A stretch of 64,000 nt of DNA from Haloarcula sp. H-GB4 (GTDB lineage: Archaea; Halobacteriota; Halobacteria; Halobacteriales; Haloarculaceae). The stretch is from positions 930,001 to 994,000 of the forward strand of contig NZ_JAVDDX010000001.1 of the NCBI RefSeq assembly GCF_030848575.1, given 5' to 3'. Shown here piece by piece: positions 1 through 64,000 of the stretch (position 1 is the stretch's first letter; every line of letters begins with the position of its first letter). Both the position numbers and the translations under genes were made by a program. The notes beneath the pieces were generated by a model. That model did no database searches, was not told where the DNA came from, and worked only from the letters and a program-made list of their open reading frames with translations.

Positions 1-100
1 GGGCCGAGGTAGAGTCCACCAAGATTGGGGGGGTTATATTCTATTCAATGAACACTTTATTTTGGTTCACCGTACTATTTCTGTCCTCGATTATATCGGT

Positions 101-110
101 AAAATTATAT
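101..110 (+). promoter_or_regulatory. TATA box of the lemA-GIDE pair
   Basis: The AT-rich box AAAATTATAT lies 27-36 nt before the lemA-like ATG at 137. That spacing fits a haloarchaeal promoter giving a leaderless or near-leaderless transcript. No other promoter-like box is needed for the next gene, which overlaps this one by one base. Confidence 0.5.
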
Positions 111-136
111 CATGGTGGAAGATAACCTGAAGGAAT

Positions 137-718
137 ATGGCGCTATATGTATCCATCGTTGGAGGGTTCTGTGTCCTCCTCACTGCCTGGTTGGTCGGTT
201 CGTACTTTCGACGGGCACACGACAATCTTGTCGAGGCCCGCGAAAGTTGTGACGCTGCCTGGGGGAACGTCGAAGTGCTACTTCAGCGCCGTCACGATCA
301 GGTCGGAAACCTCATCGAAATCGCTGACGAGTACATGTCCATGGAGCAGAACGTTCTCGCTGGCATGGTCGAGGCTCGCGAGAGCGCGATTGATGCAAGC
401 ACTCCTGCGGAGGCAGCGATGGCCCAAGTTGACGTCCGAGAATCTGTCCGCGAGTTCTACTCGATTGCCGAGGAGACGCCAGAACTGCGAACCGACGAGA
501 AATTCGACGACGTTCGCGATGCTCTCGAAACCATCGAGCAGCGGCTGGAAAACCGTCGGGAGTATTACAACGACACTGTGAGACGGTACAACGCGCTGTT
601 ACAACAGATCCCAGAGCGGTATCTCGCGGCTCATAGGGGATACAAGCCTCGTGACTCATTTGAAGCTGACGAGGCTGCAAAAGGGGAATTCTCCGTACGT
701 GACCGTCTTCAAAACTGA
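137..718 (+). CDS. LemA family membrane protein
   Basis: LemA-family protein of 193 aa, normal for the family. One N-terminal membrane segment (about residues 4-24) is followed by a long helical domain. The hallmark region after the membrane anchor (AWGNVEVLLQRRHDQVGNLIE, about 42-62) matches the LemA pattern of a Trp-Asn pair, a polar helix and R-D-x-V-x-N-L. The C-terminal part has the usual R-Y-N-x-L motif (about 152-156). The molecular role of LemA proteins is not settled; they are membrane anchored with a helical bundle outside. The stop TGA overlaps the ATG of the next gene (TGATG), so the two are very probably co-transcribed and translationally coupled. Confidence 0.88.
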   Translation: MALYVSIVGGFCVLLTAWLVGSYFRRAHDNLVEARESCDAAWGNVEVLLQRRHDQVGNLIEIADEYMSMEQNVLAGMVEARESAIDASTPAEAAMAQVDVRESVREFYSIAEETPELRTDEKFDDVRDALETIEQRLENRREYYNDTVRRYNALLQQIPERYLAAHRGYKPRDSFEADEAAKGEFSVRDRLQN

Positions 719-1479
719 TGCTGTTTGCCATTCTGCTGTATCTCGGTATTCTGGCACTCTCGGGGTTTGGTGTTCTCTGGGGAATCGGATCAATACTGAT
801 GGGATTTGACCGCTACGAGGAAGAACACGCAATTCGAACGACACCGCTTTCGGAACTCGATTCAGTTGCTGCTGGTCCGACAGCAGTCCAGGGTCGCATC
901 GAACCTGCTGGTCGACATATCGGAACGCTGTACGACTGCGAGGCCTGTGTTGCCTACGAACTCAAAATTGAGGACACGGGAGGCGATTCGAGCAGGACAC
1001 ACGTCAACAAGTCGGAAGCGGTACCGTTCGACATTGTGACTGATGAGGGCTCGGTCCGGGTCTGCAACGCGGAGTTCGACTTCCACGTTTCCGAGGACCG
1101 TCGTTGGAGCGAGAAGCGCAAGAGCCACACCTCGCCTGACGATCAGTTGGCGCGCTTTGAGCGCGACTGGCAAATCCCGGACCTGCGGGCCGGTGACGAC
1201 CGACGTTATGAGATGGCGTACATCGAACCCGGCGATACCGTGTATGCGTACGGGACGGCTGAACTGGACAACTCGTTGTCCGGGGAGCAATCGAAACCGC
1301 TCGTACTGACTGGCCGCGATGGGTTGTTTTTCCTCTCCGACCAAGATCCGGACGAACTGCTCCGGGAGCGACGGTTCGTGCTTGCGAAAAACGGGCTGCT
1401 CGGCATCGCCGTTGCAGTCATTTCGCTGGCTGTGTTCCTCTGGCTGACGGGTATCGCACAGATATTTCTCGGCGCGTAG
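718..1479 (+). CDS. GIDE-domain membrane protein
   Basis: A 253-aa protein with an N-terminal membrane segment (about 3-28), a beta-rich middle region and a C-terminal membrane segment (about 227-250). The arrangement and motifs resemble prokaryotic GIDE-domain proteins, the part that in eukaryotic MUL1/MAPL lies between two membrane spans: an early T-x-x-S-E-L, then an A-x-x-G-P-T-A-V-Q-G-R segment, a Y-E-L-K-I strand and a late G-x-A-E-L. No RING domain is present, so this is not a ubiquitin ligase. It starts inside the LemA stop codon. LemA and GIDE neighbours recur in prokaryotes and are suspected of acting together at the membrane; the function itself is unknown. Confidence 0.7.
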   Translation: MLFAILLYLGILALSGFGVLWGIGSILMGFDRYEEEHAIRTTPLSELDSVAAGPTAVQGRIEPAGRHIGTLYDCEACVAYELKIEDTGGDSSRTHVNKSEAVPFDIVTDEGSVRVCNAEFDFHVSEDRRWSEKRKSHTSPDDQLARFERDWQIPDLRAGDDRRYEMAYIEPGDTVYAYGTAELDNSLSGEQSKPLVLTGRDGLFFLSDQDPDELLRERRFVLAKNGLLGIAVAVISLAVFLWLTGIAQIFLGA

Positions 1480-1480
1480 A

Positions 1481-2362
1481 TTACCGGATGCTCTCGATAA
1501 CTACACGGCTGATTACCTTGATACCCGCTCGACAGTTCCTGTAGACGACCCATGCAACAGCAGCAGTGATGACGACAATCACCCAGGTAGCTGCATCCGA
1601 GTCCGTGATGGCGAATCCGACGACTTCTTCAAGCAGACCAATCAGAACAAGGAGCGTCACGATGAATGCGACGCCGTAGCCGAGTACTGACGTCCAGAAG
1701 CGAGCAGTGCCAGCGAGGAGGTGTGTCAATTGATCCGTCGAACGATCTTGCGGTGTGTTATCTGATTGGCCCACCGATTTCTCAGTGCGTCCATTATCTG
1801 CCGACTCGGAGTCCGCTGTCGCATCGCCAGACGTGATGGCCTCGGCAAGTTTCGTCTGGCAGGCCTCACAGGGAGACTCGTCGACCGCATCCAGCGTCGC
1901 AACTGAGTCTGTTCTCCTGAACGGGCACTGCTCGTTTGGACAGAGCTCAAGCCCCAGCATGTACCCGACCTCACTGATAGCCAGTTTTCGAACCCGGTCG
2001 TCGAACCTGTCCCCACCCAGACGGAACGTCGAGAGTAACGATGTCCGGCCGTACCGGATTCCAATTCCGAACAGCGACTGCCGCCGGCCTTGTGAGACAT
2101 CTTGATTCGTCACAACAAGCGTTCGGCTGCCATCCGTCTCACTGGCTACGTATTTCGCCAGCTCAACTGCGTCGTACTGATCACTATCACCGGTAGGCTG
2201 GGCGCTGTCGGGGATTCCGTCGGTGTGAAACTGCCTATGATCGACGCGCGGGGTCAGCGAGAAGTGTTCCTCAACGGCATCCACGGCGAGTTCAAGTGTC
2301 TCTCGCTCTATTGCGCCGACGGCAGCGACTGTGAGTGGTTCGCGTTCCCCCCTCCGGCCCAT
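1481..2362 (-). CDS. Archaemetzincin-like pseudoenzyme with C-terminal membrane domain
   Basis: A 293-aa protein. The first ~175 residues follow the archaemetzincin fold order: an N-terminal beta/alpha half, a region with F-G-I-G and a helix, then the place where family members have HExxHxxGxxHC(x4)CxM followed by a second Cys pair. Here that stretch (130-148) reads SEVGYMLGLELCPNEQCPF, so all three zinc-ligand His are replaced (Ser130, Tyr134, Leu140) and the Met of the turn is Phe148. The structural Cys (141, 146, 165, 168) and the Glu131 remain. After an acidic linker come two membrane segments (about 222-245 and 257-275), absent from ordinary archaemetzincins. It starts 3 nt after the dph2 stop, so both are probably one transcript. 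A metalloprotease activity is not expected; a structural or zinc-binding regulatory role is inference. Confidence 0.75.
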   Translation of the reverse strand: MGRRGEREPLTVAAVGAIERETLELAVDAVEEHFSLTPRVDHRQFHTDGIPDSAQPTGDSDQYDAVELAKYVASETDGSRTLVVTNQDVSQGRRQSLFGIGIRYGRTSLLSTFRLGGDRFDDRVRKLAISEVGYMLGLELCPNEQCPFRRTDSVATLDAVDESPCEACQTKLAEAITSGDATADSESADNGRTEKSVGQSDNTPQDRSTDQLTHLLAGTARFWTSVLGYGVAFIVTLLVLIGLLEEVVGFAITDSDAATWVIVVITAAVAWVVYRNCRAGIKVISRVVIESIR

Positions 2363-2365
2363 GGG

Positions 2366-3412
2366 TCACCAAGTGCCGTGGAAGGTGTCGAACTCCAGCG
2401 AGTCAAGTGGCTTCTCGCCGATGGCGATTTCATACTCGCCGGGCGTGAGCATCGGCTTCTTGAACTGCGGGCCGTCGTCGGTGGTGATGCGCGGACAGCC
2501 AGTGTTAACGTAGGCGTCCATCCCGAAGTTCGTCAACCGGTCCGGCGTCACCTCGTCCATCGTGATGAGATAGGCGTTTTCGTTGTTTTCGACGATTTCC
2601 TGGGCCTGATCCCAGCGGCCTTGTCCGATTTTGGTACAGAAGATGACGCCCCAGGACTCGGCGTCCATCGCGCGATGGACTGCACCGTAGCGCTGTTTCA
2701 TGAACTTCTCCGTGTCAGCGACGGTGACGACGTTGTTCACGGGATCGGCGATGACAACGTGTTTGTCGGGGTGCTCCATCGCCAGCCCGAGCGGGTGGAA
2801 CTTTCCGCCACCGACGTACAGCATCTGGTCGGCGTCAACGTCGGCGCTGGCGTAGTTACAGCCGAGCACCTGGCCCTCGTGGGTCAGCCGCTCGTCGCCG
2901 CGCCGTGTGTGCACGTTGTAGCCGCGCTCCTCCAGCCACTCACGCATCTCGTCGAACTTGTTCATGTGCTGGGCCGTCGTCACGAGCCCCACGTCGGGAT
3001 CTTCTTCCGGATCAGCAAGCTGTTCCTCGCGAGCCTGCTGCATGATGGGGAAGACGTCGACGTTGGAGAACAGCGGCACGTAGATGATCTTGTCCGATTC
3101 CTTCATCGGCGAGTGGCCGAAGTGGACGAACACGTCCGTCCGGCGCATCATGTACGTATCGAGGTCGCAGGCACCGTAACAGGGCTGGCCCGAGAGCAGC
3201 ACCGTCACGTCGTCGGGGAGGTTCTCACGCAGGTCATCGGCCACGGCCGGGCCGCGGCGCTTCAGTCCCTCGGGGAACTGCAGTCCCACCTTCTCGGCGT
3301 CGCGCTCCTCGACGGCTTCGACGATTCGCTCGAGCTCGTAATCCCACTCGCGGTCGTGTTTGAGCGACAGTCCAGTGTTCCGGAGGTCGCCGTCAGTCCG
3401 CTCTTGACTCAT
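2366..3412 (-). CDS. dph2: Diphthamide biosynthesis protein Dph2
   Basis: Archaeal Dph2, the radical-SAM-like enzyme that transfers the 3-amino-3-carboxypropyl group of S-adenosylmethionine to the target His of elongation factor 2, the first step of diphthamide synthesis. It uses a [4Fe-4S] cluster held by three Cys from three domains, and all three contexts are visible: GQPCYGACD (Cys78), LGCNYA (Cys185) and NTGCPRI (Cys306). Length 348 aa is usual for the archaeal homodimeric enzyme. The LQFPEGLK motif (44-51) opens the first domain. The gene is the upstream partner of the archaemetzincin-like gene. Its N-terminal ~20 residues are variable in the family; ATG at 3412 is the natural start. 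Confidence 0.95.
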   Translation of the reverse strand: MSQERTDGDLRNTGLSLKHDREWDYELERIVEAVEERDAEKVGLQFPEGLKRRGPAVADDLRENLPDDVTVLLSGQPCYGACDLDTYMMRRTDVFVHFGHSPMKESDKIIYVPLFSNVDVFPIMQQAREEQLADPEEDPDVGLVTTAQHMNKFDEMREWLEERGYNVHTRRGDERLTHEGQVLGCNYASADVDADQMLYVGGGKFHPLGLAMEHPDKHVVIADPVNNVVTVADTEKFMKQRYGAVHRAMDAESWGVIFCTKIGQGRWDQAQEIVENNENAYLITMDEVTPDRLTNFGMDAYVNTGCPRITTDDGPQFKKPMLTPGEYEIAIGEKPLDSLEFDTFHGTW

Positions 3413-3466
3413 TGCAACCCTGTATCGGTTCGAGCGGCATAACCCCCGTGTTTCGATGAGCGACAG

Positions 3467-4783
3467 TCACTCCATAATCTCGGCAAGTCGGCGCTCGACC
3501 CGCTCGACGTTCTCTTCTAAGTCCTGTGCCATCCGGTGCTGGGTCTCGTTTGCGCCAGCCAGTTCGTCGATAGACTCGGATACCTCGGCGGCACGTTGGG
3601 CGATTTCATCGATCATGCTAGCAATCTCTTCGGCGCTTGCGGCCTGGTCGTCCGTCGCCGCCGCGACTTCGCCGATACCCTGTTCCGTCTCTGAGGTCGC
3701 GTCGACGATAGCCTGCTGGTTGTCGAGCACCGTCTCTAAGTCAGTGAGCGCCTGCTGAATCGCGCCCGTCGTCTCTTCGACGTTCTCGGCGGTGCTGTCG
3801 GCCATCTCGCGGACCTCCCCGACGATTCGCTCGACCTCGTCGGCGTGCTGTTTCGACTCGTCGGCCAGCTCTTTGATTTCGTCGGCAACGACCGCGAACC
3901 CGTCACTGTCGCTGTTGCTTCGCGCGGCTTCGATGTTGGCGTTCAGCGCCAGCATATTCGTCTGGTCCGCGATGTCGTTGATGACCTCGACGAACTCATC
4001 GATCTCCTCGATATGGCCCCGGAGTTCTGTCGAGTCCGACGCGACCTGTTCGGCGGACTCCGTCGCATCCTCGACGCGTTCGATTGTTTCCTCGGCCGTC
4101 TCGACGGATTCCTCGGCGAGTTCCCTGGCCTCACCGCTTTGGCTGCTCACTTCCTCGGCGCTGGAGGCGATTTCCTCGACGGTCGCGCTGAACCCGGAGA
4201 CTTCGGACTGGACCTCATCGAGGTTGTCGGACTGCTCGCCAGCCATCTCCTTGATTTCGTCGGACTGCTCGGTAACGGCGGCGGCGGAGTCGCCGATTTC
4301 GCCGACCGCTGACTCGACGTCTGTCGCCATCTGTGACTGGAGGTTCTGGAGCGCCTCACGCTGTTCGACGATCTCACTGAAATCGATCAGTAGCTCCAGC
4401 GCACCGATAGCATTGCCGCCAGGACCCATTAGCGGAATTGCTACCGCCCGCGCGTGTGCCATCGTCCCGTCAGGTCGCTCGGCCGAGCGGAACTCGCTTT
4501 CGCGGACTGGCTCTCCCGTTCTGATGACCTCCTGAGCAAGCGTCTCGTCCTGTCCCTCTGTGCCGAACACGTCGTATGCGTTCATCCCGACCGCCTTGCT
4601 CGCCGGCAGTCCGAGCATACGTTCAACCGTATCGTTCCAGTGTGTGATGTCGCCGTCCGCATCGACCACGAACGCCGCTTCCGGTAAGTCCTCGACGAGT
4701 GATTCGAACGTGTGGAGCCAGAAATCTCCGCTGTCGTCGACGGACTCCGGTAGCAGACCGTCTTCAGATGCAGTTTTTGCCAT
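3467..4783 (-). CDS. Soluble PAS-domain methyl-accepting transducer
   Basis: A 438-aa cytoplasmic chemoreceptor. Residues ~22-140 are a PAS domain (LVEDLPEAAFVVDADGDITHWN, then E-x-x-x-G-x-x-A-x-G and a C-terminal beta sheet). Residues ~150-430 are the four-helix MCP signalling domain with a conserved hairpin tip, [16 protein letters not shown], followed by GFAVVADEIK. No membrane segment is present, so the signal (redox, light, ligand or PAS-bound cofactor) must be sensed inside the cell and passed to CheA/CheW. The insertion SNSDSD in place of the usual AGE-G after EAAR is a small haloarchaeal variant. It lies alone on its strand, with a divergent intergenic region of 290 nt ahead of it. 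Confidence 0.92.
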   Translation of the reverse strand: MAKTASEDGLLPESVDDSGDFWLHTFESLVEDLPEAAFVVDADGDITHWNDTVERMLGLPASKAVGMNAYDVFGTEGQDETLAQEVIRTGEPVRESEFRSAERPDGTMAHARAVAIPLMGPGGNAIGALELLIDFSEIVEQREALQNLQSQMATDVESAVGEIGDSAAAVTEQSDEIKEMAGEQSDNLDEVQSEVSGFSATVEEIASSAEEVSSQSGEARELAEESVETAEETIERVEDATESAEQVASDSTELRGHIEEIDEFVEVINDIADQTNMLALNANIEAARSNSDSDGFAVVADEIKELADESKQHADEVERIVGEVREMADSTAENVEETTGAIQQALTDLETVLDNQQAIVDATSETEQGIGEVAAATDDQAASAEEIASMIDEIAQRAAEVSESIDELAGANETQHRMAQDLEENVERVERRLAEIME

Positions 4784-4860
4784 TGTAAGAACTATCTTAG
4801 AAACTAATATACGGTTTTCGACCGATTACATCAGTTGATAACTGGATTGAGCGAATCTCA

Positions 4861-4904
4861 GCAGGAGCGAAGCCACAGCCCGACCAGTATAGCGGCGCTC
4901 CTGC
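4861..4904. repeat. 9-bp perfect inverted repeat with 26-nt spacer
   Basis: GCAGGAGCG at 4861-4869 is repeated inverted as CGCTCCTGC at 4896-4904. As RNA this would form a GC-rich 9-bp stem with a 26-nt loop. It lies between two divergent genes, so it is not a simple terminator for either. It could be an operator pair, a small RNA or a mobile-element relic. Confidence 0.5.
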
Positions 4905-5045
4905 ATACCACAACGACCGGGATAAACACGGATTCCCGACTCAATCTTAAACAACTGCCAGTCTGGCGGTCCGATGCAAGCAACAACACGGCCGGAACGC
5001 TGCCAGGGACCGATATCCTGCCTGTAGCAACCCGGTTTCGGCAGG

Positions 5046-5052
5046 CCTATAC
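5046..5052 (+). promoter_or_regulatory. TATA-like box of ylbF
   Basis: The sequence CCTATAC lies 25-31 nt before the ATG at 5077. This supports that ATG over the TTG codons just upstream and suggests a leaderless transcript. Confidence 0.4.
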
Positions 5053-5076
5053 CGCCCGAGTTCATACGTTTTGTTG

Positions 5077-5475
5077 ATGAGTATCGAGACCGATACCGCC
5101 GCTGACATCGACGGTGACCACGTCGAAGCGCTCGCTACAGAGTTCGGCGAAGCGATCGCCGAACTACCGGTGTACCAGCGATTCAAGGAGACGAAAGACG
5201 CCGTCGAGAACCACGACGAGGCGCAGGCGGCCATCCAAGAGTTCGAGCAGATTCGCGAGGAGTTCATGCTCGCCCGCCAGACTGGTAACGCTTCTCAGGA
5301 GGACCTCCGGAAGGTCCAGCAGAAGCAGGAGGAACTTCACGACATCCCGGTAATGAGTGATTATCTGGAGGCCCAGAACGAACTCGAACTGCGCCTGCAG
5401 GAACTCAACGAGATCGTGTCCGAGGAACTGGCCGTGGACTTCGGCCAGAAAGCCGGCGGTTGCTGCGAGGACTGA
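5077..5475 (+). CDS. YlbF/YmcA family regulator
   Basis: YlbF/YmcA (Com_YlbF) family protein, 132 aa from the ATG at 5077, which I prefer because a TATA-like box sits 25-31 nt upstream. It is almost wholly helical, with the family pattern L-P-x-Y-Q-R-F-x-x-x-x-x-A-V near 30-45, a central A-x-x-x-I-x-E-F, and a repeated helix with P-x-x-x-x-Y-L. Bacterial relatives form complexes that control mRNA processing and competence or biofilm formation, and some carry Fe-S clusters. Haloarchaeal copies are uncharacterised. The C-terminus ends Gly-Gly-Cys-Cys-Glu-Asp, a paired Cys tail that could bind metal; this is inference. Confidence 0.85.
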   Translation: MSIETDTAADIDGDHVEALATEFGEAIAELPVYQRFKETKDAVENHDEAQAAIQEFEQIREEFMLARQTGNASQEDLRKVQQKQEELHDIPVMSDYLEAQNELELRLQELNEIVSEELAVDFGQKAGGCCED

Positions 5476-5587
5476 CCCTCGTATTTCTCGCGGTCGTACT
5501 TTTCGCCGACTCTGGAGCCGCCGGTCGAGGCTGCCGATGCCGCCGACAGCTATCATCAGTCAGCGACACATCCGGTAGACTGGGCGG

Positions 5588-6037
5588 TTACCCTTCGACT
5601 TCGGTTTTCACCACGACCGCTGGTCGTTCGCTTAGCCTGAGCACCTTGTCCGTGATGCTACCGAGGAGACTGCGGTACTCCGCTGGCCGCCGCTTCGTCC
5701 CAAGCACAAGCAGATCGACATCCGCCTCATCGGCGGTTTCGATGATGGATTCGGCCGGCCGTCCGTGTTTCAGGGTCGTCGTTACGTCAACGCCGGACGC
5801 CTCCGCGTCGGCCTGTATCCGGGCCAGCGTCTCCTGACCCGTTTCTTCGAGGCCGTGCTCGGGCCCTTCGGATTCGTCGACGTATTCGTCACCGCTGTAG
5901 GCCGTGTACACGTCCTCGTCAACGACATACAGCACGTGGAGGGCCGCACCATGTTCTGCTGCGAGGGCAATCGCGTGGGACTCGGCGTTGGTTGAAGCTT
6001 CTGTCCCATCCGAGGCGAGGAGGATGTGATCGTACAT
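5588..6037 (-). CDS. Universal stress protein (UspA fold)
   Basis: A 149-aa UspA-family protein starting MYDHILLASDGT, the usual first strand and Asp of this fold. The nucleotide-binding signature near the C-terminus reads GTKRRPAEYRSLLGS, which fits G-x2-G-x9-G-S except that the second Gly is Arg; this variant is common in haloarchaea. The end (RPAVVVK) is the last strand. An in-frame extension upstream of this start has no UspA character, and a TATA box lies 26-32 nt upstream of the chosen ATG at 6037. ATP binding is likely; the process it serves is not shown by the neighbours. Confidence 0.9.
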   Translation of the reverse strand: MYDHILLASDGTEASTNAESHAIALAAEHGAALHVLYVVDEDVYTAYSGDEYVDESEGPEHGLEETGQETLARIQADAEASGVDVTTTLKHGRPAESIIETADEADVDLLVLGTKRRPAEYRSLLGSITDKVLRLSERPAVVVKTEVEG

Positions 6038-6062
6038 ACAGGTTATATTTCTCGCAGTTGGG

Positions 6063-6069
6063 AAATAAA
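6063..6069 (-). promoter_or_regulatory. TATA box of uspA
   Basis: On the minus strand TTTATTT lies 26-32 nt ahead of the ATG at 6037, the spacing of a leaderless haloarchaeal promoter. It decides the UspA start. Confidence 0.5.
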
Positions 6070-6234
6070 CCGAGGGCTCCGTTCTCAGATAGCGAGAGGC
6101 GCCACGATCACGAAACGCCACAGGTGACCGTAGAACTGGGTCCGAATTGCAGCCGAAGTATCCGCACAGCAGCCAGCGACCGACGGTCCGGCGTCTTCGA
6201 AACATCTTAGCGACCAGGCGTGGCATCTCTCGAC

Positions 6235-7068
6235 ATGACAGTCGAATCTGACTGGGATGACTGGCTCCCGCGTGCGGTGGAGTCAGCGACGCCTGACGGA
6301 CTGGCAATCTGGTATCTGGGCTGTAACGGCTTCATCGTGAAATCGAGCGGCGGGACGACCGTCTTCATCGATCCGTATCTCGGCATTGGCGACCCGCCGC
6401 GAACCGTCCGGATGATCCCGGTCCCGTTCAACCCCGAGGACATCACCGAATGCGACGCGGTTCTGGGCACTCATGAGCATACCGACCACGTCCACGGACC
6501 GTCACAGGTCCCGATTCTCGCTGGGACGGGCGCGGACTACTACACGACTGACAGCGGTCACGACGTTATCCAAGAGGAGGCGTGGCTGGAGAACGACAGT
6601 GTCACCGACGACCAGCTCCACGAAGTCGCGGACGGGGACACGCTCGAAATCGGCGACCTGACAATTCACGTCGAACCTGCCAATGACCCCGACGCTGAGC
6701 ACCCGGTGTCGTACGTGTTCGAACACGACTCCGGCACGTTCTTCCACGGCGGCGACGCCCGCCCCGGCGAGTTCGAGTCTGTCGGCGAACGTTACGATAT
6801 CGACGTCGGCGTTCTCGCGTTCGGGACGGTCGGGCTGATCGACGACAAGGAGACCGGCGAACCCACGCGAACCCAGTGGTACAACGACGAGAACATGATT
6901 ATCGAAGCCGCGAACGAACTCCAACTGGACACCCTCATCCCGACCCACTGGGATATGTGGAAGGGGATGACGACGGAGCCAACCGTCCTGCACAACCACG
7001 CCAACAGCTTCGCGTATCCTTCGGCACTTTCAATCGTTGAAATCGGCGACCGGTACGACCTAGACTGA
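6235..7068 (+). CDS. MBL-fold metal-dependent hydrolase (UlaG-like)
   Basis: A 277-aa metallo-beta-lactamase-fold hydrolase. The metal motif HEHTDH follows the strand VLGT (about residues 80-85), with a later His-Gly-Gly-Asp (FFHGGDAR) and a C-terminal PTHWD as further ligands. The pattern GFIVKSSGGTTVFIDPYL near the N-terminus and the overall size match the UlaG-like (L-ascorbate-6-phosphate lactonase) branch, but the substrate cannot be assigned from sequence. I chose the ATG at 6235; an in-frame GTG at 6220 would add five residues. It stands alone, with uspA upstream on the other strand. Confidence 0.85.
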   Translation: MTVESDWDDWLPRAVESATPDGLAIWYLGCNGFIVKSSGGTTVFIDPYLGIGDPPRTVRMIPVPFNPEDITECDAVLGTHEHTDHVHGPSQVPILAGTGADYYTTDSGHDVIQEEAWLENDSVTDDQLHEVADGDTLEIGDLTIHVEPANDPDAEHPVSYVFEHDSGTFFHGGDARPGEFESVGERYDIDVGVLAFGTVGLIDDKETGEPTRTQWYNDENMIIEAANELQLDTLIPTHWDMWKGMTTEPTVLHNHANSFAYPSALSIVEIGDRYDLD

Positions 7069-7210
7069 AAGCGGTCTGCCAGTGCCGCGCGGACGGATCG
7101 TCTATCTCTCTGCCCTCACGCTCTGTTCGTGTTACTGAGGTTACGTCTGTAGAATTATATTAACTACTACAGTATAGAAAAAAGGTGTAAATGTTGGTCA
7201 GGTACGTACC

Positions 7211-7217
7211 TTTAATA
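7211..7217 (+). promoter_or_regulatory. TATA box of the coiled-coil protein gene
   Basis: TTTAATA preceded by CGTACC lies 24-30 nt before the ATG at 7241. It is a strong match to a haloarchaeal TATA box and fits a leaderless transcript. Confidence 0.6.
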
Positions 7218-7240
7218 CTATTGCTGAGACCATACAGACC

Positions 7241-8344
7241 ATGAGCAATTCGCAAGCCTACGACGAAGTCACTGTCGCTGCCGATGGCGTGACAGTGACC
7301 AAGCGGTTCGAAGCGGACGAGTTCCCCGTGCCCGCGATAGCGTTTAATCTCACTTCGCGACGGTCCGTCCCGGTGACAGTCAGACTGGTCGACACTGTTC
7401 CAGACGACGTAGCAGTCGAGGATCTGGGCTTCCATCCCGAGTACGGCAGTGAGTACTGGGACATCAACGAAGACCGGATCGCCTTCGAGAAGGAACTCGA
7501 AGCCGAAGCCGACTACACGACCGTCTACGGCATCCGTGCGACGGGCACCGACGACGTCGAGAAGTTCCTGACGGAACCCGAAATCGAGAGTGTGGACCCG
7601 CCCCTGGACGAGGACGAGGAGGACCTCGTCGGTGGTGGCGACGAGGCTGTTCGGGATGTCATCGCCGGTGACGCCGACAGCGTTCCCGGTCTGGAAGACG
7701 ATGACGACGAGGACATTGAGACGCTGGACCTCTCAGATCCGAACAACCCAGAATCAAGCGTCGAAGCCCCCGAAGAGAGCAACGCTGCGCCGGCAGATTC
7801 CGAGGTCCAATCCGGCGCTGTCGTCGCGACGATGGCACAGGAAATCCGCGACCAGAACGTCTCCCCCGAAGACGTGAAGCTCCTCAAGCGTGCGCTCGAC
7901 GCCGTCTCCGAAGATGACAACGACAGTGACACCGGTGGCGTCAACGACGCTCGGATCCAGCGCATCCAGAGCGATGTCGCAGACCTCCGTGCGTACACCG
8001 ATGCCCTCGAAGAGTTCCTCGAAGAGAACGGCACTGGCGAGGACATGATTCAGGAGTTCGGCGAGCGCCTCGACTCTTTCGAGGAGGCTCTGGAGGGTTT
8101 CCAGGACGAAGTCCAGTCGGCGACGGACACAGCCACTTCGGCCTCCGACCAGGTCGACGACCTTTCCGAGGAAGTCGAGAGCGTCGAAGGGCAGCTTGAC
8201 GACCTCGAAGACGATATCGAAGCCGTCCGCGAGGAGATCGACGATGGAGAACTCGCTGACCGGATCGACGAAACCGAATCGGAGATCGAGGAGCTCAAAC
8301 AGTGGCGCGAACAGCTGTCATCGGTTATCGGCGGCGGCGAATAA
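7241..8344 (+). CDS. Acidic protein with N-terminal beta domain and C-terminal coiled coil
   Basis: A 367-aa soluble protein of unknown function. Residues ~1-110 look like a beta-sandwich (alternating strands, e.g. VTVRLVDTVPD, YTTVYGIRATG). Residues ~115-190 are a very acidic, disordered linker with a run of Asp/Glu. Residues ~200-365 form a long coiled coil with heptads rich in Leu, Val and Glu, ending in a Gly-rich tail. There is no signal peptide or membrane segment. It is followed after 39 nt by the HisG-like gene on the same strand, so the two may be co-expressed. I do not recognise a characterised homologue. Confidence 0.8.
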   Translation: MSNSQAYDEVTVAADGVTVTKRFEADEFPVPAIAFNLTSRRSVPVTVRLVDTVPDDVAVEDLGFHPEYGSEYWDINEDRIAFEKELEAEADYTTVYGIRATGTDDVEKFLTEPEIESVDPPLDEDEEDLVGGGDEAVRDVIAGDADSVPGLEDDDDEDIETLDLSDPNNPESSVEAPEESNAAPADSEVQSGAVVATMAQEIRDQNVSPEDVKLLKRALDAVSEDDNDSDTGGVNDARIQRIQSDVADLRAYTDALEEFLEENGTGEDMIQEFGERLDSFEEALEGFQDEVQSATDTATSASDQVDDLSEEVESVEGQLDDLEDDIEAVREEIDDGELADRIDETESEIEELKQWREQLSSVIGGGE

Positions 8345-8383
8345 CCGAACTCGTTTTACCGATCCCCCGTCTGTGCCTGCATA

Positions 8384-9280
8384 ATGACGACGACGAGGGT
8401 GGCCGTTCCGCGCAAGGGCCGGCCTCTCGAAGCAGTACTGGAGCGACTCGCCGGACGCACGGGGACGACCGACCTGGCCGACGATATCATCTCGACGCTT
8501 CGCTACGAGAAGGCCGTCACCAAGGGCAATCAGGACGCGGTCGCCGATGTGTACCATCGCATTAGCGATTACTCCTCGCTCGATGCGCCATACGAGCCAG
8601 AATACACGCTGCTGCGGGACGACCGCGACGGGATGCCGCGACGGATCGTCTTCGACAGCGTCACCGTGCCGACCGAACACGGTGATGTCCAGCTGATCGG
8701 CCGCGAGGAACCGTTTCGGGCGCTCCGGACACACGAGTTTGCGCTCGGGTTCGACAGCGCCGACCTCGTACTCGAAGAAGTCGTTCAGCTCCGGGACGAA
8801 CCGCTGACTGCTATCCACGAGATCAACGACCGCATCGATCCGCTGGACACGGATGTCCGGGTCGTGACCGGGCTAGGCGACACGGTGTACCACACGCTGC
8901 TGGCGACGCCGGAGGTTATGGACACACAGGACGGTCCCCTCGACCGGTCCTTCGTCACCAACTACGAGGGCGAACTCTGTATCTCACCGCGGTACGAACG
9001 GCTCGTCGAAGCCGTCCTCGGGACGAGCGCGCTCGATGGCGTCTCCTTTACCTATCCGACTGAGGGTGGCGAAGAGGAAGCAGACATCGCGGCGACCGGC
9101 CTCGGCGTCTACCTCACCGTCACGGGGTCGACCGCGCGCGACCATGGCCTTGAACTGGGCGAGCAGTTGTTCCCCAGTGAAACCGTACTTCTGGAAAACG
9201 CCCACGAGCGTACCGAGAGGACGAAACAGGTCGCCAGTCTGTTCGAGGAACCAGAAGAAACAGCGCTGCAGTCGGTCTAA
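8384..9280 (+). CDS. Divergent HisG-like (ATP phosphoribosyltransferase fold) protein
   Basis: A 298-aa protein that keeps the landmarks of HisG in order without being the biosynthetic enzyme. The start RVAVPRKGRPLEAVLERL matches HisG's first strand and helix; about residues 117-135 (FALGFDSADLVLEE) match the segment that reads D-L-G-I-T-G-L-D in HisG; about 185-190 (FVTNYEG) match the T-E-x-P-N strand; and a C-terminal VTGSTARDHGLE matches the PRPP loop, normally T-G-T-T-L-R-x-N-G-L-E. The Leu of that loop is Ala, and an N-terminal insertion replaces the usual sequence around the ATP site. A regulatory or altered-substrate role is more likely than histidine synthesis; this is inference. Confidence 0.6.
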   Translation: MTTTRVAVPRKGRPLEAVLERLAGRTGTTDLADDIISTLRYEKAVTKGNQDAVADVYHRISDYSSLDAPYEPEYTLLRDDRDGMPRRIVFDSVTVPTEHGDVQLIGREEPFRALRTHEFALGFDSADLVLEEVVQLRDEPLTAIHEINDRIDPLDTDVRVVTGLGDTVYHTLLATPEVMDTQDGPLDRSFVTNYEGELCISPRYERLVEAVLGTSALDGVSFTYPTEGGEEEADIAATGLGVYLTVTGSTARDHGLELGEQLFPSETVLLENAHERTERTKQVASLFEEPEETALQSV

Positions 9281-9288
9281 AACCGTTT

Positions 9289-10233
9289 TCAGAGACGCCG
9301 CCGCTGGATGAGCTTCGCAGCGACGCCGACGGGTACAACGACCCACGCGACGAGCCCCGCGGCGACCATCGGCGTGGTCAGCCCGGCCTGTGTCAAGACG
9401 CTGCCGAAACCACCGGCGACCACGTCCACCTGTGAGAGCGCGAGCACGCGGAAGCAGTCCACTGGGTTGAGGAGTATCGCCACGGCGATAGCGCCGGATC
9501 CGAGATCGAACCCTGCGACAGCCCCCAGCGCGACGAGGTCGTGCAACAGCGCGACCCAGAGCCAGATGGCCAGTGTCGCACCGAGCGCGTGCGTCTTCGT
9601 CCGCGCAACCGTCGAGATCAGCACCGCCACGCCAAGCATCGCACAGGCGGTCAACACCGCAACAAGGGCGACCGCCGCGTACTGGCCGACGCTAGCGAGG
9701 CCGATGTAGCGGACGGTCAACAGCGCACCGGGAACGAAACCGAGTAACATCGCGCCGGACAGCACCGCCGCTCGGCCGATGGCAGTCCCGACGACGACAC
9801 GGCCTTTCGTCACCGGAAGCGCGAGCATGAGTTCGAGCGAGCCGCGCTCGTCGGCACCGACGATGGCGTCGTAGCCGACCGCCAGCGCCGTCAGCGGCAC
9901 AAGGTAGACGCCGAGTTCCGCGATGGTTGCAATGACTGCATCGAAGCGACCCGGGCCAACTGAACTCGCCCCGAACTGGACGACTGCGGTGGTAAAGAGG
10001 CCGAACAGCAGCGCCACGCCGAGTGCCCACCGGCTCCGGACGGCCAGCCGGTACTCTCGACGAGCGATGGTGAGTAGACTGCTGTCGGCAAGTCCTTCGA
10101 GCGCCGATCTGTCGGCCGCGTCCGTCGCCGTCTCCATCTCGGTTCCGCCGTCGTGCAACCGGGTGGCTGGCGCGTCGACTGCGACGACGCCGCCGTCGGG
10201 GGCAGGGTCCGTCGAGGAGTCGTCTTCGCTCAT
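9289..10233 (-). CDS. nosY: ABC-2 type permease NosY
   Basis: A 314-aa membrane protein with six predicted membrane segments after an N-terminal cytoplasmic region of ~60 residues. The opening ARREYRLAVRSRW and the loop GADERGSLELMLALPV are typical of NosY/ABC-2 permeases, where the E-L-L-A-L-P-V loop contacts the ATPase. With NosF and NosD it forms the transporter needed to mature the copper centre of nitrous oxide reductase. It is the last gene of the minus-strand nos operon; its ATG overlaps the nosF stop by 4 nt. Confidence 0.88.
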   Translation of the reverse strand: MSEDDSSTDPAPDGGVVAVDAPATRLHDGGTEMETATDAADRSALEGLADSSLLTIARREYRLAVRSRWALGVALLFGLFTTAVVQFGASSVGPGRFDAVIATIAELGVYLVPLTALAVGYDAIVGADERGSLELMLALPVTKGRVVVGTAIGRAAVLSGAMLLGFVPGALLTVRYIGLASVGQYAAVALVAVLTACAMLGVAVLISTVARTKTHALGATLAIWLWVALLHDLVALGAVAGFDLGSGAIAVAILLNPVDCFRVLALSQVDVVAGGFGSVLTQAGLTTPMVAAGLVAWVVVPVGVAAKLIQRRRL

Positions 10234-11237
10234 GCTGGCTCACCGCCTGAGTCCTCGGACGCTGTTTCCGAAGCCGATGCCGCCGCTGTGCTGTCGGAGC
10301 CAGAGTTGCCGCCGTCGTCCGCCTCGACGGCCTCGTGGAACGCGGCCTCAAGGCCGGGTTCCCGGACCTCGAAACGGTCGATGTCGTACCCCTCACCGAC
10401 GGCGGTCAGCAGGTCGTAGGCCTCCGCTGGCGTGGTCCGTGCCGTCACGTCCGCGCCTGAACGACTGACGCTGGACACTGCCTCGTGGGTTTCGAAGTCG
10501 GTTGCCACATCGCTCGCAGCCGCCTCGGACGCAAGCGACAGCGCCAGCGTCACCTCGTCGGCGGCGGCGCGGCGAAGTTCTTCGACTGGGCCCGCAGTCG
10601 CCACCTGTCCGTCGGCGATGATGACCGCCTCCGAGCAGAGCCGCTGAATCTCCCCGAGCGCGTGCGAGGAGAAAACAATGGTCACGTCGGTCTCCGACGC
10701 CAGAGACTCCACGACCTCGTGGAATGCCCGGATACCGTTGGGGTCGAGCCCCGCGGTCGGTTCGTCGAGTATCAGTACGGCCGGTTCACCGACGAGCGCG
10801 GTGCCGAGGCCGAGCCGGCGGTTCATCCCGTTGGAGTAGCCGCCGACCCGGCGGTCCGCGGCGTCCGCGAGCCCGACGGTGTGCAGGATACGCTTGACGT
10901 GGTGGTCCCGGTTCTCGCGGGGCACCGAGCGCATCCGGGCGTGGAAACTGAGTATTTCGCGGCCGGTCAGGCTCGGCGGGAAGCCGGCATGCTCGGGGAG
11001 ATAGCGCACTCGTTCGCGGACGGTGGTCCCGTCGGTGGGGTCCGCACCGGCGACGGAGATACTCCCCTCGTCCGGCCGGTTCAGCCCGGCGAGCATTTTG
11101 AACAGCGTCGTCTTGCCGGCTCCGTTCGTGCCAAACACGCCGAGGGTGGCCCCCTGCTCGACAGACAGACTCAGTCCGTCGAGCGCCTGCACGTCACCGT
11201 AGGCTTTCGATACGTCGTCGACGTCAATCACGTTCAT
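10230..11237 (-). CDS. nosF: ABC transporter ATPase NosF
   Basis: An ABC ATPase of 335 aa from the ATG at 11237 (MNVIDVDDVSKAYGDV), which I prefer over a longer frame reaching 11342 because it begins the first conserved strand. Walker A GTNGAGKTT, signature YSNGMNRR (a NosF-like form of LSGGQ), Walker B AVLILDEPTAGLDP and the switch His (FSSHALGE) are all present. The C-terminal ~80 residues are an acidic, Ser/Ala-rich tail. It energises NosDFY for assembly of the copper site of NosZ. Its start overlaps the nosD stop by 14 nt. Confidence 0.9.
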   Translation of the reverse strand: MNVIDVDDVSKAYGDVQALDGLSLSVEQGATLGVFGTNGAGKTTLFKMLAGLNRPDEGSISVAGADPTDGTTVRERVRYLPEHAGFPPSLTGREILSFHARMRSVPRENRDHHVKRILHTVGLADAADRRVGGYSNGMNRRLGLGTALVGEPAVLILDEPTAGLDPNGIRAFHEVVESLASETDVTIVFSSHALGEIQRLCSEAVIIADGQVATAGPVEELRRAAADEVTLALSLASEAAASDVATDFETHEAVSSVSRSGADVTARTTPAEAYDLLTAVGEGYDIDRFEVREPGLEAAFHEAVEADDGGNSGSDSTAAASASETASEDSGGEPA

Positions 11238-12615
11238 AGTAGCTCCTCCAGTTCTCGTGGGGTGGTTCGGTGAGCGGGCGGGCATCGACGACGCCGGGCG
11301 ACTTGACCACAGGCACGGACGACTCGGCCAGCCGAACGGCATCGAAGGCCGGGCTGCTGGCGAATACCCGCGCGGCGGGCTTTTCGGCAGTCACCTGCTG
11401 GACAGCCCCGGCCGGTTGATAGCGGGTGTCTCCGATGCCATCGTCATCGATGTCCGTTGGGTTCGCCCGGGACCAGTAGTTCCCGACGCTCTCGTTCCAG
11501 TGGACCTGGTCGCTCATCACCGCGAGCACCGGCCTGTTGTTGCGGATGAAACTGTTCTCGGTCACGGTGCCGTCGGTGCTCCCCGCAGCGATGTGGACGC
11601 CGATGTCGTTGCCGACGATGAGGTTGCCGACGATGCGGTTGCTGACGGAGTTGTAGACGAACAGCCCGTTCTCGTTGTCGACGAGGTGATTCCCGCGGAT
11701 GTCCGTGTCGTCGATGCTTTTGACGAGGATGCCGTGACCGGACTGCCCGCTGTTGTTCACCGCGATATTGTCCTCGATGATGAGGTGTTTCGACACCATC
11801 AGCGCGTACCCGACGTCGTTGTCGAAAGCGGTGTTGTTCCGCAGGTGGCAGTCGTCGGAGTACATGTAGTGGACGCCGTACCGGAGGTCCCACATGGTGT
11901 TGCCGGTCGCGTTCACGTCCTTGGCCCAGTTGAAGTAGAGCCCGTCCCGAACAGTGGTGATGTCGTTGTTCCGGATGACGCTGTCCTCGGTCTTCCAGAT
12001 CTGGATGCCATTGCCGCGCTTGGTCAACTGCGTAATCTCCTCGCGGCCGACGATGGTGTTGTTCCGGATGTCGGCGTCGTCGACCCCGTCAAGCCAGATG
12101 CCGAAGGTCATGCCGGTCACGCGGCTGTCACGGACAGTGACCTCGCTTGCGTTGACGAATATCGCGGCATCATTCGTCGCGGTGCTGTAGCCGCTGTTGC
12201 GGACCCAGAGATCCGATACGGTGACACCCTGTGCTTCGATGGCGAGAACGTCACCTTCCCCGTCGCCGTGCAGCAGCGCCGACCCGGGACCGCTCCCGGA
12301 GAGAGTGACGTTCGGCGTCGTGACGACGAGAGTCTCGTTAAAGCGACCGTCGAGCGTGACGGTATCGCCGGGGTCAGCGGCGTCAACCGCCGCCTGCGCG
12401 CTGTCGTACGTTTCGCCATCGACTGTCGCGGTGCCGTCGGCTGACGGGGCGATAAACGAGTCCGTATCTGGCACGTCGGGATCAAAGGCGAGGTCATCGT
12501 GGGTTCCGTCGGTCTCGCCGGCGCTGGCCATTCCGACAGCCATGACCGACAGCACGAGTAGGACCGCGGTCCCAACGGCGAACACTCGCTCGAAATCGTG
12601 GGACAGTGGGCTCAT
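11224..12615 (-). CDS. nosD: Periplasmic copper-processing protein NosD
   Basis: A 463-aa secreted protein with a Sec-type signal sequence (about 10-32) and a right-handed parallel beta-helix made of repeats with N-N-x-I/D-I-R-x-N spacing (about 85-385). This is the NosD/CASH architecture, which in characterised NosDFY complexes delivers copper or sulfur for the CuZ centre outside the membrane. The Asn ladder, the GIWLDG and GIQIWKT segments and the late GNYWS are characteristic. It lies between nosF and the unnamed membrane protein of the operon. Confidence 0.92.
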   Translation of the reverse strand: MSPLSHDFERVFAVGTAVLLVLSVMAVGMASAGETDGTHDDLAFDPDVPDTDSFIAPSADGTATVDGETYDSAQAAVDAADPGDTVTLDGRFNETLVVTTPNVTLSGSGPGSALLHGDGEGDVLAIEAQGVTVSDLWVRNSGYSTATNDAAIFVNASEVTVRDSRVTGMTFGIWLDGVDDADIRNNTIVGREEITQLTKRGNGIQIWKTEDSVIRNNDITTVRDGLYFNWAKDVNATGNTMWDLRYGVHYMYSDDCHLRNNTAFDNDVGYALMVSKHLIIEDNIAVNNSGQSGHGILVKSIDDTDIRGNHLVDNENGLFVYNSVSNRIVGNLIVGNDIGVHIAAGSTDGTVTENSFIRNNRPVLAVMSDQVHWNESVGNYWSRANPTDIDDDGIGDTRYQPAGAVQQVTAEKPAARVFASSPAFDAVRLAESSVPVVKSPGVVDARPLTEPPHENWRSYYERD

Positions 12616-13403
12616 GAGTGAATTTCTGGTTGGTCAGACTCAGCCGCGGTGGTTGTCGGGCGGTGCGGGGCATCTTCCTCGTCGTCGGAGTCGCCGTCAC
12701 GGTCCCGAACGGCGTCGGGAAGCCCGGTGGCCCTGTCGCGAATTCGGGCCGGGAGCTCGTTGAACGTCACTGCCTGATCGCGGTAGTAGTACGAAACCGC
12801 GAGCAGTCCAACGGCGGTGGCGGCCATGTACGCGCCGAGGCCGAACCGGGAGGCACTCGTGATGTTGGCGACCTGGTACTGGCCCCACAGAGGCGGTGTG
12901 AAGCCGGCAACGCCCATCACCGGTGCGCCGGGGTCGAGCGTGTGGCCGGCCTGCCAGAGCCGGTACTGGATGTCGGCCAGCATCACGGTGAACACCAGCA
13001 CGGTGCCGCCGAACTGGTATTTCAGGCCGCGTTTGAGCTTCTTGACGGTCGGCGCGATAGCGACGAATACTGACAGCAGTGACACGCCGATGAACGCGAC
13101 CGGCCCGAGCGCCCACTCGGGTACGTCGATGGCGTTCTCCTCAACGGGGAAGTTCGGCTCGACTAACACCGGGTCGGGGAAGTAGAACCCGACGTAGTGG
13201 TTCAGCCGCGCCATCTCGATGAAATCCCCGGTCAGGTGGGGGTAGGCGTACAGAGAGACGCGGAGCGTCGTGCTGGGGTACTGGACGGCGTCGACGCTGA
13301 TGCGCCACATCGGGAACGCGAGCGCCGCGACGAACAGCGCTGCTGCTGCCACGGGGAGACCCCGCCGGATCTCACGGAAGTCGTCGATGGTGGGTCGTTG
13401 CAT
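12612..13403 (-). CDS. Membrane protein of the nos operon
   Basis: A 263-aa membrane protein with about four segments (near 17-35, 103-122, 136-155 and 185-205), an acidic Asp/Glu-rich cytoplasmic tail and a long outside loop (about 40-100) that carries a His- and Tyr-rich stretch (LNHYVGFYFPDP). It sits between nosZ and nosD, with a 4-nt overlap to nosD, so it is almost surely part of N2O reduction. I do not see NosL or NosR features such as a metal-binding lipoprotein Cys or flavin site. In haloarchaeal nos clusters an unassigned membrane protein occupies this place. A role in copper handling or electron delivery is inference. Confidence 0.75.
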   Translation of the reverse strand: MQRPTIDDFREIRRGLPVAAAALFVAALAFPMWRISVDAVQYPSTTLRVSLYAYPHLTGDFIEMARLNHYVGFYFPDPVLVEPNFPVEENAIDVPEWALGPVAFIGVSLLSVFVAIAPTVKKLKRGLKYQFGGTVLVFTVMLADIQYRLWQAGHTLDPGAPVMGVAGFTPPLWGQYQVANITSASRFGLGAYMAATAVGLLAVSYYYRDQAVTFNELPARIRDRATGLPDAVRDRDGDSDDEEDAPHRPTTTAAESDQPEIHS

Positions 13404-13433
13404 GGCTGAACACCTCCGAAGTGGGTTGTGTCG

Positions 13434-15413
13434 CTACCCCTCCGCCGGTTCGACAATCATCCGGCTGCGCATCTCCAGGTGTAGGGCGCTACAGAAGAAC
13501 GTACAGTAGATCCAGTACACGCCGGGATCGTCAGCCGTGAACGTAACCTCACGAGTGTCCTGTGGCGCCACAGCGTAGTTGATGTCGTGCTCGGGGATGG
13601 CAACGCCGTGGATGATGTCCTGCACGCCCTCGATGTTGGTCGTGGACAGTTTCACTTCGTCGCCTTCCTGCACCGTGAAGTCCGGCAGGCCGTACTCCGA
13701 GCGCTTGGTCGTCATCTTGACGTGGACGCTGTTCTCACCCGTGCGCTCGACGCCGGAGTCTTCCTCGGTGATATAGGTCTCGTCGTAGTCGCTCTTGTCG
13801 TAGACCTTCTTGGCGTCGATCTTGTCCTTATGGGCGAACACGCAGTCGTGTGGCTCGGGATATGCCGGGTGGTCCGCGACCAGTTCCATCTCTTTTTCAC
13901 CTTGCCCGATGTGTATGAGCTGGTCGTTATCGGGCATGATCGGACCGACCGGGAGGAACCGGTCTTTCGAGAGCTTGTTGAGGCTGATGAGCCATTCTCC
14001 GTCCGGGTCGGTCGTCATCGCCTCAAGCGCCTGAATGTGACCGGGGTTGTAGTGAACGTCCTGTTTCTCGATGATCGGGTCTTCGGACCCCTCCTCAGCC
14101 TCGACAGCGGCCTCGATGTCCCACTTGACCGCCTGGGAGTCGATGAATAGCGACGTGTAGGCGTGGCCGTTGCCGTCGAAAGTCGTGTGCAGCGGGCCGA
14201 GCCCGACACGCGGTCGTCCGGCGACAACCTCTTCGGGATCGGAGGAGTCGGCCAACGCGTTCAGGTCGAGCATGGTCACCGTCGGCGAGAGCTTCCCCGC
14301 GATGAAGGCGTAGTCGCCGTTCGGCCCGACCTCGACACAGTGAGGGCTTTTCGGCGTCGGAATGTACTTCACGATAGGGCGGTCGCCCTGATTGAGTGAG
14401 CTTCCCTGCGTGCCGTCGATGACGGGGATGCCGTTGACTTCCTCGTAGTTGCCGTTCTCGACGGCCTGCTCGATGGCCGGGATGTCGAAGGCCTTGACGT
14501 TATCCCGGTCGTCCTTCGTCATGCCCTGAATGTCGGTAGCCTCCTCGCTATTGTATGCCGAGGAGATGGCCCACCGACCCTCTTTGCCGGTGTCGACGAT
14601 ATCGAGATTACCGTCGACCTTGACCTGCCACTGGGTCTCCATTGACTCGGGGTCAACGGCGACGAACAGCGACGTGTAGTTGTCCGGGTTCTTCACGTCG
14701 GTCCCGTCGTTGGGTAGCGGCGCGCGGAACTCGCCGTTGCCCAGCACGTACTTGGTGTCCGGGGAGAGGACGGTACAGCCGTGGATGGCCTGCATGTTCG
14801 GGACGTCAGTGATCGCGTCTGTCTCGAAGTACGTGAGGTTCACGCGGGCGATGCGACCGTTGGCCTTGTCGTTGACGTACAGATACTCGCCGTCGTAGTC
14901 GCCGTCCGTCTCCGAGAGGTTCGGGTGATGGTTGTCACCCCAGCTATACCCGCCGCCCTCTTCGAGCAGCTCTTTCGTGTCATCGGTGAAGCCATAGCCC
15001 GACGCACAGTCGGTGTTGAACACCGGAATGCGGGTGAGCTCGCGCATCGACGGGATGCCAATGACCCGCAGTTCGCCGGAATGTCCGCCCGACCAGAAGC
15101 CGTAGTACTCGTCGTGTTCGCCGGGTTCGACCGTGTGGCTCGCGCCGCTGCCCGATGGTGTCGACTGGCTGCCAGCGCTGCCACCGCCACCAGTCAGCGC
15201 CGAACACCCGGCGACCGACCCCATCGCACCGGCGGCGACGCCGGCTTTCATGAAGTCCCGGCGACCGAGCGAGAGCCCGGGCAGTCCCAGCGAGATGTCG
15301 TCGTCTTCAGCCGTTTCATCAGGGGACTCGACCTCCGCCAGAACAGAGTCAAGCGTTTCTTCGTACTCTTCGAGAACCTCGTTCGGGTCGCGGGGGGTTT
15401 CGTTCTTACTCAT
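13434..15413 (-). CDS. nosZ: Nitrous oxide reductase NosZ
   Basis: The enzyme that reduces N2O to N2, here 659 aa. A Tat signal with RRDF at 51-54 follows an unusual acidic N-terminal extension of ~50 residues; a Cys at 70 in VAGC suggests a lipid anchor. A seven-bladed propeller for the CuZ centre spans ~85-530 and keeps His-rich motifs such as GDNHHPN. The C-terminal cupredoxin domain has the CuA motif C-x3-C-x3-H-x2-M (Cys637, Cys641, His645, Met648). Two nt upstream is the halocyanin stop, so electron donor and reductase are co-expressed. The Tat signal and the halocyanin link fit the haloarchaeal NosZ group. Confidence 0.96.
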   Translation of the reverse strand: MSKNETPRDPNEVLEEYEETLDSVLAEVESPDETAEDDDISLGLPGLSLGRRDFMKAGVAAGAMGSVAGCSALTGGGGSAGSQSTPSGSGASHTVEPGEHDEYYGFWSGGHSGELRVIGIPSMRELTRIPVFNTDCASGYGFTDDTKELLEEGGGYSWGDNHHPNLSETDGDYDGEYLYVNDKANGRIARVNLTYFETDAITDVPNMQAIHGCTVLSPDTKYVLGNGEFRAPLPNDGTDVKNPDNYTSLFVAVDPESMETQWQVKVDGNLDIVDTGKEGRWAISSAYNSEEATDIQGMTKDDRDNVKAFDIPAIEQAVENGNYEEVNGIPVIDGTQGSSLNQGDRPIVKYIPTPKSPHCVEVGPNGDYAFIAGKLSPTVTMLDLNALADSSDPEEVVAGRPRVGLGPLHTTFDGNGHAYTSLFIDSQAVKWDIEAAVEAEEGSEDPIIEKQDVHYNPGHIQALEAMTTDPDGEWLISLNKLSKDRFLPVGPIMPDNDQLIHIGQGEKEMELVADHPAYPEPHDCVFAHKDKIDAKKVYDKSDYDETYITEEDSGVERTGENSVHVKMTTKRSEYGLPDFTVQEGDEVKLSTTNIEGVQDIIHGVAIPEHDINYAVAPQDTREVTFTADDPGVYWIYCTFFCSALHLEMRSRMIVEPAEG

Positions 15414-15414
15414 A

Positions 15415-15927
15415 TCAGACCACCTTGATTGTGCCGGCCATCCCGTTCATCTCGTGGGGAATGCAGTAGTACTCGTACGTGCCCGTCGTCTCCAGCGTGA
15501 CCTCGTAGCTCTCGCCTTTCGGGACGTTGCCCTCCTGGCCATTGCTGTACCCGTCTTTCGCGGCCTGTTCGGAGTCGAACTCACCGGACGCGAAGTAGTC
15601 CGCGCCGTCGGGGATCTTGTTTTCGTAGGCCGTCACCGTGTGACCGATGCTGCCGACGTTCTCGAATGTGACCGTCGTCCCAGCCTCGACCTGAATTTTC
15701 TTCGGCTCGTATGCCAGTTCGTCCGTCATTTCGACGGTGCTCGTCTCGGTCCACTCGGACCCACTCCCGCCGTCACTGGCCTCAGTCTCGCCGCCGTCTG
15801 CTCCGTCGCTGCTGCTGCCCGAGTCGCCGTCACCGCCACTGTCGGACCCGCCGCCCGACGAACAGCCAGCCAGCGCAACTCCAGCTGCGAGACCCAGACC
15901 GCGCACGAATGTTCTACGCGTTTCCAT
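15415..15927 (-). CDS. Halocyanin-like blue copper lipoprotein
   Basis: A 170-aa exported cupredoxin. The N-terminus has a Tat motif (Arg4-Arg5) and a lipobox with Cys22, then a Ser/Gly/Asp linker. The plastocyanin-type domain keeps the type-1 copper ligands: His in the GHTV strand, and Cys155, His158 and Met163 in C-x2-H-x4-M. It probably hands electrons from the respiratory chain to NosZ, whose gene follows after 1 nt. It is the first gene of the nos operon, with a TATA box at 15962-15968. Confidence 0.92.
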   Translation of the reverse strand: METRRTFVRGLGLAAGVALAGCSSGGGSDSGGDGDSGSSSDGADGGETEASDGGSGSEWTETSTVEMTDELAYEPKKIQVEAGTTVTFENVGSIGHTVTAYENKIPDGADYFASGEFDSEQAAKDGYSNGQEGNVPKGESYEVTLETTGTYEYYCIPHEMNGMAGTIKVV

Positions 15928-15961
15928 GGTAGCTCACGACTGCAACTCGAAGACCAACCTG

Positions 15962-15968
15962 TATATAT
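15962..15968 (-). promoter_or_regulatory. TATA box of the nos operon
   Basis: On the minus strand ATATATA lies 35-41 nt before the halocyanin ATG at 15927, leaving room for a short leader. I found no clear inverted repeat around it that would mark an oxygen- or nitrate-responsive operator. Confidence 0.45.
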
Positions 15969-16127
15969 GGGGAACCGCACTTTCATTTCGCAGGAAGCGG
16001 GGCGAATATGTTCGTCGGTGAATAGTGAACCGAGTATTCTCACAGTGGCTCCGTTAGAATAGCGACTGCCGAACTACCTGATCGGGGCAGTTGGGAGTGA
16101 TCGATTCGGGTCTCCCCGGCGGACGCC

Positions 16128-16817
16128 TCACACCGGTTTACTCTGGGATGCGACAACATCTACCCCCGGGCTGTAGTAGCACACGGGGTCATCGTTGGGA
16201 CGGGCGAACCCGTCGGCCCGCAGTAATGTATCGGTCTCGACGGTCGCCGACGCCGGGTACAGCGTCCAGGTGTCGTGGCTGACATCGGTGTACCGGAGCG
16301 ACCCGTCCGGTGCCTCGGTGTAGAACCGATAGCGTTCGACCAGAAACTCGGCCAGCGAATCCGCAGTGGCGGTGAACGGGTCGTCCGTCGGCCAGTACGC
16401 CGCCTCGTACACGCCGGGACGTGCCCCGGGATGCTGCCGTCGGCTGTCGAATTGTACGCGACCGTCGCGAAGTTGCAGGGAGATGCGGGCGTAGTAGTAC
16501 GGGAGGTGGTGAAACAGGCGTGCGCCGACGACGCTCGCAAGCCCCTGTGCGTCGAGGCTGAAGAAGTAGACGCTCGGGACGCCGTCGCGGGTGACGTACG
16601 TACGGACGTTGATCTCCGGGAGCCGAACGCCGAGCGACCGTGGGACCCCTTTCGGTCGGACGGCGACGTTGGTGAACGGCACGACCGAAAGCCACGCCGA
16701 CCCGTCGTAGCGGTCGGCTTCGAGCGAGGGCGGGAGGTGTGCATCCATCAGTTCGGGGTCGACCGGCCAGTTCTCGAACAGCAACTGCCGCCAGCTCATC
16801 TCCAGGGGCAGGACCAT
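16128..16817 (-). CDS. YqjF-type DUF2071 protein
   Basis: A 229-aa protein of the YqjF/DUF2071 family. It begins with the usual WRQLLFENWPVDPE segment, then PPSLEADRYDGSAWLSVVPF and LPEINVRTYV, all family landmarks, and ends in a pattern close to D-V-V-A-S-Q-S-K-P. No membrane segment is predicted. The biochemical function of the family is unknown; folds of this kind are beta-barrels that could bind a small hydrophobic ligand. It stands as a single gene downstream of, and on the same strand as, the DUF7260-type gene. Confidence 0.85.
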   Translation of the reverse strand: MVLPLEMSWRQLLFENWPVDPELMDAHLPPSLEADRYDGSAWLSVVPFTNVAVRPKGVPRSLGVRLPEINVRTYVTRDGVPSVYFFSLDAQGLASVVGARLFHHLPYYYARISLQLRDGRVQFDSRRQHPGARPGVYEAAYWPTDDPFTATADSLAEFLVERYRFYTEAPDGSLRYTDVSHDTWTLYPASATVETDTLLRADGFARPNDDPVCYYSPGVDVVASQSKPV

Positions 16818-16902
16818 ACGCTCGAGTTCACACCGTAGCGAAAAGAGTCTCCTGTTGGAGGCGTCAGATAGCGCGCGAGATCTAGCGCCCGCTTCCAGTA
16901 GC

Positions 16903-17628
16903 TCAGCTGTCCACGGATTCCTGTAACCGTGCGAGACTGGTCAAAACCGGATACGTCCAGAGTTGCTCTTCGTACATATATGTGCAGAACTCGTGTGTCT
17001 CGAACCGGTGAACGCTTGAGTGGAGTTGGTCCTGTCGTTCCTGTAGAAGCGCTGTAACGTCGTTTTGGAACGTCTCGCGATACCACTCAGGAACGACTGT
17101 GCTGTCGAGCGTCTCAATGATCTCCTGCAGACTGCTGTGGTACTCCTGCATCGATTCCTGTTCGATTTTGACAGCGCGGTCCAGCGAGGTCCGTTCGTCG
17201 ATTGCTTGCTCAGTCGCGGCCACCAGCGAACGCTTGATCGGCGGCGAGAGCCCGACGTTCGTCTCAGGGTGAAACAGCGCTGCGTAGTCCGGCCCGAACT
17301 CGATAGCAACGTTCTCCACCAGCGACTCGTCGTACACCGACTCGTAGTGATCGACAGCCAGCACCGTGTCGGCGTAGGCGTCCCGTAGCGCTTCAACGGG
17401 GTCGGATACGGACTGTCGACTTCGCGCACCGACGGGGGAGGAGGGCTGTTCGGCGGGGTCGACGGCACGCACACGCTGTAGAAAGTCCTCGAGCCCGTCT
17501 TGCTCGGCTGCAAGCTCGGTGTGCTCCCTGTCGAGCACTGTGAGAGCCGTCTCTACCGGCTCGAGAATGTGGTCTCGCCATGTGTGCAGGAACCACTGCG
17601 TGCCGTCCTGCGCAGGCGTCGTTGACAT
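16903..17628 (-). CDS. Haloarchaeal helical protein, DUF7260-like
   Basis: A 241-aa, nearly all-helical, soluble protein with several coiled-coil stretches (about 18-55, 80-105 and 140-215). The pattern of helices and the motif near the C-terminus (EFCTYMYEEQLWTYPVL) resemble a haloarchaea-specific family I know as DUF7260; that name is from memory and unverified. No catalytic motif is visible. It is monocistronic with a long AT-rich upstream region. Confidence 0.7.
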   Translation of the reverse strand: MSTTPAQDGTQWFLHTWRDHILEPVETALTVLDREHTELAAEQDGLEDFLQRVRAVDPAEQPSSPVGARSRQSVSDPVEALRDAYADTVLAVDHYESVYDESLVENVAIEFGPDYAALFHPETNVGLSPPIKRSLVAATEQAIDERTSLDRAVKIEQESMQEYHSSLQEIIETLDSTVVPEWYRETFQNDVTALLQERQDQLHSSVHRFETHEFCTYMYEEQLWTYPVLTSLARLQESVDS

Positions 17629-18163
17629 ACTAGTCTCTCGTTCAGTAACAACAATAAGTGTTTTAGTTACCCGTCAACACCACCGTGTTCTGTACGGTTA
17701 TTTATAAAGGATATCGGACAGCGGCGTTGCGTCCGCGGTGTGTCCTGCGGTTTCAATCTATCGACAATTACAGCTCGCACCGAACCGTATCTGACTGCAA
17801 GAGCAAGACATATAACCCATATTTACCCACAAACCGGTTCCATATAGAACTATACAAAACGTAAAATACGGTATAATATAGAAGTCCCGAGATATGCGAT
17901 TGTATTGCTATTATAAAATCCATATATTCCCTAATTCTCGTGGCATAAGAGAGATATAAATTTAAATACTGGCCACACGCACTCTGGTGCTTAAGCTACG
18001 GCCTGGTCTACGCTTCGGCTTCCACCAACTCCATAGAGCGGTATCCATAGAGTCTGATTATGTCAGATATTGACAGGTGTCGGTTACCAGCGGCCGGTCT
18101 GTTGGTCTGGCTGCCCATCGTTTACATCCGGGTTTTAAATAATGACGGCAACTCTACTCGGTA
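17629..18163. other. Gene-free AT-rich divergent region
   Basis: A 535-nt gap between the DUF7260-like gene (minus) and the IclR gene (plus). It contains several TATA-like stretches: 17701-17708 (TTTATAAA), 17951-17965 (two overlapping AT boxes) and the IclR box at 18133-18140. No open frame of gene quality occurs. The box near 17960 has no gene at the expected distance and could drive a small RNA. Confidence 0.55.
18133..18140 (+). promoter_or_regulatory. TATA box of the IclR-type regulator
   Basis: TTTTAAAT lies 24-31 nt ahead of the ATG at 18164, as expected for a leaderless transcript. It supports 18164 over another ATG at 18142, which opens a different frame with no protein similarity. 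Confidence 0.65.
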
Positions 18164-18970
18164 ATGACCGACGACGCCAACACACAAAACACGGGCCGGC
18201 GGATACAGTCCGTGGAGAACGCCTGCGAGATCATCGAAGCCGTACAGGAGTCACACAGCGCGACGTTGCAGGAACTGAGCGAACGAATCGAGCTTTCCCA
18301 GGGAACGCTTCACACATATCTTGCGACGCTGACCGACTGTGGCTTCCTCACGAAGGACGACGACACGTACCAGCTCGGCTTTCGATTCGTCACGATGGGC
18401 GAACACGTCCGTAACGAGACGGAGCTCTACACTGCTGGACAGGAGGAAGTAGACAAACTGGCCGACAGATCCGGTGAGTACGTCCATCTAGTCGTCGAAA
18501 ACGACGGTCGCGAAGTCGCCATCTACGAACGGCGGGGCGAACATGCCGTCGGAATGGACTACCACCTCCAGCTGCGGGAGGCACCACAACACCTCCACGA
18601 CAGCGCTTCGGGCAAGGCAATCCTCTCATGTCTCCCGGACGAGCGCGTTGAGAAAATAATCGACCGGGAAGGCCTTTCACGACAGACACAGCACACGATT
18701 ACGGACCGAGAAACACTTCGTGACGAGCTAGAAACTATCCGGGAGCGGGGATACGCAACGAACGACGAGGAAGAGATCCGTGGCCTCCGGGCGATCGGTG
18801 CGCCGATTCTGGACAACGATGGGACCGTCGTCGGCGCGGTCAGTGTGACTGCACCGACCAGCCGTCTGAAAGGGGCCCGCTTCGACACCGAAATTCCTGA
18901 GATGGTGATGGAGGCAGCCAACCTCATCGAGGTCAATCTCGAAATGACCTCGTTCGACCGGAGCACGTAA
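18164..18970 (+). CDS. IclR family transcriptional regulator
   Basis: A 268-aa IclR-type regulator. Residues ~15-75 are the winged HTH (VENACEIIEAVQE, then a recognition helix in LSQGTLHTYLATL). Residues ~90-260 are the GAF-like effector domain with the usual SGKAILSCLPDE and a late GAVSVTAPTSRLKG. The arginine deiminase genes of Halobacterium are controlled by an IclR-type protein, ArcR, and this copy precedes glutamate dehydrogenase, arginase and aminotransferase genes, so it is a candidate regulator of arginine/ornithine catabolism (inference). It is separated from them by 724 nt and has its own promoter. Confidence 0.9.
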   Translation: MTDDANTQNTGRRIQSVENACEIIEAVQESHSATLQELSERIELSQGTLHTYLATLTDCGFLTKDDDTYQLGFRFVTMGEHVRNETELYTAGQEEVDKLADRSGEYVHLVVENDGREVAIYERRGEHAVGMDYHLQLREAPQHLHDSASGKAILSCLPDERVEKIIDREGLSRQTQHTITDRETLRDELETIRERGYATNDEEEIRGLRAIGAPILDNDGTVVGAVSVTAPTSRLKGARFDTEIPEMVMEAANLIEVNLEMTSFDRST

Positions 18971-19694
18971 CAGCCTCGTCATACGCTCGTCACTGTGTGT
19001 CGGCGACGACCACTAACCGACGACGGCCTCAGGCCACTCCAATTTGGATTACTCAAATCACAGGTGTGCTGCTGTGACGATGGAACGGAGCGATTGTCCC
19101 GTCGAGCGATCAATAATAACAGTCGTACCACCGTTAGTAGCCAAGCCACGATAGCACAGCGGATCGGATAGTCGTGGTTGTAGGCAGTCTACGGTGGGGT
19201 ACTACGAGATTGGTACCTGTTATCGCCGGCATGCCTCGGTATAGTACCCCGTTGCTACGATACCAAGCTTGCTTTTGACTTGCTCAAACTACTTATTGTC
19301 ACCCAACTCCGGTAGACAGACGCGCTGTAGCGCGCATACGGTATGCTCTGTGGCATCATGCGCACGTTCATGCAAGTACCGCAATCACTCTCAGATTGAG
19401 TATATCAAGCGTATATTCCAGCAGTATTTCACAGATAAAGCGTTAGATGGGCTTAAAATCTTCTGTAATTGGCTTGAGAAGGCGTTATTAACTTTTGCTA
19501 TGTTCAAACTAGTTGTCCCGTAGACAGTCCCAAATGTTTATTAACAATACCGGTATTGGTGCCGATACACTGTCTCACTCCAGCCGTCGGATGCTGACAG
19601 TCAAGACGGAACCAGCGTCTGAACAACTCAGCGTACTCGCCCCATTGGTCCCGAAGCGAGTGGGCGTACGCACCACCGAACCCACAACCCAATC
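18971..19694. other. Gene-free region before glutamate dehydrogenase
   Basis: A 724-nt region. It contains an AT-rich stretch (about 19270-19540) with an open frame of 84 codons that I do not trust as a gene, because it shows none of the acidic haloarchaeal bias and ends in sequence that looks like a mobile-element remnant. Two similar blocks flank it (TCAAACTA near 19284 and 19504, GTAGACAG at 19312 and 19520). The TATA box and palindrome of the next gene lie at 19537-19558. Confidence 0.5.
19537..19558 (+). promoter_or_regulatory. TATA box abutting a perfect 14-bp palindrome
   Basis: TTTATTAA (19537-19544) is followed at once by CAATACCGGTATTG (19545-19558), a perfect 14-bp palindrome. A protein bound there would cover the space between the TATA box and the expected start of transcription near 19570. 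The next gene, glutamate dehydrogenase, begins at 19695, so the transcript would have a leader of about 125 nt. The regulator is unknown; the IclR-type protein encoded upstream is one candidate. Confidence 0.55.
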
Positions 19695-20978
19695 ATGAGC
19701 ACACAGAAGGAGCCATCAGAGCAAGCGACAGACGAGGACGAATCGCCAATCGCGACTGCCCGCCACCAGCTGGAGCAAGCAGCTGAACACCTTGACCTTT
19801 CTGAGGGGATGCTTGAGCAGCTCCGCCACCCATCGAAAACAGTCGAGGTATCTGTTCCGATCCGCCGAACCGACGGGAGCGTTGAGGTGTTCAGCGGGTA
19901 TCGCGTCCAGCACTTCGAGATCAGGGGGCCGTATAAAGGCGGTATGCGATACCACCCGAGCGTCTCCGCCGAGGAGTGCACGGCGCTAGCGATGTTGATG
20001 ACGTGGAAGTGTGCGGTGATGGACCTGCCCTTCGGCGGCGCGAAGGGTGGCATCGTCGTCGATCCGTCGACGCTCGATGCACAGGAGACCGAGCAGTTGA
20101 CGCGTCGGTTCGCCGAGGAACTACGCGAAGTCGTTGGACCGACGAAAGACATCCCCGCACCCGATATGGGGACCGACGAGCAGACCGTCGCCTGGTTCAT
20201 GGACGCGTATTCAATGCAGGAAGGCGAGACGGTCCCCGGCATTGTGACTGGCAAACCGACAGCGGTTGGCGGGACACACGGCCGTGAGGAGGCACCCGGC
20301 CGAAGCGTCGCTATCGTCGCCCGCGAAGCACTCGACTACTACGACGGAAACATCGATGGTGCGACTGTCGCCGTCCAGGGCTTCGGTGCCGTGGGCGCGA
20401 ACGCCGCACGCCTGCTTGACTCGTGGGGTGCGTCTGTCGTCGCTGTCAGCGATGTGGACGGCGGCATCTACGACGAATCCGGGCTCGATATCGAATCGAT
20501 TTCGGCTGACGGCGACGAACACGGCCAGCTGGGGGCTGTTGACGCACCACGTCAGGTATCCAACGCCGAGTTGCTGGAACTCGATGTCGATGTCCTCATT
20601 CCTGCAGCAGTCGGGAACGTCCTAACCGAGGAGAACGCTGCAGACGTACAGGCGAGCATTATCGTCGAAGGGGCGAACGGCCCGACAACGACAGCGGCCG
20701 ATACAGTGTTCAAGGAGCGCGACATCCCAGTCATCCCGGATATCCTCGCGAACGCCGGCGGCGTCACCGTGAGCTACTTCGAATGGCTCCAGCACATCAA
20801 CCGACGGAGCTGGTCCCGTGAAGAAGTCAACGACGAACTCGAAGCCGAGATGCTCGATGCCTGGGAGGCCCTGCAGGCTGAGGTCGAGGACCGTGATGTC
20901 ACGTGGCGAACAGCTGCCTACATCGTCGCGCTTTCGCGAATCGGTGACGCTATGAACGCTCGTGGACTATGGCCGTAA
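19695..20978 (+). CDS. gdhB: Glutamate dehydrogenase
   Basis: A 427-aa Glu/Leu/Phe/Val dehydrogenase interconverting glutamate with 2-oxoglutarate and ammonia. The N-terminal domain has the glycine-rich [11 protein letters not shown] and the catalytic Lys region [15 protein letters not shown]; the Rossmann half has [12 protein letters not shown]. Specificity for NAD or NADP is not certain from sequence. It is followed after 6 nt by arginase, which points to a catabolic role: arginine to ornithine to glutamate to 2-oxoglutarate. The gene symbol is a paralogue label of the haloarchaeal type and is tentative. Confidence 0.93.
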
Positions 20979-20984
20979 CAACGG

Positions 20985-21932
20985 ATGTCGCTTCAGTCCA
21001 CCCACTCGCGAGACCGTAGTCGTCCCGTGTCACCTGTCGCGGTGCTCGGTGTCCCGTTCGCCCTCGGTGCCGACCGGCGCGGCGTCGACATGGGCCCGTC
21101 AGCGATTCGCTACGGCGGCCTCACCGCTGCGCTTGATACGGCCGGCGTCGACTACACTGACGTCGGAGACCTTTCAGCGCCGACGCTACAGTCCCAACCG
21201 GCGTCCGACGACAACAGTGCGAAGTACCTCGACGCTATCGCGGAAATGACCGATACACTTGCCGACCGGGTGGCGACAGAAATAGCCGACGGGAGCGTGC
21301 CGCTGGTGTTAGGTGGCGACCATTCTATCGCGATGGGCACGATGCGCGGTGCGGCTCAGACGACCGAACTCGGCGTCATCTGGTTCGACGCCCACGGCGA
21401 TTACAACACCCCGACTACGTCGCCCAGCGGGAACGTCCACGGGATGCCGCTTGCGGCCGCCCACGGCTACGGCGACTTCGCAGAGATGCCGTGGGCCACC
21501 GCCCCGAACGTTGCCGAGGAGAACACCGTCATCGTCGGCGCGCGGAGCCTCGATGCCGACGAACGAGCAGTCCTCCGCGAGAGTGACATCTCCGTCTTCA
21601 CGATGGAAGACATCGACAGTCGGGGTATCGGCCCAGTCACTGATGAGGCACTCGACATCGCGACCGATGGGGTCGATGACATCCACGTGAGCCTTGACCT
21701 CGATTGGCTTGACCCGGACGATGCACCGGGGGTCGGGACACCGGTTCCCGGCGGCGTCACCTACCGGGAGGCGCATACGGCGATGGAACGGGTCGCCGAC
21801 CGCGACGCCGCCGAATCGGTGCTGCGCTCGCTTGATGTTGTCGAGGTCAACCCCATCCTCGACCAGCGCAACACGACGGGCGAGCGAGCGGCCGAACTCG
21901 CCGCTAGCGCGTTCGGCAAGCGGATCCTGTAG
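20985..21932 (+). CDS. rocF: Arginase
   Basis: A 315-aa ureohydrolase. The binuclear manganese ligands are all there: GGDHS, WFDAHGDYNTP and SLDLDWLDP (S-x-D-x-D-x2-D-P). The SPSGNVHGMPLA segment is the substrate loop of arginases rather than of agmatinases, so arginine to ornithine plus urea is the likely reaction. It directly follows glutamate dehydrogenase and precedes the ornithine-type aminotransferase and a polar amino acid transporter, which supports the assignment. Agmatinase activity is the main alternative. Confidence 0.88.
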   Translation: MSLQSTHSRDRSRPVSPVAVLGVPFALGADRRGVDMGPSAIRYGGLTAALDTAGVDYTDVGDLSAPTLQSQPASDDNSAKYLDAIAEMTDTLADRVATEIADGSVPLVLGGDHSIAMGTMRGAAQTTELGVIWFDAHGDYNTPTTSPSGNVHGMPLAAAHGYGDFAEMPWATAPNVAEENTVIVGARSLDADERAVLRESDISVFTMEDIDSRGIGPVTDEALDIATDGVDDIHVSLDLDWLDPDDAPGVGTPVPGGVTYREAHTAMERVADRDAAESVLRSLDVVEVNPILDQRNTTGERAAELAASAFGKRIL

Positions 21933-21997
21933 CCCAGTTTCGAACCGCAGCAAGGACCCAGCTATGTGGCCAGTACGCGGGCCCGGAACACAGTGAT

Positions 21998-22004
21998 TTA
22001 TTAC
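21998..22004 (+). promoter_or_regulatory. TATA box of the aminotransferase gene
   Basis: TTTATTA lies 23-29 nt before the ATG at 22027. The aminotransferase therefore probably has its own leaderless promoter besides any read-through from arginase. Confidence 0.5.
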
Positions 22005-22026
22005 TAATGATTGTTATTGTGATAAC

Positions 22027-23349
22027 ATGGACCGCGATACTGCGGAGCCGCGTGTCGATAGTATGCCTGGCCCACAGAGCAGCGAGTGGGTCGAGTACCA
22101 TCACGAAACCGCCGCGCCGAGTACGTACGTGTACGAATTCGTCTGGGACATCACTGAGGACGCAATCGGCCCGTTCTGTACAGACGCGGACGGCAACGTC
22201 CTGCTAGATTTTACCTGTCACGTCGCCGCATCGCCGCTCGGGTACAATAACCCGAAGGTGCTCGACCGTGCCGACGAGTTCGACATGGTCGACCCGCTGA
22301 AGATCGCCGGTCAGGACTTCTACATCAGCACCGGCGGCTCACCCGACGAAACGTCGCTACCGGGGCCCGCCCACCTGATGGATAGACTGACCGATATTAC
22401 CAGCCAGTACGACTTCGACACCGTCTTCCTCTCGAATTCTGGTGCCGAGGCCGTCGAGAACGCGATGAAGATTTGTTACGATAACTGCGAGACGCCGAAG
22501 TACGGCATTACCTTCGACGGCGCGTTCCACGGTCGGACGCTGGGGGCGCTATCGCTTAACCGTTCGAAGTCCGTCTACCGTCGAAAATTCCCCGAAATCA
22601 GCGGGATTCACGACGTGGAGTACTCCGAGGCCGGCGTCGAGCGCCTCCGTTCGAAGCTCGACGCAGACACTGGCCACATCCCGCCCGAGGAAGTCGCGTT
22701 CCTCATCTTGGAGCCGATACAGGGCGAAGGCGGCTATCGCGTTCCGAACCCCGAGTTCCTCTCAGCCGTCGACGACCTCTGCCGGGAACACGATATCCCG
22801 ATCATCGCTGACGAAATCCAGTCAGGAGTGGGCCGCACTGGCGAGATGTGGGCCGTTGACCACTACGACATCGAACCGGATGTCATCACGAGCGCGAAAG
22901 CACTTCGGGTCGGCGCGACCGTCTCCCGGTCGGACATCTTCCCGTCCGAAACGTCACGGCTCTCCTCGACGTGGGGGGCCGGCGACATCCTCGGCTCGAT
23001 GCGCGGCGCGCTGACTCTCGCTGCTATCGAGGACCATGATCTGGTGGACAACGCCGCCGAGAAGGGGACGTACTTCATGGATCGGCTCCGCGATATCTCG
23101 GCGGGCCGTTCGCTGGTCGAAGACGTGCGCGGCCTCGGCTTGATGACCGCGCTGGAGTTCGATACGGCTGATCGACGCGACGCTGTGATGGAAACTGCGC
23201 TCCAGCACGGCCTCCTCACGCTCGGCTGTGGCCAGAAATCTCTCCGGCTTCTTCCGCCACTCGACGTCACCGAGCGCGAACTGGAACTCTGTCTCGACAT
23301 CCTCGATTCGGTGTTTACCGAGGTTGCAGGCGCTGTCGCGTCCGCCTGA
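22027..23349 (+). CDS. Class III aminotransferase (ornithine or 4-aminobutyrate type)
   Basis: A 440-aa PLP-dependent fold-type I enzyme. Seen: SNSGAEAVENAMK (phosphate loop), EPIQGEGGY, ADEIQSGVGRTGEMW with the pyridine-binding Asp, and the PLP Lys in ITSAKALRVG. The last part ends in the usual RLLPPL strand. Its closest pattern is the archaeal omega-aminotransferase group that includes GabT and ornithine aminotransferase. The arginase just upstream makes ornithine its most likely substrate, giving glutamate semialdehyde/pyrroline-5-carboxylate. The dehydrogenase that would finish the route to glutamate is not in this window. Confidence 0.85.
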   Translation: MDRDTAEPRVDSMPGPQSSEWVEYHHETAAPSTYVYEFVWDITEDAIGPFCTDADGNVLLDFTCHVAASPLGYNNPKVLDRADEFDMVDPLKIAGQDFYISTGGSPDETSLPGPAHLMDRLTDITSQYDFDTVFLSNSGAEAVENAMKICYDNCETPKYGITFDGAFHGRTLGALSLNRSKSVYRRKFPEISGIHDVEYSEAGVERLRSKLDADTGHIPPEEVAFLILEPIQGEGGYRVPNPEFLSAVDDLCREHDIPIIADEIQSGVGRTGEMWAVDHYDIEPDVITSAKALRVGATVSRSDIFPSETSRLSSTWGAGDILGSMRGALTLAAIEDHDLVDNAAEKGTYFMDRLRDISAGRSLVEDVRGLGLMTALEFDTADRRDAVMETALQHGLLTLGCGQKSLRLLPPLDVTERELELCLDILDSVFTEVAGAVASA

Positions 23350-23370
23350 CCCTCGCGACTTCTGCGGTAA

Positions 23371-23385
23371 CCGAAATGTTAAAAT
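23371..23385 (+). promoter_or_regulatory. BRE plus TATA box of the amino acid ABC operon
   Basis: CCGAAA (BRE-like, 23371-23376) followed by TGTTAAAAT (23377-23385) lies 24-38 nt before the ATG at 23409. This is the clearest promoter in the window and drives the four-gene transporter operon. Confidence 0.7.
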
Positions 23386-23408
23386 ATGACTGATTCGACT
23401 GTGGCACT

Positions 23409-24197
23409 ATGCCACGAGAGGCACGCGTAGACAGACGGAGGTATCTGCAGGCAATTGGTGGCACTGTCGCGACCCTGTCGGTCGCTGGCTGTCAATCGGG
23501 CAGCGGGGACTCACAGACGCTTACCGCGGGCACAGCGCCGGGCTTTCCGCCGTTTGAGATGAAACAGGACGGCGAACTCGTCGGCTTCGACGTCGAGTTG
23601 CTGGAAGCCGTTGTCGCGGCGTCGGAGTACGAACTGAGCGGCTGGGAAGAACTTGAGTTCAAATCACTTATCCCGGCGCTGAACAACGGGAATGTCGACG
23701 TCGTCGCAGCGGGCATGACGATCAACGACGAACGCGACGAAGCGATCGACTTCTCCGACCCGTACTACAGTTCGAATCAGGCCATCATCGTCCGAGAAAG
23801 CGGGTCGTTCTCACCGTCGTCGCTGGATGACCTCTCCGGGGCGACAGTCGGGGCACAGAAGGGGACAACCGGCGAATCCGTTATCAAGGACCAGCTCATC
23901 GAAGCGGGGACGATTCAAGAGTCTAGCTACAACGCGTACGGTAACTACGTGCTCGCTGTTGAGGATCTGCTGAACGAAAACGTCGACGTCATCATCATCG
24001 ACGTCCCTGTCGCGAACTCGTTCGTGGCAGACCGCTCCATCGAATCCGCGTTCGTCCACGAGACTGGCGAGCAGTTCGGTTTCGGAATTCAGTCCGGCAA
24101 CAACGAACTCGCAGGTGCGCTCAACAGCGGGCTGACCACCGTTGAGGACGATGGGACGTACCGGGACCTGACCGAGAAGTGGTTCGGACAAAAGTGA
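23409..24197 (+). CDS. Polar amino acid ABC transporter, substrate-binding lipoprotein
   Basis: A 262-aa periplasmic binding protein type 2. The N-terminus has a Tat-like Arg-Arg-Arg and a lipobox ending at Cys28 (VAGC). The family signature GFDVELLEAV is present, as is the ligand loop AAGMTINDERDEAIDFSDPYY, typical of lysine/arginine/ornithine and glutamine/histidine binders. Neighbouring arginase and aminotransferase genes favour a basic amino acid. First gene of an operon with two permeases and an ATPase. Confidence 0.9.
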   Translation: MPREARVDRRRYLQAIGGTVATLSVAGCQSGSGDSQTLTAGTAPGFPPFEMKQDGELVGFDVELLEAVVAASEYELSGWEELEFKSLIPALNNGNVDVVAAGMTINDERDEAIDFSDPYYSSNQAIIVRESGSFSPSSLDDLSGATVGAQKGTTGESVIKDQLIEAGTIQESSYNAYGNYVLAVEDLLNENVDVIIIDVPVANSFVADRSIESAFVHETGEQFGFGIQSGNNELAGALNSGLTTVEDDGTYRDLTEKWFGQK

Positions 24198-24201
24198 GGC
24201 C

Positions 24202-24879
24202 ATGGAAGCAATACTTCAGGTCGCCGACTGGCTGTTCGTCGTCGACAACCTTGGACTGTTGCTCGGTGGGACAGCTGTTACCGTCGCGCTCACCGTAGCC
24301 AGCATTCTCCTGGGATTTGCAATCGGGTTCCCGGCCGGTGCGATAGAGGTGTACGGCTCGGACAGAGCCCGTCGGCTGGTCGAACAGGTCGGGGTTGTCC
24401 TTCGTGGCACTCCGCTGCTAGTCATCATTATGATCCTGTACTTCGGCCTGTCCGTCTCCAGTAGCGCGTTCGTCACGGCGACCATCGCGCTTGGGCTCCG
24501 GAGCGCCGCCTACCAGTCCCAGATCTTCCGCGGTGCGCTCCAGAGCGTCGACGATGGGCAACTCGAAGCGGCACGCGCCGTCGCGATGTCCCGGTTCGAA
24601 GCGATCCGGCACGTTGTCGTCCCGCAGGCGCTCCGCCGGAGTGTTCCGGGCTTCCAGAACGAGTTTACTATCGTCCTCAAGGACACGAGCATCGCCATCA
24701 TCATCGGTATCGGTGAACTGCTGACGACAGGACAGAACCTCTACGAAGGCGGCCAGTCGACGGCGGCACTCGAGATATTCCTCGCCGTCAGCCTTGTCTA
24801 CTTCGTGCTGACGTTCGCGACGAACCGGTCACTCGACAGACTCAGCGACTACTACGCGGTACCGGAGGGAACGACATGA
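24202..24879 (+). CDS. Polar amino acid ABC transporter permease
   Basis: A 225-aa permease of the His/Glu/Gln/Arg family (HEQRo) with five membrane segments. The EAA loop reads EAARAVAMSRFEAIRHVVVPQALRRSVPG and is complete. It lies 4 nt after the binding protein and overlaps the ATPase start by 4 nt. With the second permease it would form the membrane pair of the transporter. Confidence 0.92.
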   Translation: MEAILQVADWLFVVDNLGLLLGGTAVTVALTVASILLGFAIGFPAGAIEVYGSDRARRLVEQVGVVLRGTPLLVIIMILYFGLSVSSSAFVTATIALGLRSAAYQSQIFRGALQSVDDGQLEAARAVAMSRFEAIRHVVVPQALRRSVPGFQNEFTIVLKDTSIAIIIGIGELLTTGQNLYEGGQSTAALEIFLAVSLVYFVLTFATNRSLDRLSDYYAVPEGTT

Positions 24880-25628
24880 CACAGCCACTACTCTCAATCG
24901 ACGATCTGCACAAGTCCTACGGGAGCGAGGAGGTACTGGAAGGCGTTGGCCTCGAGATGGATCAAGGCGACGTGACGGTCCTCATCGGCCCCAGCGGCTC
25001 GGGCAAGTCCACGCTGCTCCGGTGCGTGAACCGGCTAACCGAGATCAACAGCGGCCGGATTGCGCTCGATGGGGAAGACGTGACTGGGGTCGACACCGAC
25101 GTCAACGAACTGCGAAAGCAGGTCGGCATGGTGTTTCAGGATTTCAACCTCTTTGCGCATCTGACCGCGCTCGAAAACGTCACGCTCGGCCCAAAGAAAG
25201 TACTCGGGATGGACGCTGCCGACGCCAAGGCAGCCGGACGGAACCACCTCGAACAGGTCGGATTGCTGGAGCAGGCGGACTCCTACCCCGCGGAACTCTC
25301 CGGCGGACAGAAACAGCGTGTCGGCATCGCCCGCGCACTCGCGATGGACCCGGAACTGTTGCTGTTTGACGAGCCGACCAGCGCGCTCGACCCCGAACTT
25401 GTCGGCGAAGTCGTCGAAGTGATGCGTGACCTCGCTGCCGAGGGCATTACGATGCTCGTGGTCAGTCACGAGATGGACTTCGCCCGGTCGGCCGCATCTG
25501 ACATCGTGTTCCTCGATGACGGCGAGATTGTCGAGCATGGCCCACCGGAGCAACTGTTCCAGAACCCCACAGCGGATCGAACCGAACAGTTCTTGAGCAG
25601 ATTGCACGCGCACGAGGAAACGGCATGA
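24876..25628 (+). CDS. Polar amino acid ABC transporter ATPase
   Basis: A 250-aa ATPase of the GlnQ/ArtP type. Walker A GPSGSGKST, Q-loop FQDFNLF, signature LSGGQKQR, Walker B LLLFDEPTSALDPE and switch His VVSHEM are all intact. The genes around it overlap by 4 nt on each side, so stoichiometric co-translation is likely. Confidence 0.95.
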   Translation: MTQPLLSIDDLHKSYGSEEVLEGVGLEMDQGDVTVLIGPSGSGKSTLLRCVNRLTEINSGRIALDGEDVTGVDTDVNELRKQVGMVFQDFNLFAHLTALENVTLGPKKVLGMDAADAKAAGRNHLEQVGLLEQADSYPAELSGGQKQRVGIARALAMDPELLLFDEPTSALDPELVGEVVEVMRDLAAEGITMLVVSHEMDFARSAASDIVFLDDGEIVEHGPPEQLFQNPTADRTEQFLSRLHAHEETA

Positions 25629-26614
25629 GCACAGCCGAATCTACAACGTCACCGCTTCGGGACCGCGTCGAGACAGTCTTCAGCGTCCGTCCACTCACAG
25701 TCGGCTTGGCACTGTTCTGGATCTGGGTTCTCGCCCGCTGGACCACTGATTTCGTTCTCGCAGGGGTATTCGGACTCGACCGTGGCGCACCGTTTGTCCC
25801 GGCAGCCCCGTTTCTGACAACAGCGGATACCGTTGCCTCGCTTGCCACGCCACTCGGTGCCGCCGGAGCGCCGCTGGTATGGCTCGCTGACACGCTCCGG
25901 TTCACCGCCGATGCGACGGCGTACCTGCCGGCGCTGGCGCACGGCATCTGGACGACGGTCCTACTGACAGTCTTCAGTGTCTGCCTCGGGTTCATGCTGG
26001 CGCTCCCGCTCAGCGTCGTCCGCGTGTACGGCGGGCGATGGGCCCGGTGGTTCGCTCTGTCGTACACGGAACTCATTCGCGGGACGCCGCTGCTCGCCCA
26101 GTTGTTCGTCCTCTACTTTGCGACCTCACTAACGCAGGTTCTCAGAGGCGTCCCGGGAGTCGGTGTCGGATTCATTCCAGCACAGGCGTTCTGGGTCGCC
26201 GTCATCAGCTTCACGCTGAACAGCGCCGCCTACCAGTCCGAATACCTGCGTGCGTCGCTGGAGTCCGTCGATGGCGGGCAGTTGACTGCCGCACGCGCGA
26301 TCGGGCTCTCGAAGCTAGAAGGGATACGGTACGTCGTCGTTCCACAGGGTCTGCGACTCGCGCTTCCCAGCTGGACGAATGAACTCGTGTATCTCATCAA
26401 GTACTCCTCACTGGCGAGTTTCATCACCGTCCAGGAACTGTACGGGAGAACGAGCACCCTCGCTAACGAGACGTACCAGTATACAGAACTCTTCGTGCTG
26501 GTGGCGATACTGTATCTGGCCCTAGTCGTCTCGGCATCAGCACTGATGGACCGCGTCGAATCGCACACTGCAACCGCCGGTGTCGGACACACAAGACAAT
26601 GGCCACTCTCTTAG
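25625..26614 (+). CDS. Polar amino acid ABC transporter permease, second subunit
   Basis: A 329-aa permease, about 100 residues longer than its partner because of an N-terminal extension with one extra membrane segment and a long loop (up to ~100). The core has the same five segments and EAA loop (TAARAIGLSKLEGIRYVVVPQGLRLALP). It overlaps the ATPase stop by 4 nt and closes the transporter operon. Confidence 0.92.
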   Translation: MSTAESTTSPLRDRVETVFSVRPLTVGLALFWIWVLARWTTDFVLAGVFGLDRGAPFVPAAPFLTTADTVASLATPLGAAGAPLVWLADTLRFTADATAYLPALAHGIWTTVLLTVFSVCLGFMLALPLSVVRVYGGRWARWFALSYTELIRGTPLLAQLFVLYFATSLTQVLRGVPGVGVGFIPAQAFWVAVISFTLNSAAYQSEYLRASLESVDGGQLTAARAIGLSKLEGIRYVVVPQGLRLALPSWTNELVYLIKYSSLASFITVQELYGRTSTLANETYQYTELFVLVAILYLALVVSASALMDRVESHTATAGVGHTRQWPLS

Positions 26615-26644
26615 GGTTTCCGCTCAACTATTCCAGCACATCCC

Positions 26645-27361
26645 ATGAGTCACGCTGATAGCGCCGGAGCACGGCTAACACTCGACCTGTGGCACCCGAA
26701 CTGCTGGGCTATCGAAGCGACCGACCGCACCGATGGCGGTATCCTGGCACACACAGTGCAACAGAGCGTCCAGTCGCCGACAGCATCGGTCAACGGCGTG
26801 TTTACGGCGTACGGAGCCACGAAGTCGGCTGTCGAGGACTGTCTTGACGCAGTCCGTGCGTCGTCTCACGCCGGGGAGATACAGGAACTTCAGGCACGTA
26901 TCGGCCACAAACGCGATGCGCCGGGCACCGTCGTCAGACAGTTCCTGCTGGAGTACGACCCGGGCGAACTGGTCTGTCCGACGTTGCTCGAACATGGGTT
27001 CGTCCACAGCGCCCCCGTTCGCATCGAAGACGGTCGCGAACGGTGGCAGGTGAGTTTCACCGGCGAACGCCCCGAGATTCAGCCCGCACTCGATGCTGTC
27101 GAAGCTGACGCCGACGCTGACGTGTCGGTCGAATCCATTGTCACCCCGGACAGCGATACTGAGCGGTCGGTGGGGGGGCTGCGTACTGACTCGCTGACGC
27201 CGGCTCAGCGACGGGCCTTCGAAGCGGCCCGCGACGCGGGCTACTACCAGTGGCCGCGCGGGATTTCAGTCCGCGAACTCGCCGACCAGATGGACATCTC
27301 GAAGACGACACTCCTCGAACATCTCCGAACTGCCGAGTCGAAACTTCTGGACCCTGAGTAG
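26645..27361 (+). CDS. HTH_10 (bat-type) transcriptional regulator
   Basis: A 238-aa regulator of the bacterio-opsin activator class. The C-terminal HTH_10 domain (about 183-236) has the standard opening LTPAQRRAFEAARDAGYYQWPRG and the helix pair VRELADQMDISKTTLLEHLRTAESKLL. The N-terminal part is a mixed alpha/beta sensing region of the haloarchaeal type without a recognised PAS or GAF. It starts 30 nt after the transporter operon, so it may regulate it. Confidence 0.88.
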   Translation: MSHADSAGARLTLDLWHPNCWAIEATDRTDGGILAHTVQQSVQSPTASVNGVFTAYGATKSAVEDCLDAVRASSHAGEIQELQARIGHKRDAPGTVVRQFLLEYDPGELVCPTLLEHGFVHSAPVRIEDGRERWQVSFTGERPEIQPALDAVEADADADVSVESIVTPDSDTERSVGGLRTDSLTPAQRRAFEAARDAGYYQWPRGISVRELADQMDISKTTLLEHLRTAESKLLDPE

Positions 27362-27692
27362 TTTCTCCGGATCTCCCTCTGGATAGCGGCTGATATGGAC
27401 GTATGTAAGGTTAGTGCCGACAGTCTCTGGTTCTGCCGCCGTCTCAGTCCAGTGATGTGCTATACACTGATCTGCTGCTTTGGAAATGCCTGTCAACGGG
27501 CTGTTCGATCGATTTTACCACAGGACAACCGACGCATGGAACCTGTCTGTCTCATATGCGGCCATCAGAACCATCATTGAGACAGTACAAATGCGAAGTA
27601 GCATTCGGCCAGTTCCATATAGCATTATGGAGTTTATTAGTTCAGCAGCGACCATCTCAAATGCAATTATAGTATTAAAAATTGACAAAAAG
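27362..27692. other. Intergenic region between convergent genes
   Basis: 331 nt between the HTH_10 regulator (plus) and the integrase (minus). It is AT-rich in its right half. The short open frames have no haloarchaeal composition, and I see no RNA gene or repeat here. Confidence 0.5.
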
Positions 27693-28730
27693 CTACAGTA
27701 GTGAGTAGATTTCGGCCTCGTACACATCCCTGACTCGGGTCCCCCATTCGTGGGTGTACGTGTCGATAACATCCTGTGCCACGTCGCCCCTGAGGTATTT
27801 GACGACGCCGCGATCACCGGTCCGGTCCCGGAGATGTGTCGTGAAGAAGTGCCGGAAGTAATGTGGCGTCACGTTCTCTTCGGCTCCGCCACCATCCGTG
27901 TACCAACCGAACTCGCGGGCGTGAGACTCGACGATATGGTGTACCATGTTCGGCGTGAGTCTATCCCCCCAGCTGTCGCTTGTAGACACGAACAGCGGCG
28001 CTGCCGGGGACTGCGTGTCCGGTCGGATTGCGAGCCAGCGTCGCAGTACAGATGTCAGCTCGGCGTCGACTGGAATCGTTGTCTCACGCTTGCGCTTGTT
28101 TGACGCAGTTCGTTCTTCCCCGTTACTGGCCTCGCTACGAGCCGGGTCCGAGGCGACGAACAACGAGTCCGGACGCCCATCGAGGCCCGCTCGAACCGGG
28201 ATCTCCGGTCTGGGGCCGGGGGTTTCGAGGTTGAGGTCGCGGATATCGAGGTTACACAGTTCGCCAGCCCGCATTCCCGTCTTCAACAGTGTTACTATGA
28301 TAGCGCGCTCTAGTGGGTGCGAGACGCTGTCGACGAACGCACGCATCGACTGGAGGTCTATCTCCCGACGGGTCGGGTCGGTGTTGATGGACTCGTCCAT
28401 CTCCTCCATGACCAGCGTCATCGGGTTCGATTCGAAGACGCCTACCTGGGTCATATACGCAAAAAACCGGTGCAGATAGGAGGCATACGTTGCGACAGTG
28501 CTTTCCCCGACATCTCCACGGAGGCTGTGGACGTATGCCATGCAGTCCCGGTGGGAGGCCTCTCGGACAGGGAGGGGCTGGTGGCCGTCCGCCAGATAGG
28601 ATTCGAAGTCCCGGAGGACGCGCTCGTAGGACGCACGAGTCCGGTCGCTCTTTCCGTGGTACGTGATATCATCAAGGAAATACCCAACCGGGTCCGATTC
28701 GGCGCCCGGTGTGGCTGCATCCGTGCTCAT
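27693..28730 (-). CDS. Tyrosine recombinase (XerC/D-like integrase)
   Basis: A 345-aa phage-type integrase. An N-terminal SAM-like core-binding domain (~10-105) is followed by the catalytic domain. Catalytic residues visible: Arg in TGMRAGEL, His-x2-Arg in PHYFRHFFTTHL, a second His in DTYTHEW and the nucleophilic Tyr in the C-terminal RDVYEAEIY region. It overlaps the DUF5805 gene by 4 nt, an arrangement I know from other haloarchaea. No tRNA gene or att-like duplication is present beside it, so it may serve a small element or plasmid resolution rather than a tRNA-integrated island. Confidence 0.9.
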   Translation of the reverse strand: MSTDAATPGAESDPVGYFLDDITYHGKSDRTRASYERVLRDFESYLADGHQPLPVREASHRDCMAYVHSLRGDVGESTVATYASYLHRFFAYMTQVGVFESNPMTLVMEEMDESINTDPTRREIDLQSMRAFVDSVSHPLERAIIVTLLKTGMRAGELCNLDIRDLNLETPGPRPEIPVRAGLDGRPDSLFVASDPARSEASNGEERTASNKRKRETTIPVDAELTSVLRRWLAIRPDTQSPAAPLFVSTSDSWGDRLTPNMVHHIVESHAREFGWYTDGGGAEENVTPHYFRHFFTTHLRDRTGDRGVVKYLRGDVAQDVIDTYTHEWGTRVRDVYEAEIYSLL

Positions 28731-29140
28731 TCGTCTCGAACATACCCCCCGTGTCGCCCGCTGTACTGCACTTTGTTGTCTGACTGCAGTTCCTGCAGTG
28801 CGTCCTCGAGTCGCTCCTCGATATCATCGGTCAGCCCTGCGAGCAGGTCGTCCCACTCGTAGTAGTCCCCGTCAGCAAGGATCTCCTGGACCCGGTCTTT
28901 CAGCCCCTCACCCCCAGGGGTAGCATCCGGAGAACGGGGTTCCTCGCTATCGCTCTCAGCGGCGTCTGATTCAGTCGTCTCGGACGCTGCTGACTCGAAT
29001 CCGCTTCGGCCTGCCTGTACCATCGTCCGGACGAACTCGCTTTGACTCATATCCAGTTCCTCAGCGTGGGCCTGCCATTGCTCTTTCTGGTAGGCCGGAA
29101 TGTACGTCCGAACCGTCGTTCGCTCACTGTCACTGGACAC
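28727..29140 (-). CDS. DUF5805-like DNA-binding partner of the integrase
   Basis: A 137-aa protein. The N-terminal ~45 residues (TTVRTYIPAYQKEQWQAHAEELDMSQSEFVRTMVQAG) look like a ribbon-helix-helix with a strand then two helices; an acidic linker follows; the C-terminal ~50 residues look like a small winged helix (DLLAGLTDDIEERLEDALQELQSDNKV). This matches the haloarchaeal DUF5805 family often paired with an integrase. It probably acts as an accessory or regulator; that is inference. It overlaps the integrase gene by 4 nt. Confidence 0.75.
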   Translation of the reverse strand: MSSDSERTTVRTYIPAYQKEQWQAHAEELDMSQSEFVRTMVQAGRSGFESAASETTESDAAESDSEEPRSPDATPGGEGLKDRVQEILADGDYYEWDDLLAGLTDDIEERLEDALQELQSDNKVQYSGRHGGYVRDE

Positions 29141-31373
29141 ATTTTACTCTCGGATGCCGGGAACTTCAATGTAGTCCCATACTTAGAGATAAAAGCCTTT
29201 ATTTGGGTGAGTGACACCCTATTTCACCGCAATTTGTCGCCTTACTGACAACTAATTCACGCTTTATCGAAAAATAGGCACATATTCACAAATATAAATA
29301 CGGGCGCAGATTACTGTACTCTCTCTGGTTAGCCCACCTGCCCAACAAGATTCAGGTGGACGAAAGCAGACTACCGCCTGTTGACAGGGTATCAATATTC
29401 GGTTTGGCGCAGTGAACGGCCACGGGGTCGAGTCCAAGACTATACAGGCCTGATCCACTACTCGCCGAAATCAAACCATGGGGTTGGCAGTCTATCCAGT
29501 TGCTCAGTCTCACTGATTTCCCTGCACGGTTGGCTCCTTAACCTTCCCACGCTACGTAGCATCCACAGTCCCCCAGATGTGGCATGTGCTACTGAGGCTG
29601 GCATCCTCCCGGCGGAGAACGGCGTGGCTTTTCTCCTGGAGCCACAGTTGGTTTAGTGTACCCGGACGCACTATACCGGTCACGCTGGACCGTATTCAGG
29701 TCTGTATGCTGGTCTTTGAGACTATGAGGATGTGACCCTCCAACCAGACGTGGTAGCCCCGCTTAACCCCACGAACCGCGTCGTCAGCTCGACTGCCTGC
29801 TTTGCGTGCCACTCCAGAACCGTTTCTGACAACGTACGGTCTGCGTGGCCTTCGATATCTACCGGACAGTGAGGTGTGGTCTTGATTCTCCGTCAGCCGG
29901 CCTGTGTCTCCCACTGCAGGCACTGCTAACAAGCCCACGCTTCTGACCGAGATACACTGTGTCCAGCCGTTCCTGTCCAGTCGTTCCAGCAGGGCACGAC
30001 ATGGGGATTCTTCGGCGTGGCTGCGGCGTCGGGTCCGCTTCCGAGCAGTTGCCAGAGACGTTCGCTACTGCATTGGCCTTCCCGTAGCCGTCCGCGAGAC
30101 TCTGTCTTTCTGTGACTCTAAGAGACGCCGTCTCTCGGGCAATTTGGACCGCACTGGGCGCTTTTCCGTCGTCGCACGGAACCGCTGGCCCGACCCACGG
30201 CCTTTGTGCAGGTACTGCTCGCCGGTTGCGGTAGTGCAGGCGACAAGAGTGTGGCACTAGGACTCAAAGCGGCCGTTTCGTCGGCCAGTGGCGTCCCGTG
30301 CCTTGCCAGAAACAGTCACGGGTTGCAACACTCGACAGGTGCATTCAGTCTCGTCGTGCCATAGGTCCGGCCTGCTTTTTGTCATCGGGATAATGCGGGT
30401 CGCCAGCGGTTTCGAGTCGGAGACGCCCGGTGGTTGTACGGTCCTTCAGTTGGCCCCCGATCAGCACCTCAAATCGGACTGCTCGCCTCATTCGACGATG
30501 TATGATATGCAGCGAATGCTACCTTTGCGTACACGCCAATCACGATCATTGCCACGGAAGTCCGGCGAGTTCGGTGTCCTGTAACCGACGTATTCGGCTC
30601 GTCACAGTACCTGTTCGTATCGAAGAACCCGCACAGCGCTTCGCTGTCTTTGTGTATCATTCGAAGAATGGTACTGCACTGAGAACAGCCCTGTATTGCC
30701 TTCAATCTGACCTGTCTCGGCGTGGCCCCGTCACTCTCTCCTGCACACGTAACACATCCCCCAATAGACGGACTTCAGTATAGACGAGCACTAGAGTGCT
30801 AAACCGAAACCCTCCTACATTAGCGTGTCGAGGCTGAAGCTAGCGATATGCGCTCCCGACGACACGCGTTCTCTCAGGCGGGTGAGTCCGGTGGCTAACG
30901 ACGCACTCGTCCTTTTGTTCATGATTGCGATCGTACTGGTAGTCATGGCTGTCACCCTTATTGGCGGGTTCTATCTGGTCAAATACCTCGTCGAGCGTAC
31001 GTTTAATTCGTGATTTCGTTTCCTTCAATAGTCTATGCGCGTCGATAGTCTGTAGCGGTAATTAACGGAGATTACTGTGGATAGTCCATTTGCTGGTTAC
31101 TGCTGGTAACCTTGAGACCATCATCACACTGGTCCGCCCAAGACACATAAATTGCATACCGCTATATCAAATAGGTGGGCAGGAAGTTGAGACTATAACG
31201 GGTTTAGCGAGGCTGTAATGCGTGTATTTGGACGAATCGCCGAGCGAAAAACCGATCAAGATTAGCTCTCATTCACTGGTTCCTGTTGTATTACTGACTA
31301 TATTGCCGAATTTCAAAGACTCTCAAGATTGTATCCACTCAGACACCGCCTTACACCCTGATTGAGTCACTCT
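29141..31373. other. Gene-poor decayed region
   Basis: 2.2 kb without a convincing gene. Short open frames occur on both strands but they shift frame often, lack the acidic bias of the host and match no family I know. The part from 29700 to 30700 has coding-like GC on the minus strand but is split by stops, so it may be a decayed gene. One small ORF with a membrane segment lies at 30825-31013. Composition is AT-richer than the host genes, in line with an element that is being lost. Confidence 0.45.
30825..31013 (+). CDS. Possible small membrane protein
   Basis: A 62-codon frame whose second half (about 26-54) is one strong membrane segment with ALVLLFMIAIVLVVMAVTLIGG. In-frame GTG codons at 30882 and 30891 could be the true start and would give 40-43 aa. 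There is no clear promoter and the surroundings are decayed, so it may be chance. Confidence 0.3.
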   Translation: MSRLKLAICAPDDTRSLRRVSPVANDALVLLFMIAIVLVVMAVTLIGGFYLVKYLVERTFNS

Positions 31374-32082
31374 CTACCCGATTCTTTCCTTCTTTACCAA
31401 CGTTAGCGTGTTATCTGCCGTCACAATCGGTTGGTGCTCGTACTCTCCGGTCAACTCCACCTGCACGAGTAGATTCACCGCAAGCCAAATCGAGTACAGG
31501 AGACACGCAAACGCGAAATAAAAGAATCGCAGCCCGAAATCTTTCGACGCAGTGGCAGCCATGAATCGCTTGATCGATTTGTATCCACTCTCGATCGCCC
31601 ACCGGTAACCGTACTCAGTGAGGAAGCTACTACCGCGGTTAGACATGAACACTGAGCACTGACCGTGGTCGTCATGCTCAGAATCCTCTTTTCGCCGATA
31701 GACCAGCGTCGTCTCGTGCCACTCGTTCTTCCCGAGATGCAGTTTCCTATCGGTTTCATATCGGTCTTGACCCCGCTGGAGCAACCGCTTTGCTTGGGCT
31801 TTCTCGCTGGTCTGCATCCGTTTCGGGACGACATATGACAGTCCACGCTGGCTGAGCATCTCCAGAATGTGCTGGCTTCAAACTCCCGATCCATCAACAC
31901 GTTATCGATGTGGACCAACTCCTCAGCAGAGTTGAGCAGATCCTCGACGATTTCTTTCCGACTCTCGCCCTTCCGTACTGGTCGCGCATCCAGTACGATT
32001 GGGACACCGTTCCCGACCAGTTGGACTGTCGCCCACTGGTAGGCGTACTCATCAATCTGCTCTTTCGTCCCGATAAATTTCG
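31374..32082 (-). pseudogene. Truncated, frameshifted IS4-type transposase
   Basis: Remains of a haloarchaeal DDE transposase of the IS4 superfamily. Reading from 32082 down, the frame gives FIGTKEQIDEYAYQWATVQ and DARPVRKGESRKEI, then VLMDREF. Near 31870-31880 one base is missing, and the protein continues in another frame with ILEMLSQRGLSYVVPKRM, ending in YGYRWAIESGYKSIKRF. That last segment carries the IS4 Y-x2-R-x3-E-x6-K signature. The N-terminal half is absent: an in-frame stop lies just upstream of 32082. The transposase is dead, and I could not find its terminal repeats. Confidence 0.85.
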
Positions 32083-32202
32083 TCTAACTAGTAATAGAGA
32101 GAACACATTCACCTCTCAGTATCGCTAAGCAGTATGAGTGGACAGTAGTCAGTACAAGGGATCTACTTATCGCGCGCTAAATACTCCCGGATATCAGGCT
32201 CC

Positions 32203-32682
32203 CTACTCCTGACTGGATGAGTTGTCCTCAGATGGCAGTTTGAGTAGAGAGTGTATGCGTTGGCGGACCCGGTTTCGGATCTTTCTTCCGTAGTTCGTGA
32301 ATACGAGGGTCGCTGCCAGGGAAATCGATGTGGTATGGAGGCCGACTTCCATCCAGGGCGTCAACTTGCGACTGAACACGAGGTTGAAGGCGAGGAGTAG
32401 GAGGATATTGAGGGCTATTTCAGCGACGAAGTAACCAGCACTGACTGGAAGTGACGGGTGCCAGCCGGCAGACCAGAGCAGGACAATGACAATTGTACCA
32501 AACAACAGCCCAGCACCCATTCGTGAGAAGGGGATGGCAGCCGGAACTGCATCGACCAAGGCGAATCCGAGGGTCCGGAACGACGACCCGACAAGAAACC
32601 AGACCAGTAGTAGGTGGCCAAACGAAGGCTTCTCTTCGGAGGTGGGGCTGGCTTCCCGTAGCTCCTCAATGGACTGTCCCAT
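32203..32682 (-). CDS. Small four-span membrane protein
   Basis: A 159-aa protein with four likely membrane segments (near 22-42, 50-70, 80-102 and 110-128), a short acidic N-terminus and a basic region after the last span (NYGRKIRNRVRQRIHSLL), giving cytoplasmic ends. No family is recognised. It lies next to the dead transposase and may be part of the same acquired segment. Confidence 0.6.
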   Translation of the reverse strand: MGQSIEELREASPTSEEKPSFGHLLLVWFLVGSSFRTLGFALVDAVPAAIPFSRMGAGLLFGTIVIVLLWSAGWHPSLPVSAGYFVAEIALNILLLLAFNLVFSRKLTPWMEVGLHTTSISLAATLVFTNYGRKIRNRVRQRIHSLLKLPSEDNSSSQE

Positions 32683-32838
32683 TACACCACCGTCAACACG
32701 ACTTCCAAAAGAGTATTTGGCTTATCGGGTACACTCCCCGCTCAATACGCACCCTTACTGAACAGTGTTCTCACGGGAAGTCCTGAAATGAAGCGGTAAC
32801 TCCAGTAAATTCAATGAGTCGGTTGTAGTCAGTACCGG

Positions 32839-33027
32839 TTATTCGTTGCGCGACTGAGTGGACTCAAAGAACTGCTGAGCCAATACGACTCCAATACCCA
32901 CAGAAACTGCCGAAACGCTGGTCTCTAAGAAGGTCTGGTCAAGGAGCAGGATTGATGCGAGGACTGAAGAAGCGGCTACGGCCCCGAATAATACGAATCT
33001 ATTCCGGGGGGAAAGGGGATAATTCAC
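32839..33027 (-). CDS. Small membrane protein
   Basis: A 62-aa frame with two hydrophobic stretches (about 10-28 and 36-52) separated by LDQTFLE, and polar ends. It starts with ATG and lies on the same strand as the four-span protein upstream. Short length and no known homologue keep confidence modest. Confidence 0.45.
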   Translation of the reverse strand: MNYPLSPRNRFVLFGAVAASSVLASILLLDQTFLETSVSAVSVGIGVVLAQQFFESTQSRNE

Positions 33028-33213
33028 ATTCTACACAGCCCTGCATTGGTGTAAAACGCGTTCGATATATACACAATCCTACTGAGTAGCCGGTTCGGTC
33101 AACATCTTGCTGAACGAAATCGCGAGAAGATTAGCCCGTATGCATTGAGAGCGCCAGTCTCAACTTCTGGGTGGGGCAGTGGCCTCAGAACTTCGGTAGA
33201 TGAATTCTACAAA

Positions 33214-33642
33214 TCAGTCGTCCCCATTTTCTCCGGTCGCCACTCCCAGAATCGTCGTCTCGGCGTCAAAATACGTCGGCGCATCAGTGTCGATCTCGAA
33301 TTCAAGAACGGTTTCAAGGTCACCGGAACCCTCTGCGAGTTGTTCGGCAAGATCAGTATACCCCTCGGTAAGCGTTCGGTATTCGTCCAGTTCTGCTTGT
33401 TTCGCCTGGGCTTGCTCCTGCTTGGCCTCTATGTCGGCAACAGTTGCTTCCCCAGCAGTCTCCGGCTGGCCAAGGCCTTCAGTCAACGCCGTACGAGCGT
33501 CGGCAGTGTCCTGTTCGATCTCCGCAAGTAAATCTGAAAGCTCTGCACTGCGCTGGTCCAGATGGCCCGCAAGAATCGCAGCCTGGGTTCGACAGTACTC
33601 GGCGAGTTCAGCCTGTGAGATATCGCCCGCGTCGTCGTTCAT
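33214..33642 (-). CDS. Small acidic coiled-coil protein downstream of the transducer
   Basis: A 142-aa soluble protein, mostly helical. Residues ~5-110 contain coiled-coil heptads (QRSAELSDLLAEIEQ, then EAKQEQAQAKQAELDEY) and the C-terminal ~30 residues look like beta strands (LEFEIDTDAPTYFDAETTILGVA). It is 56 nt behind the transducer lacking a signalling tip, on the same strand, so it is likely in the same operon and could be an output partner of that receptor. The family is not recognised. Confidence 0.65.
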   Translation of the reverse strand: MNDDAGDISQAELAEYCRTQAAILAGHLDQRSAELSDLLAEIEQDTADARTALTEGLGQPETAGEATVADIEAKQEQAQAKQAELDEYRTLTEGYTDLAEQLAEGSGDLETVLEFEIDTDAPTYFDAETTILGVATGENGDD

Positions 33643-33698
33643 TGCATCAAGTACGACGCCAGTGCGAAAGTCGGTTTCGGTGAAAGCAGTGAAGCGGG

Positions 33699-35621
33699 TT
33701 ACTCTTCTTCCTCTTCGCCCAGACTCTGTGACGGACCACCTGAGAAGACGAACTCGTGCTCAGCTTCGGTTTCGAAGCGGTTCAGGATATCACCGAGTGG
33801 TTTTGCGTAGCGTTTGAGTTGCTCGGCTCGAGAGGACACTTCGTTGAGCTCTGCAGCCTGTTCTTCGGCTGCGCCGGCAACGGTCTGGGTTTCGGCCATC
33901 ATCTGGTCACTCGTTTCAGCGGCCGACTGTAGCGTCGTCGCAACCGTCCGGAACCGTTCAAGCGAGTCGCCCAGATTGATGTCCGGATTGTCCGCTTCCA
34001 GTTCTTCGAGTGTGTCGACGAGAGTGTCGAGGTCCTCTGAGATGGTCGCGAGACGGTCCTTCTGGTCGTAGGCGTCGTCGGAGATCTTCTGTGTCGATTC
34101 GGCGACCTGTTCGGACGCGTCACGGACGGACTCCGCACTCGACAGAACGACGTCTCCGGATTCCGCGACTTCGTCGGCGAAGCTGTTGAGTTGGCCGATA
34201 GTCTTTTCGAGTTCGTCGACCATGCCGTTGAATTCGCTGGCGATACGGTCCATCGACTCATTCTCGCCGTCTGTTGCCATCCGTTCAGTGAGGTTTCCAG
34301 CGGCCGTCTCCTCCATCACGTCGGAGAACTCCTCGGCCTTCTTCTGGAGGTACTTGTTGACTTCGAGGGCTTCTGCGCGGGAAACTTCCGCTTCCTTCTG
34401 TGCGCGCTCGGCCTCATTGATCTGTTCGTTGAGCGCGTCACGCATGTCAGCGAACCCGCTGTACAGGCGGCCGATGTTGTCGATACGACTGGTGGCGATC
34501 TCGACCTCAAGATTGCCCTGTCGCATCTGGTCCGTCTTTCGGGTCAGGCGGTCGATCGATGTGGCCGTGTTGTATCCGAGTATTGCACCGACGCCCGCGA
34601 TGAGCAACACCATCAGCGCCGTCCCAATGAGCCCGTACTGCTGGACGTTCTGGACGAAGCCGAAAACCGCGGAGTTGGGCGCGTGCACGAGAACAACCCA
34701 GTCTGTCCCCTGTATCGGTGCATAACCGACCGTGTAGCGTTCGCTGAGCACGTCGGCCGCCGGCATATCAGCGGTGACGCCGGATTGCTGTTCCGAAGAC
34801 CGGAGATTGTTCGCCTCACCGATTGGTTCGGTGGCGCGGTTGTTCTCGCTGTACGACTGCAGCATGTTCTCACCGAGGCCGCGGCTCCCGTCTCTGGGTT
34901 CGTCAATCATGACGACCGCCGATCCGTTGACGACTTGGGTAAACCCGCCTTCAGCCCTGTTGTTCCCTTGAAGCGAGTTCGCGATCTCGTCAAGCGAGTA
35001 TTCGATGAGGATATACCGGTTCTGCGAGGCAGCGACAGGACTGACGAAGCCGACAACCGGCCCGGAGTTCGTCTGGTACACGTCGGAGACGACCACATCG
35101 CTCGCCGTTTCGAAGTTCGCACCGGCAAGCCAGGCCCTGCTCGTCGATTCGAGCGGTGAGTTAGTCAGCACCTGTGAGTTAGATGTGCTGGCGACAACTT
35201 GCGATTGGGCGGCATTCCGTTCGACCAGATGGATGTCGGCAGCGTCTGCGGACAAGGCGGCTTTCCGATTGTTGAGTTCGATATCGATATCGTCGGTATC
35301 ATTACTGGCCCAGACGTCGTCCGAAGAGACGAACTGGGTCGATAGCCGGTTTCGGTCGACCCACTGTGACAGGATGTCTGCTTCCTGTGCAGCGGCGTTT
35401 TCGTAGTCACTCAGAACCTGTTGTTCCGTGTAGTTCTTGACTTGCTCTGTCGCGGCAAGGCCGATGAGCCCAACCGACAGCGCCATGACAAAGAGGACGA
35501 TACCGAATTTGAGTGCGAAGTTTCGCCGGATGAAATCCGGGACGACTGTCGCCAGAATCCCACCGGAGGCGTTCGAATCGTTCTCTGAACTGTCTGGTAT
35601 CTGTGTATCTCCTGAACTCAT
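33699..35621 (-). CDS. Membrane transducer lacking the CheA/CheW-binding hairpin tip
   Basis: A 640-aa chemoreceptor-like protein. Two membrane segments (38-58 and 329-349) flank a ~270-residue extracellular domain of the Cache type. HAMP 1 spans ~350-403, HAMP 2 ~431-475, and a coiled coil runs ~475-615, ending in an acidic tail. The start of the signalling domain (IGQLNSFADEVAE, SEQVAEST) and its end (VAGAAEEQAAELNEVSSRAEQL) are recognisable. The ~170 residues between them, which carry D-Q-T-N-x-L-A-L-N-A-x-I-E-A-A-R in all functional MCPs, are replaced by about 30 residues. It cannot form the normal kinase contact. It follows the binding-protein gene after 2 nt, so the two are co-transcribed. 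Confidence 0.88.
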   Translation of the reverse strand: MSSGDTQIPDSSENDSNASGGILATVVPDFIRRNFALKFGIVLFVMALSVGLIGLAATEQVKNYTEQQVLSDYENAAAQEADILSQWVDRNRLSTQFVSSDDVWASNDTDDIDIELNNRKAALSADAADIHLVERNAAQSQVVASTSNSQVLTNSPLESTSRAWLAGANFETASDVVVSDVYQTNSGPVVGFVSPVAASQNRYILIEYSLDEIANSLQGNNRAEGGFTQVVNGSAVVMIDEPRDGSRGLGENMLQSYSENNRATEPIGEANNLRSSEQQSGVTADMPAADVLSERYTVGYAPIQGTDWVVLVHAPNSAVFGFVQNVQQYGLIGTALMVLLIAGVGAILGYNTATSIDRLTRKTDQMRQGNLEVEIATSRIDNIGRLYSGFADMRDALNEQINEAERAQKEAEVSRAEALEVNKYLQKKAEEFSDVMEETAAGNLTERMATDGENESMDRIASEFNGMVDELEKTIGQLNSFADEVAESGDVVLSSAESVRDASEQVAESTQKISDDAYDQKDRLATISEDLDTLVDTLEELEADNPDINLGDSLERFRTVATTLQSAAETSDQMMAETQTVAGAAEEQAAELNEVSSRAEQLKRYAKPLGDILNRFETEAEHEFVFSGGPSQSLGEEEEE

Positions 35622-35623
35622 AC

Positions 35624-36994
35624 TTAGTTCCCTCCAAGCGAGCAGTTAGCCGCTGGCCCGCTATCGCACGCGTACTGTACATCCGCTGGCTCCCCAACTA
35701 GGCCGTAGTAGGTGCCATAGGATTGCTGTATCTCTGATTTTCCTCTCACAACCGGCACTTGACGCGTTGCTTGGTGATCACAGGCCCGGAGCGTCTGCGG
35801 TCCAAGACCGGCGTCGTACTCGTGTCCTTCGAGCGCCCCGATGACATCGATCGGATTGAACGTTCCCGCTCGCTCGACTGCGCTGGCGTATTGCAGCGTT
35901 TGCGTATATGCGATATGCGCTGCCCCTGCTGGGAGCGCCGATTTCGAGGACCCCGTCGAACTGCCGTACTCCTCGCGGAACGCCTCCCGGAAGGTATTAG
36001 ATAGCGGCGAGTTGATTGCCGGACTCCAAGCAACAGTTCCGATGACACCCTCGATCGCATCGCCTGCAGTCTGGGCGATATCTCTCGAAGCTAACGGAAG
36101 GACAATATTTGACTCCGGGAACTCCTCTCGGAATGCTCTGAGTGCGTTTACCGCGTCAAGACCGCCGAGTCCAAGCACGATTACGTCGAAATCGACTGAC
36201 TTGATATCCGCTGCGTACTGGGAGTAGTCGCTTGTCCCGACTTGTGCTGTCGTGTCCCAAACAGGAGCCCAGCCGATTTTCCCGAGGGCTCCGTCCATAT
36301 CATCCCGGAGCGTCCGCCCCCAGTCATTGTCCTGGAAGATCTTGACGTAATTGACATCTTCTCCGAACTCTTTACTGAGGGCCGGGGCCAGCGCCTCGGC
36401 CGCCATGCGGTTGTTGAACATCTCGCGGAAGGAGTACCGGTTGCAGTCGGCACCCGTCAGCGAGTTCGCGTTAGCCATCGTCGCCATATACACGACCTGA
36501 TTCTGCGCGGCAACCTCCTGGTTGGCCAGGCCGGAACTACTGGACGTGCCACCAGCAAGCATAATGGCATCCTCACTATCGACAAGCCGCTGTGCGTTAC
36601 TCCGGGCGGTATCCGAATTTCCACCCGTGTCTTCGACAACGAACTCGACATCCTTATTCAGAAGCCCGTCACCGTCCAAGGGCGAGTTATACTTCTCGCT
36701 TGTTACCCATCCACCACCGTTGTTGATGTGCTTGACCGCGAGTTTGAAACCGCGTAGCTCCTGCTTGCCGGCCGTTGAGTACGCCCCCGAGGAAGCGACG
36801 TTGAAGCCGAACGTCACCGAATCCCCGGATACCGGAAAGTTTCCAACTGGAGTTGAGGTCGGCGTCCCGTCCCCATCTGTCACACCCTCGCTGCCACCAC
36901 AGCCCGCAAGTCCGGCCAGTCCGGCCGCACCAATCGAACGGAGTAGGTTCCGCCTAAAGACCGACGGCCCACCTCCATCTCTCCCTGAATCCAT
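35624..36994 (-). CDS. Orphan LIV-type substrate-binding lipoprotein
   Basis: A 456-aa periplasmic binding protein type 1 with a Tat-like RRNLLRS, a lipobox at LAGC (Cys32) and a Thr/Gly linker. The fold runs VTFGFNVASSGAYSTAGKQELRGFKLA, then NNGGG, VEDTGGNSDTARSNAQRLV, all typical of the LIV/amide-binding family. No permease or ATPase gene is near it; the next gene, 2 nt on, is a membrane transducer. That matches the known haloarchaeal pairs BasB-BasT and CosB-CosT, in which a binding protein presents amino acids or compatible solutes to a receptor. The ligand is unknown. Cys residues in the last third (ACDHQ, YACDSGPAANC) suggest a disulfide. Confidence 0.88.
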   Translation of the reverse strand: MDSGRDGGGPSVFRRNLLRSIGAAGLAGLAGCGGSEGVTDGDGTPTSTPVGNFPVSGDSVTFGFNVASSGAYSTAGKQELRGFKLAVKHINNGGGWVTSEKYNSPLDGDGLLNKDVEFVVEDTGGNSDTARSNAQRLVDSEDAIMLAGGTSSSSGLANQEVAAQNQVVYMATMANANSLTGADCNRYSFREMFNNRMAAEALAPALSKEFGEDVNYVKIFQDNDWGRTLRDDMDGALGKIGWAPVWDTTAQVGTSDYSQYAADIKSVDFDVIVLGLGGLDAVNALRAFREEFPESNIVLPLASRDIAQTAGDAIEGVIGTVAWSPAINSPLSNTFREAFREEYGSSTGSSKSALPAGAAHIAYTQTLQYASAVERAGTFNPIDVIGALEGHEYDAGLGPQTLRACDHQATRQVPVVRGKSEIQQSYGTYYGLVGEPADVQYACDSGPAANCSLGGN

Positions 36995-37022
36995 ACTGGC
37001 GTGTCTAAATTACTATAGCACA

Positions 37023-37030
37023 TAAACTTT
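37023..37030 (-). promoter_or_regulatory. TATA-like box of the binding-protein/transducer operon
   Basis: On the minus strand AGTTTATG lies 29-36 nt ahead of the ATG at 36994. It is the best promoter candidate for the three-gene operon. Confidence 0.4.
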
Positions 37031-37136
37031 TGGAGAAAACTTATACTGTCCATAATCTATACGAAAAATACGATCTAACGCCCTCCGCTCTAGTAAGGTG
37101 TGATTAACAGGGCCGTTAGACGACTGGTTCTCCGGG

Positions 37137-37144
37137 ATTTATAC
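37137..37144 (+). promoter_or_regulatory. TATA box of kdgK
   Basis: ATTTATAC lies 24-31 nt before the ATG at 37168, the leaderless spacing. Confidence 0.6.
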
Positions 37145-37167
37145 CAAGCCAGTGAGCAACGTCGGAT

Positions 37168-38127
37168 ATGACGGAGTTAGTTACGTTCGGTGAGACAATG
37201 TTACGGTTATCGCCACCTGGTGACGAGCGACTGGAGACCGCAGACCAGTATACCGTCAGGGCGGCTGGCGCGGAGTCAAATGTAGCTGTCGCCGCCCAGC
37301 GGCTTGGGCTCGACGCGACGTGGACCTCAAAACTCCCGGAGTCGCCGATCGGTCGTCGAGTCACGGGTGAACTCAGGCACCACGGCGTGTCGGTCGATGT
37401 TGCCTGGGACGACTCGGACAGCGCCAGGCAGGGAACCTACTATCTGGAACAGGGCAGTCCACCACGGGGTAACGATGTTATCTACGATCGCCAAAGCGCC
37501 AGTGTCACAACTGCCACCCCGGCTGAGCTTCCCACAGAGACCATCGCAGACGCCACAGGGTTCCATACCTCGGGGATCACACCGGCGCTCTCGGAGACGC
37601 TTGAATCGACCACTGCTGACCTCCTCTCGCTCGCACAGGACGCCGGCACGACTACGAGCTTTGACCTGAACTACCGATCGAAGCTCTGGACGCCGGCGGA
37701 AGCCCGCTCAGTTCTGACTGAGCTGTTCCCGTCTGTCGACGTGCTCGTCGTTGCCGAACGCGATGCGAACGTCGTGTTAGACCGGACCGGCGACGCGGAA
37801 ACGATTGCCCGGGACCTCGCCGCCGAGTACGGGTTCGAAGCGACAGTGATCACCCGCGGCAGCGATGGGGCGCTCGCGCTTGCTGATGGGACTGTAATGG
37901 AGCAACCGACGTTTGAGTCGACCGATGCGCACCCGGTCGGGACTGGCGACTCCTTTGTCGGTGGTTTCCTCTCGCAGTACCTCTCCGGTGGCACCGTTGC
38001 AGACGGGCTCGCTTGGGGTGCTGCGACGGCTGCACTCAAACGGACGATCCCGGGCGATATTGCTGTCGTATCCCCAGACGAGATCCGTTCTATTCTTAGT
38101 GGCGACATGGAAGCGATTTCGCGGTAG
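37168..38127 (+). CDS. kdgK: 2-keto-3-deoxygluconate kinase (PfkB family)
   Basis: A 319-aa ribokinase-fold enzyme. The first segment VTFGETMLRLSPP and A-G-A-E-S-N-V-A match KDG kinases; the anion-hole and catalytic base motif is HPVGTGDSFVGGFL, followed by a Lys in ALKRTIPGD. It would phosphorylate 2-keto-3-deoxygluconate to KDPG, the semi-phosphorylative Entner-Doudoroff step used by haloarchaea. Pyruvate kinase and a ROK glucokinase follow on the same strand, supporting the assignment. Fructokinase is the alternative. Confidence 0.88.
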   Translation: MTELVTFGETMLRLSPPGDERLETADQYTVRAAGAESNVAVAAQRLGLDATWTSKLPESPIGRRVTGELRHHGVSVDVAWDDSDSARQGTYYLEQGSPPRGNDVIYDRQSASVTTATPAELPTETIADATGFHTSGITPALSETLESTTADLLSLAQDAGTTTSFDLNYRSKLWTPAEARSVLTELFPSVDVLVVAERDANVVLDRTGDAETIARDLAAEYGFEATVITRGSDGALALADGTVMEQPTFESTDAHPVGTGDSFVGGFLSQYLSGGTVADGLAWGAATAALKRTIPGDIAVVSPDEIRSILSGDMEAISR

Positions 38128-38227
38128 CTACGGCGTCCAGCAAGCTTCTTATCCCTTCGCGGGGAACGACAGAGTATGATTAACTATGAACGCTGTAAAC
38201 TGTGGCTCCCCGGAGGCCGAGGTCACA

Positions 38228-40018
38228 ATGCGTAGCGCAAAGATCGTCTGTACGCTCGGTCCTGCGTCGGACTCAGTCGACGACATCGCGTCACTTGCAA
38301 AGGCCGGTATGTCTGTTGCCAGGCTGAATGCAAGCCACGGCTCGCCGGAACACCGTCGTGAAATGATCGATCGCATCCGCAAGGTCGACGAGGCGGTCGA
38401 GGAGCCGGTCGCGGCCATGCTTGACATGCCGGGGCCGGAAGTCCGGACCGCGGAGATCGATGAACCGATTCAGCTCACGGAGGGGTCCACTATCCGGTAC
38501 GTCGTCGGTGACGATGCGACGCCGGAAGAGGTCGGGCTCTCGCAGTCGATTACAGCAGTTGAGCCGGGCGACCGGGTATTGCTTGACGACGGCCGAATCG
38601 AGACCACCGTAGAGCGCGTCGAGGACGACACAGTGTTTGCGACCGTCGAGAACGGCGGCGAGTTGTCCGCCCGCAAAGGCGTCAACGTTCCCGGCGTCGA
38701 ACTCGACCTGCCGACGATTACGGAAAACGACGAACAAGAACTCGACGTGGCCGCCGAGAAGGAGCCTGATTTCGTGGCCGCCTCGTTTGTCCGTGACGGC
38801 GAGGATATCTACGAGATCAGCCAGGCACTCGAAGAGCGCGGTGTCGACATTCCGATCATCGCCAAGATCGAACGGGCCGGAGCTGTCGAAAACCTCGATT
38901 CGATCATCGATGAGGCCTATGGTGTGATGGTCGCCCGCGGTGACCTCGGCGTGGAGTGCCCGCTAGAGGATGTCCCGATCATCCAGAAGCGCATCATCCG
39001 TCGGTGTCACGAGGCCGGCGTCCCGGTCATCACGGCGACCGAGATGCTCGATTCGATGGTCCACTCCCGGCGGCCGACCCGCGCAGAAGCCTCTGACGTA
39101 GCAAACGCAGTGCTTGACGGGACGGACGCAGTGATGCTCTCCGGCGAGACAGCGATCGGTGACCACCCGTCCCGCGTCGTCGAGACGATGGACCGGATCA
39201 TCCGCGATGTCGAGGGCAGCGAGGAGTACGCCGAGTCCCGCGAACAGCGCGTGCCAAACGCTGGTGATACCCGAACGGACGCGCTCGCGCGCTCAGGTCG
39301 GTTCCTCGCACGTGATATCGGGGCGTCGGCGATTGTCGCCGCATCCGAATCCGGGTACACCGCCCTGAAATCGGCAAAGTACCGGCCGTCGATCCCAATC
39401 GTCGCATCGACACCAAACGAGCGCGTCCGACGGAAGCTCGCGCTTTCGTGGGGCATCACGCCCGTAACGACTGAGTACACTACCGAAGGGGCCGATGCCG
39501 TCATCCAGACGGCTGTTCAGGCCGCTCTCGAAACCGAAGCCGCGGACAGCGGTGACACGGTCGTCGTCCTCTCCGGGATGATGACTGAACTGGAGGGGAT
39601 GAACACGGCGAATATGCTGAAAGTCCACGTCGCGGCCGAAACGGTCGCCAGCGGTCGGTCAATTGTCGACGGCCTGGTGACCGGCCCTGTCCATCGGCTT
39701 TCGGCGGCCCCGCCCCAGGAGTCGCCGGGCGACCTCTCGAACGTCCCCGACGGGGCGATACTGGCGGTTCCGGAAGGGTTCGACGGCGAGTTCGTGGGCG
39801 ACACCAGCCGTATCGGCGGCATCATTGACGCCCACGAGGGAGTCACGAGCTACGCTGCCATCGTTGCCCGCGAACTCTCGATTCCGATGATATCGAACGC
39901 GGACCTGCCTGATGCTGTCTCGGACGGGTCGACCGTCACACTGGATTCCGAGCGCGGTGTCGTCTACGAGGAGTCCGTCGGACGAGAGGACATCTCAGGC
40001 AGAGAGCGAGACTACTAA
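38228..40018 (+). CDS. pykA: Pyruvate kinase with C-terminal PEP-utilizer domain
   Basis: Converts phosphoenolpyruvate and ADP to pyruvate and ATP. I chose the ATG at 38228 (MRSAKIVCTLGPAS), the family start; an in-frame ATG at 38186 adds 14 residues without similarity. Seen: NASHGS, the metal and active-site segment IIAKIERAGAVENLD, MVARGDLGVE and TATEMLDSM. After the alpha/beta C-domain, the last ~90 residues add the phosphohistidine swivelling domain of PEP-utilizing enzymes, with TSYAAIVARELSIPMI. The usual Thr-Ser-His there is Thr-Ser-Tyr, so the domain is not a phosphocarrier; similar extra domains occur in Bacillus and haloarchaeal pyruvate kinases. Confidence 0.93.
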   Translation: MRSAKIVCTLGPASDSVDDIASLAKAGMSVARLNASHGSPEHRREMIDRIRKVDEAVEEPVAAMLDMPGPEVRTAEIDEPIQLTEGSTIRYVVGDDATPEEVGLSQSITAVEPGDRVLLDDGRIETTVERVEDDTVFATVENGGELSARKGVNVPGVELDLPTITENDEQELDVAAEKEPDFVAASFVRDGEDIYEISQALEERGVDIPIIAKIERAGAVENLDSIIDEAYGVMVARGDLGVECPLEDVPIIQKRIIRRCHEAGVPVITATEMLDSMVHSRRPTRAEASDVANAVLDGTDAVMLSGETAIGDHPSRVVETMDRIIRDVEGSEEYAESREQRVPNAGDTRTDALARSGRFLARDIGASAIVAASESGYTALKSAKYRPSIPIVASTPNERVRRKLALSWGITPVTTEYTTEGADAVIQTAVQAALETEAADSGDTVVVLSGMMTELEGMNTANMLKVHVAAETVASGRSIVDGLVTGPVHRLSAAPPQESPGDLSNVPDGAILAVPEGFDGEFVGDTSRIGGIIDAHEGVTSYAAIVARELSIPMISNADLPDAVSDGSTVTLDSERGVVYEESVGREDISGRERDY

Positions 40019-40070
40019 CCGCAGTAGAATCTGTGTAGTTAAGTATCGGTGGGGCAACCCTTCGACCAGC

Positions 40071-41042
40071 ATGGGCGCTTACGCAGGGGTCGACCTCGGA
40101 GCGACACATATTCGCGCTGTTATCGGTGATGAGACGGGCTCGATAGTCTCGTCACACAAAACTGAAACACCACGTGGACCGGCAGGTATTGCGGTCACGG
40201 AGGCGGTCCTCGATGCGATCCGGCAGGCCTGTGACGCCGCCGACATCGCCCCCACAGACGTGGTTGCCGCCGGTATCGGATCCTTCGGCCCGATGGATCT
40301 GGCCGAAGGCGTCGTGGAAAACCCAGCGAACCTTCCCGACACCATCGACCGGATTCCGCTGACTGGGCCGGTCGAAAATCTCATCGGCAGTGAGCGGGTG
40401 TCGCTGCACAACGACGCCAACGCCGGCGTCATCGGCGAGCGGTTCTACTCGGACCGGAGCCCCGATGACATGGTGTATCTCACTATCTCCTCCGGGGTCG
40501 GCGCTGGGGTGGCTGTCGACGGGAACATCCTCTCAGGCTGGGACGGCAACGCCGGCGAAGTCGGTCACTTGACAATTGATCCGCACGGGTTCATGACCTG
40601 TGGCTGCGGGCACGACGGCCACTGGGAAGCGTACTGCTCGGGCGAGAACATTCCGCGGTACGCCACACAGCTGCACCGGGAGGACCCCGTCGAGACAGCG
40701 CTCCCAATCGAGACTGAGGAGTTTTCCGCGGCAGATATCTTCGAATATGCTGGGGAAGACGAGTTCGCGTCTCACGTTCTTGATCAGATCTGTCACTGGA
40801 ACGCGATTGGCGTCGCGAACATCGTTCACGCGTATGCTCCCCTTGTCGTCTACGTCGGTGGGGCCGTTGCACTCAACAACCCCGAACAGGTACTCAATCC
40901 GATCCGGGAGCGGCTTGATGACATGGTGATGTCGAACATTCCGGACATCCAGTTGACGCAGTTCGGCGACGATGTCGTGGTTCGCGGCGCACTGGCATCC
41001 GCGCTGACTGGCGGCACAGGTGACCCGTCACAGCGCGTGTAA
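40071..41042 (+). CDS. ROK family glucokinase
   Basis: A 323-aa ROK kinase. The ATP-binding start GVDLGATHIRAVIGD, the catalytic region LHNDANAGVIGE and the glycine-rich SSGVGAGVAVDG are intact. The zinc motif, which in most ROK proteins is C-x-C-G-x2-G-C-x-E, reads CGCGHDGHWEAYC, with the third Cys replaced by His and an extra Cys four residues on. Glucose or another aldohexose is the likely substrate. I start at the ATG at 40071; a longer frame begins inside pyruvate kinase. It follows pyruvate kinase by 52 nt. Confidence 0.88.
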   Translation: MGAYAGVDLGATHIRAVIGDETGSIVSSHKTETPRGPAGIAVTEAVLDAIRQACDAADIAPTDVVAAGIGSFGPMDLAEGVVENPANLPDTIDRIPLTGPVENLIGSERVSLHNDANAGVIGERFYSDRSPDDMVYLTISSGVGAGVAVDGNILSGWDGNAGEVGHLTIDPHGFMTCGCGHDGHWEAYCSGENIPRYATQLHREDPVETALPIETEEFSAADIFEYAGEDEFASHVLDQICHWNAIGVANIVHAYAPLVVYVGGAVALNNPEQVLNPIRERLDDMVMSNIPDIQLTQFGDDVVVRGALASALTGGTGDPSQRV

Positions 41043-41071
41043 AAAGCGTCGACCTGACCGCGAACTGTTGG

Positions 41072-42247
41072 CTACTGTTGCAAGTCGTACAGCCGCCGGA
41101 ACGCCGTCGGGGGGAATCGCGGTTCAACACGGCTCGGCGGGCGTCCTTGACCGTTAGTGACCGTCGCTTCGACGCGGTCAACGACGCCGGATTCAGCCAT
41201 TTCGTAGAGGAACCGCTTGACGGTCCCGGCAGAGAGATCGACGGACTGTGCTGACGCAATCGCCTCTGTCGTCGCCGTCACCGAGGAGCGTTCGCTCTCC
41301 TCTAGGTCGATGAGCTCCCTGAGAACGGTCTGTCGGTTCGTCGGCAGGGAGAGAACAACACCCAACGAAACACAGGGGTTTGGAACCTCCGCGATGGCCG
41401 CGTCGACGTTGGCCTGTGTGATGCGGTCCTGACCCCGTTCTTCGGCCAGTTCTGCGGCGATGAACAAAGCGGCAAGGGCATCGTGGGCGTTGCCGTCGGC
41501 CCAGTCAGCGATATGTCTTGCCTGACCGTGATCGAGCCCCTGCTGGGCCAGCCCGTTCGAGGTTCTGGTCATCAACACGTCGACGAGCATCTGGCGCTGG
41601 TAGCGGTCAATACTAATCGACTCGGCGGTGTACCGCGTCAGTTCAGTCGTCGACGGGTCATCGCGGCCGATAGCGAGCCAGCTGACGTTGCTCGGTAAGC
41701 CGGCAAACAGGTCAACGAGTGCTGGGGCCTGAATGCTCTCCGGTTCGCTGATGTGGTCGACTGCAATGACGATGCCTGTGCGTTGTTCTCGGACCAGGTC
41801 GTGAAGCCGCGACTTGAGCGTCTCCGTCCCGATTCCGTGTTCCGGCACCGATTCGTCAACGAGTGCGTCAAGGACCGCGTGGTAGAACGCGAATTCGCTT
41901 GCGGTCTCCCGGGCGTTCACGTAGACGAACGACGGAGAGGTCGGTGGTTGCGCACGGGTCGTCGTGTGGATAATCGCCTGTTGCTCCGTCGGGAGCTGTT
42001 CTAAGTTGGCGAACAGCGCCGTGATAACCGCGGATTTCCCTGAGCCACAGGGACCATGCACGTACGCGTTCGGCGGAAGCTGCCCATCGAACACCGGGTC
42101 GAGGTGGTCGAGGAGTCGTTCGAGGACCGGACCGCGGTCGGCCGGCTCCTCTATGTGGACAACCGGTGAGATGGACTCGTAATCCTGAATGAGCCGGGGC
42201 TCACCGTTCCGGCGTTGTCGACGCTTGATTCTCGCTTCAATATCCAT
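41072..42247 (-). CDS. Degenerate Orc1/Cdc6-type AAA+ protein
   Basis: A 391-aa Orc1/Cdc6 homologue with the initiator layout: a basic N-terminus, AAA+ module (~45-290) and a winged helix (~300-390). Walker A HGPCGSGKSA is intact. Walker B reads IVIAVDHI, with His in place of the catalytic Glu, and the sensor-2 helix reads DWADGNAHDALAAL where active proteins have G-D-A-R. ATP hydrolysis is therefore doubtful. The flanking gaps are under 65 nt and hold no repeats like origin recognition boxes, so it is not at an obvious origin. It may be a regulator or a non-initiating paralogue. Confidence 0.82.
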   Translation of the reverse strand: MDIEARIKRRQRRNGEPRLIQDYESISPVVHIEEPADRGPVLERLLDHLDPVFDGQLPPNAYVHGPCGSGKSAVITALFANLEQLPTEQQAIIHTTTRAQPPTSPSFVYVNARETASEFAFYHAVLDALVDESVPEHGIGTETLKSRLHDLVREQRTGIVIAVDHISEPESIQAPALVDLFAGLPSNVSWLAIGRDDPSTTELTRYTAESISIDRYQRQMLVDVLMTRTSNGLAQQGLDHGQARHIADWADGNAHDALAALFIAAELAEERGQDRITQANVDAAIAEVPNPCVSLGVVLSLPTNRQTVLRELIDLEESERSSVTATTEAIASAQSVDLSAGTVKRFLYEMAESGVVDRVEATVTNGQGRPPSRVEPRFPPTAFRRLYDLQQ

Positions 42248-42309
42248 GCTTGGAAATTAGATCGTGTGTATATTCGATTGGACCTGTAAATAAAAAGCCG
42301 TATGAGTTC

Positions 42310-43392
42310 TTACGGCAGGGGGACAGCTGCGGATGTCGTGAACACTCCAGCCAGTGCCAGAATGCCCAGGATGAGGGTCGTCGTAATGATTGATGCGGCT
42401 GGCGGGTCAAAGTGCGTATCTGAGTGGGCGTAGAAGATGCGCTGGTAGACCTCACCAAATAGCGCACCCAGGATACCGAAGAACGCTCCTAGGCCGAGCG
42501 CGACCAGGACACTCGCACCGTCCGTCATCGCCATACTGGCGACGAACGTTGCCGGGAGCGTCATGTGGTGCGTAACCGGGAATTTCTCCACGCCGAGGTT
42601 CAGGAACAGCAGACTCGCTGCTGAGATACCGAATGGGAGGAAGAGACTCCCGGTTTTCGCGAAGATGTACGCACCAAGGATGCCGGTAATGAGTCCGAGC
42701 ATTGCGACGTGCGTCCACTTGTACTGGTGTGGGAGCCACGGCTCGACAGCCGGTCGTTCGGCGGCCATTCCACCATCCGTTGCGACTTCCTCACCCGACC
42801 GCATCTTGCCGCTCTCGAATGGCGACATATCCAGCAGGCTGCTGCCGCGGACACGTCCGATAACCGGGTAGCCAAAGACTAAGCGGGCGATAACAGCCGT
42901 CAGGATGACACCTGCTGCAGGCGGGTCAATCGGAACCCCGAGTCCACCGGACGTCTGTCTGATTGCCATCCCCAGGATACCGAAGACCCCACCGACAGCG
43001 AGGACATCTGGTCGGGTACCGAGGGCATAGGCGATGTCCTTCGCCGGGTGGTAGTCACCGTCGTCCGGCTCGTACATGCCGTCATACTTCGCGGCGTACG
43101 CTGCTGCTGCCACACCACCGGCGAAGGCAACGTGCGGCCCGAACACAGGGCCGAACGCCAGTGGGCCGACGATACCGGCTCCATACCCACCGGCGGCGCC
43201 CGAAATGACATCAGGAGAACCGCCGACGAACGACTCGGAAACGACGTTGCCGGCTTCACCGATAAGGACCATGAAGCCGGTGAAACAGAATGCCGGGAGT
43301 GCACCGATGGAGGCCCCGAACGCGCCGCCCGCAAACGCCGCGATGGCGAGGACGAGCATATCAACTGCCGTGAGTCCGAATGCGATCGCCAT
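42310..43392 (-). CDS. Internally duplicated membrane protein linked to glpK
   Basis: A 360-aa protein with about ten hydrophobic segments and a hydrophilic middle (~180-225). The two halves are related: residues 135-178 (GVFGILG ... IDPPAAGVILTAVI) and 302-350 (AFFGILG ... FDPPAASIITTTLI) share the F-G-I-L-G and D-P-P-A-A motifs at similar spacing. This duplication is usual in channels and secondary transporters. It starts 3 nt after glpK on the same strand, so a glycerol uptake role is the best guess, but it is not of the aquaporin family (no NPA boxes). A similar gene next to glpK is known in Haloferax. Confidence 0.78.
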   Translation of the reverse strand: MAIAFGLTAVDMLVLAIAAFAGGAFGASIGALPAFCFTGFMVLIGEAGNVVSESFVGGSPDVISGAAGGYGAGIVGPLAFGPVFGPHVAFAGGVAAAAYAAKYDGMYEPDDGDYHPAKDIAYALGTRPDVLAVGGVFGILGMAIRQTSGGLGVPIDPPAAGVILTAVIARLVFGYPVIGRVRGSSLLDMSPFESGKMRSGEEVATDGGMAAERPAVEPWLPHQYKWTHVAMLGLITGILGAYIFAKTGSLFLPFGISAASLLFLNLGVEKFPVTHHMTLPATFVASMAMTDGASVLVALGLGAFFGILGALFGEVYQRIFYAHSDTHFDPPAASIITTTLILGILALAGVFTTSAAVPLP

Positions 43393-43395
43393 CTA

Positions 43396-44928
43396 TTATT
43401 CCTCCTGTGCCCAGTCGCGGGAACGATCGACAGCGTCGTCCCAGCGGTCGTACATCTTGTCTGCCTTTCCAGCGTCCATCTCCGGCGAGAACTCCTCGTC
43501 AACCTGCCAGTTGTCCCGGAGTTCGTCGACGGTGTCCCAGTACCCAACCGCGAGGCCGGCTGCGTATGCCGACCCGAGGGCAGTGGTTTCGTCAACCTGT
43601 GGTCGAGCGATGTCCGTCTGGATTATGTCGGACTGGAGCTGACAGAGGAAGTTGTTCTTGACTGCACCACCGTCGACTCGCAGCGTCGTCATCTCGACAC
43701 CGGAGTCTTCCTCCATCGCTTCCGCAAGGTCGCGGGTCTGGTACGCGATGGACTCGAGCGTGGCACGCACGATGTGCTCCTTTCGCGTTCCGCGGGTCAT
43801 TCCGACAATCGTCCCGCGGGCGCGGCCGTCCCAGTGCGGAGCGCCGAGACCCGTGAAGGCCGGCACCATGTAGACACCGTCGGTTGATTCAACCGAGCGG
43901 GCCAGTTCCGCTGTCTGGGCAGCGTTGTTAATGAGGTCGACGTCCTCGAGCCATTCGATGGCCGCGCCGGCGATGAAGATAGAGCCTTCCAGCGCGTACT
44001 GGACGGGCTCACCGGACATCTGGAAGCCGACGGTCGTCAGCAGGCCGTTATCGGAGGCGACTGCTTCGGAGCCTGTGTTCATCAGGTAGAACGCGCCGGT
44101 CCCGTAGGTGTTCTTCGCATCACCCTTATCGAAGCAGGTCTGGCCGAACAGTGCGGCCTGCTGGTCACCCAGCGCGCCCGCAACGGGGACTTCCTCTTCG
44201 AGGAAGCCGTCCGCGTCGGTGTGCCCGTACAGACTCTCGTCGGAGGACGGGCGGACTTCCGGAACCATGGACTCCGGAACGCCGAACTCTTCGAGGAGCT
44301 CATCGTCCCACTCCATGTCGTGGATGTTGTACAGCATCGTCCGCGATGCGTTCGAGACATCCGTGATGTGGTTGCCGGTGAGCTTGTAGATGAGCCACGC
44401 GTCGATAGTCCCCATCAGGAGTTCACCGTCTTCGGCTCGTTCGCGGAGGTCAGCACCGCGCGAGCTCTGCATCTTGAGCGGCTCCGCGTTGTCGAGAATC
44501 CATTCGGTTTTGGTCGCTGAGAAGTAGGCGTCACATTCCAGCCCGGTCTTCCCGCGGATCCACTCGACTTTGTCCTCTTCCTGGATTTCCTCGACGCGGT
44601 CGGTGGTTCGGCGGTCCTGCCAGACCAGCGCGTTGTGGACAGGTTTGCCGGTCTCCTTGTCCCAGACGATCGTCGTCTCACGCTGATTCGTGATGCCAAG
44701 TGCCTCAAGCTGTTCGGCACCGACGCCTGCATCCGCCAACCCCTTGGTCACGACTTCCTGCGTGTTTTCCCAGATTTCGACGGGGTCGTGTTCGACCCAG
44801 CCGGGCTCCGGGTAGATCTGTTCGTGCTTCTCGTAGGCGTTCGCAACGACCTGGCCGCTGTGGTCGAATACCATGAAGCGGGTACCGGTCGTTCCCTGGT
44901 CGATCGCGCCAACGTATGTGTCTGCCAT
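43396..44928 (-). CDS. glpK: Glycerol kinase
   Basis: A 510-aa FGGY kinase that makes sn-glycerol-3-phosphate from glycerol. The N-terminal phosphate loop VGAIDQGTTGTRFMVFD, the glycerol-binding WQDRRT and the C-terminal LRVDGGAVKNNFLCQLQSD are all intact, and length is normal. It is first in a minus-strand operon with the duplicated membrane protein. Its promoter carries a perfect inverted repeat around the TATA box (44950-44973), so it is probably regulated by glycerol or an intermediate. Confidence 0.97.
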   Translation of the reverse strand: MADTYVGAIDQGTTGTRFMVFDHSGQVVANAYEKHEQIYPEPGWVEHDPVEIWENTQEVVTKGLADAGVGAEQLEALGITNQRETTIVWDKETGKPVHNALVWQDRRTTDRVEEIQEEDKVEWIRGKTGLECDAYFSATKTEWILDNAEPLKMQSSRGADLRERAEDGELLMGTIDAWLIYKLTGNHITDVSNASRTMLYNIHDMEWDDELLEEFGVPESMVPEVRPSSDESLYGHTDADGFLEEEVPVAGALGDQQAALFGQTCFDKGDAKNTYGTGAFYLMNTGSEAVASDNGLLTTVGFQMSGEPVQYALEGSIFIAGAAIEWLEDVDLINNAAQTAELARSVESTDGVYMVPAFTGLGAPHWDGRARGTIVGMTRGTRKEHIVRATLESIAYQTRDLAEAMEEDSGVEMTTLRVDGGAVKNNFLCQLQSDIIQTDIARPQVDETTALGSAYAAGLAVGYWDTVDELRDNWQVDEEFSPEMDAGKADKMYDRWDDAVDRSRDWAQEE

Positions 44929-44949
44929 TGTTGTGTTCTCCGTGGCGGA

Positions 44950-44973
44950 GGTAGCTTATTTATGAAAGCTACC
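44950..44973 (-). promoter_or_regulatory. glpK promoter with palindrome around the TATA box
   Basis: GGTAGCTT (44950-44957) and AAGCTACC (44966-44973) are a perfect 8-bp inverted repeat with an 8-nt spacer. Read on the minus strand, the spacer is TCATAAAT, a TATA box 30-37 nt ahead of the glpK ATG at 44928. A dimer bound here would block TBP, which is the design of a repressor operator. A GlpR-type (DeoR) repressor controls glycerol genes in Haloferax, but no such gene is in this window. Confidence 0.7.
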
Positions 44974-45056
44974 ACCTTGCCAGTAAACAACATAGTGAAC
45001 CATTATAAAGATTACTAATGGTGATGTTTGGCGAGTAAAGAAAGGACGGGGCGGCG

Positions 45057-47603
45057 CTACCGGTCGGAATCGTACCGCTCAAGCTGCTTTGTGACCTGTG
45101 TGTCGAGTCGATCGAGCGCGGACGGGACTGAATCAGGCCCGTCCATACTGTCGACGGCATCTTCGATGATTGTTCGAACCGTATCGAACGGGCCGATCTG
45201 CGCGCCCCGCGTCGCCGTGGTGTCACGTGTTTCCGTGAGCTGGTCGAATGCCGTTCGGTAGTGTGGGTTCTGTTCGAACCAGTCCGCCGACCGGAGCTGT
45301 GGAATCGTTTCCTCGTGGACGGGGAAATATCCAGTTTCTTGATGCCACCGACGCTGCTGAGCCGGTTCGGTGAGCCAGGTGAGGAACTCCCCGACAGCGT
45401 CGTGCACGGCTTCGGAAACTTCATCGCCGACCCAGAGCGATGCGCCGCCGACGAGTACGCCGGTCCGGTCGTCTAGTACGGGGAATCGGCCGGTCCCGAC
45501 ATCGAAGTCGGCGCTGCTTTCGATGCTGTTCAGCGACGACGTCGAGCCGATCAGCATCGCAGCGTCCTCCTCGGTGAAATGTGTCCGCGCCGCTCCTCTG
45601 GCTTCAATACCGGGGTCGTGGTACAGTCCGTCCGCTTCGAGGCCCTGCCACCATTCGAACAGGTCGTGGGCGAACTTGCCGTCGAGATTGCTCTCGGCCG
45701 GCGATCCGGATCGTCCGTTGTTTTTGTCTACGAGGAGCTGGTCAGCTTCGGCAAACCACTGCTCGACGAACCACGAGTAGTTCGCGAATGTGATACCGGT
45801 ATCCACGCCACTCCTGTCGACGAGTTCCTCAGCCGCGCTCCGAACGTCAGCGAAGGTTTCCGGCGGTGAATCGGGGTCGAGTCCAGTCTGTCTGAACGCG
45901 TCGCGGTTGTACGCCATCACTGGATTCGATGCGTTGAACGGCAGCGAGTGGAGCGTCCCGTCGAACCGGTAGTAATTCGTCACCGGGTCAAGCAGCGAGT
46001 CGATGTGGGCTGTCGGGAGGAGTTCCTCGACGGGTCTAAAGTATCTACTGTCGCGCGCACGCGTAGTGCCGATCTCAAATATCTGTGCGATTGCCGGCGG
46101 GTCACCGTTTTCGGCGGCGTTTAGCGTCGCATCGAGAGTTCCGCGATAGCTCCCTTTCGATCGCAGTGCGAGACTGATGCCGTCAGTCTGTGATTCGAAC
46201 TCACGAACCAGTTCTTCGAGCAGTAGCGCCTTCTCACCGCCCATCGCGTGCCAGAACTCGACGACGGTCCCATTCGTGTTAGTCGCCGCTGCACCGGTCG
46301 CCAGTTCGAAGGAATCGAGCGATGCATCCAGTGATTCGGCTCGCTCGGTGAGCGTCGAGACACGCGTCGAGACCTCCGCGAGTTCCGTCGTCTGGTCCGC
46401 TGCGGCGTCGGCGGCGACGGCCGCTTCTTCGGCCGTCCGGGCGCTTATGCCTTCAACATCGTCGACCATCGACACGACTTCCTGCGTGGAATCGGCCTGC
46501 GTATCCGTCGCATCATCAATTTCCTGTACGCTCGAATCAACTTCCTCAACCATCGAGACAACGGAATCCAGTTCATCGAGCGCGCTGGCGACTGATGAAC
46601 GAGTGTCTTCGACGCTTTCCCGGGTGTCGTACATCTCCGAAACCGTTGCGTCGGCCTGTTCGTGCACCTCCTGAATGGAGGCTGCAATCTCGTCGGTCGC
46701 TTCCTTCGTCTCGGTTGCGAGTGATTTGACCTCCTCAGCCACGACAGCGAACCCGTCGCCGGATTCCCCTGCTCGGGCCGCTTCGATGTTGGCGTTCAGT
46801 GCCAGCATATTGGTCTGGTCCGCCACATCCGTGATGAAATCCACAATCTCCTCGATATCCGACAGCAGGTCGTTCAGTTGTTCGACCTTGTCGACGGTCG
46901 CTTCGGCGTTGTCGGTCAACTGGTCAAGCGTCGTCATCGCCGAGGACGCCGACTCCAGTGCGGATTCGCCTCGAACGCTGGCTTCGCCTGATATGTCCGC
47001 GACCTCGTTTGCGGCGCTCGCTATCTCCTCAATCGTCGCTGAGAGGTTCCGCATCTCGTCGGAGATCGACTGGATCTCGTCACGTTGCTCGTCAGACCCG
47101 GTGGCAATCTCTCCGACGGCACCGCTCACATCCCGGCTAGCGGATTTGACTGACCCGATGCGGGTGTCGACCTGTTCCGTTGCGGCGGTCACCTGTTCGC
47201 TGAACGACGCCATCCGGTCGACGGTGTCTGTCCACTCTCGGAGCAGTTCACCGTATGCCTCGTACAATGGTTCAGCCGCTTCCGTTGGTGGCTGCCCGGG
47301 CTTCGCAGTCAGGTCGCCGTCGGCGTTTGCCGCAGCAACAGAAGTGAGACGGTCGACAGCGGTTTCAAGTGCGCGACGCTCCGCCCGCTCCTGTTCGAGT
47401 TCCGCCGCCAGTTGCTCACACTGTGCTTTCAGTTCCGCCCGCTCGGGGTCGCTTTCTGTTTCCCCGGCCGCTTCGTGGAGGGCTTCTGTCGACGACCTTT
47501 CACGCTCCGACTCGCTTTCGTCCCGTCCCTCTGTGACGCCACCGTCGGTGCGTTCCCCATCGGGCCGGCCATCTTCTGAATTAAGTGGGTTCCATTTACT
47601 CAT
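45057..47603 (-). CDS. Cytoplasmic transducer fused to a UgpB-like glycerol-3-phosphate-binding domain
   Basis: An 848-aa protein from the ATG at 47603 (MSKWNPLNS); the frame extends to 47651 without similarity. No membrane segment or signal peptide exists. Residues ~50-435 are an MCP signalling domain with a complete tip, [18 protein letters not shown], plus a leading acidic coiled coil. From ~445 to the end is a whole periplasmic binding protein fold of the UgpB type: [14 protein letters not shown], a loop [27 protein letters not shown], and later [18 protein letters not shown] and TRGAQIGPF. Tyr, Glu, Ser, Trp and Arg at places used by UgpB for glycerol-3-phosphate appear kept. It lies 128 nt upstream of glpK and divergent to glpA, so it probably reports internal glycerol-3-phosphate to CheA. 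Confidence 0.9.
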
Positions 47604-47953
47604 TGTTACTCTCGCTGGCCAAACGGCCAACACGGTCTCGCGGATAATCAACTATCAAAATACATAATAGTTACTGTTGGGTAGGCGGTAGTGATAATTA
47701 AAGTTTGAGAGAGGTAATTACGGATAGAATAGAAATACGCAGCCGAGTAAGTTTAATATTTAATTTCATTTTCAACATTCGAGCAGTTGTGTACGATCAC
47801 TCGAACAACTATTCATTGAAATTTAAACTGTGGGGCGTTCACAACCAACAGTGCAGATCGCCGGTATTCCTCATGATTACATAGAAAATTTACTACCCAA
47901 GCACCAGCAACGGTAAAGTGAAGTGCGTGCGCTCCAAAACCACGGAAAGATAG
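47604..47953. other. Divergent control region between the transducer and glpA
   Basis: 350 nt, AT-rich, with no gene. It holds TATA-like boxes for both directions (47819-47827 and 47886-47895 towards glpA; 47692-47700 towards the transducer) and the repeats at 47778-47805. This is the likely switch point of the glycerol region. Confidence 0.6.
47778..47805. repeat. Paired half-sites in the glp control region
   Basis: TTCGAG (47778-47783) and CTCGAA (47800-47805) are inverted copies whose starts are 22 bp apart, i.e. about two helical turns. The sites also read as a loose direct repeat (TCGAGCAGTTGT, TCGAACAACTAT). They lie just upstream of a TATA-like box at 47819 and could be an operator for glpABC. 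Confidence 0.45.
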
Positions 47954-49684
47954 ATGGGACCGACACCACACATCGCCGTCATCGGTGGCGGCTCGACTGG
48001 GGCGGGCATCGCGCGGGACCTCGCGATGCGCGGGCTCGACGTAACCCTCGTAGAACAGGGGAATCTGACCCACGGGACCACCGGTCGAATGCACGGGCTA
48101 CTCCATAGCGGCGGGCGGTACGCCGTTTCGGATCAGGCCAGTGCGACCGAGTGTATCGAGGAAAACCGGGTGCTGCGGGATATCGCAAGCCACTGTGTCG
48201 AAATGACCGGCGGCTTGTTCGTCAAGCGACCGGAGGACTCCGAGGAGTACTTCCAGAGGAAGCTCAGCGGCTGTGAGGAATGTGGTATTCCCGCTGAAGT
48301 CGTCTCTGGCGAGGAAGCCCGCGCGATGGAGCCACATCTGGCCAAGGACATCGACAAGGCCATCAGCGTCCCTGATGGGGCTATCGACCCGTTCCGGCTG
48401 GTGGTCGCGAACGCCGCGAGCGCACAAGAACACGGCGCACGCATCGAGACACACTCCAAGGTTACCGACCTCATCGTCGAGAGCGGCGAAGTTGTCGGCA
48501 TCGAGGTCGAACACGACTCCGGTCCCGGAAAGCGCGTCCACGGTACCGAAGGCGGAACCGAGGAGATCCAGGCCGACTACGTCGTGAACGCGACGGGAGC
48601 CTGGGCCGGCCGCATCGGCGACATGGCCGGACTGGACATCGAGGTCCGTCCCTCTAAGGGAGTCATGACAATCATGAACATCCGCCAGGTCGACACCGTC
48701 ATCAACCGCTGTCGGCCCAAGGGCGACGCCGACATCGTCGTGCCCCACGAGACGACCGCGATTCTGGGCACGACCGACGAAGAGGTCGAGGACCCCGAGG
48801 ACTACCCCGAAGAGCAGTGGGAAGTCGACATGATGATCGACACCCTCTCGGAGCTGATTCCGATGCTCGACGATGCCCGCACCATCCGCTCGTTCTGGGG
48901 CGTCCGTCCGCTGTACGAACCACCGGACGTCGGCAGCGACGACCCGACGGACATCACGCGGGACTTCTTCTTGCTCGACCACGACGAGCGCGACGACCTG
49001 CCCGGCATGACCAGCATTGTCGGCGGGAAGTTCACGACCTACCGGATGATGGGCGAGCAGATTGCTGACCACGTCTGCGGGAAGTTCGGCATCGACGCCG
49101 ACTGTCGGACCGCCGACGAGCCACTGCCGGGCAGCGAGGACTTCTCGGTGCTGCGGGACTACATGGACGAGTTCGGGCTCCGGTCGCCGATTGGTCGTCG
49201 GAGCGTCGAACGGCTCGGCTCACGAGCCGATGACGTGCTCAAGACCGACGGGCCGAACCCGACGGTCTGTGCGTGTGAAGGCGTCACCCGAGCCGAGATT
49301 CAGGACGCTATCAAGGGATCGGGCTCGGACCTCAACGCCGTCCGCATCCGGACCCGTGCGTCGATGGGCAACTGTCAGGGCGGCTTCTGCTCGCACCGGA
49401 TGGCGAGTGAACTCCACTCGGAGTACGACGAGCCGGTCGTCCGCGAGGCCTGGGATGAACTGCTACAGGAACGCTGGAAGGGCCAGCGACACGCCCTCTG
49501 GGGCGAACAGCTCTCCCAGGCGGCACTGAACTACGCACTGCACGCCACCACGCAGAACCGCGACCAAGACCCGGCGGACGGCGACTCGGTGGACTTCTCG
49601 GCGTTCGATTCGGGCCGCGGGCAAACGGGCGGGAGCGTCGACAGCGCGGACGTAGCCGCTGACGGAGGGACAAATGGCTATTGA
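47954..49684 (+). CDS. glpA: Anaerobic-type glycerol-3-phosphate dehydrogenase subunit A
   Basis: A 576-aa flavoprotein that oxidises glycerol-3-phosphate to dihydroxyacetone phosphate. The FAD site [21 protein letters not shown] opens the protein. The last third has a BFD-like [2Fe-2S] motif, CACEGV ... MGNCQGGFC, as in bacterial GlpA. It is first of the glpABC operon and overlaps glpB by 11 nt. In haloarchaea this complex is the main route from glycerol into triose phosphates and passes electrons to the quinone pool via GlpC. Confidence 0.95.
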
Positions 49685-50948
49685 GTCGGAGGTACTCGTC
49701 ATCGGCGGCGGCCTCGGCGGGCTGACCAGCGCGCTGGCGGCCGCCCGTGAGGGGGCTGACGTGCGACTGGTCTCCTACAAACAGAGCACGCTTCGACAGG
49801 CGTCGGGTCTGGTAGATATACTTGGCTACACGCCGGACGGCGACGGCCCACTGACCGATCCGTACGAGGCGATTCCGTCGCTGCCGGAGGCTCATCCGTA
49901 CCGGAAAGTCGGTGTCCAGACGGTCCGGGACGCACTGTCGCTGTTCGACGACGCGGTTCCGACCTACGAAGGTGAGCACACGGACACGAACGCGCTCCTA
50001 CCTACCCACGGCGGGAGTATCAAACCGACCGCCCGCTACCCGGCCGGAGCCAGCGCCGGCCTCGCTAGCGACACCCGCGACACGCTGCTGGTCGGCATCG
50101 AGGAAATGGTCGATTTCGACGCGCCCCACGTCGCTGCCCATCTCGACGCGACGGGCGTGCCCTTCGATGTCCGCGGCGAGACAATTCGGTTCCCGGGCGA
50201 CCTGCGCGCAGACGCAAAGGTCACGCGGTATGCAAAACTTCTCGATACCAACAGCGAGGTGGCGGTTCGCGGGCGAATGGTTCCGGCCCGCGAAGCCCTC
50301 GCCCAGCGCGTGAACCCGCTGCTGGAGGACGAAGAGCGGGTCGGCTTCCCGGCGATTCTCGGCGACGACAACCCCGGAGCCATCCGCGACGCACTGGGTG
50401 ACCACCTCGGTGTCGACGTGTTTGAGGTCCCGATGGGGCCGCCGTCGCTGCCCGGCCTCCGACTGGAGGACGCCCTGTTCTCGGCGCTGGACGAGGCCGG
50501 AGCCAGCATCGAGACCGGCAACCCTGTCGTCGACTTTGAGGGCGAAGACCGCATCGAGAAGGTATTCATCGAGAAGAACGGCGCGAAGATTCCCAACAGC
50601 GCCGACCAGTACGTCCTCGCGACCGGCGGCTTCGTCGGCAAGGGCGTCGAGTCCGACCGCGATGGGGTGTACGAGCCGGTGTTCGACTGCCACGTCCCCC
50701 ACGCCGCGGACCGCTACGACTGGTTTGAGGGCGAACTGTTCGGCGACCACGAGTTCGCTCGCTACGGCGTGGCGACCGATGATGACCTGCGGCCCCTTGA
50801 CGCAAGCGAGCATAGCGAGTTCGAGAACCTGCGCGCTGCCGGCTCCGTACTGGGCGGCTACGACTTCGCCGCCGAGAAATCCGGTAGCGGGGTCTCGATC
50901 GCAACAGGCTACGCGGCGGGCCAGCGCGCCGCACAGGAGGCACGATGA
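49674..50948 (+). CDS. glpB: Glycerol-3-phosphate dehydrogenase subunit B
   Basis: A 424-aa second flavoprotein subunit of GlpABC. It starts with the FAD motif [24 protein letters not shown], and a second Gly-rich region near the C-terminus ([12 protein letters not shown] ... [10 protein letters not shown]) closes the FAD fold. It overlaps glpA by 11 nt and glpC by 4 nt, so the three subunits are tightly coupled. Confidence 0.93.
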
Positions 50949-52321
50949 GTGACGCTGAAACCCCACCAGAGACAGATTTTGACCCGGTAGCACCGAACAC
51001 AGGCGAGGAGTTCGAACCAGTTGATGTCTTCCCCGACAGCGACGACTTCGACCTCCGGCCCGGCGCGGACTCCTGTTTCAAATGCTCGACCTGCGACACG
51101 AACTGCCCCGTCGCGGAGGTCGACGACGATTTCCCCGGCCCGAAGTTCCAGGGTCCCGAACAGTGGCGACTCAAGCAGTCCGACGACGACCACGAGATCG
51201 ATGACTCGGTGATGGACTGCTCGAACTGCATGCGCTGTGACAACGCCTGCCCGTCGGGCGTCCCGCTCAGCCAGATGCACAACACCGCCCGCGGGGAGTA
51301 CGTCAGCGAGCAGATGGACAAGCTCTCCGTCGAGTACATCCGGAACCGCATTCTTGCGAACTACCGCACTTCCGCGTTCCTCGCGAGTAAGGTCCCCCGA
51401 CTCGCGAACTTCGCCATGAACTTCGGGCCGGCCCGCTGGGTGATGGAAAAGACGCTCGGCGTTACCAGCGAGCGTGACTTCCCTGCCTTCGCAAAACAGA
51501 CCTTTCGCGATTGGTGGGCCGACCGCGGCGGTCAGGTCCAATCACGGGAGAACGCGAGAGCCGCCCGAAAACGGCGTGGACTCCCTGAGGATGCCGACAA
51601 GAAGGTGGCGTATTTCCACGGCTGTTACTCCAACTACAACACGCCGGAGGTCGGCAAGGCGATGGTTCGGGTGTACGAGGAGTTCGGTTACGAGGTCGTC
51701 GCGCCCGAGCAGAAGTGCTCCGGAACACCGATGTTCGCCAACGGGATGCTTGACGACGCCCGCCGCCACGCCGAGACGAACGTCTCATCGATGTCCGAGC
51801 TCGTCGATGAGGGATACCGCGCCATCGCCTCCTGTACCTCGTGTTCGATGGCGCTCCGACAGGAGTACCCCGAACTGTTCGATATTGACGGCGTCGACAA
51901 AGTCGCCGAGAACACCTTCGAGGCTGTCGAGTACCTCCGCATTCACGAAGACCTCAAGGGTGAAGTGCAGGCGGCCGACGTAGACGGCGACCTCGCCGAA
52001 GAGTTCGCCTACCACGCTCCGTGTCACTCACGCAATCAGGGACTCGACCGCCAGGCCGTCGAACTATTCCGCGACCTCGACGGCGCCGAAGTCGAGGACG
52101 TCGGCGACTCCTGTTCTGGCATCTCGGGAACCTATGGCTGGAAAGAGGAGAAATACGAGAAGTCGATGGAGATTGGCGAGGAGATGTTCGAGCACATGGA
52201 ACACGCCGAAGGTGAAACTGGCATGACCGAGTGCCCGACCTGCGCGATGCAGATGGAACACGGCAGCGGCTACGAGATCCGACATCCGCTTGAACTCCTC
52301 GAAGCCGCGCTTGTAGAGTAA
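50945..52321 (+). CDS. glpC: Glycerol-3-phosphate dehydrogenase subunit C
   Basis: A 458-aa iron-sulfur subunit. Two [4Fe-4S] motifs are seen: CFKCSTCDTNCP near 44-55 and CSNCMRCDNACP near 91-102. Two heterodisulfide reductase-type CCG domains follow (FHGCYSNYNTPEVGK and APCHSRNQGLD, each with further Cys such as SCTSCS and CSGISGTYG). GlpC links GlpAB to the membrane quinone pool. Last gene of the operon. Confidence 0.93.
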   Translation: MSDAETPPETDFDPVAPNTGEEFEPVDVFPDSDDFDLRPGADSCFKCSTCDTNCPVAEVDDDFPGPKFQGPEQWRLKQSDDDHEIDDSVMDCSNCMRCDNACPSGVPLSQMHNTARGEYVSEQMDKLSVEYIRNRILANYRTSAFLASKVPRLANFAMNFGPARWVMEKTLGVTSERDFPAFAKQTFRDWWADRGGQVQSRENARAARKRRGLPEDADKKVAYFHGCYSNYNTPEVGKAMVRVYEEFGYEVVAPEQKCSGTPMFANGMLDDARRHAETNVSSMSELVDEGYRAIASCTSCSMALRQEYPELFDIDGVDKVAENTFEAVEYLRIHEDLKGEVQAADVDGDLAEEFAYHAPCHSRNQGLDRQAVELFRDLDGAEVEDVGDSCSGISGTYGWKEEKYEKSMEIGEEMFEHMEHAEGETGMTECPTCAMQMEHGSGYEIRHPLELLEAALVE

Positions 52322-52344
52322 CTGGAAAACTCGTTTTCTGCGTC

Positions 52345-52797
52345 TTAGTCCTCGCCGCGGACGAACGTGACCGGACACGGTGCGTTCAGCATGACTTCCT
52401 GTGCCGTGGAGCCGAAGACGGCCTTCCCAGTCGGCGAGCGCTTACGGCCGCCGACGACGGCAAGGTCCGACCCCGTCACTTCGGCGAGGTTGACGATCTG
52501 CTCACCGTGGTTGCCCACGGCACCACGGACCTGTGTCGACAGACCAGCGTCATCGAACCGCGAGACAAGTTCCCGGACGGTTGTGTGACGGTCGGCGACC
52601 TCGTCGGGATCGGCTTCACCGGTCGATGCGAATTCAAGCCTGTCGACGACGCCGTCGTATTGGTCGTCGGTGAATACGTGTGCGACGATGACCGTCGCAC
52701 CGGCCGGGCCCGCGATATCGAGCACGGCGTCAGCGAGTTCGTCAATTCGGTCGGCGTCGTTCGGTCCAACTGCGAGAAGAACTGTTTCGAGTGCCAT
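52345..52797 (-). CDS. Universal stress protein (UspA fold)
   Basis: A 150-aa UspA protein starting ETVLLAVGPND, with the nucleotide-binding region GGRKRSPTGKAVFGS near the C-terminus, in which the second Gly of G-x2-G is Arg, as in the first UspA of this window. The last strand is CPVTFVR. It is convergent with glpC and close to the ppc end; no partner is implied. Confidence 0.88.
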   Translation of the reverse strand: MALETVLLAVGPNDADRIDELADAVLDIAGPAGATVIVAHVFTDDQYDGVVDRLEFASTGEADPDEVADRHTTVRELVSRFDDAGLSTQVRGAVGNHGEQIVNLAEVTGSDLAVVGGRKRSPTGKAVFGSTAQEVMLNAPCPVTFVRGED

Positions 52798-52894
52798 ACC
52801 GGCTACTCCGGGGGCAGACGCGTAAATCCTTCGATGGGTACTACTTTCGTAGTAAGCCGTTACAGCGTCGCCTCAGCCGGCGTCGTGCAGTGGC

Positions 52895-55591
52895 TCACCC
52901 GGTGTTTTTCATCCCGGCCGCGATACCCTGGACGGTCAGCCGCAGGGTCCGGCGCTCGGTTTCGGTCCGGTGGGACTGCTTGAGCAGGCGGACCTGCAAC
53001 AGGTTCAGCGGGTCGACATACGGGTTCCGGCGCTCGAGGTTCTCCTTGAGCCAGTCCCGCGAGAGCAGGCCGTCCTGCCCGGTGATTTCGAGCACCTTCT
53101 CGACGGTGTCCTCGTACTCCTCGACGAGACGCGGGTAGATGCGCTCGCGGAGTTCGGGGTCGGCGAGGTCGGCGTACTCCTCGGCGATCCCGAGGTCAGT
53201 TCGGGCGAGCGCCAGCGACGCGTTGTCGAGTTTCGTCCGGAAGAACGGCCAGTTCTCGTACATCTCCTGTAGGGTTTCCATGTCGCCACCGTTTTCGAGG
53301 TAGGCGTCGAGCCCAGTCGAAATCGAGTACCAGCCGGGAATGATACAGCGAGCCTGCGTCCAGGAGAACACCCAAGGAATGGCCCGGAGGTCCTCGACAC
53401 TGCGGTCTTCACTTCGGGACGCCGGCCGCGAGCCCATGTTGAGGTTCTCGATGACGGTGATTGGCGTCGCTTGATCGAAGAACTCGACGAAGCCATCGGT
53501 CTCAAGCAGGTCCTGATACTCGTCACGGGCGGCGTCGGCCGCTGTCTCCATCGCCTCCTCCCACTCGTCGGGAATCTCCTCGACGGGCTCCTCGATTGCG
53601 TTTTGGCGCGCCCGAATCTGGGCGTTGAGCATCTGTTCGAGGTTCCGCTCGGCGATGTCGTGGTTGGCGTACTTCTCTGCGATAGCCTCGCCCTGCTCGG
53701 TGAACTTGATCTGACCGGTCACCGTCTCGTTTGGCAGGGCCAGCATGGCGTCGTTCATCGGCCCGCCACCGCGGGAGATAGAGCCGCCGCGGCCGTGGAA
53801 CAGGCGCATCTCCACGTCGTAGTCGTCGGTGATGTCCGCGAGTCGCTTCTGGTTGTTGTACAGCGACCAGTTGGCGGCGAGGAAGCCATTCTCCTTGTTC
53901 GAGTCGGAATACCCGAGCATGATCTCTTGGATATTGTCTCGGGCCTCCAGCGCCTGGGAATAGGCTTCGTTCTCGAACAGCGTGCCCATGATACGGCGGG
54001 CGCCGGAGAGTGCGTACTCCGACTCCAGCAGCGGCACCACGTCGAACCCGCAGTAGCCGGGCAAGTCGACGATATCGACCTGGTCGGCGAGGAACAGCAC
54101 TTCCAGCGCGTGGCTGGGCTCTTCACACCACGAGATGGCGTAGGTATCAATGGCGTCGATACCGAACTCGTTTTGCCAGTCGGCGGTGGCACGGAAGCGG
54201 TCGAGGACGCGGGTGGCGTCCTCCGAGAGCCCCTCGGTGTCTTCCATGTCGATAACGGTGTTATCCTGGAGGATGGCCTCGGTCAGGAACTCGACGCGCT
54301 CGTCCTCGTCCATCGACGCGTAGTCAATGCCTTGCCGGTCGACAGCCTCGGCGATGGCGTCGGTGTGCATCTTCCGGTGGTCGCGCAGGTCGAGGCTGGC
54401 AAGGGTGAAGCCGAACGTCTCGACCTTCCGGATCAGCGGGTCGACATGGGCTTCAGCGATGACCTCGGCATCGTTCTCACGGAGGCTGTCGGCGATGACG
54501 CGGAGGTCGGTCAGCAGCTCCTCGTCGTTCTCGTAGCCGCCCTGGCGAACATCGCTGACCCGGATGACGGATTCGCGCATCAGCCGGAGCTTCTGGCGGT
54601 AGGGCTCATCGGGATACCGCTCCTCGGCTTCCTTGGCGACGCCGGGGAGCCTAGACTTGTGACGGTCCAGTCGCTCGTTGAACAGCGCATCAGTCGCGAT
54701 GTTCGAGGCATCTTGGCTCAGCACGCCGGAGAGTTCCTTGAGCTTGGTGCGGTACAGCGGCAGTACAGTATCGCGCTGGCGCTCCAGCGTCTCCTCGGTC
54801 ACGTCGGTCGTGACGAATGGGTTGCCGTCGCGGTCGGAGCCGGCCCACGAGCGGAACTCATAGAGCGTGTCGATGTCGATGTCCTCGTCGTACACGTCTT
54901 CGAGGGTGTGTTCGAGTTCGTCGTACACCTCGTCGATGACGTCAAACAGGACGTTTTCGAGGTACCACTGGACGTTCAGGGCCTCGTCAGTGACTTCTGG
55001 GCGGCGGTCACGGACCTGTGGGGTCTGCCAGAGGCTCGTCACTTCAGCATCAAGGTCCCGTTCGATGCGCTTTTGCTCGCGGTCAGTGAGCCGTCGCTCG
55101 TCGAGTCGCTCGATGTCACGGGCCACCGACCGGAGTTTCGCTTTCACCGTCTTCCGGCGGGCCTCGGTCGGGTGGGCCGTGAACGTCGGCTGGATGAGCA
55201 CGTCTTCGAGGACCTGCTCGAACTCCTCCGGGTCTGCGCCACGTTCAGCCAAATCCCGGACGGCTTCCTCAACGCTGTCGGCCAGCACATCTCCTTGGCT
55301 GCCCTCCCGGATTTCTCGAACCCGTTCGCGTTCTTCGGCGAGATTGATAAGCTCGAAATACGTGGTAAACGCGCGTGCGACGATATCCTGCGTTTCCGGA
55401 TTCAGTCGGTTCAGCGCCCGGTGGACCTCGTCCCGTGTCTCGGCGTCACCGCGTCGGTAGTCTATACACGAGTTCCGGATAGTTTCTACCGTTTCAAACG
55501 CCTCGGTCGACGTTTGTGCCTCCAGCACCTCGCCCAGGAGCGCACCCAACTCCCGTACGTCCTGGTTTATCTCTCTGGCGTGCAAAGTCAT
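52895..55591 (-). CDS. ppc: Phosphoenolpyruvate carboxylase
   Basis: An 898-aa bacterial-type PEP carboxylase that makes oxaloacetate from PEP and bicarbonate. Catalytic segments are complete: TAHPTEARRKTV with the active His, GYSDSNKENGFLAAN, the mobile loop FHGRGGSISRGGGP and QGEAIAEKYA. The C-terminus ends in Asn-Thr-Gly, the usual PEPC ending. With pyruvate kinase in the same window it governs the PEP branch point. Monocistronic. Confidence 0.97.
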   Translation of the reverse strand: MTLHAREINQDVRELGALLGEVLEAQTSTEAFETVETIRNSCIDYRRGDAETRDEVHRALNRLNPETQDIVARAFTTYFELINLAEERERVREIREGSQGDVLADSVEEAVRDLAERGADPEEFEQVLEDVLIQPTFTAHPTEARRKTVKAKLRSVARDIERLDERRLTDREQKRIERDLDAEVTSLWQTPQVRDRRPEVTDEALNVQWYLENVLFDVIDEVYDELEHTLEDVYDEDIDIDTLYEFRSWAGSDRDGNPFVTTDVTEETLERQRDTVLPLYRTKLKELSGVLSQDASNIATDALFNERLDRHKSRLPGVAKEAEERYPDEPYRQKLRLMRESVIRVSDVRQGGYENDEELLTDLRVIADSLRENDAEVIAEAHVDPLIRKVETFGFTLASLDLRDHRKMHTDAIAEAVDRQGIDYASMDEDERVEFLTEAILQDNTVIDMEDTEGLSEDATRVLDRFRATADWQNEFGIDAIDTYAISWCEEPSHALEVLFLADQVDIVDLPGYCGFDVVPLLESEYALSGARRIMGTLFENEAYSQALEARDNIQEIMLGYSDSNKENGFLAANWSLYNNQKRLADITDDYDVEMRLFHGRGGSISRGGGPMNDAMLALPNETVTGQIKFTEQGEAIAEKYANHDIAERNLEQMLNAQIRARQNAIEEPVEEIPDEWEEAMETAADAARDEYQDLLETDGFVEFFDQATPITVIENLNMGSRPASRSEDRSVEDLRAIPWVFSWTQARCIIPGWYSISTGLDAYLENGGDMETLQEMYENWPFFRTKLDNASLALARTDLGIAEEYADLADPELRERIYPRLVEEYEDTVEKVLEITGQDGLLSRDWLKENLERRNPYVDPLNLLQVRLLKQSHRTETERRTLRLTVQGIAAGMKNTG

Positions 55592-55707
55592 ACCACTTCA
55601 TCCAGAACCGAGCCCTAAAACACTATTGAAACGGTGTATCAGGGATAGACGTTCGTGAAGAACCCGGTTGCGAGAAATAGCCAATATTAATCGTGGGGTT
55701 CTTTACC

Positions 55708-55732
55708 GTATCACACGAATCATACGTGATAC
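55708..55732 (+). promoter_or_regulatory. Palindrome upstream of the HTH_10 regulator
   Basis: GTATCAC (55708-55714) and GTGATAC (55726-55732) form a perfect 7-bp inverted repeat with an 11-nt spacer. It ends 12 nt before the ATG at 55745, about where transcription should begin. Self-regulation by the encoded protein, or control by another regulator, is likely. Confidence 0.55.
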
Positions 55733-55744
55733 AGTGGACTGCCA

Positions 55745-56449
55745 ATGATCGATATCGCACTGGACATGGAGCAGTACGACTGCCCCTTCATCGACACGAC
55801 GGCAGACCACGATGTCGCTTTTGCAGCGGTACACTGGGACTTCGACCAGCGTGCGCGGGAGTTGGAGACGCGGATGGTTGTCGAAGCCGAGGACGCAGGG
55901 ATACTCGATACGGGGCTAAACAGCTTGCAGTCCCACGAAAACATGAACGACTGTGCCCTGTTACGCCGCGAGGACAACGCCGCTCATATCAGGACGACTA
56001 TCGAGGAAACGGCGGCGATGCAGACCATCAGAGACAACGGCGGCTACATCACCGGGCCATTCCATATTGAGGCGGGCAGCGAGACCTGGCACGTCGGCTT
56101 CGACCGCGGCCGGGACGCTGACACGACGCTCTCGGAACTTGACCGTGACAACGAGTACGACGTGGTCGACCGCACGTCGGCGACGCTCCCACAGCTGCAG
56201 GACCTCGTGCAGAACGCCGGCGCGGCGATGACGCTCGTCGACGGCTGTCGTGACCTCTCGGATACGGAACGCGAGACGCTGGAAACCGCCGTCTCCGAGG
56301 GGTACTTCGAGTCACCCCGTGATGCAACGCTGGGGTCACTTGCTGAGGACTTCGGCGTGTCCAAGCCTGCCGTCTCGAAGAATCTCCGGCGCGGCGAGCG
56401 GAAGATGATCGAACGCGTCGTCGAAGCACTGGACGACATCGAGGACTGA
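55745..56449 (+). CDS. HTH_10 (bat-type) transcriptional regulator
   Basis: A 234-aa haloarchaeal regulator. The C-terminal HTH_10 domain (about 178-230) reads LSDTERETLETAVSEGYFESPRDATLGSLAEDFGVSKPAVSKNLRRGERK, close to the family consensus. The N-terminal ~170 residues form a mixed alpha/beta sensor of the type often found in bat-like proteins without PAS. It is divergent to ppc, separated by 150 nt, so it may control it. Confidence 0.87.
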   Translation: MIDIALDMEQYDCPFIDTTADHDVAFAAVHWDFDQRARELETRMVVEAEDAGILDTGLNSLQSHENMNDCALLRREDNAAHIRTTIEETAAMQTIRDNGGYITGPFHIEAGSETWHVGFDRGRDADTTLSELDRDNEYDVVDRTSATLPQLQDLVQNAGAAMTLVDGCRDLSDTERETLETAVSEGYFESPRDATLGSLAEDFGVSKPAVSKNLRRGERKMIERVVEALDDIED

Positions 56450-56730
56450 CTTCGACGTGGCTATCGGCTTGGTCCTTTCCCACCCAGAGTGCCAATAGAA
56501 AACAGGTGGACGCTACGGCTTCCACAGGTAGCCAACCGACCGGAGCCTGACTCTTTCTGTTGTACGAATGTGATGTAGTATCGGATCCATCCAGCTAATC
56601 CGACATCAACAGCATCGGTAGAAATAGACCGATTATCGACTATGTCGCTGTCTGTCCGTATCAGCTACAAGACATACTAAAAAAGAAAACATATGCCACA
56701 GAATTCACAATAAGTGAACAGATTCTGCCC
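56450..56730. other. Intergenic region
   Basis: 281 nt between the HTH_10 gene and the small membrane protein. The right end has an AT-rich stretch (about 56677-56700) that could hold the promoter of the next gene. I see no RNA or repeat here. Confidence 0.45.
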
Positions 56731-57141
56731 ATGGAGATCAGTAGGACGCTCCGGGATCAACTCCCGTCTGTCGGTCTCAGCTTAGCTGGATTCTACGTTT
56801 GCTGGTTGGGAATCAAGCAGTACTGGACACACCTGCAAATAGATCCCAGCCACGAACTCGGTCTCCTAGCTGAAATCGTAACTCTCGCGTACCTTCTGTT
56901 CGGAATTACGCTCTTGGCTGTGTCTGTGTGGGCATCATTTCGTCAGCGACCAGTAATACCGACAGTGGTCCTTGTTTGGCTAGCTGCCGTCAAAGGAACC
57001 TTTGTCGCAGACATCTACTCTATTTCGTCTGACACACAGTTCGTGGTGGCGCTTGGTCTGGGACTCTCTGCTATTCCACCGTTGCTAACATGGGTGACCG
57101 CTGAGATGTACCGGGTAACTGTTGCTGAAGCAGCTACGTAG
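56731..57141 (+). CDS. Small four-span membrane protein
   Basis: A 136-aa protein with four hydrophobic segments (about 13-30, 45-68, 75-97 and 103-124) and few charged residues. It begins ATGGAGATC and has a plausible AT-rich promoter upstream. No family recognised; the neighbours do not suggest a job. Confidence 0.6.
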   Translation: MEISRTLRDQLPSVGLSLAGFYVCWLGIKQYWTHLQIDPSHELGLLAEIVTLAYLLFGITLLAVSVWASFRQRPVIPTVVLVWLAAVKGTFVADIYSISSDTQFVVALGLGLSAIPPLLTWVTAEMYRVTVAEAAT

Positions 57142-57248
57142 CAGATGATCAAGCCGATGTGAGAGGACAGTTCCCAAACAAGGAACGAGACAGGCCGCCT
57201 ACCGCCATTTTTGTGACAGCCCCGGTCCGGACGAGAACTGCGTTCCGG

Positions 57249-57292
57249 CCGCCGCGTTAATATGTTAACTCAGCACACTATGTGGGCGGCGG
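57249..57292. repeat. Inverted repeats around the LIV operon promoter
   Basis: CCGCCGC (57249-57255) and GCGGCGG (57286-57292) bracket a second, AT-rich inverted pair, GTTAA (57256-57260) and TTAAC (57265-57269), that doubles as a TATA-like box. The start codon is 18 nt after the last arm. This could be an operator or an mRNA leader hairpin. Confidence 0.4.
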
Positions 57293-57309
57293 GTCTACAA
57301 TGATCTGTT

Positions 57310-58722
57310 ATGCAGAACACGGCTACACGGAGGCGCGTTCTCGGTGCGCTCGGTGCCGGTGTTGTTGGACTCAGCGGCTGTGTCAGTGACGACTCATCCA
57401 TGACTGAACAGGACGATTCGGACGGCGGCATGACGGACAGTGGCACAAACGGTGAATCGGGCGGCAGTGGCTCAGCACAGACCGTCAGTATCGGTGTACT
57501 TCAACCCCGCGCAGGCGACCTGAAATACTACGGCGACCAGTCGCTGTGGGGGTTCCTCTCCGGGCTGGCGTACAAGGGTGATACAGACCCGCCGACAGAC
57601 CCCGGCAGCGGCGAGATCACGATTACCGCCGGTGACACGGAGTACCGCCTGCTGGTACGGGACACAGAGTTCTCGGCGGACACGGCCCAGACAGCGGCGA
57701 CGAACCTCGTCGAGAACGAGGACGTAGATATGCTCGCCGGCTGTGCGTCCTCGGCGGTCGCCAGCCGGGTCGTCACGACAGTCGTCAATCAGGCGCAGGT
57801 CCCCATCATGCTCGGGCCGGCGGCGTCGGCAGACATCACGTCCAACTCGGATACCTGTAGCGACCTCGTCTATCGGGCGAGCGAGAACACCGCGATGGAC
57901 GCCCGCTCAGGTGGGAAGTACGTCGCCAGAGAGACGGACGTGTCGAGCGTCTACCTGTTCGGCGCGGACTACAGCTTCGGCCGCGCAGTCGTCAACAACT
58001 ACCGGGACGTGCTGGAATCTGAAGGCGTCGATATTGTCGGCGAACGCTTCGTCGAACAGGGGTACGCCGAGTGGGAAGGGCTGCTTGACAACGCCGAAGA
58101 AGCCGGTGCCGAGGGCGTCGTCGGCGGATTCACAGTTGCGACGCTTCCGGCAATGTTCAACGCCTTCCTCTCGGGTGAGTACTCCTATCGGGTGTTCGGC
58201 GGGTTCGCCACCAGAATCACCAACAGCGTCGTCGGCGGGACAATGCAGAGCGTGCTCGGCGAGCCCCTGACAGCCGAGAAGATCAGGGACTCACAGCTCG
58301 GGCCGTTCACGACCCGGTACCACTGGAACCAGTACGACAACCCGATCAACGATGCGTTTGTCGACAGCTACACCAGCGCCTACGGCGTCGTCCCAGACCT
58401 GTTCTCGGCGGGGACCTTCACCGGCGCGTCGGCGATCCATCAGGCGGTTCAGGAGAGCGGGTCGACCGAAGGTGCGGATATCGCCGACGCCCTGAAGGAG
58501 ATGACAGTCACCGACACGCCGAAAGGCGAGGGCGGCTACACCTTCCAGGGGTACAACAACCAGGCGCGGTCGGCGATGACCGTCGCGAACCCGATTCCGA
58601 CAACCGATGAGTGGGCCGACAACTGGGGCGCCGCTATCATGCCCGGCGAACCGCTCGCTCGCATCAGCGCTGACGAGACGACCATTCCGCAGGATAGCGA
58701 CCAGATGGGCTGTTCACTGTAG
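57310..58722 (+). CDS. LIV-type ABC transporter substrate-binding lipoprotein
   Basis: A 470-aa periplasmic binding protein type 1. A Tat-type RRRVLGALGAGVVG and lipobox LSGC (Cys24) lead into a Ser/Gly/Asp-rich linker. The mature part follows the LIV/amide-binding pattern: VSIGVLQPRAGDLKYYGDQSLWG, TEFSADTAQTAATNLV, ASSAVASRVVTTVVNQ. The downstream hydrolase and CoA ligase suggest that the transported compound may be an aliphatic or aromatic carboxylate rather than a branched-chain amino acid (inference). First gene of a seven-gene run. Confidence 0.9.
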   Translation: MQNTATRRRVLGALGAGVVGLSGCVSDDSSMTEQDDSDGGMTDSGTNGESGGSGSAQTVSIGVLQPRAGDLKYYGDQSLWGFLSGLAYKGDTDPPTDPGSGEITITAGDTEYRLLVRDTEFSADTAQTAATNLVENEDVDMLAGCASSAVASRVVTTVVNQAQVPIMLGPAASADITSNSDTCSDLVYRASENTAMDARSGGKYVARETDVSSVYLFGADYSFGRAVVNNYRDVLESEGVDIVGERFVEQGYAEWEGLLDNAEEAGAEGVVGGFTVATLPAMFNAFLSGEYSYRVFGGFATRITNSVVGGTMQSVLGEPLTAEKIRDSQLGPFTTRYHWNQYDNPINDAFVDSYTSAYGVVPDLFSAGTFTGASAIHQAVQESGSTEGADIADALKEMTVTDTPKGEGGYTFQGYNNQARSAMTVANPIPTTDEWADNWGAAIMPGEPLARISADETTIPQDSDQMGCSL

Positions 58723-58724
58723 GT

Positions 58725-59537
58725 ATGCTCCGAACACAGGGACTGACAAGAGAGTTCGGAGGACTCACCGCCGTCGACAGCGTCGACTTCGAACTCGACG
58801 CGGAACTGTGCTCACTTATTGGCCCGAACGGGGCCGGGAAGACGACGTTCTTCAATCTGCTGACCGGGAGCCTCTCGCCCACCGAAGGCACGGTCGAACT
58901 CCGGCGGAACGGGACTTGGGAGGACATCACCGACGCGTCGCCCCACGAGACAGCCAGCAAGGGCCTCCACCGTTCCTACCAGGTGACGAACATCTTCCCC
59001 GATAGCACGGTCTTGGAAAACGTCCGGGTTGCCGAGCAGGCCCACAGCAACGACGCGACGACGTTCTGGCGCAACGTCGACCACTACGATGAGTTCACCG
59101 AGCGCGCCCACGAGACTCTCGACCGGGTCGGTCTCTCCCACCGGGCCGGGGACCTCGCGAGCACGTTGAGCCACGGCGCAAAGCGAAAGCTCGAAGTCGC
59201 CATCGCGCTGGCCGGCGACCCCGCGGTGCTCCTGCTGGACGAGCCAAACGCCGGCGTCTCCTCGGAGAGCGTCGACGAAATCCGGGACCTCATCGAAGCA
59301 GTGGCGGAGGACTACCCGGTGTTGCTGGTCGAGCACAACATGGACATCGTGATGGGCGTTTCCGACCGCGTCGTCGTGCTCCATCAGGGTGCGGTCATCG
59401 CTGACGGACCGCCGGCAGAGGTACGGGCTAACCCCGACGTACAGTCGGCGTATCTCGGCGGCTACGAACCGGGCAGTCTGGACGGCGATACAACTCCGAC
59501 CGGGTCAGAACCGGACTCGGAGGAGGGGACGGCGTGA
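58725..59537 (+). CDS. LIV-type ABC transporter ATPase (LivG type)
   Basis: A 270-aa ATPase with Walker A GPNGAGKTT, a LivG-like signature LSHGAKRKLEVAIAL, Walker B VLLLDEPNAGVS and switch His LVEHNMD. The last ~30 residues are an acidic tail. It begins 2 nt after the binding protein and overlaps the next ATPase by 4 nt. Confidence 0.93.
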   Translation: MLRTQGLTREFGGLTAVDSVDFELDAELCSLIGPNGAGKTTFFNLLTGSLSPTEGTVELRRNGTWEDITDASPHETASKGLHRSYQVTNIFPDSTVLENVRVAEQAHSNDATTFWRNVDHYDEFTERAHETLDRVGLSHRAGDLASTLSHGAKRKLEVAIALAGDPAVLLLDEPNAGVSSESVDEIRDLIEAVAEDYPVLLVEHNMDIVMGVSDRVVVLHQGAVIADGPPAEVRANPDVQSAYLGGYEPGSLDGDTTPTGSEPDSEEGTA

Positions 59538-60232
59538 GCCTGCTCGAACTCGGCGGCGTCCACACGTACTACGGCGACAGCCACATCCTCGAAGGCGTGG
59601 ACCTCTCCGTCGAGGAGGGAGAGGTAGTCGCGCTGGCCGGCCGCAACGGTGTCGGCAAGACGACCACCCTCCGGACCATCCTTCAATTGACGCCGCCTCG
59701 CGAGGGGTCGATCACGTTCCGCGACGAGTCGCTGGTCGGGCTGGAGACGCACGAGGTCGCCGAGCGCGGACTGGGCTGGATTCCGGAGGACCGTCGGATG
59801 TTCAGCCAACTCACCGTCGAGGAGAACCTCCGGGCGGCGATACCGGACCCGGACGATGTGGGCGACGGTCTCCGACTGGCCTTCGACTCGTTCCCCATCC
59901 TCGAAGAGCGGCGGGGGCAGGACGCCGGAACGCTGTCGGGCGGGCAACAGCAGATGCTCGCCATCGCTCGTGGTCTTGTCGGTGACAACGACCTGCTGCT
60001 GGTCGACGAACCGAGTGAGGGTCTGGCCCCGCAAATCGTCGCCGACGTGGCCGAGGCGCTGTCGAAAGCGAGCGAGGACGTGACGATGTTGCTGGTCGAG
60101 CAGAACCTCCCGCTGGCGCTGGACCTCGCTGACCGGTTCTACATCCTCGACAAGGGTCGCGTCGTTGACGACGGGGAGACGGCGGCGGTGACTGCCGACG
60201 ACGAGCGGTTCAGGAGGTATCTGTCGGCATGA
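59534..60232 (+). CDS. LIV-type ABC transporter ATPase (LivF type)
   Basis: A 232-aa ATPase starting with GTG in the 4-nt overlap with the preceding gene. Walker A GRNGVGKTT, signature LSGGQQQM, Walker B LLLVDEPSEGLAP and the LivF-type segment GWIPEDRRMFSQLTVEENL are present. It pairs with the LivG-type subunit. Confidence 0.93.
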   Translation: MSLLELGGVHTYYGDSHILEGVDLSVEEGEVVALAGRNGVGKTTTLRTILQLTPPREGSITFRDESLVGLETHEVAERGLGWIPEDRRMFSQLTVEENLRAAIPDPDDVGDGLRLAFDSFPILEERRGQDAGTLSGGQQQMLAIARGLVGDNDLLLVDEPSEGLAPQIVADVAEALSKASEDVTMLLVEQNLPLALDLADRFYILDKGRVVDDGETAAVTADDERFRRYLSA

Positions 60233-61218
60233 TCGTCGACGCGCTCACGGAGTTCCTGACCCTCGGCGAACTCGGCGGCGTCATCGTCAACGGCCTCGCC
60301 AAGTCGGCGCTGTACGTGATGATCGCCAGCGGCCTCACACTCATCTTCGGCCTCATGGGCGTGCTGAACTTCGCCCACGGGTCGCTGACGATGGTCGGGG
60401 CGTACCTTGGCGGTCTCCTGATGGTGGTCACAGTCACCGGCGGGACAGCGCCGCTGACCCGTCTCGGCCTGTTTTTCGTCGCCATCGTCGTCGCCTTCGC
60501 GCTGTTGACGGTGCTGGGCGGGGCCATCGAGACAACTATCATTCGGCCGCTGTACGACCGGCCGCCAATATACCAGATCCTGCTGACGTTCGGCCTGACG
60601 CTCGTTATTGAGGAGCTCGTTCGCATCGTGCTGGGTATCTACGACCTCCAGCCGCTGTCGGACTGGCAGGCCGCGCTGGCGACCAAGCCGCAGATTCTGC
60701 GCGAACCGGTCACGCTCGGTCCCGTCAGCGCCGGCTGGATGTCGCTGTTCCAGATACTCCTTGGAACGATCACGGTGGTCGGCATCTGGGCGTTCCTCAC
60801 CAAGACCCGCTATGGCCTGTACATCCGGGCCGGCAGCGAGGACACGGAGATGGCGTCGGCGCTTGGTATCGACGTTCGCCAGGTGTTTACCGTCGTGTTC
60901 GCGCTGGGTATCGGCTTGGCTGGCGCGGCCGGAACACTGCTGATGTGGGACCCGACGTGGGGCGCGAGCGTTCCGCTCGCGGCCGAGACGCTGCTGCCGG
61001 CGTTCATCGTCGTCATCGTCGGCGGCCTCGGGACGTTCCGGGGCACCGTCGTCGCCGCCCTCGTGGTAGGGATGGCAGACGCGGTGACGACCTGGTGGTT
61101 CCAGAACGTTATCGAGTTCACGGGCCTGCCGGAACTGGTGCTGTTTCTGGTGCTCGTGGTGACGCTTATCCTCCGCCCGCAGGGCCTGTTCGGCGTCGAG
61201 GAGGTGGGGGGCCATTAG
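60229..61218 (+). CDS. LIV-type ABC transporter permease (LivH type)
   Basis: A 329-aa permease with eight or nine membrane segments. Typical LivH segments are seen: GLMGVLNFAHGSLTMVGAYLG near the start, and LGIDVRQVFTVVFALGIGLAGAAG with the coupling helix. Overlaps the upstream ATPase by 4 nt. Confidence 0.92.
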   Translation: MIVDALTEFLTLGELGGVIVNGLAKSALYVMIASGLTLIFGLMGVLNFAHGSLTMVGAYLGGLLMVVTVTGGTAPLTRLGLFFVAIVVAFALLTVLGGAIETTIIRPLYDRPPIYQILLTFGLTLVIEELVRIVLGIYDLQPLSDWQAALATKPQILREPVTLGPVSAGWMSLFQILLGTITVVGIWAFLTKTRYGLYIRAGSEDTEMASALGIDVRQVFTVVFALGIGLAGAAGTLLMWDPTWGASVPLAAETLLPAFIVVIVGGLGTFRGTVVAALVVGMADAVTTWWFQNVIEFTGLPELVLFLVLVVTLILRPQGLFGVEEVGGH

Positions 61219-61270
61219 CGCAGAGTCCGAGGCTGACGCCGAGGCGGCGTCCGAGCCACCGGCGACGACT

Positions 61271-62521
61271 GTGGAAACAGGATGGCCACGTGAGTACCTG
61301 CGGGACCACACTGCCCATATCGTCATCATCGCCCTGCTGGCACTGTACCCGCCGGTGTATCACACGCTGTTGAACTCGGCGGTCAGCGCCGAGACGCAAA
61401 TGCTCCTACCGACGGTAGAGACGATGGTCGGCGTCCTCTATTTCGGCCTCTTTGCCATCTCCTTTGATTTCATCAGCGGCTACACCGGTTACCTCTCGTT
61501 CGGCCACGCGGTGTTCTACGGGACTGGCGCGTACACTATCATCCTCATCGCCAACGGGAAGCTGCCGCTACTCGGTCCCGGAACGCCGTTCATGCTGTCG
61601 CTGCTTGTTGGCGGCTGTATAGCTGTCGTGCTGGCCATACTCGTTGGACTCGTCTCGTTTCGCCTCTCGGGCGTCTACTTCGCGATGATCACCCTCGGCT
61701 TCGCACAGGTGTTCTACGTGTTCGTTCGCGGCTGGGACTACGTAGCGACCAACCCCCGGGACGGCCCCGCGGTCGGGCCAAGCCACGCCGAGGGGTTCCA
61801 GATCGGAATTCCCGGCATCGACCAGCTCTCGCTGTCAATCGGCGTCCTCACCGGCGACGAGGTAGCCCTGCTCGGGTCGACGCTGTCCGGCACGGCAGTG
61901 TCCTACTACATGATCGGCCTCGTCGTTCTGGCCTGCTACTTCGCCATGCAGCGGGTCATCCACTCTCCCTTCGGCCGAGTGATGATCGCGATCCGGGAAA
62001 ACGAGGAGCGAGCCGTCGCCATCGGCTACAACACGTATCTGTATAAGCTCGGGGCCTTCGCCATCAGCGGCTTCTTCGCCGCCGTCGCCGGCGGATTATT
62101 CGCCGGCTTCAAGCGGTCGGCCAGCCCGGAGAACTCTTTTTACTTCCTGGTGACCGGCGACGCCCTGCTGGCGAGTATCATCGGCGGGTTCGGCACCCTC
62201 GCCGGCTCGCTGTACGGCCACTTGTTCGATGAGACCGTTCGAGAGTTCCTCTCGAAGGCTGGGCAGGGCGGCGGCCTATTGCCCTATCTCCGGGCTCTGC
62301 TGGGGCAGGAAACACTTGACACGACGCTGGTCGGGGACACGACTATCGGCGCGCTCATCGACCTGCTGTTGAACGGCCACGCGAGCCTCTACGTCGGTAT
62401 CGTGTTCGTGCTGTTCGTGCTCTACGTTCCCGACGGACTGCTGGGGTCGCTACGGGCGCGCGTCGGCGGGACGTTCGCCGAGGCGCTGCCGGCGAAACTC
62501 TGGGGTGAGTCCGACCAATGA
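61271..62521 (+). CDS. LIV-type ABC transporter permease (LivM type)
   Basis: A 416-aa permease with about ten membrane segments; LivM features include FDFISGYTGYLSFGHAVFYG and the coupling loop GRVMIAIRENEERAVAIGYN. I begin at the GTG at 61271, 52 nt after the previous stop. The same frame stays open upstream to the LivH stop as an acidic stretch (ISAESEADAEAASEPPATT) without ATG, GTG or TTG; an unusual start there is possible. Confidence 0.9.
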   Translation: METGWPREYLRDHTAHIVIIALLALYPPVYHTLLNSAVSAETQMLLPTVETMVGVLYFGLFAISFDFISGYTGYLSFGHAVFYGTGAYTIILIANGKLPLLGPGTPFMLSLLVGGCIAVVLAILVGLVSFRLSGVYFAMITLGFAQVFYVFVRGWDYVATNPRDGPAVGPSHAEGFQIGIPGIDQLSLSIGVLTGDEVALLGSTLSGTAVSYYMIGLVVLACYFAMQRVIHSPFGRVMIAIRENEERAVAIGYNTYLYKLGAFAISGFFAAVAGGLFAGFKRSASPENSFYFLVTGDALLASIIGGFGTLAGSLYGHLFDETVREFLSKAGQGGGLLPYLRALLGQETLDTTLVGDTTIGALIDLLLNGHASLYVGIVFVLFVLYVPDGLLGSLRARVGGTFAEALPAKLWGESDQ

Positions 62522-62663
62522 AATCCGTAAAAACGACCATCGAACCGCCTGACAGAACGACGACTTGGGCGTGGAGTGGCCGATCACTGCCCGGCTACCC
62601 GACAGAGGCGTATCGACGGCGAAACGATGCACCACGCGACCATCCGAACTCAGAGCCAGAGCA

Positions 62664-63518
62664 ATGAACGCGGAACCGGACTACTTGAAGGATATTCAAC
62701 CAGAACCAGTCAGTATGCAATACGCAACCAACGACGGCGTCTCGCTTGCCTACGAGCGCGAGGGGCCCCCGGACGCCGAAACAGTCGTCTTCGTCGAGGG
62801 CATCGGCTACGGCCGCTGGATGTGGCTGTGGCAACAGGAGGCGCGCGTCGAGGAATACGAGACCATCGTCTGGGACAACCGTGGTACCGGGGACTCCGAC
62901 GAACCCGCGGGTCCGTACACGATGAGCCAGATGGCGAGTGACCTCGAAGCCGTGCTCGACGACGCCGGCGTCGAACAGGCCCACGTCGTCGGGGCCAGCA
63001 TGGGCGGGATGATCGCCCAGCAGTACGCCCTAGAGTACGACCGGGCCCAGTCGCTGACGCTCATGTGTACCTCACCGGGCGGCCCCGAAGCGGCTCCAGT
63101 CCCAGAGGAGACACAACAGCGGATGTTCGCCGTCCCCGATGACCTCGACGAGCGCGAACTCCGGCGGTACAAGATGCAGCCGGCGCTCTCAGGTTCGTTC
63201 ATGGATGCCCACGAAGACCTCATCGAGCGCATCATCGACTGGCGCATCGACAGCGACGCCAGCGACCACGCTCTCGAATGGCAGGGTGCGGCGGTCCAGG
63301 CGTTCGACGCGTCGGACTGCCTCGGTGAAATCACAGTTCCGGCCCTCGTCATCCACGGGACCGCCGACGAGGTGGTCCCCTACGAGAACGGAGAATTGCT
63401 GGCACGCGGGCTCCCGAACGCCGACTTCATTACCGTCCACGGCGGCCCCCACCTGCTGTTCATCGAGGAGTACGATCGCGTCAACACACAGATCCGGGAG
63501 TTCATCGACGATGTCTGA
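62664..63518 (+). CDS. Alpha/beta hydrolase
   Basis: A 284-aa alpha/beta hydrolase. The nucleophile elbow is GASMGG (Ser in G-x-S-x-G), with an oxyanion strand (VVFVEGIGYGRWMW), WDNRGTGDSD and the acid/His pair in GTADEVVPYENG and GGPHLLF. The pattern is near the enol-lactonase/esterase branch, as in 3-oxoadipate enol-lactonase. The ATG at 62664 is chosen because it begins the conserved sequence; a longer frame to 62565 is possible. The CoA ligase gene overlaps its end by 8 nt, so both belong to one pathway. Confidence 0.86.
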   Translation: MNAEPDYLKDIQPEPVSMQYATNDGVSLAYEREGPPDAETVVFVEGIGYGRWMWLWQQEARVEEYETIVWDNRGTGDSDEPAGPYTMSQMASDLEAVLDDAGVEQAHVVGASMGGMIAQQYALEYDRAQSLTLMCTSPGGPEAAPVPEETQQRMFAVPDDLDERELRRYKMQPALSGSFMDAHEDLIERIIDWRIDSDASDHALEWQGAAVQAFDASDCLGEITVPALVIHGTADEVVPYENGELLARGLPNADFITVHGGPHLLFIEEYDRVNTQIREFIDDV

Positions 63519-64000
63519 GGGCACGCCACAGGACTGGGTCGGTGCCTGGAGCGAGCGCCGGGCCGCGCTCACGCCGGACCGCGAGGGACTGGTGGACGCG
63601 ACGACCGGCGAGCGGTTCACGTACGCCGAACTGGACCGGCGAGCGAATCGGACCGTTCGCTTGCTCCGGCGGTACGGCGTCGGCAACCGCGGCGAGGCCG
63701 CCGGCACCGTTGCCATCGTCTCGCGGAACCGTCCCGCCGTCGTCGACCTGTTTTTCGCCACCGCAAAAACCGGGGGCCGACTGGCCCCGCTGTCCCATCG
63801 ACTTGCGCCCCCGGAACTCGCTGAACTCCTCGACCGCGTGGGCCCGGAAGTCCTCGTTGTCGAGGCACCCTTCACCGAGACTGTCTCGACTGCTCTGGAG
63901 ACAGCAGATGCGACGGCTCCCCAACTTATCCATCTCGAAACCGCCACCAACGACGCGTCCTCGGCTGCCACGCTCGACAGCACGCCCTACGCTTCGGCCC
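63511..64000 (+). CDS. AMP-binding acyl-CoA synthetase, 5' part
   Basis: The start of an adenylate-forming enzyme, cut by the window end. The first ~160 residues show the family layout: WSERRAALTPDREGLVDATTGERFTYAELDRRANR, then VAIVSRNRPAVVDLFFATAKTGGRLAPLSHRLAP, as in medium- and long-chain fatty acid or aromatic acid CoA ligases. The ATP P-loop lies beyond the window. ATG at 63511 overlaps the hydrolase stop by 8 nt. Together with the transporter upstream it suggests uptake and activation of a carboxylic acid. Confidence 0.9.
   Translation, partial: MSEGTPQDWVGAWSERRAALTPDREGLVDATTGERFTYAELDRRANRTVRLLRRYGVGNRGEAAGTVAIVSRNRPAVVDLFFATAKTGGRLAPLSHRLAPPELAELLDRVGPEVLVVEAPFTETVSTALETADATAPQLIHLETATNDASSAATLDSTPYASA

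Follow-up and report, generated by a model that had tools for sequence, protein, structure and literature searches.

A soluble haloarchaeal chemoreceptor carrying a C-terminal UgpB-type solute-binding domain and encoded between glpK and glpABC

Introduction

In the BasB-BasT and CosB-CosT systems of haloarchaea, a separate, exported binding protein works with a membrane receptor. To our knowledge, few internal chemotaxis signals are known at the ligand level. The 44H hairpin class is dominant among archaeal chemoreceptors, and the main text of a 2022 survey names SBP_bac as one type of sensor domain among them and also covers cytoplasmic receptors in which the sensor domain is C-terminal (PMC9680633). 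The ligands of UgpB, to which the domain reported here is related, include sn-glycerol-1-phosphate (G1P) in addition to sn-glycerol-3-phosphate (G3P) (PMC12718374). In UgpB of Phaeobacter, the phosphate of G1P or G3P is contacted by Tyr64, Ser143, Ser266, and Tyr342 and the hydroxyls by Glu88, Gly303, and Arg393, while Trp188 and Trp191 form a clamp (PMC12718374). Mutagenesis indicated that the tryptophans matter for the binding of G3P and G1P, and the clamp has been tied to the transition from relatives that bind phosphodiesters to the binding of G1P and G3P (PMC12718374).

We analyzed a stretch of 64,000 nucleotides of Haloarcula sp. H-GB4 (the window; contig NZ_JAVDDX010000001.1, positions 930,001 to 994,000), in which a single frame encodes a chemoreceptor followed by a UgpB-type domain. 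An earlier note on this DNA had called the domain order undescribed, which holds in part only. Given that SBP_bac sensors and C-terminal cytoplasmic sensors were already listed in the survey, the fusion is of a known kind, to which it adds a variant; UgpB, this protein, and a link to glp genes are not named in the survey's main text (PMC9680633), and literature searches found no description of an MCP-UgpB fusion.

Domain Organization of the Fusion Protein

The fusion gene and the parts of its product are as follows.

45057..47603, minus strand: fusion chemoreceptor gene, one open frame of 848 aa with ATG at 47603
47451..47603, minus strand: acidic disordered N-terminus, residues 1-51 (pLDDT <50)
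47283..47447, minus strand: helix 53-94 and start of a HAMP-like segment, residues 53-107 (motif ADGDLT)
46308..47282, minus strand: antiparallel chemoreceptor coiled-coil hairpin, residues 108-432 (Pfam, predicted structure, and 2ch7 match)
46728..46826, minus strand: CheA/CheW-contact tip, about residues 260-292 (invariant alignment columns)
46269..46307, minus strand: linker, residues 433-445, ~15 aa (low confidence in the model)
45060..46268, minus strand: UgpB-type solute-binding domain, residues 446-848 (profile and structure matches)

The earlier reading of one frame with an MCP tip and then a UgpB-like stretch was borne out by Pfam, which matched MCPsignal at residues 219-386 (E 5.6e-41; 140.7 bits vs. 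a curated cut-off of 34.6) and SBP_bac_8 at residues 464-783 (E 5e-34). The NCBIfam UgpB model covered residues 433-843 (E 1.8e-61) with 208 bits, below its equivalog cut-off of 411 bits. The best solved relative of the C-terminal part was E. coli UgpB (4aq4; E 2.9e-53), matched end to end, and the N-terminal part matched the T. maritima MCP 2ch7 (E 8.5e-20). The HAMP-like segment, called in the window protein by motif only, runs on to about residue 125; its consensus in the alignment of the fusion family is ADGDLTxR...N.L, with G96 invariant, and a membrane-anchored relative (L067) has a Pfam HAMP match at 166-207.

In a structure model of the window protein, built from 30 fusion homologues, residues 1-51 are disordered, 53-94 form a helix, and 108-432 form a long helical hairpin; a confident two-lobed domain comes last, with the linker region 428-442 predicted to be disordered (pLDDT <50). 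The earlier note had also called for a structure prediction of the C-terminal domain, and the modeled domain has the UgpB fold: it was superimposed on 6x84, the open W169S/W172S form of UgpB, with a Z of 52.9 and an rmsd of 1.5 Å over 402 residues, and on the ligand-bound forms 4aq4 and 9lff with Z of 47.8 and 46.8, respectively. As the pTM of the whole model was 0.54, the placement of the domain relative to the hairpin is not settled by the model.

Distribution among Haloarchaea

The binding domain was found in 117 of 392 genomes searched from the order of the window. About 60 of the 392 carry the fused frame (61 have the domain in an open frame of ~800 aa or more), including Haloarcula japonica, H. 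amylolytica, H. vallismortis, H. argentinensis, and Halomicrobium katesii, and every one of the 49 fusion loci that were fetched encodes the MCP part in the same frame. No match outside the window's own order was found in 393 genomes sampled across the phylum. The haloarchaeal search suggested earlier thus recovered the same fusion repeatedly, and because of this recurrence a sequencing error or a chance join of two genes was rejected as its source.

In one draft Haloarcula genome (G230, locus L091), the reading frame of the fusion is interrupted after 482 codons, which is either a pseudogene or an assembly error.

The glp Locus

The neighborhood of the fusion gene contains the following features.

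43396..44928, minus strand: glpK, glycerol kinase (NCBIfam TIGR01311, over cut-off)
47954..49684, plus strand: glpA, divergent neighbor (NCBIfam equivalog)
49674..50948, plus strand: glpB (NCBIfam equivalog)
50945..52321, plus strand: glpC (NCBIfam equivalog)
42310..43392, minus strand: polytopic membrane protein after glpK, 7 hydrophobic segments (hydrophobicity)
41072..42247, minus strand: Cdc6/Orc1-like AAA protein (below replication-initiator cut-offs)
47661..47675, minus strand: promoter-like element AGTAACTATTATGTA upstream of the fusion gene (conserved in Haloarcula relatives)
44999..45022, no strand: palindrome ACCATT-N12-AATGGT, overlapping the promoter-like element of glpK (45002-45016, minus strand)

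The position of the gene between glpK and glpABC (47954-52321, plus strand), as read earlier, was confirmed, since all four neighbors passed their NCBIfam equivalog cut-offs; glpK lies 128 bp downstream of the fusion gene on the same strand. Across the family the linkage holds in part. A glpK gene was found ≤3.5 kb from 16 of the 49 fusions vs. 1 of 31 stand-alone genes (p 0.0016, not corrected for relatedness), in the Haloarcula group, L050, the group of L065, L066, L067, L072, and L073, and L081, with at least three gene arrangements, but at 33 of the 49 loci no glpK occurred within the fetched flank. The mere co-occurrence of glpK and the fusion in a genome says nothing, because glpK is near-universal (330 of 392 genomes, with or without the fusion). 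The conserved neighbors of the fusions away from glp genes (a glycogen-phosphorylase-like gene, an amino acid permease, and TrkA) had no common theme.

The polytopic membrane protein of 42310-43392 had no Pfam, NCBIfam, or PDB match. It is present at 14 of the 49 fusion loci, where it stands beside glpK, and may belong to a new family of glycerol facilitators or transporters. In several clades, the gene for the Cdc6/Orc1-like AAA protein likewise recurs next to the fusion and glpK; this protein is an unusual partner for a glycerol locus and is possibly a regulator. The promoter-like element of glpK is conserved in Haloarcula relatives, and the palindrome over it, which is perfect and the sole match in the window (0.01 expected), is a possible operator. 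The pattern AGTAA-N3-TTAT is common to the promoter-like regions of the fusion gene and glpK; as a shared regulatory motif it is a lead only, having been derived from these same two sites.

Predicted Ligand-Binding Site

The Phaeobacter contacts were carried to the window protein via alignment to 9lff and E. coli UgpB. The predicted phosphate contacts Y486, S559, S687, and Y759, the predicted glycerol-hydroxyl contacts E510, G720, and R810, and W611, which corresponds to W172 of the E. coli clamp, were identical in all 49 full-length fusion rows. The two-tryptophan clamp is nevertheless incomplete in the fusions: the position of W169 is N608 in the window protein and is occupied by Asn in 39 and Thr in 10 of the 49 rows. 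Of the 416 alignment columns, 83 are near-invariant, and these include eight of the nine contacts (Fisher p 1.4e-5, relatedness ignored). Among the stand-alone relatives, E510 is kept in 21 of 32 and R810 in 25 of 32, so the glycerol-hydroxyl contacts are guarded more strictly in the fusions. The stand-alone proteins have Asn at 608 as well, and the W169 tryptophan was thus lost before the fusion. This loss may lower the affinity or admit other ligands.

A supposed loss of UgpB Arg374 in the fusion was rejected, as alignment to the numbered contacts identified the equivalent residue as the invariant R810. Three positions, A/P607, Y/H609, and R/W669 (window 45597-45785, minus strand), are fixed differently in fusion and stand-alone proteins; the first two lie on either side of the W169 position, where the pocket may be changed.

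Internal G3P had been proposed earlier as the obvious ligand. It is only one of the candidates, given that the W169 position is Asn or Thr in every fusion, that UgpB also binds G1P (PMC12718374), and that most loci have no glpK nearby. Most probably a glycerol-phosphate group is present in the ligand, which would be either the G3P made by GlpK or G1P. The latter is the archaeal lipid precursor.

A receptor of the same architecture could, however, have as its ligand some other phospho-metabolite or a larger phosphodiester, such as a glycerophosphodiester released during lipid turnover: with Asn or Thr in place of W169, one half of the tryptophan clamp is missing, and the phosphate contacts kept in the fusions are common to binders of glycerophosphocholine and dinucleotides. 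We regard such a ligand as rather unlikely, since the residues that would hold the glycerol hydroxyls (E510, R810, and G720) are invariant and the linkage with glpK recurs in several clades. It is improbable that the domain senses no small molecule any more and instead serves to dock a partner protein (e.g., GlpK) or just to position the receptor: the flexible linker and the adjoining glpK of some clades would suit such a role, but the domain's ligand contacts rank among its best-conserved positions, and most fusions have no glpK close by.

Cell Location and Origin

The window protein has neither a signal peptide nor a membrane segment, as the highest mean among its 19-residue Kyte-Doolittle windows was 0.93; in this respect the earlier description stands. 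A hidden export signal was rejected, as there is no hydrophobic segment and no lipobox; lipoboxes were found in none of the 49 fusions, whereas all 32 compared stand-alone relatives have a twin-arginine-type start and a lipobox, i.e., the look of Tat lipoproteins. From this lack of export features we infer that the binding domain sits in the cytoplasm, which supports the earlier view of a soluble receptor with the UgpB fold at a cytoplasmic C-terminus.

Three fusion relatives (L065, L067, and L072) have an N-terminal membrane segment ahead of the MCP part, in the order membrane segment, MCP, and binding domain. There is no second crossing past the MCP, which places the binding domain inside the cell; thus, the same internal binding domain also occurs on membrane-anchored receptors. 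That topology, together with fusions in which no signal, lipobox, or membrane segment was found, makes it very unlikely that the receptor is exported or exposed at the surface and binds its ligand outside in the manner of UgpB, even though the stand-alone homologues all look exported.

A tree rooted with E. coli UgpB (a long branch) was built from 50 fused and 32 stand-alone domains; in it, the fused domains formed one clade (SH-aLRT 100) nested among the exported stand-alone UgpB-like proteins, and the fusion therefore probably arose once in haloarchaea. An ABC permease gene was found near 21 of 31 stand-alone loci but near none of the 49 fusion loci (Fisher p 4e-12, not corrected for relatedness). 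Taken together, the nested clade and the contrasts in lipobox and permease suggest that an exported transporter component was probably captured once; it would have lost its export signal and transporter and become joined behind a chemoreceptor hairpin.

Proposed Role

The genome encodes about 16 chemoreceptors, and CheA is represented by one match to its dimerization domain (H-kinase_dim), over the cut-off, in a 668-aa frame. The hairpin tip, which would meet CheA and CheW, is invariant in the fusion alignment, and a long antiparallel coiled coil is predicted at residues 108-432. With moderate confidence, we propose that the fusion acts as a soluble chemoreceptor, gauging a phosphorylated three-carbon metabolite of the cell interior and reporting it to CheA. 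Binding of the ligand would close the two lobes of the UgpB-type domain, and this closure, via the short linker, would affect how the hairpin packs or moves close to the HAMP-like base. The changed hairpin would then alter CheA activity and swimming reversals. The narrower proposal, that a once-relocated binding protein reads intracellular G3P or G1P so that cells steer by their glycerol or lipid-precursor pool, we judge to be evenly balanced.

Two other soluble chemoreceptors were noticed. One lies within the window (3596-4123, minus strand; 438-452 aa) and has no membrane segment. The other, elsewhere in the same genome (L190; G000:C2:1179828-1180379), has ~220 extra residues past the hairpin; no Pfam match was found in these, and by eye their STGIDGLDDLCGGGL motif recalls KaiC/RecA-type domains.

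If the proposed role is true, cells may steer by an internal metabolite of the glycerol-phosphate type, not by outside conditions. The binding fold within the receptor is well studied, its ligand pocket is readable, and enzymes that produce and consume the probable ligand are often encoded alongside, which makes metabolism-steered swimming directly testable in an archaeon. The fusion would also show how transport proteins can turn into internal sensors.

Comparison with Known Systems

The fusion domain has the same fold as UgpB of the UgpBAEC transporter (4aq4, 6x84, and 9lff) over its full length, with all the phosphate contacts, the glycerol-hydroxyl contacts, and W172 present. UgpB is, however, a periplasmic sn-glycerol-3-phosphate-binding protein, whereas the fusion domain sits behind a chemoreceptor without an export signal. 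The fusions also differ from UgpB in having no adjoining transporter genes and in the replacement of W169 by Asn or Thr, and the identity between the fusion domain and UgpB is 28-30%, with a score below the NCBIfam equivalog cut-off. The closest sequences to the fusion domains are stand-alone haloarchaeal UgpB-like lipoproteins (e.g., L092 and L118), with up to about 53% identity, which differ in their Tat-lipoprotein N-termini and their neighboring ABC permease and ATPase genes.

Like the archaeal cytoplasmic chemoreceptors with a C-terminal sensor described in the main text of PMC9680633, the fusion is soluble and consists of a hairpin followed by a ligand-binding domain; that main text, unlike the present analysis, contains no relation to UgpB, binding-site analysis, origin, or glp linkage. 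The fusion resembles BasB-BasT and CosB-CosT in that a solute-binding protein would feed a chemoreceptor in haloarchaea. In contrast to these systems, the binding protein here is part of the soluble receptor itself.
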